Shown: in pieces, positions 1 through 30,166 of the stretch
Position numbering within the stretch: position 1 is the first letter of the stretch
How the letters are laid out: each line of letters opens with the position of its first letter
Origin: a virus
Length of the DNA stretch: 30,166 nucleotides
Strand: one strand, 5' to 3'
IMG/VR virus record: IMGVR_UViG_3300020392_000650
Coordinates: 1 to 30,166 of that record
Notes under the pieces: generated by a model
The model's input: only the letters and a program-made list of their open reading frames with translations
What the model was told of the DNA's origin: nothing
Databases searched by the model: none
Position numbers and translations under genes: made by a program

Positions 1-2
1 GC

Positions 3-428
3 ATTGACCCATACGAACATATGAAAGGTTGGAAAGCACCTAAGAGTGGATTCGAAGGAGAATGGATTGCTTGGGATGAAGGTGCTTTTTCAGACTTAGA
101 TAAATTTCCAGAGAAGTCAGGTTATCAAATAGATCCTAAAACTTTAAGATGGTCTAATGATTATACAGATAGACAAGAAGCAATAGATAAAGCAGATGAG
201 TATAACAAAGGATTACATCAAAGAAATATTATAACAACGCACATAGAAGCATTTACTTGGCAGAGTGTTTTATCGCAGGGCATAGTAAATAGCAGAAACG
301 ATTGGTATGATCAAATGAATGATCTTACCGGACGAGGCATGACACAAAAAGCAAATATCATAACTAATAATAACATTTACAAATATGTAGACAAAAAATT
401 AAATTGGTTAATAAATGACGAATTATAA
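3..428 (+). CDS. Hypothetical protein, 5' end cut by the window
   Basis: The reading frame is open to the left edge of the window. The first in-frame ATG, at 21, has no Shine-Dalgarno sequence in front of it, so the true start probably lies upstream and this is the C-terminal part of a longer protein. The visible part is hydrophilic and rich in Trp, Asp and Lys, with no membrane segment or signal peptide and no motif I recognise. The 3' end overlaps the next gene by 14 bases, which suggests translational coupling with the dehydrogenase gene in one operon. Function unknown. Confidence 0.6.
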   Translation: MDPYEHMKGWKAPKSGFEGEWIAWDEGAFSDLDKFPEKSGYQIDPKTLRWSNDYTDRQEAIDKADEYNKGLHQRNIITTHIEAFTWQSVLSQGIVNSRNDWYDQMNDLTGRGMTQKANIITNNNIYKYVDKKLNWLINDEL

Positions 429-1215
429 AATAGGCATAATAGGAAAAGGATTTGTTGGCTCAGCAGTTAGCAATGGCTTTTCTGATGTAGAACAGTACGT
501 GGTGGATCCTAAAATTTCAGAGGACAACACAATTGATAAACTTGTCAATGACTTTGATCCGCCACTTACTTTTGTTTGTGTTCCAACGCCGCCTAATGAG
601 GACGGTAGTGTAAATGTAGACATTGTGTCTGAAGTGTTACAGGAACTCAACGAACGTGAGTATAAAGGTATAGTTGTTGTCAAAAGCACAATTATACCTG
701 ATTACTTACATGTATTCAAAAAGTCCTATAAATTAAAAATAGTTTACAATCCAGAGTTTCTTACAGAGGCAAATGCAACACAAGATTTTATAAATCCACA
801 AATGCAGGTGCTTGGAGGTAAATGGAAAGACTGTGATACAGTTGAAAAAGCATACAATAGATATAGTAATGTGCGAGTGGTACCTACATTTAAAGTTGAT
901 TTAAGTACAGCAAGTTTAATAAAATACACTATCAACAGTTGGTTAGCAACAAAAGTAGTATTCTTTAATGAATTATATAAACTGCAACAAGCAAGTAGCA
1001 GTATGGTAAGTTGGGATCAGTTTACAGATATGCTTACTAGAGATCCCCGTGTAGGCAATAGCCATATGAAAGTGCCAGGACCAGACGGAGAGTTTGGCTT
1101 TGGAGGACATTGCTTACCTAAAGACACAGAAGCATTAATACATTATGCACAAAGCAAGAACATTAAATTATCGCTGTTAGAAAAAGCAGTAAACAAGAAC
1201 AAAAAAATAAGATGA
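415..1215 (+). CDS. Nucleotide-sugar (UDP-glucose/GDP-mannose) dehydrogenase, short form
   Basis: Enzymes of this family oxidise a UDP-sugar or GDP-mannose to the uronic acid in two NAD-dependent steps, for polysaccharide synthesis. The N-terminus has a Rossmann dinucleotide-binding motif GIIGKGFVG (about 7-15). It is followed by VPTPPNEDGSV (about 56-66), the family motif YNPEFLTEAN (about 111-120), a helix with the conserved Lys/Asn around 170-174, and the catalytic-cysteine motif GGHCLPKD (230-237, Cys233). Usual members have about 390-450 residues, and this one has 266. The NAD-binding and central dimerisation domains are present, but the C-terminal sugar-nucleotide-binding domain is missing. 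It overlaps its upstream neighbour by 14 bases and the next gene by 4 (ATGA). It could be a reduced active enzyme or one with a changed substrate; the exact sugar cannot be read. Confidence 0.85.
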   Translation: MTNYKIGIIGKGFVGSAVSNGFSDVEQYVVDPKISEDNTIDKLVNDFDPPLTFVCVPTPPNEDGSVNVDIVSEVLQELNEREYKGIVVVKSTIIPDYLHVFKKSYKLKIVYNPEFLTEANATQDFINPQMQVLGGKWKDCDTVEKAYNRYSNVRVVPTFKVDLSTASLIKYTINSWLATKVVFFNELYKLQQASSSMVSWDQFTDMLTRDPRVGNSHMKVPGPDGEFGFGGHCLPKDTEALIHYAQSKNIKLSLLEKAVNKNKKIR

Positions 1216-1622
1216 TAGCAACTATAGAACCAATTATAGAAGTTTTAGAAACACTAGAAAGTGATATAGAAAAATATGAATATATCATAGAGTTAGGTGA
1301 AGAACTACAATCTGGTGATACAGAATTAATTGAAGATAACTTTGTTGCAGGTTGTCAAAGTAAAGTATGGGTCTCACATAAACTTGAAGACGATACAATG
1401 CAGTTTTACGCACACTCAGATAGTAAACTTGTTAGAGGTTTACTTCATATACTTACTGAAGCATTTAGTGGTTACCACCCTAATGATATGCTACAATTTA
1501 ATACAGGCTCTGTAAGAAAGATACCTTTAGGTGCCCAATTAAGTATGCAAAGACAGTTAGGTATGATGAGTGTGTTTAAAAGATTTCAACATTTATCAAA
1601 ACAATATACAGCATCAGCATGA
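1212..1622 (+). CDS. sufE: SufE-like Fe-S metabolism protein
   Basis: SufE accepts persulfide sulfur from the cysteine desulfurase SufS and passes it to the SufBCD scaffold during iron-sulfur cluster assembly. The 136-residue length fits the family. The family signature VAGCQSKVW is at about residues 45-53, with Cys48 as the expected sulfur-accepting cysteine. It is followed by the conserved region around GLLHILTEAFSG and a C-terminal LGMMSVFKRFQ segment. The ATG lies in an ATGA overlap with the upstream stop, so it is probably translated by coupling. No sufS or sufBCD partner lies in the window, so the protein would have to work with host Suf proteins or with partners elsewhere in the phage genome. 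Confidence 0.88.
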   Translation: MIATIEPIIEVLETLESDIEKYEYIIELGEELQSGDTELIEDNFVAGCQSKVWVSHKLEDDTMQFYAHSDSKLVRGLLHILTEAFSGYHPNDMLQFNTGSVRKIPLGAQLSMQRQLGMMSVFKRFQHLSKQYTASA

Positions 1623-1846
1623 AACAAAATGAAAAACCTTATCAATCGTTAGCCTGGATAGCCACTGCTCTCCTTATACTTGCCGCCTGTTTGGCAAGTT
1701 TTGTACCAGAACTAGAATATCATCATTACGCATTTATATCTGCTAATAGTTTATGGGTAGTAGTTGGGTTATTATGGAAAGAACAAACAGTTTGGATTAT
1801 GAATACAGGACTAACTATGATTTATATTTTAGGATTATTACTTTGA
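1619..1846 (+). CDS. Small three-helix membrane protein
   Basis: This 75-residue protein has three hydrophobic stretches, at about residues 11-29, 38-53 and 57-75, so it is probably an inner-membrane protein with short loops. A conserved-looking Asn-Ser-Leu-Trp sits at the start of the second segment. I do not recognise the family. The ATG overlaps the stop of the sufE-like gene, and its own TGA overlaps the TTG start of the following dehydrogenase, so it sits inside a coupled operon. Confidence 0.65.
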   Translation: MKQNEKPYQSLAWIATALLILAACLASFVPELEYHHYAFISANSLWVVVGLLWKEQTVWIMNTGLTMIYILGLLL

Positions 1847-2382
1847 GAATAGCAATTACAGGACATACCAAAGGCATAGGTAAAGCATGTTATGATTTAT
1901 TAAGTGCAGAACATGAAGTTATAGGTATGAGTAGAAGTAATGGATTTGATATAAATCAAACTAAGCCTATCATAATGACTGCAAACTCCTGTGACGTTTT
2001 TATTAATAATGCTTATAGTGGTACACAACAGTCTTTTTTATTTGACGAGTTATTTAATTTATGGAGAGAGGACAATACAAAAACTATTGTAAACTTAAAC
2101 AGTAGAAGCAAATACGATGGAGTTAGAACAACATTGTATGGAGCAGATAAAAAACATTTAGATCATATTGCACAATCAAATGTGTTTAGTGATATGAATA
2201 AAAGAGTTAGAGTAATTAATATAAATCCTGGATATGTAGACACAGATATGGTGCCTGATAGAGCAAAAGATTTTAACAAACTTACACCAATGCAAGTTGC
2301 AGAAACAATTAAATGGTGTATAGATAAACCGCAAGAAATAGAAATAAACGAGTTATCAATATGGTCGACCTGGTTGCAGTAG
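1843..2382 (+). CDS. Short-chain dehydrogenase/reductase (SDR)
   Basis: This is an NAD(P)-dependent oxidoreductase of unknown substrate. I place the start at a TTG overlapping the upstream TGA (TTGA), because the protein then begins directly with the first Rossmann strand. An upstream ATG at 1753 would add 30 residues that are out-of-frame coding of the preceding gene. From the TTG the protein has 179 residues: cofactor motif TGHTKGIG (6-13), NNAYSG in place of the usual NNAG (about 55-60), Ser88 in the strand before the active site, catalytic Tyr99-x-x-x-Lys103, and the family's Pro-Gly motif NINPGYVDTDM. It is short compared with the usual 240-250 residues. Location in the metabolic operon suggests acquisition from a bacterium. 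Confidence 0.82.
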   Translation: MRIAITGHTKGIGKACYDLLSAEHEVIGMSRSNGFDINQTKPIIMTANSCDVFINNAYSGTQQSFLFDELFNLWREDNTKTIVNLNSRSKYDGVRTTLYGADKKHLDHIAQSNVFSDMNKRVRVININPGYVDTDMVPDRAKDFNKLTPMQVAETIKWCIDKPQEIEINELSIWSTWLQ

Positions 2383-2570
2383 CAGAAGAAATGATTCAGT
2401 ATGAAGCCGAGTTCAAACCCGGCGGGTTTGTTCATACACACATTAAACAAGGCAAGAGCGATCCTCTAGTTGCTATTAAAAGTGCTGTGGATAGGATGAC
2501 CGACTTGTATGATCTCGAGCATCACCAAGTCGGCCAAGTAAGCGAAATAATCTTAGAAAAATTAGTTTAA
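2361..2570 (+). CDS. Small hypothetical protein
   Basis: This 69-residue hydrophilic protein is predicted largely helical in its C-terminal half. It overlaps the end of the SDR gene by 22 bases and runs convergently into phoH, sharing 9 bases with its 3' end. No signal peptide, membrane segment or known motif is seen. It is the last gene of the left plus-strand operon. Function unknown. Confidence 0.55.
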   Translation: MVDLVAVAEEMIQYEAEFKPGGFVHTHIKQGKSDPLVAIKSAVDRMTDLYDLEHHQVGQVSEIILEKLV

Positions 2571-3311
2571 GTCGTTATACACCCCTAGTATTTCTACAAC
2601 CGCTGGGTGTCTTTCTACATCTTTACTTGTGAATTCAATGACTTTAATGTATTCTGATTGTCTATTATCCAACCTCTCTAAAAAGTCTTTAAGTCCATTA
2701 TCTCCAAACCCTCTGTCATGTTGACGCAGGTCTCCTGTAATAACCATTTTACTACCTATACCTATTCTTGTTAATAGCATTTTCATTTGTTCAGTTGTTG
2801 CATTTTGCATTTCATCTGCAATAACAAAAGCATTTTTAAATGTTCTACCACGCATATATGCCAATGGTGCTATCTCAATAATGTTTGCATCGATCATATT
2901 TTCTATGTGACTGGGTGTAAAGTGTTCTTCAAATATATCTATAATAGGCCTAGTCCAGGGAGCCATTTTATCCTGTAAAGTACCAGGTAAAAAGCCGTGT
3001 TGCTCATCAACACTTATTGCAGGTCTTGTGATAATAATCTTAGACACCATACCAGACATTAACGACTGAATTGCTTTCTTCGTACTTATTAACGTTTTAC
3101 CCGTTCCTGCAGGTCCTACTGCAAATGTAATTGACGTACTCGTATGCTCTAATGACGCAAGTAAGTTGTCTTGGGTTATGTTTCTAGGTACTACTGTACA
3201 ATTTGCTGTTTTCGTATTATATCTGTTATCAAGTTTCAATATTAATCCCTCCGTATGTAATTGGCGTATGCTCGCCTTGAATTCTCGTTCTTTACGTTTT
3301 TTTCTTGACAT
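2562..3311 (-). CDS. phoH: PhoH-like P-loop ATPase
   Basis: PhoH-family proteins are P-loop ATPases of the helicase-like class and are very common in marine phages; their role in infection is unclear. The protein has 249 residues: a basic N-terminus, Walker A GPAGTGKT (66-73), a conserved TRPAISVDEQHGFLPG segment (about 95-110), Walker B VIADEMQN (163-170), and the sensor-like motif ITGDLRQHD (191-199). All conserved elements are intact. The ATG at 3311 has a good Shine-Dalgarno sequence AAGGAG 7-9 bases upstream on the minus strand. It is the only minus-strand gene in the left half of the window, and its leader holds a terminator-like hairpin described separately. Confidence 0.93.
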   Translation of the reverse strand: MSRKKRKEREFKASIRQLHTEGLILKLDNRYNTKTANCTVVPRNITQDNLLASLEHTSTSITFAVGPAGTGKTLISTKKAIQSLMSGMVSKIIITRPAISVDEQHGFLPGTLQDKMAPWTRPIIDIFEEHFTPSHIENMIDANIIEIAPLAYMRGRTFKNAFVIADEMQNATTEQMKMLLTRIGIGSKMVITGDLRQHDRGFGDNGLKDFLERLDNRQSEYIKVIEFTSKDVERHPAVVEILGVYNDLN

Positions 3312-3334
3312 GGTTGTCTCCTTTTTCGAGCCAT

Positions 3335-3366
3335 AAAAAAACCGTGCATGACGTCCATGAACGGTT
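3335..3366 (-). terminator. Hairpin plus U-run in the phoH leader (possible attenuator)
   Basis: The arms AACCGT (3340-3345) and ACGGTT (3361-3366) form a 6-bp stem. It continues after one G/A mismatch with the inner pairing CATG/CATG around a 5-base loop. Read on the minus strand, the hairpin is followed at once by six T, the form of a Rho-independent terminator. It lies between a possible minus-strand promoter and the phoH ribosome-binding site, so it would stop transcription before phoH unless antiterminated. Confidence 0.5.
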
Positions 3367-3413
3367 CGGTTCTGTATATGTTTCTCCTACAACTTTTAGA
3401 ATGGTTGTTAATC

Positions 3414-3443
3414 ATTGTATTATTATTTAGTATTAACCGTCAA
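3414..3443 (-). promoter_or_regulatory. Possible sigma70-type promoter for phoH
   Basis: On the minus strand TTGACG (3443-3438) is followed, 18 bases later, by TACAAT (3419-3414). The expected start near 3407 would give a leader of about 96 bases containing the hairpin above. The match is weaker than the other promoters in the window. Confidence 0.35.
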
Positions 3444-3470
3444 TGTTAAAACAACTCATTTAATAACTTT

Positions 3471-3478
3471 GATAAATA
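3471..3478 (+). promoter_or_regulatory. T4-type late promoter (GATAAATA)
   Basis: GATAAATACT matches the T4 late promoter core, in which the octamer spans about -13 to -6. The expected start is base 3484, which is the A of the next gene's ATG. No Shine-Dalgarno sequence is present between them. Confidence 0.72.
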
Positions 3479-3483
3479 CTTGT

Positions 3484-4038
3484 ATGTCAAAATATACATC
3501 TGAAGATATTAACAACACTATAAAGGCGATTAACCAAGATCGTACTTTACTTGATATGCTTTTAGAAGTAGATGGCCTATTAGAACATTTAGGTATATAT
3601 GCTTTTAAGAACTGGCGTAAAGGTAAAGTTGTTGAAGTAGGTCGTCCTAGTAAGTATTGGATAAATCTTACTTTAATGTACGATAAAAAAGAAATGCCTG
3701 ACCCAGAAGGAGCATTACGTTTAACGAATAAAGACTGTAAAGTTAAGTTTAATGAAGACGTATTTGAGTATCCTAAAAAGATTATGGGTCCAGATGACAT
3801 CGAAGTTGAGATTAAACGTAATAGAATATTCAGAAAGACTAAACTTGAAAGCGATCCTGTTTGGTTAGTTGAATTAAAGATACCAAGAAAGTATGTAGAG
3901 CATTACGATAATAAAGAAACTAAGATGAATGATGATGTAATTTCAACACAAGATGCTGGTGAAGGTGCTATGTTGCAACAAGGAGTTGATACAACTGCTC
4001 CTAATCCAGGCTTATCCGCAGACCCAGGAGCAATATAA
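3484..4038 (+). CDS. Hypothetical late protein
   Basis: This 184-residue protein has a charged central region and a Pro/Gly/Ala-rich, low-complexity C-terminus (about 160-184), and no membrane segment. I chose the ATG at 3484 because a late promoter octamer ends 6 bases before it. The alternative start at 3415 lies upstream of the promoter and could not be on the late transcript. The late promoter suggests a virion or assembly role, but I do not recognise the family. The stop overlaps the next ATG by one base (TAATG), so the two are probably co-translated. Confidence 0.72.
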   Translation: MSKYTSEDINNTIKAINQDRTLLDMLLEVDGLLEHLGIYAFKNWRKGKVVEVGRPSKYWINLTLMYDKKEMPDPEGALRLTNKDCKVKFNEDVFEYPKKIMGPDDIEVEIKRNRIFRKTKLESDPVWLVELKIPRKYVEHYDNKETKMNDDVISTQDAGEGAMLQQGVDTTAPNPGLSADPGAI

Positions 4039-4793
4039 TGAAGCATGGTGAATTAATTGATCTAGTCATACCTAAAGTAAGTTTAGATGAATTCTCTCCA
4101 AAGACAGGCGAAAACAAAGATGTTATCGTTTTAGGCTTTTATGTAGATGACTTGGAACCTGCAAAAGACTTATCAAACTTTATCGAAACAGGTGCCTATG
4201 AAACACTTGATGTAGAGGCATCACCAGCCTCTAATGACGAAGGTCATTACATGGTATTTGTTGAAATGAAAAGAAACGAGGAAGTATTTGAAAAGTTAAA
4301 CAAAATTATACATGATGTAGAAAATTTATCAGGTAAATTGCTTTGGAAAGTAAAACCTTACTATGCTGAAGAAGATTATAAGTTATCTGAAAACACATGG
4401 AAAGAATTCGTTATAGTGGAACCAGATATGTATGTAGATAAAAAAACATTTCAAGAACGCAGAGTAGAAGCAAAAGAAGAAGAATATAAAGAAAACTTAG
4501 GAAACTTTTTAATTGACAGTTTAATGTCAAACGTAAGTTTAGATAAAGACACAGAAAAAGACACAATACAATTTACAAGAGGTAAGAGAGTATTTGAGTT
4601 TGAACTTGTCAACTTTGGTCAAAAGGATATATTAGAAGATATATCAACAGAGCCTATTAGAAGTATGTTAAGTGATGATCTAGCATTTGCAGATGCAATA
4701 GGTAAGTCCTATGCAATAAACAACTTTAGTGAAGGTAGATTTACTATCACTAGAGAAGATAGCAATGATGTTATGTTGCTGAGAAAAATATGA
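4038..4793 (+). CDS. Hypothetical late protein
   Basis: This 251-residue acidic, soluble-looking protein starts at an ATG with CAGGAG about 10 bases upstream. A Lys/Glu-rich stretch at about 140-155 may be helical. No recognised motif is visible. It shares the late transcription unit with the preceding gene and overlaps the following carrier-like gene by 4 bases (ATGA). A structural or assembly role is possible from the promoter alone; the function is unknown. Confidence 0.72.
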   Translation: MKHGELIDLVIPKVSLDEFSPKTGENKDVIVLGFYVDDLEPAKDLSNFIETGAYETLDVEASPASNDEGHYMVFVEMKRNEEVFEKLNKIIHDVENLSGKLLWKVKPYYAEEDYKLSENTWKEFVIVEPDMYVDKKTFQERRVEAKEEEYKENLGNFLIDSLMSNVSLDKDTEKDTIQFTRGKRVFEFELVNFGQKDILEDISTEPIRSMLSDDLAFADAIGKSYAINNFSEGRFTITREDSNDVMLLRKI

Positions 4794-5020
4794 GAGTTGA
4801 GATACTAGAAGTTTTAGAATCACACTTTGGTAGCGATAAGAACATAACTATTGATAGTCATTTAATAGATGATCTAGGCGGCGATGAATTTGACGTGGTT
4901 GATGTATTTGTTCAGTTAGAATCCAAATTAGGTATATCCATACCAGAAGAAGAAACATTTGATATAATGACTGTGTCTGCACTATGTGAGGTAGTTGAGA
5001 GACATGTTGGGTCAGATTAA
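4790..5020 (+). CDS. Acyl carrier protein-like protein lacking the phosphopantetheine Ser
   Basis: Acyl carrier proteins are four-helix proteins of about 75-80 residues that carry acyl chains on a phosphopantetheine arm attached to a Ser in a D-S-L motif. This 76-residue protein follows the family pattern closely: an N-terminal helix, DLGGDEFDVVDVFVQLE (about 28-44), then LGISIPEEE and a last helix ending in EVVERH. The position of the modified Ser is Glu33 (D-E-F instead of D-S-L). It therefore should not be able to take the prosthetic group. It may act as a protein-protein interaction domain. It lies between an orphan late gene and the spanin pair, overlapping both. Confidence 0.72.
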   Translation: MRVEILEVLESHFGSDKNITIDSHLIDDLGGDEFDVVDVFVQLESKLGISIPEEETFDIMTVSALCEVVERHVGSD

Positions 5021-5489
5021 ATTAGCACTTTTTTTCATAATGATACTAGGAGCCGGTGGTGGCTTATGGTATGTTCAACATTTGAAATCAGAAAACGAAA
5101 TATTAACACTTAATAATGCAAAACTAGAAGAGTCTGTTGAAGGACAAAAAGCAGTCATTCAACAACAATTACAAGACATAGAACAAATACAAAGTATTAG
5201 TAAAGACTTACAAGAAAAAAATGCCAGACTAACAGCGGATCTCAATGTTGCAAATGAAAAATTTAATAAAATAAATGCTTCAGGTGACAGAAGAGATATG
5301 GGTGACTTGGCTTTGAATAGACCAAAGAGTGTTGAAAGAATAGAACGCAAAAGAGAAAAACAAAAAGCAAGGTGTTTTGAAATAGCACAAGGCTCGCCAT
5401 TAACAGAGGAGGAATTAAATGCAACTAAGAAATCGCAAACTAATGCAGAATGCCCTAATATTGCCAATCCTAATTACGTTCCTTATTAG
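5004..5489 (+). CDS. Inner-membrane spanin (Rz-like)
   Basis: Spanins join the inner and outer membranes in the last step of lysis of Gram-negative hosts. From the ATG at 5004 (an in-frame TTG at 4995 is the alternative) the protein has 161 residues. It has one N-terminal transmembrane segment (about 5-24) followed by a long Gln/Glu/Lys-rich coiled coil (about 27-90) and a basic, Cys-containing C-terminal region. This is the usual i-spanin layout. A lipoprotein gene begins inside its 3' end in another frame, which is the classic Rz/Rz1 arrangement. Assignment rests on architecture and context, since spanins diverge quickly. Confidence 0.75.
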   Translation: MLGQIKLALFFIMILGAGGGLWYVQHLKSENEILTLNNAKLEESVEGQKAVIQQQLQDIEQIQSISKDLQEKNARLTADLNVANEKFNKINASGDRRDMGDLALNRPKSVERIERKREKQKARCFEIAQGSPLTEEELNATKKSQTNAECPNIANPNYVPY

Positions 5490-5805
5490 CGGTTGTGCAA
5501 GTACAAAACAACTTGAAATCTTTACAAAAGAAGTAGAACGTGTAGATTTAAATATACCTTTACCCCCTATAGAAACGTTGGAAGAAGTTAATCTAATAAT
5601 TATTACAAGCGAAAACCAGGAAGAAGTATTTGAAAAAATGAAACAAGCAGGTATTGACCCTGTGATATTTGGATACAGCGATGAGGATTGGGAACTTGTT
5701 TCTAAAAATAATGTAAGATTGCGTAACCAACTTATTAGATACAAAGAAATAATTGAAGCATACAAAGAATATTACGAGCCAGAAAAGGCCGAAAACGAAG
5801 ATTAG
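5419..5805 (+). CDS. Outer-membrane spanin lipoprotein (Rz1-like)
   Basis: The gene starts inside the i-spanin gene and shares 71 bases with it in a different frame. It has a strong Shine-Dalgarno sequence (AGAGGAGG) before the ATG. The N-terminus is a lipoprotein signal: basic residues, a hydrophobic core, and lipobox I-S-G-C with Cys26 as the lipidation site. The mature part is a charged protein of about 100 residues with a helical C-terminus. It is longer than lambda Rz1 (60 residues) and lacks that protein's Pro-rich character apart from a short Pro stretch near residue 48. A simple phage lipoprotein is possible, but the nested arrangement favours an o-spanin. Confidence 0.7.
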   Translation: MQLRNRKLMQNALILPILITFLISGCASTKQLEIFTKEVERVDLNIPLPPIETLEEVNLIIITSENQEEVFEKMKQAGIDPVIFGYSDEDWELVSKNNVRLRNQLIRYKEIIEAYKEYYEPEKAENED

Positions 5806-5808
5806 CAC

Positions 5809-5836
5809 TTGACAATTCTGTCTAAAACTGTATAAT
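5809..5836 (+). promoter_or_regulatory. Sigma70-type promoter for dnaJ-clpA
   Basis: TTGACA (5809-5814) and TATAAT (5831-5836) are both perfect consensus hexamers, 16 bases apart. The expected start is about 5843-5845, on or two bases before the dnaJ-like ATG at 5845, so the transcript would be leaderless or nearly so. GACA and TGTC form a small dyad over the -35 box. Confidence 0.85.
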
Positions 5837-5844
5837 AAATTAAT

Positions 5845-6651
5845 ATGGATCACTACCAAACATTGGGTGTTAGCCGCGATGCTGACGCCTCTGAAATTAA
5901 AAAAGCCTATCGTAAATTAGCGATGAAGCATCACCCTGACAAAGGCGGTGACGAACAGCAATTTAAGGATATTCAAAACGCATACTCAGTACTAAGTGAT
6001 CCACAAAAACGTGCTGAGTATGACAACCCTAATCCTTTCGGTGGCTTTGGTGGTGGTGATCCTTTTGGCTCTGGTAATCCTTTTGCTGATATATTTGGCG
6101 ATATATTTGGTAGAAGAACACAACAAAGAGCACAGAACTTCGATGCACAAACAGAACTGCAAATAAGTCTAGAGGAAGTTTATACAGGAACAACACAAAG
6201 AATAGATATTGGCTCTGGCTTAATTGATTTAAAAATACCTAAAGGTGTGAGAGAAGGTACAAGATTTACAATACATGGTAAAGGTCCACAACAAGATCCT
6301 AATTTACCACCAGGCGATTTGTTTGTACGCATAAGATATAGACCCAACTTTGAATATGGTAAAGAAAATAATAATCTTATAGGTATATTAGAAGTTGACT
6401 ATCTTGATGCAATTATAGGTGCGTCAGTAAATGTAAGACACATAAGTGGTAGAATGTTAAGTGTTACAATACCTCCAGACACACAACCAAATGCTCTTCT
6501 GAGATTAAGGGGCGAAGGTTTTACTGATCCACAATCAAGTATTGTTGGAGATTTTATTATAAGAGTGCAAGTAACACCGCCTGAAAGATTAAGTGATGAG
6601 CATAAACGTCTTTTACAAAGAATTCAACAAGAACGCAGGAGAAACAATTAA
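5845..6651 (+). CDS. dnaJ: DnaJ/CbpA-type J-domain co-chaperone
   Basis: J-domain proteins stimulate the ATPase of Hsp70 (DnaK) and deliver substrates to it. The 268-residue protein has a full J domain at residues 2-60 with the essential HPD at 30-32. A Gly/Phe-rich linker follows (about 67-95). Two beta-sandwich substrate-binding domains come next (about 105-250), containing the family motifs [12 protein letters not shown] and LRLRGEGF. There is no Cys-rich zinc domain, so it is type B, like CbpA. No phage dnaK is in the window, so host DnaK is the expected partner. It begins directly after a consensus promoter and is followed 8 bases later by a ClpA-like unfoldase, suggesting a shared protein-quality or remodelling role. 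Confidence 0.92.
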
Positions 6652-6659
6652 ATAGTAAT

Positions 6660-8837
6660 ATGAACATTGAAGGAATATTAGAACGAGCATTCGAAATATC
6701 TAAGCAGTTTGAACACGAGTATATGACTATTGAGCATGTCGTATTGGCACTTATTAAAGATAAAGAAATTAAAAAAGTTCTTAAAGAGTGTGGTGTTGAT
6801 ATGAAACAACTAGAGGCTGATCTAGTTACATATCTTAATGACGACCAATATAATAATTTAAAGTCTGAGGGCGGTAATACTGGTGAGCCTAGAAAAACTG
6901 TAGCAGTAGAAAGAATATTTCAAAGAGCATTTGCTCAAAGTATTTTCAATGGCAGAGATAAAATATCTGCTATAGATTTATTAGTAAGTATATCTAATGA
7001 AGAAAATACACATGGTTCATACTTCCTTGCAGTTAATGGTTGTCATAGAGAAACATTGTTAGACGTTTTAGGTGATGTTGTAGAAGGCGAATTTGTAGAA
7101 GAAGAAAATGATTACATTAAAAATCTAAATGAAGAAGCCTTAAACGGTGGCATAGATCCATTAATAGGTAGACAGCAAGAAGTCACAGACGTTGTTGAAA
7201 TACTTGCTAGGCGTAAAAAGAATAATGTTTGTTTAGTAGGTGAGCCTGGTGTAGGTAAAACTGCTATTGCAGAGGGTATGGCTTGGAAAATAATTAATAA
7301 ACAAGTACCAAAAACATTAGAAGATAAAACAGTTTTTCAAATAGATGTAGGTAATATGTTAGCAGGTACAAAGTTTAGAGGAGACTTTGAAGAGCGACTT
7401 AAAAGTGTATTGGATCAATTAGAAAAGAATGACAATGCAATATTGTTTATAGATGAAATACATATGATTATGGGAGCCGGTAGTGCAGGAAGTAGTCAAG
7501 TAGATGCCGCTAATATGTTAAAGCCTTTATTGGGTAAAGGTAAACTTCTTTGTATAGGAGCAACAACACCAGACGAGTTTGCAAGTACATTTGAAAAAGA
7601 TAGAGCACTAATGCGTAGATTTGCTAGACTGGATATAGAAGAAACAACATTAAAAGACACAATAGAAATTTGTAGAGGGTTACAATCGCACTATGAAGAT
7701 TTCCATAAAGTAAAATATGAAGAAGGCTCTATAGAAAAAGCATGTGAACTAGCAGATAGATATGTTAAAAACAAATACTTCCCAGACAAAGCATTAGATA
7801 TTGTAGATGCCGCAGGTGCCGTTTCAAAGGTATTGGGCAAGAAAACTGTTAAATTAGATGCTGTAGTTAAACAAGTATCTAAACTTGCAAAAATCAAAGA
7901 AGAAGTAGTAGATGTTAAAGATACTAAAGGATTTAAGAACTTAGATAAAAAGATTAAAAAGAAAGTTTTTGGACAAGATGAAGCAGTAGATAAACTTGTA
8001 GAAAGTATCCTAGTTAGTAAAGCAGGATTACGAGAGCCTAACAAGCCAATTGGCAGTTTCTTATTTGTAGGGCCAACAGGTGTAGGTAAAACAGAAACAG
8101 CAAGAGCATTGTCTGAAGAGTTAGATATTAAACTTATAAAGTTTGACATGTCAGAGTATATGGAAAGACATAGTGTAAGTAAATTAATTGGTGCTCCTCC
8201 AGGATATGTTGGACATGCCGAAGGCGAATTAGGGCAAGGTATGTTGCTATCTGAAATAGACAAAAACCCTAATTGTGTATTACTATTAGACGAAGTAGAG
8301 AAAGCCGCACCAGAAGTATTACAAGTATTACTACAAGTTATGGACGATGGTAGACTTACAGGTGCCACAGGTAAAAGTGTTGACTTTAGTAATGTTACAC
8401 TTATTATGACAAGTAACTTAGGTGCCGCAAAAGCAGAGTCAAGTAAAATAGGTTTTGGTGAAGCATCATTTAAGGACACTGATATCAAAGCAGTTAAAAG
8501 TTTCTTTACTCCAGAGTTTAGAAATAGAATAGATGCATACGTTAAATTTAATAAACTAGGAATGAAGGAAGTCAATCTTATTGTAGATAAGATTGTAAAA
8601 GAAACTAATGAACTGTTAAAAGTAAACGACAGCAAAATTACAATAGAACTTACAAAGGCCGCTAAAAAATACATTGCAGAGAATGGATTTGAACCTTCAA
8701 TGGGTGCAAGACCTTTAAAACGTTTATTTGAAAACGAAGTTAAAAAGCCTGTAAGTAAAAAGATTTTGTTTGATAAAATTGAAGAAGGCACAATATTAGT
8801 AGATTATATTGCACAATTTGAATTCACAGTAAAATGA
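6660..8837 (+). CDS. clpA: ClpA-like AAA+ unfoldase with ClpP-docking loop
   Basis: ClpA is a two-ring AAA+ unfoldase that feeds proteins into the ClpP peptidase. This 725-residue protein is complete compared with about 750 in bacteria. It has a Clp N-domain (about 1-140), Walker A1 GEPGVGKT (194-201), Walker B1 ILFIDEIH (261-268), and a D1 pore-loop region GTKFRGDFEER (236-246). In the second ring it has Walker A2 GPTGVGKT (471-478), Walker B2 LLLDEVEK (541-548), pore loop GYVG (515-518), and sensor 2 GARPLKR (682-688). There is no long middle coiled coil, so it is ClpA-like rather than ClpB-like. The IGF tripeptide at 597-599 fits the ClpP-binding loop. No clpP is seen here, so it probably uses host ClpP. 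Confidence 0.95.
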   Translation: MNIEGILERAFEISKQFEHEYMTIEHVVLALIKDKEIKKVLKECGVDMKQLEADLVTYLNDDQYNNLKSEGGNTGEPRKTVAVERIFQRAFAQSIFNGRDKISAIDLLVSISNEENTHGSYFLAVNGCHRETLLDVLGDVVEGEFVEEENDYIKNLNEEALNGGIDPLIGRQQEVTDVVEILARRKKNNVCLVGEPGVGKTAIAEGMAWKIINKQVPKTLEDKTVFQIDVGNMLAGTKFRGDFEERLKSVLDQLEKNDNAILFIDEIHMIMGAGSAGSSQVDAANMLKPLLGKGKLLCIGATTPDEFASTFEKDRALMRRFARLDIEETTLKDTIEICRGLQSHYEDFHKVKYEEGSIEKACELADRYVKNKYFPDKALDIVDAAGAVSKVLGKKTVKLDAVVKQVSKLAKIKEEVVDVKDTKGFKNLDKKIKKKVFGQDEAVDKLVESILVSKAGLREPNKPIGSFLFVGPTGVGKTETARALSEELDIKLIKFDMSEYMERHSVSKLIGAPPGYVGHAEGELGQGMLLSEIDKNPNCVLLLDEVEKAAPEVLQVLLQVMDDGRLTGATGKSVDFSNVTLIMTSNLGAAKAESSKIGFGEASFKDTDIKAVKSFFTPEFRNRIDAYVKFNKLGMKEVNLIVDKIVKETNELLKVNDSKITIELTKAAKKYIAENGFEPSMGARPLKRLFENEVKKPVSKKILFDKIEEGTILVDYIAQFEFTVK

Positions 8838-9397
8838 TTGGTAACAAGGTTTCTAATACCACTATACACCCAAGTTGTAAACTTTGGTGGAGCAAGTATC
8901 ACTATAAAGTCACTTTACAAGGCAATAGGCTTGTACACGATGCCATGGTAATGAGAGATATGGATGACTTTCATTTAAACGTTGTATTCAAAGAATGGGA
9001 CAGTATTAAAAATGTATGGAATAGAAATCTTACATATTATTTCAAAAGTGCAGATGTTTGTAAACAATTTATAAACAAGTTTGAAGAACACATAATCAAA
9101 GCAGAAGGTGTACGAACGCAAGAAGAATTAGATGTTATCAATGATGATACTAAAATATTAAGGCGTCGCCTGTTTTTTAATAAATACAGGTATGTAATAC
9201 ACGAAGTAATGCCAGACAAACAAAGAGTAGAAAAATACAAAAAGTTGACTGGTAGTATGAATGCTAGATTTTTTGATGATAGCACTAATTGGCGATATTA
9301 CATTTACTTGGCACATAAAAAAGATGTTGCCAAACTACAACTGACATTAGGCAAAATAGATAATGTGCAGAAAGTAGTATTACTAGAGGAAATTTAA
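8834..9397 (+). CDS. Hypothetical protein
   Basis: This 187-residue soluble protein is rich in Lys, Asn and aromatic residues, with no signal peptide or membrane segment. Its ATG overlaps the clpA stop by 4 bases (ATGA), and its stop ends one base before the endolysin ATG, so it lies within a continuous cotranscribed run. A region of basic residues (about 113-120, including RRR) may contact nucleic acid, but this is only a guess. No family recognised. Confidence 0.65.
   Translation: MIGNKVSNTTIHPSCKLWWSKYHYKVTLQGNRLVHDAMVMRDMDDFHLNVVFKEWDSIKNVWNRNLTYYFKSADVCKQFINKFEEHIIKAEGVRTQEELDVINDDTKILRRRLFFNKYRYVIHEVMPDKQRVEKYKKLTGSMNARFFDDSTNWRYYIYLAHKKDVAKLQLTLGKIDNVQKVVLLEEI
9179..9186 (+). promoter_or_regulatory. 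Possible internal late promoter (AATAAATA)
   Basis: AATAAATAC matches the late octamer and lies inside the preceding gene, about 210 bases before the endolysin ATG. It would allow late expression of the lysozyme separately from the early dnaJ-clpA promoter. In AT-rich coding sequence a chance match is quite likely. Confidence 0.3.
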
Positions 9398-9871
9398 ATG
9401 GGATTATTTGGCAGAGATACTAAATTAGATAGAGAAGCAGTTTTTGAACAACTGAAAATAGATGAAGGAGTAGTAAATGAAATCTACCATGACCACCTTG
9501 GCTACCCAACATTTGGTGTCGGGCATCTCGTACTTGAATCTGACCCAGAGCATGGACAAGCACTTGGTACGTCAGTATCAGAAGAAAGAGTTAAAGAATG
9601 TTTCGAAAAGGATCTTGATACAGCAATTAATGAGTGTGAGTTACTATACGAAGAAGGGGTATTTGGAGACTTACCAGACGAGGTACAGCAAATCTTGGTT
9701 AACATGATGTTTAATATGGGTCGCACACGCCTTAGCAAATTCAAAAAAATGCACGCCGCAATCATAAAAGAAGACTGGAAAACAGCCGCAGTAGAGGGTA
9801 GAGACAGTCGTTGGTATAATCAAGTTACAAATCGTGCAGAAAGACTAATGAGTAGACTAGAGCAAGTTTAG
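9398..9871 (+). CDS. T4-type lysozyme (endolysin, GH24)
   Basis: The enzyme cuts the MurNAc-GlcNAc bonds of peptidoglycan to release progeny. The 157-residue protein matches T4 lysozyme in length and active-site spacing. Glu23 (in DEG), Asp32 and Thr38 (in the YPTFGVGH region) sit 9 and 15 residues apart as in T4 E11/D20/T26. The C-terminal domain has the typical NMMFNMG and RAERL motifs. There is no signal peptide or signal anchor, so it needs a holin to reach the periplasm. The Shine-Dalgarno AGAGGAA precedes the ATG. A short N-terminal extension of about 12 residues relative to T4 is the only difference I note. Confidence 0.93.
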   Translation: MGLFGRDTKLDREAVFEQLKIDEGVVNEIYHDHLGYPTFGVGHLVLESDPEHGQALGTSVSEERVKECFEKDLDTAINECELLYEEGVFGDLPDEVQQILVNMMFNMGRTRLSKFKKMHAAIIKEDWKTAAVEGRDSRWYNQVTNRAERLMSRLEQV

Positions 9872-9897
9872 TTAGATTCTTTTTAATGCCCAATTGA

Positions 9898-9905
9898 GAT
9901 AAATA
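9898..9905 (+). promoter_or_regulatory. T4-type late promoter (GATAAATA)
   Basis: GATAAATAC sits in the short gap between the lysozyme and the small structural gene. The expected start is about 9911, giving a leader of about 9 bases that begins with GAGG, which can serve as a ribosome-binding site. Confidence 0.75.
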
Positions 9906-9919
9906 CAATTGAGGCTACT

Positions 9920-10279
9920 ATGAGAAGAACATTAGAAATGCTAGGAAATTCAAGCGATAAAATGAATCTTACTGGCGATAAAATTAAAGCAGATAGTTAT
10001 TTCGGTTACACGGACGGAATCCATTCCATTAGTGTAAAGTTAAATGCTTTTGTAGGCAAAATCAAACTACAAGGTTCCCTATCACTTTCCCCTGCAGATG
10101 CAGATTGGGGTGATGTAAAACTAATTGAAAAAGCATCTGCAACCACAGGAACAGAAATTCACACATTCAAAGGTAATTATGTATATTTACGGGCCGTACT
10201 TGATAGATCAGGTGTTGGTGACGGTAGCACATACATTACTGATTATGGTAGTATCTCACAAATTTTATTAAGTAATTAA
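9920..10279 (+). CDS. Small structural/tail protein
   Basis: This 119-residue protein is rich in Ser, Thr, Gly and short beta-strand patterns, with no signal or membrane segment. It begins 15 bases after a late promoter octamer and is followed by the large fibre genes, so a virion or fibre-associated role is likely. No specific family is recognised. Confidence 0.68.
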   Translation: MRRTLEMLGNSSDKMNLTGDKIKADSYFGYTDGIHSISVKLNAFVGKIKLQGSLSLSPADADWGDVKLIEKASATTGTEIHTFKGNYVYLRAVLDRSGVGDGSTYITDYGSISQILLSN

Positions 10280-10291
10280 ATTATAATAGTT

Positions 10292-10299
10292 GATAAATA
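10292..10299 (+). promoter_or_regulatory. T4-type late promoter (GATAAATA)
   Basis: GATAAATAC lies 32 bases before the ATG of the collagen-like fibre gene. The expected start near 10305 leaves a leader of about 26 bases containing AGGA before the ATG. Confidence 0.78.
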
Positions 10300-10330
10300 C
10301 ATTATAATTGCAATTTAATATAGGAATACT

Positions 10331-13300
10331 ATGCCAAACGTAACAGGAGATAATTTAACTTTTAATATAGACGGGATTGCAAATAATCAAATCCTTGTTT
10401 ATAATGCCAGTCAGGGCATTTTTGTTGCACAAGACAGTTTATCCACAGATGCCAATGCCGCAATAGTAGGTGGTGGTAATGTAGGTACTTCAGGCGTAGG
10501 TGTATTCTCAGCCAAAGATGGCACACAATTAAAGTTTAAGAAGATTGCAGGTTCAGGTGCAACAAGTGTTAGTGAATCAGCAAATGTTATTACAATATCT
10601 TCAACAGCCTATGTTCAACCAACTCCAGTAGTCTCACACAAAATAAATGGAAATGCCTACGTTATATCAGGTAGGAACTTTGGTAACAATGCAAACATAC
10701 AGGCTTTTGCAGGTATTTTAAATAATGCAAATTATCCTACTAACAGTCAAAGTGCAGGATTTGATGCTAAGACAAGATTTGTAATTGGTTCAAATGATCA
10801 AACTGACGTTGAAGTTAATTCACAACATAGTATTTTATTAAGAACAAAAAGCACAGATGGACATATTGAAGTTAGAAGTGCTAACAGTACAGTATTTTAT
10901 GTAGGTAGTAGTTCAAGTACATCACCAGCATTAAAAATAAATTCTAACAAAAGTACAACTTTTGCTAACGCATTTACACTTCCTTCATCAGATGGTACTA
11001 ATGGTCAAGTATTAGTTACTAATGGTTCAGGTGCAGTTAGTTGGACAACTTTAAGTACAGGCGGTATTACTGCAAGTCAACTTCAAGCCAACTTAGCAAA
11101 CTATATTCCTAAAAATGCAACTAGCACACCAGACGTAACAAATGCTTACGATATTGGTAGTAGCAGTTTAAAATATTTAAACATACATGCTAGTAGATTT
11201 CAAGGTGTGGCAGACTTTGCCACCAAATTAGGTAGCAGTGGTCAGAACCTATCATACAGTACATTAGCAAATGCATTAATTAGCACAAATAATCTAAGTG
11301 ATGTTGCTAGTGTATCTACTGCTAGAACAAATTTAAGTGTTTACAGTAAAGCAGAAGTAGACACTAAACTAGATACTGCTCAATTACAGAACGCAATAGG
11401 AACTGTTACTTCAGTAGGTTCCGCAAATACAATTACTGCAAACAGTTCTACAACCAATATTAGATTTGAAGGCGGAACTGGTATAAATGTTAATCAATAT
11501 AGCAGTAACAATACAATACAATTTTCAAAATCAGATGCCACTACAGGTGTTTTCAAAACTATTGATGTAGACGGTACAGCCGTTATTGCAGATACTAATA
11601 CAGATACACTTAATTTAAGAAGTGGTTCTAATGTAAGTTTTGTAACTAATACAGGCACTGATACAATTACAATAGATGCAACATTAGACGATGCTTCTAT
11701 TGACAAATATACTAAAGGACAAGTTAATACATTATTAAGTGCAAATGTTTCAGCATTAAGATTTTATAAAACAGTAGCAGGTGACACAGGTTCAACTGCC
11801 GCTAGTGCCAAAGATGATACATTTACTATTACAGGTGGCGATGGTATTACTACAGCAGTTACAGGTGATACTGTTACAATTACTAATACCCAATTAAACA
11901 CAGGTATATTTAAAAATATAGGTGTTACAGGACAAAACACCATTATAGCAGAAAACAATCAAGATACATTAAACTTTGAGGCTGGTGCAGGTATATCAAT
12001 AACAACTGACACTAATTTAGATAAAGTTACTATTACTAATACAGGCAGTGGCGGAGGTGGTGGTGTATCCGAAGCATTTAAAAATGTAGCAGTACAAGGC
12101 GGTAATACAGTAGTAGCCAACGTAGCCGCAGATACATTAACATTTGTAGCAGGTAGTAATGCAACTATTACTGCTGATAGCAGTAACCAAACAATTACAA
12201 TTGATTCTACACTATCTGGATCAGGAACAAAAGGTGAACCAGGAGTAGCCGGCCCGGCAGGTAATGATGGATCAGATGGAGCAAAAGGACAAAAAGGTGA
12301 AGTAGGAGAGGCTGGCACAACAGGTCCGGCAGGACCACAAGGTACAGCAGGTAGTTCTGGTGCATCAGGTCCGGCTGGAGATAAGGGTGATAAAGGTGAG
12401 CAAGGTGCTCAAGGAACACAGGGTTCAGCAGGTGATAAAGGGGCTCAAGGTGCTCAAGGAGACGTAGGAGCAACTGGACCAGGTGGAAGTGCTGGAGATA
12501 AAGGTTCAAAAGGAGAAGTAGGTCCACAAGGTGCTCAAGGTGTTGCTGGAGATAAAGGTGATACAGGATCACAAGGACCACAAGGAACCGCAGGTGTTAC
12601 TGGACCACAAGGTAATGTAGGACCAGCAGGTGACAAAGGAGAGCCAAGTTCAGTAGCAGGACCACAAGGACCTTCAGGTAATGCTGGAGACAAAGGACAA
12701 AAAGGAGCAACAGGTGTTACTGGCCCAGGTGGTAGTGCTGGAGACAAAGGTTCAAAAGGTGAACCAAGTGCAGTCGCTGGACCACAAGGACAAAAAGGAG
12801 ACACTGGCGCACAAGGACCACAAGGAGATACAGGTGCAACTGGACCAGCAGGAGCAGATAGTACAGTAGCAGGTCCAACAGGTCCACAAGGTAATACAGG
12901 TCCAGCAGGTCCACAAGGAGATAAAGGACAGAAAGGAGCCGGTGGCGATAAAGGACAAAAAGGAGAATTAGGTGTTCAGGGTTCAACAGGACCTCAAGGC
13001 GCACAAGGTGATAAGGGTGAACAAGGTGCCCAAGGACCAGCAGGTGGTACAGGCCCAGTAGGACCACAGGGTAATGTAGGTGCAACTGGACCAACAGGAC
13101 CGGCTGGGGATAAAGGAACAAAAGGTGATTATGGTGGCCCAACTGGACCAACAGGGGATAAAGGACAAAAAGGAGAAATTGGTCCTCAAGGAAATTCAGG
13201 TAATACTGGACCAACTGGACCAGAAGGTGACAAAGGTAACGCAGGTAACACTGGACCAGCAGGACCAGGCGGTAGTGCTGGAGATAAAGGACAGAAGGGT

Positions 13301-13813
13301 GAACCTAGTTCAGTAGCAGGACCGGCCGGACCAGCAGGGGACAAAGGTGCTCAGGGTGATGCTGGTGCAGGTGGATCAGCAGGAGACAAAGGACAAAAAG
13401 GTGAAGCAGGCGGTGGCGGTGGAGGCTCAGGTGCCGCTATAGAAAGATTAAAATTAAATTATGACACATCAGGCAATTTAACAAGTGTTTCAGACACTAC
13501 ATCAGGCATTAATGCAACAACAATTACTAGTGCCGCAGGTGCAGAACTTGAAATACAATTTACTGGATTTAGTTATCCTCCAGGAGCAATCATGTCATAT
13601 GGTTATAACTATCCACAAAACAAGTATAACTTTAATGCTATTACAAGTGATTGGACTACGAGAACAATAGACGGCGGTGGTTCAAGTGGTTCACCAACAG
13701 CATTTGGAAGTTTCTCAAATATAGACTTAAAAGTATCTGAGGCGATAACAGGAGCCAGTAGAAGTTTTGGTCAAGCAACACATGCCTGGCTAACATTTAT
13801 TATGGCGGACTAA
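10331..13813 (+). CDS. Fibre protein with collagen-like Gly-X-Y domain
   Basis: This 1160-residue late protein is probably a tail fibre or other virion appendage. Residues about 1-400 are Ser/Thr/Asn-rich and beta-like, including the short motif [17 protein letters not shown] found in many phage fibres. About residues 405-630 hold four tandem copies of a repeat of about 45-50 residues, each starting F/Y-K-x-(I/V) and ending ITI(T/D). Residues 632 to about 1033 are a nearly unbroken collagen-like Gly-X-Y run, rich in GDKG, GQKG, GPAG and GPQG, that should form a trimeric triple helix. A Gly-rich hinge and a globular C-terminal tip of about 120 residues (about 1040-1160) follow, which could bind the host surface. 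Phage collagen domains are known as trimeric stalks. Confidence 0.9.
11547..12215 (+). repeat. Four tandem protein repeats before the collagen stalk
   Basis: Four diverged copies of a unit of about 45-50 residues begin near 11550, 11765, 11908 and 12077. Each has the form FK-x-I/V, an Asn/Thr-rich turn, DTLN/T-F, and a final ITI(T/D) strand. They are likely a beta-structured shaft made by internal duplication. Confidence 0.65.
12224..13430 (+). repeat. Collagen-like Gly-X-Y coding repeat
   Basis: About 130 consecutive Gly-X-Y triplets are coded here, with a few insertions of PSSVAG or PSAVAG type that break the phase. At DNA level the region is locally repetitive (GGACCACAAGG, GGAGATAAAGG, GGACAAAAAGG variants). 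Such sequence can change length by slippage or recombination. Confidence 0.88.
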
Positions 13814-13817
13814 TATC

Positions 13818-15830
13818 ATGTCTTATAAGACAAGTCACATAGAATTAAACGTACCAAACAAAGTATTAGGAGTTAGTGTTACTAGCATTACAGGTAAAAC
13901 CATATGGGCTCATGCTAACGGATCTAATGACAGATGGTACTCAGGTGGAGCCGCACCAAAAAATTATCAATGGACTATAGCATTTACTGTTACATCACAA
14001 GCACATGGTTCTCACTTAACTAGAAAGGACAGAGAATTTAACGCACTAGATGTTAGTGTAGGTGATTGGATAGCAGGTGCATCTGATGGTAAATGTTTAA
14101 AGATTATATCTATTAGTGCTAAAAGTACATCTGCTGTCACATGTGTTGTAGAAGATGTAGCAAGATATAATACATTTAAAAGCAGTTCAGGTAATGGTAT
14201 CTTTGGTTCGGGTAGTGCCGTTGTTTTTACACTGAACGAAAGTGGACACCCAATGCTAGATCCACTACCAAGTGGTATAGTTAGTTCAGACTTTTATGCA
14301 AACGTAAACAGTAGATTCCAATACTTAAACCCGCAACTAAACTATTTGCTAGAAAAAACTGCACATGGCTTTAGTGTAGGAGATGTTGTTGCTGTGAGTA
14401 ATCAAGGAACATTTGTTAAGGCAAATAGTGCCTTAATAGATAAAGCATTTGGTGTAGTAACTGAAAACGGACCTGGACCAGATAGTTTTATGATATCACC
14501 TAACAATAGAATTATAGACTTTGTACCAGCAATACCTGGTAATGCAGGAGATTATGTATATGCAGATACTGATGGAGACTTAACTACAACCAGTACTGGT
14601 AAAATAATGTTCTTAAAAATTAAGAACGCAGTTGAAACAACCACAACAGGTAGCACAACAAATCCTACAGTAGTTGATGGAACTGTAGTTACGTTTAATG
14701 GTGTTTCTCATACGTTTAATGGGTCTGGTACAGAAAGTTCTCTAGCAGAGATAGTTAGCCAAATAAATGGATTAAGTGGAACCAGTATTGTTGCAAGTAC
14801 AACACCAGCACCCACAACAGTCAGTTCTACTGCGAGTGGTACTGCTTATGGATTAGTAGGTGGATATACAAATTTCAGTGCTATATTTAATGCAGGTAGC
14901 GGTAACACAACTGTAAACTTTACAACCAATACTGCAGGGCAGGCCGCATATAGTCAGAATGTTGCTATACCAGAAGACATGGCAACAGACATAAATGCCG
15001 CAAGTATTCCCAATTTAACAGCAACGTTCACAAGTAGTGTACTAACACTTACAGAAGCAAATGGTAATGCAATTAATATTTTCAATAGTAGTAATGATGC
15101 CAATGATAAACCTTATGTAGGAGCAAGTAATGTATCTGGACTACCGTCATTTACATCTGCAAGTACTGGTAATAAATTAACATTAACAAGAACAAATGGC
15201 GGACCTATTAATATATTTGATAACGCAGGAACATTTGAAGCAAACTGTGGTATCTTTAGTGTACATAATGGTTCCTTCCCATTAGCAATGAATGTAGAAC
15301 AAGGTCTTAAAAATGCTACTGTTACAGTTGTTGCTGACATTAGTGCTAGAAACAATTTAAGTCCTACAGTAGGAGACCAAGCATACGTCTTAAATGCTGG
15401 TGATAGTGAATGGGCATTATACTTATATGATGGCTCAGCATGGTCTAAAGTGTCAGACGAAGATAGTGCTAACACAGATGCACAAACACTAACAAATACA
15501 GTGACAGCACCATTCAGTGGATTTGGTAACAGTCAAAATGTATCAATGGGTAGTGTATCACCTGGTGGTAAAATACAAAGCATTAGTGTTGATGTGCATA
15601 CAGCATTCACAGGTGGTTCTCAAGAGGCAACTATTGAAGTTGGTACCACAACAGATAACGATCAATTACATGCTGGAACAGAAAATGACACAACAGAAGT
15701 AGGCACTTATATCTCAAATCCAGAGTTCGTACACCCTTCAGGGGAATCATCAGAGTACGATATTAATCTAAGAATCAATCATTACGGAGCCACAGCCGGC
15801 AACGTAACAGTCAAAGTCACTTATATCTAA
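13818..15830 (+). CDS. Large structural/fibre protein
   Basis: This 670-residue Ser/Thr/Gly-rich beta-type protein lies 4 bases after the collagen-like fibre gene and shares its late transcript. An N-terminal domain of about 270 residues looks globular (with GFSVGDVVAVSNQG near 185-197). The middle holds an internal repeat: LTLTEANGNAINIF and LTLTRTNGGPINIF are about 44 residues apart. A segment near 500-530 (GDQAYVLNAGDSEWALYLYDG) resembles domains found near the tips of many phage fibres. The last 130 residues are again beta-rich. Probably a tail-fibre or baseplate-associated virion protein; no exact homologue is recognised. Confidence 0.75.
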   Translation: MSYKTSHIELNVPNKVLGVSVTSITGKTIWAHANGSNDRWYSGGAAPKNYQWTIAFTVTSQAHGSHLTRKDREFNALDVSVGDWIAGASDGKCLKIISISAKSTSAVTCVVEDVARYNTFKSSSGNGIFGSGSAVVFTLNESGHPMLDPLPSGIVSSDFYANVNSRFQYLNPQLNYLLEKTAHGFSVGDVVAVSNQGTFVKANSALIDKAFGVVTENGPGPDSFMISPNNRIIDFVPAIPGNAGDYVYADTDGDLTTTSTGKIMFLKIKNAVETTTTGSTTNPTVVDGTVVTFNGVSHTFNGSGTESSLAEIVSQINGLSGTSIVASTTPAPTTVSSTASGTAYGLVGGYTNFSAIFNAGSGNTTVNFTTNTAGQAAYSQNVAIPEDMATDINAASIPNLTATFTSSVLTLTEANGNAINIFNSSNDANDKPYVGASNVSGLPSFTSASTGNKLTLTRTNGGPINIFDNAGTFEANCGIFSVHNGSFPLAMNVEQGLKNATVTVVADISARNNLSPTVGDQAYVLNAGDSEWALYLYDGSAWSKVSDEDSANTDAQTLTNTVTAPFSGFGNSQNVSMGSVSPGGKIQSISVDVHTAFTGGSQEATIEVGTTTDNDQLHAGTENDTTEVGTYISNPEFVHPSGESSEYDINLRINHYGATAGNVTVKVTYI

Positions 15831-15835
15831 GCAAA

Positions 15836-15852
15836 GGCCAATATTTTTGGCT
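15836..15852 (+). terminator. Weak hairpin after the structural gene
   Basis: GCCAA (15837-15841) and TTGGC (15847-15851) can pair around a 5-base loop, with one extra G-U pair outside. There is no U-run after it, so it is at best a weak terminator or an mRNA 3'-end stabiliser. Confidence 0.25.
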
Positions 15853-15859
15853 AAGTTAA

Positions 15860-15867
15860 GATAAATA
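15860..15867 (+). promoter_or_regulatory. T4-type late promoter (GATAAATA)
   Basis: GATAAATAC lies 68 bases before the ATG of the next fibre gene. The expected start near 15873 gives a leader of about 62 bases ending in the Shine-Dalgarno AGGGAGA. The long leader contrasts with the leaderless late genes elsewhere. Confidence 0.78.
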
Positions 15868-15934
15868 CAAGTAGACATACATCACACACTATTCCGGAAC
15901 AGTGAAAAATATTAAACTCTCAGGGAGATAACAA

Positions 15935-17752
15935 ATGGCAGATGTAAAGAATTTTGGTCTAAAAGGTATTTCCAATGACGTTCAATTAGGAAAAGGTGGA
16001 GGCCGATTTAAGTGGGTTAGTGCGAATGACAGATTCGAATTCACAGGGTCAAACGGTTCAACACTAAAGGCTATTAGAGCCGCCAATGTTGACGTCCAAG
16101 GAACATTACTTTCAGACGATATAACATCAAGTAGTGTAACGGTTAACGGTGACGCAGTCATTACAGGTGACTTAACTGTTAATGGTTCTACGACTACAGT
16201 CAGTTCAACAAATACAACCATTGCAGATTCTATATTAGAATTAGCAACAGGTACAACAGGTACTCCTTCCAACGACGTGGGTCTTGTCATCGAACGTGGT
16301 GATAGTGACAACGTATTTATTGGTTGGGACGAGTCTGCTGATAAAGTTAAAGTTGGTACAGGTTCTTTTACAGGATCTAGTTCAGGTGCTTTAACAATAG
16401 CAGTTGCAGATTTTGAAGCAAAAGTAATTACAGGTACAAGTTTAACAGACGGTACAGCAACTATTACTTCAGGTGCAGTAAGTGGTTTAACAACAATTGG
16501 TGCTAGTGGACTAGCAACAGTTGGTAGTTTAACAGACGGTACAGCAACCTTAAGTGGTGGTAGTTTAACTGGTATAGTAAACGTCACAGCAAGTGGTACA
16601 GTACAATTTGGTTCTATAAGCGATGGTTCAATTACAGTAACAGCATTTGTAGACGAAGACAATATGGCATCTAATAGTGCTACATTGATTCCTACACAGC
16701 AATCTGTAAAAGCATACGTTGACGCACAGTTGACAGCATCAGACCTAGACTTCCAAGGTGATTCAGGTGGAGCATTATCAATTGACTTAGATAGTGAAGC
16801 ACTTGTTATCGCAGGTGGTACAGGTTTATCATCAGTAGGTGGTGATAATACAGTTACTTTGAACCTAGACAATACAGCAGTATCGGCTGGTTCATATGGT
16901 AATGCAACAGCAATACCTAATTTGACTATTGATGCACAAGGTCGTATAACAGCGGCAAGTACTTCAGCAATTTCTACAAGTTTCACATTAACTGGTGACA
17001 GTGGTTCAAACCAAACTGTCAACGGTGGTGATACACTTGATATTGCAGGTGGTACAAACATTTCAACTGTAGTTGGTGCAACTGACACTTTAACAGTAAA
17101 CTTGGATGCTACTTTAAGTGGTATGACAGCAGGTACATTTAGTGGATCACTACAAGGTGGTACATTAACAGATGGGACTGCTTCTATCAATTCAGGTAGT
17201 GCAACAGGATTAGTAAACGTTACAGCATCAGGTGTTGTAAGTTTTGGAACTCTAACAGACTCAGGTGAGTCAATTGCAGTTACAAAATTCGTTGACGAAG
17301 GTGATGGTATTAGTAACAATGATAATGATACTACAATACCAACATCAGCGGCAGTTAAAGACTATGTTGATAACAACGCAGGTGACGGGCAACTATTAAG
17401 AGCAAGTTTCACAGCAAACAGCAGTGACTCTACTTTTAATATTGGTACAGTACCTAACGTTACAGGAAGAACTTATTACGCAAGTAGAGTAATTCTTGAT
17501 GTTACAACAGCACTATCAGGTGGTTCAGTAGATGGCATGTTAGTTAAAGATAACGCAGGTAGTGGTAATACACTAGCGGCGGCTACTGCAAATGACATTG
17601 CGATTGGAACTTATGTTATAGACTTACCTTATGCTTCAGCATTGACAAAAAATGCGGCTATTAGAGTACAATTTGTACAATCTAATGGTTCTACAGCGGC
17701 TACACCAACAGGTGGGGTTGTTGTCGGTGCAGTTGAATATAAGTACGTCTAA
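15935..17752 (+). CDS. Tail-fibre-like structural protein
   Basis: This 605-residue late protein of Ser/Thr/Gly/Asp-rich beta repeats has almost no Cys. Residues about 70-135 contain the module GDLTVNGSTTTV...GLVIERG...NVFIGWDES, also found in the fibre gene at 20454, so the two are partial paralogues. A second duplication is internal: two copies of a block running from TDGTA through VNVTASG and FVDE to AVK/SVKAYVD lie near residues 170-267 and 410-483. The C-terminal 120 residues appear globular. The strong Shine-Dalgarno AGGGAGA fixes the start. Likely a long fibre or similar appendage. Confidence 0.82.
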   Translation: MADVKNFGLKGISNDVQLGKGGGRFKWVSANDRFEFTGSNGSTLKAIRAANVDVQGTLLSDDITSSSVTVNGDAVITGDLTVNGSTTTVSSTNTTIADSILELATGTTGTPSNDVGLVIERGDSDNVFIGWDESADKVKVGTGSFTGSSSGALTIAVADFEAKVITGTSLTDGTATITSGAVSGLTTIGASGLATVGSLTDGTATLSGGSLTGIVNVTASGTVQFGSISDGSITVTAFVDEDNMASNSATLIPTQQSVKAYVDAQLTASDLDFQGDSGGALSIDLDSEALVIAGGTGLSSVGGDNTVTLNLDNTAVSAGSYGNATAIPNLTIDAQGRITAASTSAISTSFTLTGDSGSNQTVNGGDTLDIAGGTNISTVVGATDTLTVNLDATLSGMTAGTFSGSLQGGTLTDGTASINSGSATGLVNVTASGVVSFGTLTDSGESIAVTKFVDEGDGISNNDNDTTIPTSAAVKDYVDNNAGDGQLLRASFTANSSDSTFNIGTVPNVTGRTYYASRVILDVTTALSGGSVDGMLVKDNAGSGNTLAAATANDIAIGTYVIDLPYASALTKNAAIRVQFVQSNGSTAATPTGGVVVGAVEYKYV

Positions 17753-17781
17753 TAGTTAATTAGACCTTACATAATAACTTG

Positions 17782-17809
17782 GAAAAGCGGCTTCGGTCGC
17801 TTTTCTTTT
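17782..17809 (+). terminator. Strong Rho-independent terminator with UUCG loop
   Basis: A 10-bp stem (17782-17791 with 17796-17805, one G-U pair) is closed by a TTCG tetraloop and followed by TTTT. It ends the late fibre operon just before an early-type promoter. It is the clearest terminator in the window. Confidence 0.92.
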
Positions 17810-17812
17810 GAC

Positions 17813-17841
17813 TTGACATTGTACAAAAATGAGTATATAAT
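17813..17841 (+). promoter_or_regulatory. Sigma70-type promoter for the HAD gene
   Basis: TTGACA (17813-17818) and TATAAT (17836-17841) are both perfect and exactly 17 bases apart. The expected start is 17848, which is the A of an ATG, with no ribosome-binding site upstream, so the mRNA should be leaderless. Confidence 0.9.
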
Positions 17842-17847
17842 ATGAGC

Positions 17848-18441
17848 ATGAAAGAAAAGATAATACTAACAGACTGCGATGGTGTGGTTCTAGATTGGGA
17901 ATTTGCGTTCTATAATTGGATGGAACACAGAGGACATGAACCAGTAGAGGATCATCGTTTAATTTATAGCATCAGAGAAAAGTTTAATTTAAAAAACGAC
18001 ACAACTGGTGATCAAGTAATTAAAAATTTTAATGAAAGTGCGGCAATAGGATTTTTGCCACCTTTAAGAGATGCACAATATTTTGTTAAAAAATTACATG
18101 AGCAACATCAATATCAATTTATAGCAATTACAAGTCTTAGTCTAGACAAGTATGCACAAGAACTTAGAAATAAAAATCTTAATAAGTTATTTGGTGAAGA
18201 TTGTTTTAAAGAAGTAATTTGTTTAGATACTGGTGCTGATAAAGACGAAATACTTTTAGAGTATGGTAAAAAGTACCCAGGTGCTTTTTGGATTGAAGAC
18301 AAACCTCAAAATGTCAATTGGGGCATAGATGCCGGACTAAATGGAGTCTTAATAGAACATGGACATAACATGGATTATACTGGTCATGCAAATGTCTGTA
18401 AAAATTGGGAAGAAGTTTACAAATTAATTACTGGTAAATAG
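17848..18441 (+). CDS. HAD-superfamily phosphatase/nucleotidase
   Basis: HAD enzymes remove phosphate through an aspartyl-phosphate. The 197-residue protein has motif I DCDGVV (Asp9 as nucleophile, Asp11 as acid/base), motif II Thr95/Ser96 in AITSLS, a possible motif III Lys near 132, and motif IV Glu150-Asp151 in WIEDKPQNV. An all-helical cap seems inserted between about 20 and 80, as in 5'(3')-nucleotidases. The substrate is not readable; a nucleotide is plausible for a phage. I chose the ATG at 17848 because it coincides with the predicted transcription start; the ATG at 17842 overlaps the -10 region and would lie upstream of that start. Confidence 0.8.
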   Translation: MKEKIILTDCDGVVLDWEFAFYNWMEHRGHEPVEDHRLIYSIREKFNLKNDTTGDQVIKNFNESAAIGFLPPLRDAQYFVKKLHEQHQYQFIAITSLSLDKYAQELRNKNLNKLFGEDCFKEVICLDTGADKDEILLEYGKKYPGAFWIEDKPQNVNWGIDAGLNGVLIEHGHNMDYTGHANVCKNWEEVYKLITGK

Positions 18442-18442
18442 G

Positions 18443-18471
18443 TTGACACCTACCCTGTATTTTGCTATAAT
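18443..18471 (+). promoter_or_regulatory. Sigma70-type promoter
   Basis: TTGACA (18443-18448) and TATAAT (18466-18471), both perfect and 17 bases apart, give an expected start near 18478. The leader of about 34 bases ends with the strong Shine-Dalgarno AGGAGG before the ATG at 18512, so this early transcript has a normal leader. Confidence 0.9.
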
Positions 18472-18511
18472 ATATACATAATTTAGCAAAAACAGACGGT
18501 AGGAGGTCTTT

Positions 18512-18946
18512 ATGCAAAACTTAAACACAACAAATCAAAGCAAAGACAAGATCACATCATGCCCAGGTATGTGGATTGGTTCTTTTACTTGCTACAACAC
18601 AAACGATGATGATGGCAAATCAGTAAATATCCAACTTACCGGTTTAGAAGAAATGTGGTATGGACACGAAGAGAACATTAATCATCCTGAAGGTTCAGAA
18701 TACCCTGAGAGTATAAATGTTCCTCATTTGAAGTTAATGAGAGAAAGAGTTTTTGATAGTGTTTTAGAAAGAACTGGCATTGATGTTAGAAAATTTGATA
18801 GCATTATACATGCTTTAACATCTCCTGCTAAAAATCCAGATGGTACATTAATTGAAGATGTGTATAGCAAGAGAATTATAAGAAACGTACAACCACAAGA
18901 TGGTGTATTTTCAGAATTTGCCTTAGAAGGATTGGAGAACTTTTAA
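18512..18946 (+). CDS. Hypothetical early protein
   Basis: This 144-residue acidic soluble protein is expressed from a consensus promoter with an AGGAGG ribosome-binding site, which suggests strong early expression. No signal peptide, membrane segment or known motif is visible. Its stop overlaps the ATG of the next gene by one base (TAATG), so the two are likely made together. Function unknown. Confidence 0.75.
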   Translation: MQNLNTTNQSKDKITSCPGMWIGSFTCYNTNDDDGKSVNIQLTGLEEMWYGHEENINHPEGSEYPESINVPHLKLMRERVFDSVLERTGIDVRKFDSIIHALTSPAKNPDGTLIEDVYSKRIIRNVQPQDGVFSEFALEGLENF

Positions 18947-19689
18947 TGAATATTAAGAAAGCAAAAACAGGTAAGTGGTTCGAGGATCAATATAATCTCA
19001 AAGACTTACTGGCACTTTCTGTAGCAGTCAATAGAATCAATGATGGCTATATCAAAAAAGATGCAAACATCGAAATTGACGACAACGATGTGCAAGTAAA
19101 GTTACCTAATCTTTTTATTATTAACAATCATCTTAAAATAGAAAAGTTCAAAACAACTGCGATTAAGAATACACTTGAAACTTACTATGATGACGTAGAA
19201 GTTTTAGAAAGCGATTCAGAAGATGTTGATCATATGATTAGATACTTCAAAGGTCTTAGTCTTAAAGCAATCAAAAGAAATATTAGTGATTTTGAAAAGA
19301 ACATACTTAGTATCATTAAAAAGGACTATGTTCAATATAAAGACATTGGTATAATTGCTAGTTTACCTAGTGTGTTTGCTAACGGACAAAAGCAACGAGC
19401 ATTTAACAAGTATGAAAAACAACTTGCTAAAAGCAGTAATCATGTAGGTACATTACATGAACGTGATTCTTTTGAAGTAGAAATAATACATAAGAAATAC
19501 ATTTGGAGAAGTAGCAGTTATCTTTATGTTGCTAAAGAGGACAACACTAACTTGGTTAAGTTCTTTTCTTCTCTAGGTGATGTAAATGTAGGTGACACAA
19601 TAAAAATTACTGCCTATGTGAAAGACCATACTAAAGGTAAAATATCAGGTGGTAATGAAACTTACTTTAACAGAGTTAAGATTTCTTAA
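18946..19689 (+). CDS. Hypothetical protein with OB-like C-terminal domain
   Basis: In this 247-residue protein the first 150 residues are charged and largely helical. From about 165 to the end there is a beta-rich segment with the pattern VGTLHERDSFEVEI ... YLYVAKEDNTNLVKFF ... VGDTIKITAYVKDH ... NETYFNRVKI. This resembles a small OB-like domain that occurs at the C-terminus of many phage proteins near replication genes, and a nucleic-acid-binding role is plausible. The gene shares an early promoter with the upstream orphan and ends in a 14-base convergent overlap with the minus-strand oxygenase gene. The family name is not known to me. Confidence 0.65.
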   Translation: MNIKKAKTGKWFEDQYNLKDLLALSVAVNRINDGYIKKDANIEIDDNDVQVKLPNLFIINNHLKIEKFKTTAIKNTLETYYDDVEVLESDSEDVDHMIRYFKGLSLKAIKRNISDFEKNILSIIKKDYVQYKDIGIIASLPSVFANGQKQRAFNKYEKQLAKSSNHVGTLHERDSFEVEIIHKKYIWRSSSYLYVAKEDNTNLVKFFSSLGDVNVGDTIKITAYVKDHTKGKISGGNETYFNRVKIS

Positions 19690-20341
19690 GAGTCGCAATC
19701 AAATAAATCATTATTCTTTGCATATGGTCCGGTTCTTTAGTTAGGTCCGGACAACTATGCCAACCTTTACTACTTCTTGGTAAAATATATGCTCTATTAG
19801 GAACATAGGGCATTTGGTGTCCCATTTTAACCAATGTACTATCCTCCCCAAATGTTGGATCTAATCCTTCATCAATTGCTTGATCATATGCACAATCAAC
19901 CTCCCAAAACATTGTGCCTGTATGAGCAAATTCATCATCCATTGCTAATGAATGCTGGACTGTATAATAATAAGATGGGTGGTCAACGTGGACATCGTGT
20001 ACAGAATTTTTATTTGTATCCATCCACATAAAAGGTTGGTTTACATTTACATTGGAGGACATATTCATTACATTACCTATTGCATCTAAAACCTCTTGAC
20101 TTCTGTAAACGTATTCAGTAGCAATTCTTAATGCTTCTTGTTGTTCATTTGGTCCTATGTGATATCCGTGCCTGCCTGGTAACTCTTCGTTTTGCCATTC
20201 ATTTGGAACACATTGTTGAACTTTTTGATAAAGTTCTGGGTGCATAAAGTTTTCTATGTCCATTACATGTAACTTTTCAGAATTCACAGGAGGCGTATTT
20301 ATTATTCTATCTACGGTCCATTGCGTGTATTCTGTTGACAT
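19676..20341 (-). CDS. 2OG-Fe(II) oxygenase-like protein
   Basis: 2-oxoglutarate/Fe(II) oxygenases hydroxylate proteins, nucleic acids or small molecules and are common in T4-like marine phages. The 221-residue protein shows the iron-binding triad His118-x-Asp120 and His195 (in KGWHS), and a 2-oxoglutarate-binding Arg209 (QRIMIYL) at the usual distances. The substrate cannot be read. It is the only minus-strand gene in the right half of the window. A late octamer on the minus strand ends 6 bases before its ATG, and no Shine-Dalgarno is present, so it is probably a late gene translated from a leaderless mRNA. Confidence 0.72.
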   Translation of the reverse strand: MSTEYTQWTVDRIINTPPVNSEKLHVMDIENFMHPELYQKVQQCVPNEWQNEELPGRHGYHIGPNEQQEALRIATEYVYRSQEVLDAIGNVMNMSSNVNVNQPFMWMDTNKNSVHDVHVDHPSYYYTVQHSLAMDDEFAHTGTMFWEVDCAYDQAIDEGLDPTFGEDSTLVKMGHQMPYVPNRAYILPRSSKGWHSCPDLTKEPDHMQRIMIYLIATLKKS

Positions 20342-20346
20342 ACATA

Positions 20347-20354
20347 TATTTATT
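20347..20354 (-). promoter_or_regulatory. T4-type late promoter, minus strand (AATAAATA)
   Basis: AATAAATAT on the minus strand places the expected start at base 20341, exactly the A of the oxygenase ATG. It is back-to-back with the plus-strand late octamer at 20360, so one small region drives both directions. Confidence 0.6.
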
Positions 20355-20359
20355 AAAAA

Positions 20360-20367
20360 GATAAATA
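20360..20367 (+). promoter_or_regulatory. T4-type late promoter (GATAAATA)
   Basis: GATAAATAT lies 86 bases before the ATG of the fibre gene. The expected start is near 20373, and the leader ends with GGAGAG before the ATG. Confidence 0.7.
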
Positions 20368-20453
20368 TAGTTAAGTCCTAATAGGATTTGACTACATGTT
20401 TACATGTAGACTAGCAAATTGCTAGACAAGTACATATTGGAGAGACGTAACTA

Positions 20454-21800
20454 ATGGCAGTCATTTTAAATGCCAAAGGTACCTCGCAAAGCAATTTTAG
20501 AATTGGAAAACGCGGTTCTAGAATTTATGGGACGTCTGACGCACCTAGTGATGTCAGTAATATCTCAACAGGTGATCTTTGGTTTGATTCAAGCAACACA
20601 TTATTAAAAATTGCAACTGTATCCGGTGGAGAAGTAACATGGAACATGTTAGATGCTGGAACTGTTGACGGTATTAATAGTACTGCATTTGCCAGAGTTG
20701 ATCAATCTCCAACATTCAGTTCAGATGTAATTATATCAGGTAATCTAACTGTAAGTGGTTCAACTACCACAGTCAATACACAAGAACTTAATATTGCTGA
20801 TAATGAAATAGTATTAAATAGTGATCTACCAGCAAACCAACCCGCAACAGCAAATGCCGGCATTCTTATTAATAGAGGTAACGAAAGTAATGTACACATA
20901 CGTTGGGATGAAGGCGAAGGTGAATGGACGGTAAATGGAGAAACATTTAGTGCTGGTTCATTTGTAGGAAATTTAAGTGGTAATGTAACAGGAAGTATAG
21001 CACCAAATGGTTCGCCAAATGTTATCAGAGCAAACACTTTTATTGTTACAGGTGCTACAGCAACAGCCAAGTTTGGTGATAATGCAAAAGCAAATTTTGG
21101 TGCAAGTGATGACTTACAAATATATCACAATGGCAATAACAGTTTCATTGACGATGCTGGTACTGGTTCTTTATTCATAAGATCAGGTACAACATACTTT
21201 CAAAATTTAGCAGGTACAAAAACTAGTATTCAAACAAATTCAGGTGGTGCTCAACAATTTTTCCACAATAATAGTGTTAAGTTAGCAACAAGTTCAACAG
21301 GAATATCTGTAACAGGTACAGTTAATATTAATAGTGCATACAGTTTTCCAACAGCAGATGGTACATCTGGACAAGTTTTAAGAACAGATGGTAGTGGTGC
21401 TATTACATTTGGTGGTATTCCAGCAGGTGGCAGTAATACACATGTTCAATTTAATGATGCTGGTAGTTTAAATGGTGAGTCTAGTTTTGTATATAATAAA
21501 ACAGATGATAAACTTACTGTTAAAAATTTACACATAACAGGTGTATTAAGTAGAGTACAAGATTACGGTGCAATTACACAATCTGCAAGTTCAGATGAAA
21601 CATTTGATTATGGTTCAGTTACAGGTGATGATAGAAGACCTACATCACATGATAGTTATACCGTGGCTGAAGCAAATGCTTTATCAGGATTACAAGCAGG
21701 TGACATGATATTTGTTAGCAATGAAACCGGTGGAGCCACAATGGCATTCTTTGATGGCACTAACTGGAGAAGAACACAAGACAGGGCAGTCATAAGTTAG
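20454..21800 (+). CDS. Tail-fibre-like structural protein, paralogue of the 15935 gene
   Basis: In this 448-residue late protein residues about 85-165 repeat the module seen in the fibre gene at 15935: GNLTVSGSTTTVNTQ ... EIVLNSD ... GILINRG ... NVHIRWDE. This is followed by beta-repeat shaft sequence containing DGTSGQVLRTDGSGAI, similar to a motif in the collagen-like fibre. The C-terminal domain (about 365-448) contains QAGDMIFVSNETGGATMAFF and DGTNWRR, a type of end domain common in marine phage fibres. Probably a tail fibre or related appendage with a shared attachment module. The Shine-Dalgarno GGAGAG supports the start. Confidence 0.82.
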   Translation: MAVILNAKGTSQSNFRIGKRGSRIYGTSDAPSDVSNISTGDLWFDSSNTLLKIATVSGGEVTWNMLDAGTVDGINSTAFARVDQSPTFSSDVIISGNLTVSGSTTTVNTQELNIADNEIVLNSDLPANQPATANAGILINRGNESNVHIRWDEGEGEWTVNGETFSAGSFVGNLSGNVTGSIAPNGSPNVIRANTFIVTGATATAKFGDNAKANFGASDDLQIYHNGNNSFIDDAGTGSLFIRSGTTYFQNLAGTKTSIQTNSGGAQQFFHNNSVKLATSSTGISVTGTVNINSAYSFPTADGTSGQVLRTDGSGAITFGGIPAGGSNTHVQFNDAGSLNGESSFVYNKTDDKLTVKNLHITGVLSRVQDYGAITQSASSDETFDYGSVTGDDRRPTSHDSYTVAEANALSGLQAGDMIFVSNETGGATMAFFDGTNWRRTQDRAVIS

Positions 21801-21812
21801 TAGGAGAAACAA

Positions 21813-22115
21813 ATGGCAGATGAAATAGAAAAGAAAGTAGTACAGATAGAACTAGAAGTCGATACAAAAACAGTAGACAGCAGTAAGAATCCATGGCAGA
21901 AGTGGATCTTTCTAGCACAGGCAGTCGATGCCTGGAGAATATTCCCAAGAGCATTTTTGAGTGTTTATATATTCTTGCTATACTATTCAACTATTTGGTT
22001 TATGGGACTAGAAAATCCTAGTCTAGAACAAAGTGGTTTGATAAGTATTATTGTTGGTGCTGGTGCGGCCTGGTTTGGTCTGTATGCTGGTACAAGTAAG
22101 AAACCAAAAGAGTAA
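21813..22115 (+). CDS. Holin-like small membrane protein
   Basis: This 100-residue protein has a charged N-terminus of about 27 residues and two hydrophobic segments: about 47-64 and about 73-91. The second contains a Gly/Ala-rich GAGAAWFGLYAG motif, followed by a Lys-rich tail. This layout fits class II-type holins, which form the pore that lets endolysin out, and the lysozyme here lacks its own signal. It sits right after a fibre gene with a strong AGGAG ribosome-binding site, so it is probably made late. Other small membrane proteins share this layout, so the holin role is only likely. Confidence 0.55.
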   Translation: MADEIEKKVVQIELEVDTKTVDSSKNPWQKWIFLAQAVDAWRIFPRAFLSVYIFLLYYSTIWFMGLENPSLEQSGLISIIVGAGAAWFGLYAGTSKKPKE

Positions 22116-22117
22116 TT

Positions 22118-22423
22118 ATGGTAGATAAAGTAAGAAAGCATTTTGTAAGATTAGTATGTGAGAAAGAAATATCACGTGATGATATTGTAGATTTCTTTGA
22201 CATTGTGCAAAGTGTTGTTCCTACCAAAGTATTTCAATCATATGATGGTAATGGAAACAAAGTTAAAGCAGAAGTTGTTCATTATGAATCAGATGATGTA
22301 GAGGTGTATGAGGTATTAACTGAAGAAGATATATCCGCATCTGAAGGTACTAAAATTGCTGAAATACTTGCAGAAGAATTAAATGTGGTCGATTGGGACT
22401 TTGAGGCCAGTACTGAATATTAG
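22118..22423 (+). CDS. Hypothetical small acidic protein
   Basis: This 101-residue, strongly acidic soluble protein has a basic first 15 residues and an acidic second half. The ATG follows the membrane gene by 2 bases with AAGAG as ribosome-binding site, so it is probably cotranscribed with it. No motif is recognised. Confidence 0.65.
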   Translation: MVDKVRKHFVRLVCEKEISRDDIVDFFDIVQSVVPTKVFQSYDGNGNKVKAEVVHYESDDVEVYEVLTEEDISASEGTKIAEILAEELNVVDWDFEASTEY

Positions 22424-22426
22424 TAC

Positions 22427-22455
22427 TTGACCACATTCTTTTTTTATAGTACAAT
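22427..22455 (+). promoter_or_regulatory. Sigma70-type promoter for the dsbA-like gene
   Basis: TTGACC (22427-22432) and TACAAT (22450-22455), 17 bases apart, each differ from consensus at one position. The expected start near 22462 gives a leader of about 30 bases with AGGA before the ATG. Confidence 0.7.
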
Positions 22456-22491
22456 CACTTTGATAATTAATAATATACACACAGGATTAAT

Positions 22492-22758
22492 ATGGCATTC
22501 AATAAAACATTCAATCAAGAAGAAGTCGCAAGACTTAAAAAACTAGTTCAAGAAGGAGACCAAGTCCTTTATGAAGTAGAATCACTCCAAGTAGGTTTAA
22601 GAGAAACTGTTAAAGCAATAGCAGAAGAAATGGATATTAAACCTGCAGTCCTTATGAAAGCAGTTAAGGTTGCTCATAAGGCATCATTTACCGACGAAAC
22701 AGATAAGTTTGACGCACTAGAAACAATACTAGCCGCGGTCGGTAAAGATCATTTATAA
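22492..22758 (+). CDS. DsbA-like dsDNA-binding / late-transcription accessory protein
   Basis: The 88-residue protein is helical and charged. Its pattern (helix with EEVARLKKL, a central Tyr, an ETVKAIAEEMDI helix, then LMKAVKVAHK and an acidic linker) resembles T4 DsbA, an 89-residue double-stranded-DNA-binding protein linked to late transcription. Similar length and motif order support the call, but identity is low and I rely on memory of the T4 protein. It has its own sigma70-type promoter and lies close to the polymerase gene. Alternative: an unrelated small helical DNA-binding protein. Confidence 0.5.
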   Translation: MAFNKTFNQEEVARLKKLVQEGDQVLYEVESLQVGLRETVKAIAEEMDIKPAVLMKAVKVAHKASFTDETDKFDALETILAAVGKDHL

Positions 22759-22783
22759 ACAGGACCAATAAAAACAAAATAGG

Positions 22784-22811
22784 TTGACAACTAATGTCAA
22801 TCTGTTATACT
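22784..22811 (+). promoter_or_regulatory. Sigma70-type promoter with dyad, upstream of gp43
   Basis: TTGACA (22784-22789) and TATACT (22806-22811) are 16 bases apart. The expected start, 22818, is the A of the next ATG, with no ribosome-binding site. TTGACA and TGTCAA (22795-22800) form a perfect 6-bp dyad around 5 bases, which could be an operator. Confidence 0.78.
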
Positions 22812-22817
22812 ACTATT

Positions 22818-23075
22818 ATGAGTCTGACTACAGAAAAAGTACATCTATTTGACATGCAATGGACCGATGATGGAGATTATGAGCATATCTTTGAACAGAG
22901 GTTACATGACTGCATGGCGCCTTTCTTTAGTTATGAGTATGCTACATTTACAAAAGAAATAGACTTTACAGGCTCTTATCAACCTACTGCAAGTATATAC
23001 GCACAATTTGTTTGTGTAGCAGATAAAATACAATTTATGTTAAAATATTCGGATAAAATAAATGAGTTACGTTGA
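22818..23075 (+). CDS. Hypothetical small protein upstream of DNA polymerase
   Basis: This 85-residue soluble protein is rich in Phe, Tyr and Asp. I chose the ATG at 22818 because the predicted transcription start falls on it; an earlier ATG at 22794 lies within the promoter spacer and would not be transcribed. It overlaps the start of the polymerase gene by 14 bases, suggesting that it is translationally coupled to gp43. No motif is recognised. Confidence 0.68.
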   Translation: MSLTTEKVHLFDMQWTDDGDYEHIFEQRLHDCMAPFFSYEYATFTKEIDFTGSYQPTASIYAQFVCVADKIQFMLKYSDKINELR

Positions 23076-25770
23076 TGCAGTCTTTGAACAAAACAAAGGC
23101 ATAGTCAGAGTTGTCGAACGTACTAAACAAGGTGATCGCAAGATTATTGATCATCCTATGCGATACTACTTCTATGTAGATGATCCTAAAGGTAAGCAAC
23201 ATAGTGTATATGGAGATCCTGTTAGCAAGATAACAGCAAACAACTGGAAGGACTTTAAACGTAATGTTGCATTATATCAAAACAAACAAACATATGAAAG
23301 CGATCTTAAGCCTGTAAATAGAGTATTAGCAGAGCAATACTTAGGAGAAGATGCTCCAGACTTACACAAATGCTTTTTTGATATTGAGGTTGACTTTGAT
23401 CCTGAAAGAGGATATTCAGATCCTAAAGATGCTTTTATGCCAATTACAAGTATAAGTGTTTATTTAGATTGGATAGGTAAAATTGTATGTTTAGCAGTTC
23501 CTCCTAGAACTTTGCAATGGAGTCAAGCACAAAAGATAGCAGACAAAGTAGGCGATACAATACTTTTCAAAGACGAAGCAGGTATGCTAGATGCTTTCTT
23601 AACACTTATAGATGATGCAGATATACTTAGTGGTTGGAACAGCGAAGGATATGATATTCCTTATACTGTAAATAGAATTATCAAAGTGCTAGGCAAAAGT
23701 GAAACAAGACGTTTATGTTTGTTAGACAAAAATGTTATTAAGAGAGAATATATAAGTCATGGTAGAGAAACAATAACATATGATCTAGTAGGCCGTGTAC
23801 ACTTAGACTATTTGCAACTTTATAGAAAATACAATTATGAAGAACGCCATAGTTATAGACTAGACTACATAGGAGAGATGGAAGTAGGTGAGAAGAAGGT
23901 TGTGTATGATGGTAGTTTAGATCGATTATATAATCATGACTTTGAATTGTTCTTAGAATATAACATACAAGACACAATGCTACTTAAGAAGATTGATGAC
24001 AAATTACAGTTTATTAGTTTAGCAAGTGAGATAGCACATCAGAATACAGTATTGTTGCCAGTAACAATGGGTGCGGTACAAACAATTGACCAAGCAATAA
24101 TCAATGAAGCACACAGGAGAGGATTCGTAGTTCCTGATAGAAATAGAACTAAAGAGTCAGACAACCCTTGGGGGCATACAGTAGCAGGTGCCTATGTGGC
24201 ATTTCCTAAAAAAGGAATGCATGAGTGGATAGGAAGTATGGACTTAAACAGTCTGTATCCTAGTGTAATTAGAGCACTTAACATGGCACCTGAAACTATT
24301 GTTGGACAACTAAGACAAGAATACACAGACAAAGAAATAACAGAAAAAATGCAAATAGAGAAAAAGTCATTTGCAGATGCTTGGTTAGGCAAGTTTGGTA
24401 GTAATGAATATGAAATGGTTATGGCCAAAGATATTGATAAGCCACTTATATTAGATTTAGAAGACAAAAGAGAAATAAACGTTAAGGGTGCAGACATTTA
24501 TAATATGTTGTTTAACAGTGATGAGCCTTGGTGTATTAGTGCAAATGGTACAATATTTAGAACTGATGTACAAGGTATTATTCCAGGACTATTAGAAAAG
24601 TGGTATGCTGAAAGACAAGAACTACAAGCAAATAAAAAGAATGCAACTGATCCAGAAGATATAGCATTTTGGGATAAAAGACAATTAGTTAGAAAAATTT
24701 TACTTAACAGTACATATGGTGCTATTTGTAATCCAGGCAGTAGATTCTTTGATCACAGGATAGGACAAAGCACAACACTCACAGGTCGTGCTATTACTAA
24801 GCACATGGGAGCAGAGACAAACCGTTTGTTTACTGGAAACTATGATCATGTAGGAGATACTATTGTATATGGTGATACAGACTCTGTATATTTTACTGCT
24901 GATAAAATAAGCAAAGACCAAGATGTAACATTAGATATGGATAAAGCAATTACACTTTATGATAACATATCAGATCAAGTTAGTGATACATTTCCTGCAT
25001 TTGCAAAGAATTCTTTTAATGTGCCAACAAGCATAGGAAAAGTATTAAAGGCAGGTAGAGAAGTTGTAGGTAGAGCAGGAATCTTTATTACTAAAAAAAG
25101 ATATGCAATCAACTGTTTAGACATAGAAGGCTATCAACCAGAAGGCGGCAAACTAAAAGTAATGGGTCTTGATCTCAAAAGATCAGATACGCCTGAGTTT
25201 GTACAAGACTTCTTAAGTGATATATTAGGGCAAACACTAAACGGCGATGGTGAATCAAGTGTGTTAGCAAATGTTAGAGAGTTTAAGAAAGAATTTAAAG
25301 CAATGGAACCTTGGTTAAAAGGTATGCCTAAACGTGTTAATAACTTAACATACTACACAGAAGCATATAACAAAGCCTTTAAAATGGCAAACAATAATAG
25401 TCTATATAGGCTAGAAAGAATGAAAGAAGAGAATACTAAGGTAATGATACCTGGACATGTAAGAGCAAGTATAAATTGGAACAACATGCTCAAAGCAAAC
25501 AGTGATCAATACAGTATGCAAATCACTGATGGTATGAAAGTGATCGTGTGTAGGCTGAAATCCAATGCTATGGGTTATACAAGCATAGCATATCCTACAG
25601 ATGAAATGCATATACCAGATTGGTTTAAACAACTGCCCTTTGATGAAGATGCTATGGAGAAAGCAGTTGTAGATAAGAAAGTAGAAAACTTATTGAATGT
25701 ACTTAAATGGGATTTGTCAGCGACAGATACTACAAATACATTTCATAGTTTATTTGAATTTGATGAATAA
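23062..25770 (+). CDS. 43: Family B DNA polymerase (T4 gp43-like)
   Basis: This is the replicative polymerase with 3'-5' proofreading. It has 902 residues, close to T4 gp43 (898). The exonuclease I motif FDIEVDF is at 106-112. Polymerase motif A DLNSLYPS begins at Asp394, motif B KILLNSTYG is at 545-553, and motif C YGDTDS has catalytic Asp605/Asp607. The last residues, SLFEFDE, resemble the C-terminal clamp-binding peptide of gp43, fitting the sliding-clamp gene that follows. The ATG lies inside the small upstream gene, with which it is probably coupled. It appears complete, without intron or split, which is worth noting as some T4-like polymerases are divided. Confidence 0.97.
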   Translation: MSYVDAVFEQNKGIVRVVERTKQGDRKIIDHPMRYYFYVDDPKGKQHSVYGDPVSKITANNWKDFKRNVALYQNKQTYESDLKPVNRVLAEQYLGEDAPDLHKCFFDIEVDFDPERGYSDPKDAFMPITSISVYLDWIGKIVCLAVPPRTLQWSQAQKIADKVGDTILFKDEAGMLDAFLTLIDDADILSGWNSEGYDIPYTVNRIIKVLGKSETRRLCLLDKNVIKREYISHGRETITYDLVGRVHLDYLQLYRKYNYEERHSYRLDYIGEMEVGEKKVVYDGSLDRLYNHDFELFLEYNIQDTMLLKKIDDKLQFISLASEIAHQNTVLLPVTMGAVQTIDQAIINEAHRRGFVVPDRNRTKESDNPWGHTVAGAYVAFPKKGMHEWIGSMDLNSLYPSVIRALNMAPETIVGQLRQEYTDKEITEKMQIEKKSFADAWLGKFGSNEYEMVMAKDIDKPLILDLEDKREINVKGADIYNMLFNSDEPWCISANGTIFRTDVQGIIPGLLEKWYAERQELQANKKNATDPEDIAFWDKRQLVRKILLNSTYGAICNPGSRFFDHRIGQSTTLTGRAITKHMGAETNRLFTGNYDHVGDTIVYGDTDSVYFTADKISKDQDVTLDMDKAITLYDNISDQVSDTFPAFAKNSFNVPTSIGKVLKAGREVVGRAGIFITKKRYAINCLDIEGYQPEGGKLKVMGLDLKRSDTPEFVQDFLSDILGQTLNGDGESSVLANVREFKKEFKAMEPWLKGMPKRVNNLTYYTEAYNKAFKMANNNSLYRLERMKEENTKVMIPGHVRASINWNNMLKANSDQYSMQITDGMKVIVCRLKSNAMGYTSIAYPTDEMHIPDWFKQLPFDEDAMEKAVVDKKVENLLNVLKWDLSATDTTNTFHSLFEFDE

Positions 25771-25773
25771 TAT

Positions 25774-25795
25774 GGTCGTTAGGTATCAAACGGCC
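25774..25795 (+). terminator. Hairpin after gp43
   Basis: GGTCGTT (25774-25780) pairs with AACGGCC (25789-25795), 7 bp with one G-U, around an 8-base loop, followed by AGGATTTT. A weak terminator or RNA-processing/stabilising element for the polymerase transcript. Confidence 0.45.
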
Positions 25796-25810
25796 AGGAT
25801 TTTAAAACTT

Positions 25811-25830
25811 TTTAGGTTAAAAGACCTAAA
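25811..25830 (+). promoter_or_regulatory. Second hairpin, in the leader of the clamp gene
   Basis: TTTAGGT (25811-25817) and ACCTAAA (25824-25830) form a perfect 7-bp stem with a 6-base loop (TAAAAG). It ends about 17 bases before the clamp gene's Shine-Dalgarno (GAGGTG). T4 gp43 represses its own translation through an RNA hairpin near the start; this one may be a similar translational control site, but that is inference. Confidence 0.4.
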
Positions 25831-25859
25831 TAATAACTTTAATATAGAGGTGACAAAAT

Positions 25860-26603
25860 ATGATAAAAGATATTTTTAAAGACATACTAAGGCATACTCA
25901 CGCCTTAGGTTTTATTGAAATGGTTAAGATAAGCGGTACTGCTGAGAGTACAACTATTGAGGCCATGGATGCAGACAAGACTGTTATATTACAAGGTAAA
26001 CTACATAATCCAGTAGCAGACTTTGTAGATCATACAGTTGGTCTTAGCAGAATGAGTGTACTACATGGTTACTTACAGTTTCCTGGATTTACAAGTGAAG
26101 ACGGTAATGTAGAAGTAGTTACACAGGCCCGTAATGGCGTAGACATTCCTGTAGAAATAAGTTTTTCAAGTGCTGAAGGACATTCAGGTAGTTATAGATT
26201 TATGTTAGCAGATGTAATTAATCAGCAACTAAAGTCTGTGACAATGAAAGACATTCCATGGGACGTAACTATTGTGCCTACACAAAAGAACTTAAAGGAT
26301 ATTAACAACTTTAACGGCATACTAGGTGGGTTCGAACCTGTCTTCTCCCCAACTACTGAAAGTGGAGCATTGTACTTTCATATAGGTGAAGGTGCTGGAG
26401 ATAAAGTAAAGTTACCTATTAACAATAATGTTGATGGCGAACTATCAGGTAATTGGAAATGGGAAACAGACAAAACATTAAGTATTCTTAGATTAAGCGA
26501 TAGTGCTAATTGTACAGTTAGTTTTGCAAATGCAGGTGCTATGCAAATTGTTATAGATAGTGGCTTAGGTGAATACACATATATACTACCTGCTAAGAGT
26601 TAA
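25860..26603 (+). CDS. 45: Sliding clamp (T4 gp45-like)
   Basis: gp45 is the trimeric ring that holds gp43 on DNA and, in T4, also activates late transcription. The 247-residue protein has the overall pattern of marine-phage gp45: an N-terminal helix, a central segment VADFVDHTVGLSRMSVLHGYL resembling the T4 clamp's domain 1, a KNLKDINNF helix before the second domain, and a C-terminal GLGEYTYILPAKS strand typical of clamp interdomain edges. It lies 89 bases after gp43, as expected for replication partners, and has a GAGGTG ribosome-binding site. Sequence similarity to T4 gp45 is weak, so the call combines pattern and context. Confidence 0.7.
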   Translation: MIKDIFKDILRHTHALGFIEMVKISGTAESTTIEAMDADKTVILQGKLHNPVADFVDHTVGLSRMSVLHGYLQFPGFTSEDGNVEVVTQARNGVDIPVEISFSSAEGHSGSYRFMLADVINQQLKSVTMKDIPWDVTIVPTQKNLKDINNFNGILGGFEPVFSPTTESGALYFHIGEGAGDKVKLPINNNVDGELSGNWKWETDKTLSILRLSDSANCTVSFANAGAMQIVIDSGLGEYTYILPAKS

Positions 26604-26605
26604 AC

Positions 26606-28147
26606 ATGACAGAAGACTTAGGAAAGAAGCACCAGGATTGGGCAGTTTACCTGCCTGCTATTAGTGGCTTCTATGTAACACAACTACAAAAAATGCATGC
26701 CAATCCAGATGAATGGAGATGTCCTGAAGGTTTTGAAAAGGGCACAGAAGGTATGAATTTCTTAGATCCAGAGAATAGTTATTATCACTATCCATGGGGA
26801 CTATATTCAGGTGGTCACGCACACTTAGATCCTGTAAAAAGCGACGAACGTGAGCCAATGATTCAAGGTAGAGATCGTAGCAAAACAATGATACTTGGTG
26901 ACTCAGGTGGTTTCCAGATTGCTACAGGTGTTCTTAAAATGGATTGGGCAAACGCAAAAGATCCTAATGACCCTGCTAGACAAGAGTTGTGTGGCAAAAT
27001 ACTAAAATGGTTAGAACACACATCGGACTGGGCAATGACCCTAGATGTTCCTGCTTTTGCGGCTGTAGGTAAACTAAGTGAAAAAACAGGATTAACAGAA
27101 TTTCAAGACACACTAGATGTTAGTTTATTAAATTTAGACTACTTCATGAGAAACAGAACTCCAGGTGCCACAAAGTTTCTAAATGTGTTAAGTGGCAGTA
27201 ATGAAGAAAATAGCAGAACATGGTACAATGCTGTAAAGCATTTTTCCAATAAAAGTTTTGTGCAAGAAGCATACGGTGATGATAGTAGAACGTTAGAAGG
27301 CTACGCATTTGCTGGTATCAATATGAAACACATGTATAGTGTGTTAAGTTTATTATTAGATCTCAGAGATGATAATTTACTTGAAGGAAAAGATTGGATA
27401 CACTTCTTGGGTACTGGCCGCCTTAATTGGGCATGTCACCTTACCAGTATTCAAAGACAGTTGAGAAAGCATGACAATCCTAATATTACACTCTCATTTG
27501 ATGCGGCATCACCTTTTGTTAATACAGCATATGGCCAAACCTACACACACAATGAGTACAGAGCCAAGCGATTCGGATACTTTATGGATAGAGCATTCGA
27601 TAACAAAGATCTCAAAGGATCTAAGATGCCTATGCCTTTTGCACACTCCCCTATAATGAGTAGACTAACAGTCGGTGATATATGTGTTCTAGGACACGGA
27701 GACCTTAACAGAAATGGTAAGGAAACAAATACTAGTTGGGACACATTAAGTTATGCATTATACATGGGACATAGTGTTTATAATCATATTACAGCAGTTC
27801 AAGAAGCAAATAGACTTGCTGATATGGAAAAACATAGAACACCAACGCATTGGAAGAATTGGAAGAAAGTAAAAGGCAATAGTGTAGCAAATGAAACATC
27901 ACCATATGTACCAGGTACTATATTGATGTTTGATACTTTTGCTGAAGAAGTATTAGATCCAAATAATCCTAATGCAAGGCAAATGCTAGAAGACAATAAA
28001 GAGTTCTTAAAAGAATTAAGTTTCTCAGACGGTAGTGCTGAACAATCAACATTTGGTTCATTGTTTGAAACAGATGATTATGATGCAGGTGATAGTGAAT
28101 CTGATATGCAAGAAGATATTATGAGAGCAGACTTTGAAGGAGAATAA
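26606..28147 (+). CDS. TGT/DpdA-like guanine transglycosylase
   Basis: Proteins of this fold swap a guanine base for a 7-deazaguanine. Tgt acts on tRNA, while DpdA acts on DNA and in phages protects against restriction. The 513-residue protein has the base-pocket motif GDSGGFQI (98-105, Asp99), a conserved Asp147 in LDVPA, a glycine-rich region GYAFAGI (232-238), IHFLGTGRLN (265-274), and FDAASPF with Asp299 where Tgt has its nucleophile in FDC-P-TR. The zinc-binding Cys cluster of bacterial Tgt is absent, which favours a DNA-acting DpdA-type enzyme. An acidic tail (about 470-513) is extra. No queC/D/E or folE is in the window, so the deazaguanine would come from elsewhere. It begins 2 bases after the clamp gene. 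Confidence 0.8.
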   Translation: MTEDLGKKHQDWAVYLPAISGFYVTQLQKMHANPDEWRCPEGFEKGTEGMNFLDPENSYYHYPWGLYSGGHAHLDPVKSDEREPMIQGRDRSKTMILGDSGGFQIATGVLKMDWANAKDPNDPARQELCGKILKWLEHTSDWAMTLDVPAFAAVGKLSEKTGLTEFQDTLDVSLLNLDYFMRNRTPGATKFLNVLSGSNEENSRTWYNAVKHFSNKSFVQEAYGDDSRTLEGYAFAGINMKHMYSVLSLLLDLRDDNLLEGKDWIHFLGTGRLNWACHLTSIQRQLRKHDNPNITLSFDAASPFVNTAYGQTYTHNEYRAKRFGYFMDRAFDNKDLKGSKMPMPFAHSPIMSRLTVGDICVLGHGDLNRNGKETNTSWDTLSYALYMGHSVYNHITAVQEANRLADMEKHRTPTHWKNWKKVKGNSVANETSPYVPGTILMFDTFAEEVLDPNNPNARQMLEDNKEFLKELSFSDGSAEQSTFGSLFETDDYDAGDSESDMQEDIMRADFEGE

Positions 28148-28151
28148 GATT

Positions 28152-28370
28152 ATGTGTGGTGGATATACAGGAGAGCATGAAGTTGATTCATACTCTGGTA
28201 CATATACTTACGAAGGGCATGATGTTAATTTTACTGTAATGGAAAATGGTATGACTATGGAAATACAAGAAACCAAAGACGGTAAAGTTATGCCTAAGAA
28301 AGTTGTTGATATCGTAGAAGCAATAGACTATCAAGATCAACTTATTGGTTGGGGATATGTCGGTTTCTAA
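28152..28370 (+). CDS. Small hypothetical protein
   Basis: This 72-residue protein starts at ATG 28152, which has AAGGAG at a good distance; an in-frame ATG at 28134 would overlap the transglycosylase gene and has a poorer site. It contains short beta-type repeats (SYSGTYTYEGHD) and acidic residues. The gene lies 4 bases after the transglycosylase and overlaps the following oxygenase gene by 14 bases, so it is coupled with both. No family recognised. Confidence 0.65.
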   Translation: MCGGYTGEHEVDSYSGTYTYEGHDVNFTVMENGMTMEIQETKDGKVMPKKVVDIVEAIDYQDQLIGWGYVGF

Positions 28371-28995
28371 ATTGTTCAATGAAAAAGTTGGCGATCAACA
28401 TATTGCATTGGTCGATAACTTTTTTGATGAGGATATTTTACAAAATTGGAAATACTACTATGAGCATAAGGCAGAGTTTAAATTTGCCGCTGAGGAAGTT
28501 GAAGATGGTGATGCATTGTTTTGCCATTGTTTAGAACTTCCAACAGTAGAAAGCATATTTAGAATGTCAGAAACAATTATGCCATATGTACAAGAGTATA
28601 ATGATCTTTATGATAGTAACATAAGATATACAGATATGTGTAGAGCACATGTGAATTTGTTTCAAGTAATAGATAAATTTGCAGGGCACACAGATAGCAA
28701 AGAACAAGGTATTGTAATACTTTGGTTTGCTAATCCTTATTTTGAGGATACAGGAGGAGGCTTTTACTTAGGTGAGGGCGACAACCAAATACTTATTGAA
28801 AACAAGTATAATAGGTTAGTTGTATTTCCTGCTACAATGTGGCATAAAGTACAACAAGTTTCTGACAGAAATTCAGTTAGGCTTTCTGTTTATTTAGGTT
28901 TTGCACAATTTGAAGTTGGCGAATCTAGAAGTAGAAACTTTAAACAATCAAATTTAATTAATAAATTTACAAAACAGGTGGCAGTACATGGATAG
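28357..28995 (+). CDS. 2OG-Fe(II) oxygenase (prolyl-4-hydroxylase-like)
   Basis: From ATG 28357 the protein has 212 residues and the complete signature of this superfamily. The iron ligands are His111-x-Asp113 (GHTD) and His163 (MWHKV), and the 2-oxoglutarate-binding Arg175 is in NSVRLSVYL. The double-stranded beta-helix strand pattern lies between them (VILWFANPYF, GGGFYLGEG, RLVVFPA). The N-terminal 90 residues probably form a helical support. An in-frame TTG at 28345 is less likely as start. Adjacent to the TGT-like gene, it could oxidise a modified base, but a protein substrate is just as possible. Confidence 0.82.
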   Translation: MSVSKLFNEKVGDQHIALVDNFFDEDILQNWKYYYEHKAEFKFAAEEVEDGDALFCHCLELPTVESIFRMSETIMPYVQEYNDLYDSNIRYTDMCRAHVNLFQVIDKFAGHTDSKEQGIVILWFANPYFEDTGGGFYLGEGDNQILIENKYNRLVVFPATMWHKVQQVSDRNSVRLSVYLGFAQFEVGESRSRNFKQSNLINKFTKQVAVHG

Positions 28996-29494
28996 AGAAG
29001 GACACGAAGACGTAAAGTTTTTTATAGGTACTGAAGTAGAGCATACTCCTGCCTATGGGCAAAAGACTTTGTTTGTAGTTGGGTATCAACCACCAAACGA
29101 AATACTTGCTAGAGCATTAAACAATGGTTGTCCGCATATTTATTTAGGTGCCAATCAAAGTTTCAATCCACCAACTGATAAAGATTGGACAGGTTGGGAT
29201 GATATGATTATGAATATGCTTGAAGAAGGTATATGGGTTACATTAGACTTTGATGTGACCTTAGCAGAAAGAGTATTAGAATCTGGTTGGACTGAGTTTA
29301 AAACATTTATACCAATGATAAGTGTTAAGTTACCTTACATTAATCAATTTAACTACAATGCTACACTTAAACTTGACGACAAAGACTTTAAAGCAACTAA
29401 TCCAGGTGTATGGTGTCATAGTTTACACGAATTACAGAAGAGAAAAAAATTTACTGATTGGACAAAGTACACTCAGGATGAAATTATTGAATAG
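28988..29494 (+). CDS. Hypothetical protein
   Basis: This 168-residue soluble protein has alternating strand/helix segments (DVKFFIGTEVEHT near the start, TLFVVGYQPPNEIL, CPHIYLGAN, IWVTLDFDV, TFIPMISVKL), which suggests a TIM-barrel- or Rossmann-like alpha/beta fold. No cofactor motif is visible. It overlaps the oxygenase gene by 8 bases and is preceded by AGGTGG as ribosome-binding site. As part of the TGT-oxygenase run it may share their pathway. Family not known to me. Confidence 0.72.
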   Translation: MDREGHEDVKFFIGTEVEHTPAYGQKTLFVVGYQPPNEILARALNNGCPHIYLGANQSFNPPTDKDWTGWDDMIMNMLEEGIWVTLDFDVTLAERVLESGWTEFKTFIPMISVKLPYINQFNYNATLKLDDKDFKATNPGVWCHSLHELQKRKKFTDWTKYTQDEIIE

Positions 29495-29502
29495 GGAGCA
29501 TT

Positions 29503-29949
29503 ATGAAATATAATTTTAAAGTACAGGCACCACTAGCCACATTTTTATTAAGAATACCACTCAGTGTTATGTTCTTTCAGCAAGGCTTTATGAAGTTAAA
29601 TGGAGATATGGGAGCAGAAGCAGAGATGTGGAACTTGCCATACATTGTTTGGTGGTTCGTTACATATGGTGAAATAGGTAGTGCTATTGGATTAATAGTA
29701 GGAGGTGTAATTGGAGTTATACCTTGGCACAATTGGTTTAGTAAATTCTATCAAACAGTTATTTGGAACTTAGGTGACTTACTAACAAGGTTCAGTGCAA
29801 TCACAATGACAGGTGTTGTTACTGGAGTTTTATGGTTGATGAAACCTGCAAGTTTATTAGATGTAATTCTATATGATTATTTGCACATTAGTTTATATGT
29901 AGTTGCATTATATTTTGCTCTTAGAGGAAACGCAAAGTACGGAGTATAA
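29503..29949 (+). CDS. DoxX-like integral membrane protein
   Basis: DoxX/DoxD-type proteins are small four-helix membrane proteins, some of which are parts of quinone-linked oxidoreductases. The 148-residue protein has four hydrophobic segments (about 11-27, 48-70, 86-110 and 118-141). It has the typical N-terminal LLRIPLSVMFFQQGFMKL (the family often has an R and a G-K here) and a Glu-Ile-Gly motif in helix 2 (YGEIGSAIGLI). Ribosome-binding site GGGAG. It lies directly before an alternative oxidase gene, with the next start 3 bases after its stop, which supports a link to quinol oxidation. Confidence 0.72.
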   Translation: MKYNFKVQAPLATFLLRIPLSVMFFQQGFMKLNGDMGAEAEMWNLPYIVWWFVTYGEIGSAIGLIVGGVIGVIPWHNWFSKFYQTVIWNLGDLLTRFSAITMTGVVTGVLWLMKPASLLDVILYDYLHISLYVVALYFALRGNAKYGV

Positions 29950-29952
29950 TGA

Positions 29953-30166
29953 ATGAGAGATTGGTTAGCATTAAGTATGACAAAGTTTTTCCGTTTCATG
30001 GCGGATACTTTTTTTGCTAAAAGATATGGACATAGAGCAGTTGTATTAGAAACAGTTGCAGGTGTACCAGGAATGGTTGCAGGTATGTTGTTACACATGA
30101 AAAGTCTGCGTAAAATGAAAATGGGTTATGGACCTGACATTAGAGAAATGTTAGCAGAAGCAGAAA
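29953..30166 (+). CDS. Alternative (ubiquinol) oxidase, N-terminal part
   Basis: Alternative oxidase passes electrons from ubiquinol straight to oxygen without pumping protons; the plastoquinol form (PTOX) is known from cyanophages. The frame runs off the right edge of the window, so only the first 71 residues are visible. They contain the family hallmark [18 protein letters not shown] (about 24-41), in which the Glu is a di-iron ligand, followed by [10 protein letters not shown] and a MLAEAE segment that matches the region of the second Glu ligand. I chose the ATG at 29953, which has CGGAG about 8 bases upstream; ATG 29949 is in another frame that stops after about 23 codons. The downstream His and Glu ligands cannot be seen here. 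Confidence 0.9.

What the first reader, a model, noticed from the sequence alone, without database searches (positions are those of the whole stretch)
26606..29494. Possible new DNA base-modification cassette: TGT/DpdA-like enzyme, small protein, 2OG oxygenase and orphan
Four overlapping or near-touching genes follow the replication pair gp43-gp45. The first keeps Tgt-fold catalytic residues (DSGGFQ, nucleophile Asp299) but lacks the tRNA-type zinc cluster, as in DpdA DNA transglycosylases. A 2OG-Fe(II) oxygenase and two unknown proteins are translated with it. Together they could insert a 7-deazaguanine and then oxidise it, giving an anti-restriction base. No preQ0 genes are in the window, so the base might come from host or elsewhere on the phage. 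The link between the genes is inferred from context.
Basis: partly seen in the sequence, partly recalled or inferred. Interest (0 to 1): 0.7.

Follow-up and report, generated by a model that had tools for sequence, protein, structure and literature searches.

The report
Jumbo-phage 7-deazaguanine base-modification module

Summary
The 513-aa ORF (26606-28147) is a divergent TGT-fold enzyme. Its model (pLDDT 90) matches only TGTs at the top of the PDB, the catalytic aspartates are invariant in 44 diverse homologues, and the tRNA-type zinc motif is absent in 204/204. It is profile-related to phage DpdA2 but forms its own subfamily.

The window stops 2 kb after it. In relatives the module continues: 168-aa orphan, GT4-like glycosyltransferase (GT), 143-aa QueD-resembling protein (q143), phosphoribosyltransferase, FolE, QueE. 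Of 39 dereplicated phages, 36 carry GT, 36 q143 and 35 the orphan. 77/80 orphan loci contain the TGT; the other three lie at contig ends.

DpdA2 replaces the TGT in otherwise similar modules in cultured phages, and bacterial mobile elements pair the TGT with GT and a queuosine-precursor-type transporter. QueC is undetected in nearly all long genomes carrying the module.

So the TGT/DpdA idea and the orphan's involvement are supported, and the precursor genes are on the phage. The 2OG oxygenase and the 72-aa protein are clade-specific extras. Best model: FolE/QueE make 7-carboxy-7-deazaguanine, the TGT inserts a derivative into DNA, and GT decorates it. DNA target and glycosylation are inferred. 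Testable in PA5oct-group phages.

The parts
23062..25770 (+). Family-B DNA polymerase (gp43-like); conserved upstream neighbour, closest to jumbo-phage polymerases
   Evidence: best cultured match Sinorhizobium jumbo phage Phosso (48%); polymerase upstream of TGT in 29/32 dereplicated phages
25860..26603 (+). Clamp-like protein (phrog_12062), conserved immediate upstream neighbour
   Evidence: upstream of TGT in 30/32 dereplicated phages
26606..28147 (+). DpdA-like TGT-fold guanine transglycosylase, new subfamily (core)
26900..26917 (+). Codons for DSGGFQ (Asp99, equivalent to Asp102 of Z. mobilis Tgt)
   Evidence: invariant in 44 homologues
27044..27046 (+). Codon for invariant Asp147 (equivalent to Asp156 of Z. 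mobilis Tgt, base recognition)
   Evidence: motif position
27500..27502 (+). Codon for invariant Asp299 in SFDAASP (predicted nucleophile, equivalent to Asp280)
   Evidence: hhalign aligns it to FDCVMPT of E. coli Tgt and SYDS of DpdA2
28152..28370 (+). 72-aa small protein; clade-specific, not core
   Evidence: essentially only in loci with TGT of at least 88% identity
28357..28995 (+). 2OG-Fe(II) oxygenase-like protein (HTD...H); optional passenger
   Evidence: missing in L102 and about half of the closest relatives
28988..29494 (+). 168-aa orphan (p168), core partner of the TGT; alpha/beta fold without a significant PDB match
29503..29949 (+). DoxX-like membrane protein in the variable slot; not part of the module
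   Evidence: PF07681 E 1.1e-7
29953..30166 (+). Start of an alternative-oxidase gene cut by the window end; not part of the module
   Evidence: homologue L102:4284-4877 matches PF01786 at 8.7e-69

Best explanation
The window holds the front end of a phage-encoded 7-deazaguanine nucleic-acid modification module in a jumbo phage. The 513-aa protein is a DpdA-like guanine transglycosylase of a separate subfamily. Proposed order of events: FolE, a QueD activity (host or phage) and QueE, encoded about 9 kb downstream in close relatives, make 7-carboxy-7-deazaguanine. Without QueC, the pathway continues from there, possibly through the 143-aa QueD-resembling protein. The transglycosylase exchanges this base for guanine in replicated phage DNA. 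A GT4-like glycosyltransferase, with a partner role for p168, then decorates it. Shown computationally: TGT fold and catalytic site, the gene linkages, the near-absence of QueC in long genomes with the module, and exchange with DpdA2. Inferred: DNA as target (about 0.8), 7-carboxy-7-deazaguanine as branch point (about 0.6), sugar on the base (about 0.45). The 2OG oxygenase is not a core part.
For: Fold: pLDDT 90; all 46 PDB matches with E <= 0.001 are TGT family; viral matches include nt-1 DpdA2 at E 1e-9. Profile match to DpdA2: 92.9%, E 3.8e-7; 97.7%, E 2e-12 with bacterial homologues, catalytic motifs in register. No CxCxxC in 204/204. Linkage: of 39 dereplicated phages GT 36, q143 36, p168 35; 38 have FolE, QueE or q143 in the fetched flank, and the 39th, Phosso, has q143-GT-FolE-QueE at another locus. 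Whole records: FolE 33/50, QueE-like 35/50. Reverse linkage 77/80. Swap with DpdA2: ACP17 QueD-FolE-p168-DpdA2-GT-q143-QueE; X1 and BUCT-ZZ01; contigs L221-L228. TGT homologue beside QueF, QueC, a preQ0-type transporter and FolE in Vibrio phage 2.275.O. Bacterial elements: TGT with GT and Vut_1/TIGR00697 transporter. QueC (PF06508) not detected in complete PA5oct, ACP17 and Phosso nor in most contigs of 99-385 kb with the module, but present in nt-1 and 2.275.O.
Against: No nucleoside has been measured in any phage with this subfamily, as far as I could find. Phage gene order is inherited, so part of the linkage is shared ancestry rather than function. q143 is not statistically a QueD homologue (hhalign 6%). 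GT has no known acceptor, and epimerase and other sugar genes nearby could serve something else. 2.275.O has the TGT without GT, q143 or p168. Two contigs (G029, G040) carry divergent QueC-like proteins together with the module. DpdA2 of nt-1 gave only 0.02-0.11% modified G (PMC6884629). Most contigs are fragments, so absences are weak evidence.
Confidence: 0.72

Rival explanations
1. The transglycosylase and the FolE/QueE genes modify tRNA (host or phage) rather than DNA, changing translation during infection.
For: Closest solved folds are tRNA TGTs; phages with such genes have been read as tRNA-modifying (PMC9025141); no nucleic-acid target has been tested.
Against: The tRNA-type zinc motif is missing in all members. 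DpdA2, linked to modified DNA in nt-1 (PMC6884629), takes its place in the same modules. Genes directly follow the DNA polymerase and clamp-like gene, as in CAjan, whose DpdA is essential for DNA modification. PMC6884629 found no queuosine-specific enzymes in phages.
Confidence: 0.15
2. The DNA base is a plain 7-deazaguanine such as 7-carboxy-7-deazaguanine or 7-deazaguanine; the glycosyltransferase and epimerase serve another purpose and are only neighbours.
For: q143 occurs beside or near FolE in cultured phages without a detected GT homologue (phiST, RHph_I1_18, Ahp1, Bakedbeans); 2.275.O has the TGT without GT. From memory (Cui et al. 2023, not held): such unglycosylated bases are known in phages.
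Against: GT stays in the module in 36/39 phages, stays with DpdA2 in ACP17, X1, BUCT-ZZ01 and most of L221-L228, and overlaps or adjoins the TGT in unrelated bacterial elements.
Confidence: 0.3
3. One reading: 7-deazaguanine insertion followed by oxidation by the 2OG oxygenase, with the small protein as a partner.
For: The four genes are adjacent and the 2OG site residues are present.
Against: 2OG is absent from about half of the closest relatives, from 80/80 p168-seeded loci and 79/80 q143-seeded loci; the slot instead holds alternative oxidase, DoxX-like or other genes.
Confidence: 0.04
4. The TGT-like protein has lost transglycosylase activity and works as a structural or binding protein.
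For: Very low sequence identity to known TGTs (11-15%) and no significant family match.
Against: Asp99, Asp147 and Asp299 and neighbouring motifs are invariant over 44 diverse members; linkage to precursor-making genes.
Confidence: 0.03

Closest known systems
Phage DpdA2 (Vibrio phage nt-1 YP_008125322; Hutinet et al. 2019, PMC6884629)
   Same: TGT fold, DSGG and nucleophile-Asp motifs in register, folE neighbours; in ACP17, X1, BUCT-ZZ01 and most of L221-L228 DpdA2 sits with the same GT and usually q143
   Different: Window subfamily is about 500 aa, is not found in the nt-1, 9g, CAjan or 7-11 genomes by a 44-member profile, and carries p168; nt-1 uses QueC and lacks detectable p168/GT/q143
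Phage DpdA of 9g/CAjan/Rosebush type
   Same: Function class: inserts 7-deazaguanine in phage DNA; in CAjan the gene lies next to DNA polymerase and processivity factor
   Different: About 300 aa in CAjan, no detectable profile match, canonical preQ0 route with QueC
Bacterial and archaeal tRNA-guanine transglycosylase (Tgt, arcTGT)
   Same: Fold and catalytic residues
   Different: CxCxxC zinc site absent, extra C-terminal region, phage context
T4-type DNA glucosylation (alpha-GT/beta-GT)
   Same: A glycosyltransferase decorating a modified base after replication would be the analogous logic
   Different: Here the base would be a 7-deazaguanine, not hydroxymethylcytosine; no DNA activity of this GT has been shown

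Membership tests
DpdA (phage 7-deazaguanine DNA transglycosylases, general) | TGT fold with both catalytic aspartates | tested here: met
DpdA (phage 7-deazaguanine DNA transglycosylases, general) | Genomic association with 7-deazaguanine precursor genes (folE, queD, queE, queC) | tested here: met
   folE and queE yes; queD only in PA5oct and long contigs; queC generally undetected
DpdA (phage 7-deazaguanine DNA transglycosylases, general) | 7-deazaguanine found in phage DNA and lost on gene deletion | not testable with these tools
   needs LC-MS and a mutant; shown for CAjan in PMC6884629, not for this subfamily
DpdA2 subfamily | Direct sequence similarity to nt-1 DpdA2 | tested here: not met
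   profile finds nothing in nt-1; remote profile-profile homology only
DpdA of 9g/CAjan type | Sequence or profile similarity | tested here: not met
DpdA3/DpdA4 (Cui et al. 2023, recalled) | Sequence similarity to members of those subfamilies | not tested
   paper not held. A search of Campylobacter phage CP220 gave only a chance-level hit in a scaffold gene; whether CP220 carries DpdA3 is memory only
tRNA-guanine transglycosylase (Tgt) | CxCxxC zinc motif | tested here: not met
   0/204 versus present in E. coli Tgt
QueD (for q143) | Profile similarity to PTPS/QueD | tested here: inconclusive
   hhalign 6%, PF01242 in 1 of 24 at E 0.084; invariant H16, H42, H44 and E112 resemble the zinc triad and Glu
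QueE (downstream radical SAM) | QueE profile match and SAM-cluster cysteines | tested here: met
   TIGR04508 E 4e-11 as best NCBIfam match, below the equivalog cut-off; CxxxC...C[DN][ST] motif in 66/81

The most novel reading that the evidence does not exclude
A widespread QueC-free phage pathway places a glycosylated derivative of 7-carboxy-7-deazaguanine (or a related non-nitrile 7-deazaguanine) in DNA, using a new DpdA subfamily, p168, q143 and a GT4-type glycosyltransferase; related TGT, transporter and GT cassettes exist in bacterial mobile elements.
Probability: 0.4. Interest if true: 0.85.

Novelty: new variant of a known kind. Interest (0 to 1): 0.64.

Why it matters
7-deazaguanine modification of phage DNA is known, but a transglycosylase subfamily in hundreds of mostly uncultured phage contigs, joined to a conserved glycosyltransferase and two uncharacterised proteins and mostly lacking QueC, would mean a large unmapped part of phage DNA chemistry. 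It is directly testable in the cultured PA5oct-group phages (PA5oct, Paride, Callisto, MIJ3, about 287 kb), Acidovorax phage ACP17 and Sinorhizobium phage Phosso. It could also affect sequencing, restriction and defence studies in those phages.

Tried and rejected
Near-identity DNA search in phages: nothing. PDB sequence searches with TGT, p168 and q143 profiles: only chance hits. QueC hits in window relatives: a 333-aa-frame hit is another PP-loop enzyme resembling NAD synthetase (my reading); only L070 and its 32% homologue in G040 look QueC-like. CP220 hit (E 0.03) lies in a scaffold gene. p168 fold search: best E 0.042, not significant. Reading p168 as a QueE fragment or TGT subunit: no evidence. 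Idea that q143 is the CDG decarboxylase (DpdL) named in Cui et al. 2023: memory only, paper not held. Comparison with a broad Tgt set failed on a handle rule. Papers: none found in the library that report PA5oct base modification.

Full report
Observation. The four ORFs exist where stated and are packed like an operon behind a family-B DNA polymerase and a clamp-like gene. The 513-aa product has DSGGFQ at residue 99 and SFDAASP at 297; Asp99, Asp147 and Asp299 are invariant in 44 diverse homologues. The CxCxxC zinc motif of tRNA TGTs is absent from 204 of 204 homologues of at least 430 aa, while E. coli Tgt shows it. No curated family recognises the protein, but Pfam TGT equally fails on the known phage DpdAs. 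The DNA polymerase is closest to those of jumbo phages (Phosso 48%, Atu_ph07, 2.275.O), so the 30-kb window, which is all that is held of this virus, is probably a small fragment of a very large genome.

What the enzyme is. An AlphaFold2 model from 44 homologues has pLDDT 90. The 46 PDB matches with E <= 0.001 are all TGT family (bacterial Tgt 3.6e-6, archaeal arcTGT 1iq8, eukaryotic QTRT2). Among viral models the named matches include an Achromobacter phage Motura transglycosylase and the nt-1 protein that is DpdA2 (E 1e-9). Profile comparison with a DpdA2 alignment gives 92.9%, E 3.8e-7, rising to 97.7%, E 2e-12 when bacterial homologues are added, with DSGG, QG, G-A-x-G, HxLG and S-[FY]-D motifs aligned. 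A 44-member profile finds nothing in nt-1, 9g, CAjan or Salmonella phage 7-11. It is thus a DpdA-like transglycosylase outside the DpdA types that could be tested here.

What it works with. The window ends 2 kb downstream. In L102, a relative with 92% TGT identity, the order continues: 65-aa, 168-aa orphan, alternative oxidase, 408-aa GT4-like glycosyltransferase (PF00534 E 1.5e-4), 143-aa protein (q143), NAD epimerase, phosphoribosyltransferase (PF00156 1.4e-11), FolE, QueE. Over 39 dereplicated phages with at least 6 kb downstream, GT is found in 36, q143 in 36, the orphan in 35, QueE in 27, phosphoribosyltransferase in 22, FolE in 21 (flanks are mostly cut at 8-9 kb, so these are lower bounds). 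Whole-record searches give FolE in 33/50 and a QueE homologue in 35/50. Seeding the search with the orphan instead, 77 of 80 loci contain the TGT; the other three have the orphan within 0.8 kb of the contig start. Among 50,697 phage records the orphan is found only in the 11 PA5oct-group records and the two ACP17 records. In PA5oct it lies about 28 kb from the TGT, so the link is not only local synteny.

Swaps that argue for function. Acidovorax phage ACP17 has QueD-FolE-orphan-DpdA2-GT-q143-QueE: the same module with a DpdA2 in place of the window's enzyme. Xanthomonas phage X1, Synechococcus phage BUCT-ZZ01 and contigs L221-L228 combine DpdA2 with GT and, in most of them, q143. L420 and L457 place q143 before a protein with a DNSAFE motif that I read as 9g/CAjan-like DpdA (by eye). 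Vibrio phage 2.275.O has a remote window-type TGT with QueF, QueC, a vitamin/preQ0-type transporter and FolE. In several Alphaproteobacterial loci (L235, L239, L255, L262, L267) a relative of the TGT sits beside the GT and a Vut_1/TIGR00697 queuosine-precursor-type transporter, near XerD-like recombinases in some.

QueC. PF06508 finds no QueC in the whole genomes of PA5oct, ACP17 or Phosso, nor in most contigs of 99-385 kb with the module, but finds it clearly in nt-1 and 2.275.O, which lack detectable orphan, GT and q143 homologues. The relatives of ACP17, Menderavirus, have QueC in the cluster with their transglycosylase (PMC9025141) and show no orphan, GT or q143 hit. Two contigs (G029, G040) are exceptions with divergent QueC-like proteins. 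The simplest reading is that the pathway leaves the preQ0 route at 7-carboxy-7-deazaguanine, or borrows host QueC. q143 has invariant His16, His42, His44 and Glu112, reminiscent of QueD, but profile comparison does not prove homology.

The 2OG gene and small protein. Within the window's own clade the slot between TGT and orphan or GT varies: 2OG in the window, L006-L008, L010, L011, L016 and L042; none in L002-L005, L009, L012, L014, L015, L019, L035, L041 and L043. 2OG is in 0/80 orphan-seeded and 1/80 q143-seeded loci. They are passengers or lineage-specific tailoring at most.

Mechanism and confidence. Involvement of the TGT in 7-deazaguanine nucleic-acid modification: about 0.95. DNA rather than tRNA: about 0.8, from the DpdA2 exchange, the missing zinc site and the replication-gene context. 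QueC-free branch: about 0.6. Sugar on the base: about 0.45. No measurement exists for any phage with this subfamily in the papers I could search; a 2026 jumbo-phage review mentions only predicted deazaguanine incorporation (PMC13282480). The limits are fragmentary contigs, shared ancestry behind part of the synteny, and the unavailability of Cui et al. 2023, which named further DpdA subfamilies and enzymes (memory).

Noticed in passing
L234-L288 (genome contigs), e.g. L267:7252-12078, L239:8500-11997: Compact relatives of the TGT lie in Alpha- and Betaproteobacterial chromosomes beside XerD-like recombinases and large uncharacterised proteins; some also have the GT and a Vut_1-type transporter. 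Looks like a bacterial mobile element with a 7-deazaguanine cargo.
   Followed up: partly
window 29953-30166; L102:4284-4877: A phage-encoded alternative oxidase (PF01786, E 8.7e-69 in L102) sits in the variable slot of this clade, next to a DoxX-like protein in the window.
   Followed up: partly
L420:6992-8582, L457:6983-8238: q143 followed by a 287-289 aa protein with a DNSAFE motif resembling 9g/CAjan-type DpdA, in FolE/QueE/phosphoribosyltransferase clusters: a possible third transglycosylase type using the same module.
   Followed up: no
L431:3914-11761: q143-GT-FolE-phosphoribosyltransferase-QueE module behind a clamp-like gene with no recognisable transglycosylase in 14 kb.
   Followed up: no
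L070:1474-2076 (G029) and G040:3997-4566: 200-226 aa QueC-like PP-loop protein with a C-terminal Cys cluster in two contigs that also carry the module.
   Followed up: partly
window 19676-20341, minus strand: 221-aa protein with HVD...H...R spacing suggests a second, divergent 2OG oxygenase on the opposite strand; no significant family match.
   Followed up: no
window 10331-13813: 1160-aa protein with a long collagen-like G-x-x repeat region, probably a tail fibre.
   Followed up: no
PA5oct 221902-222648 (L069:10921-11667): The clamp-like neighbour (phrog_12062 homologue) is annotated in PA5oct as a structural protein detected by mass spectrometry.
   Followed up: no
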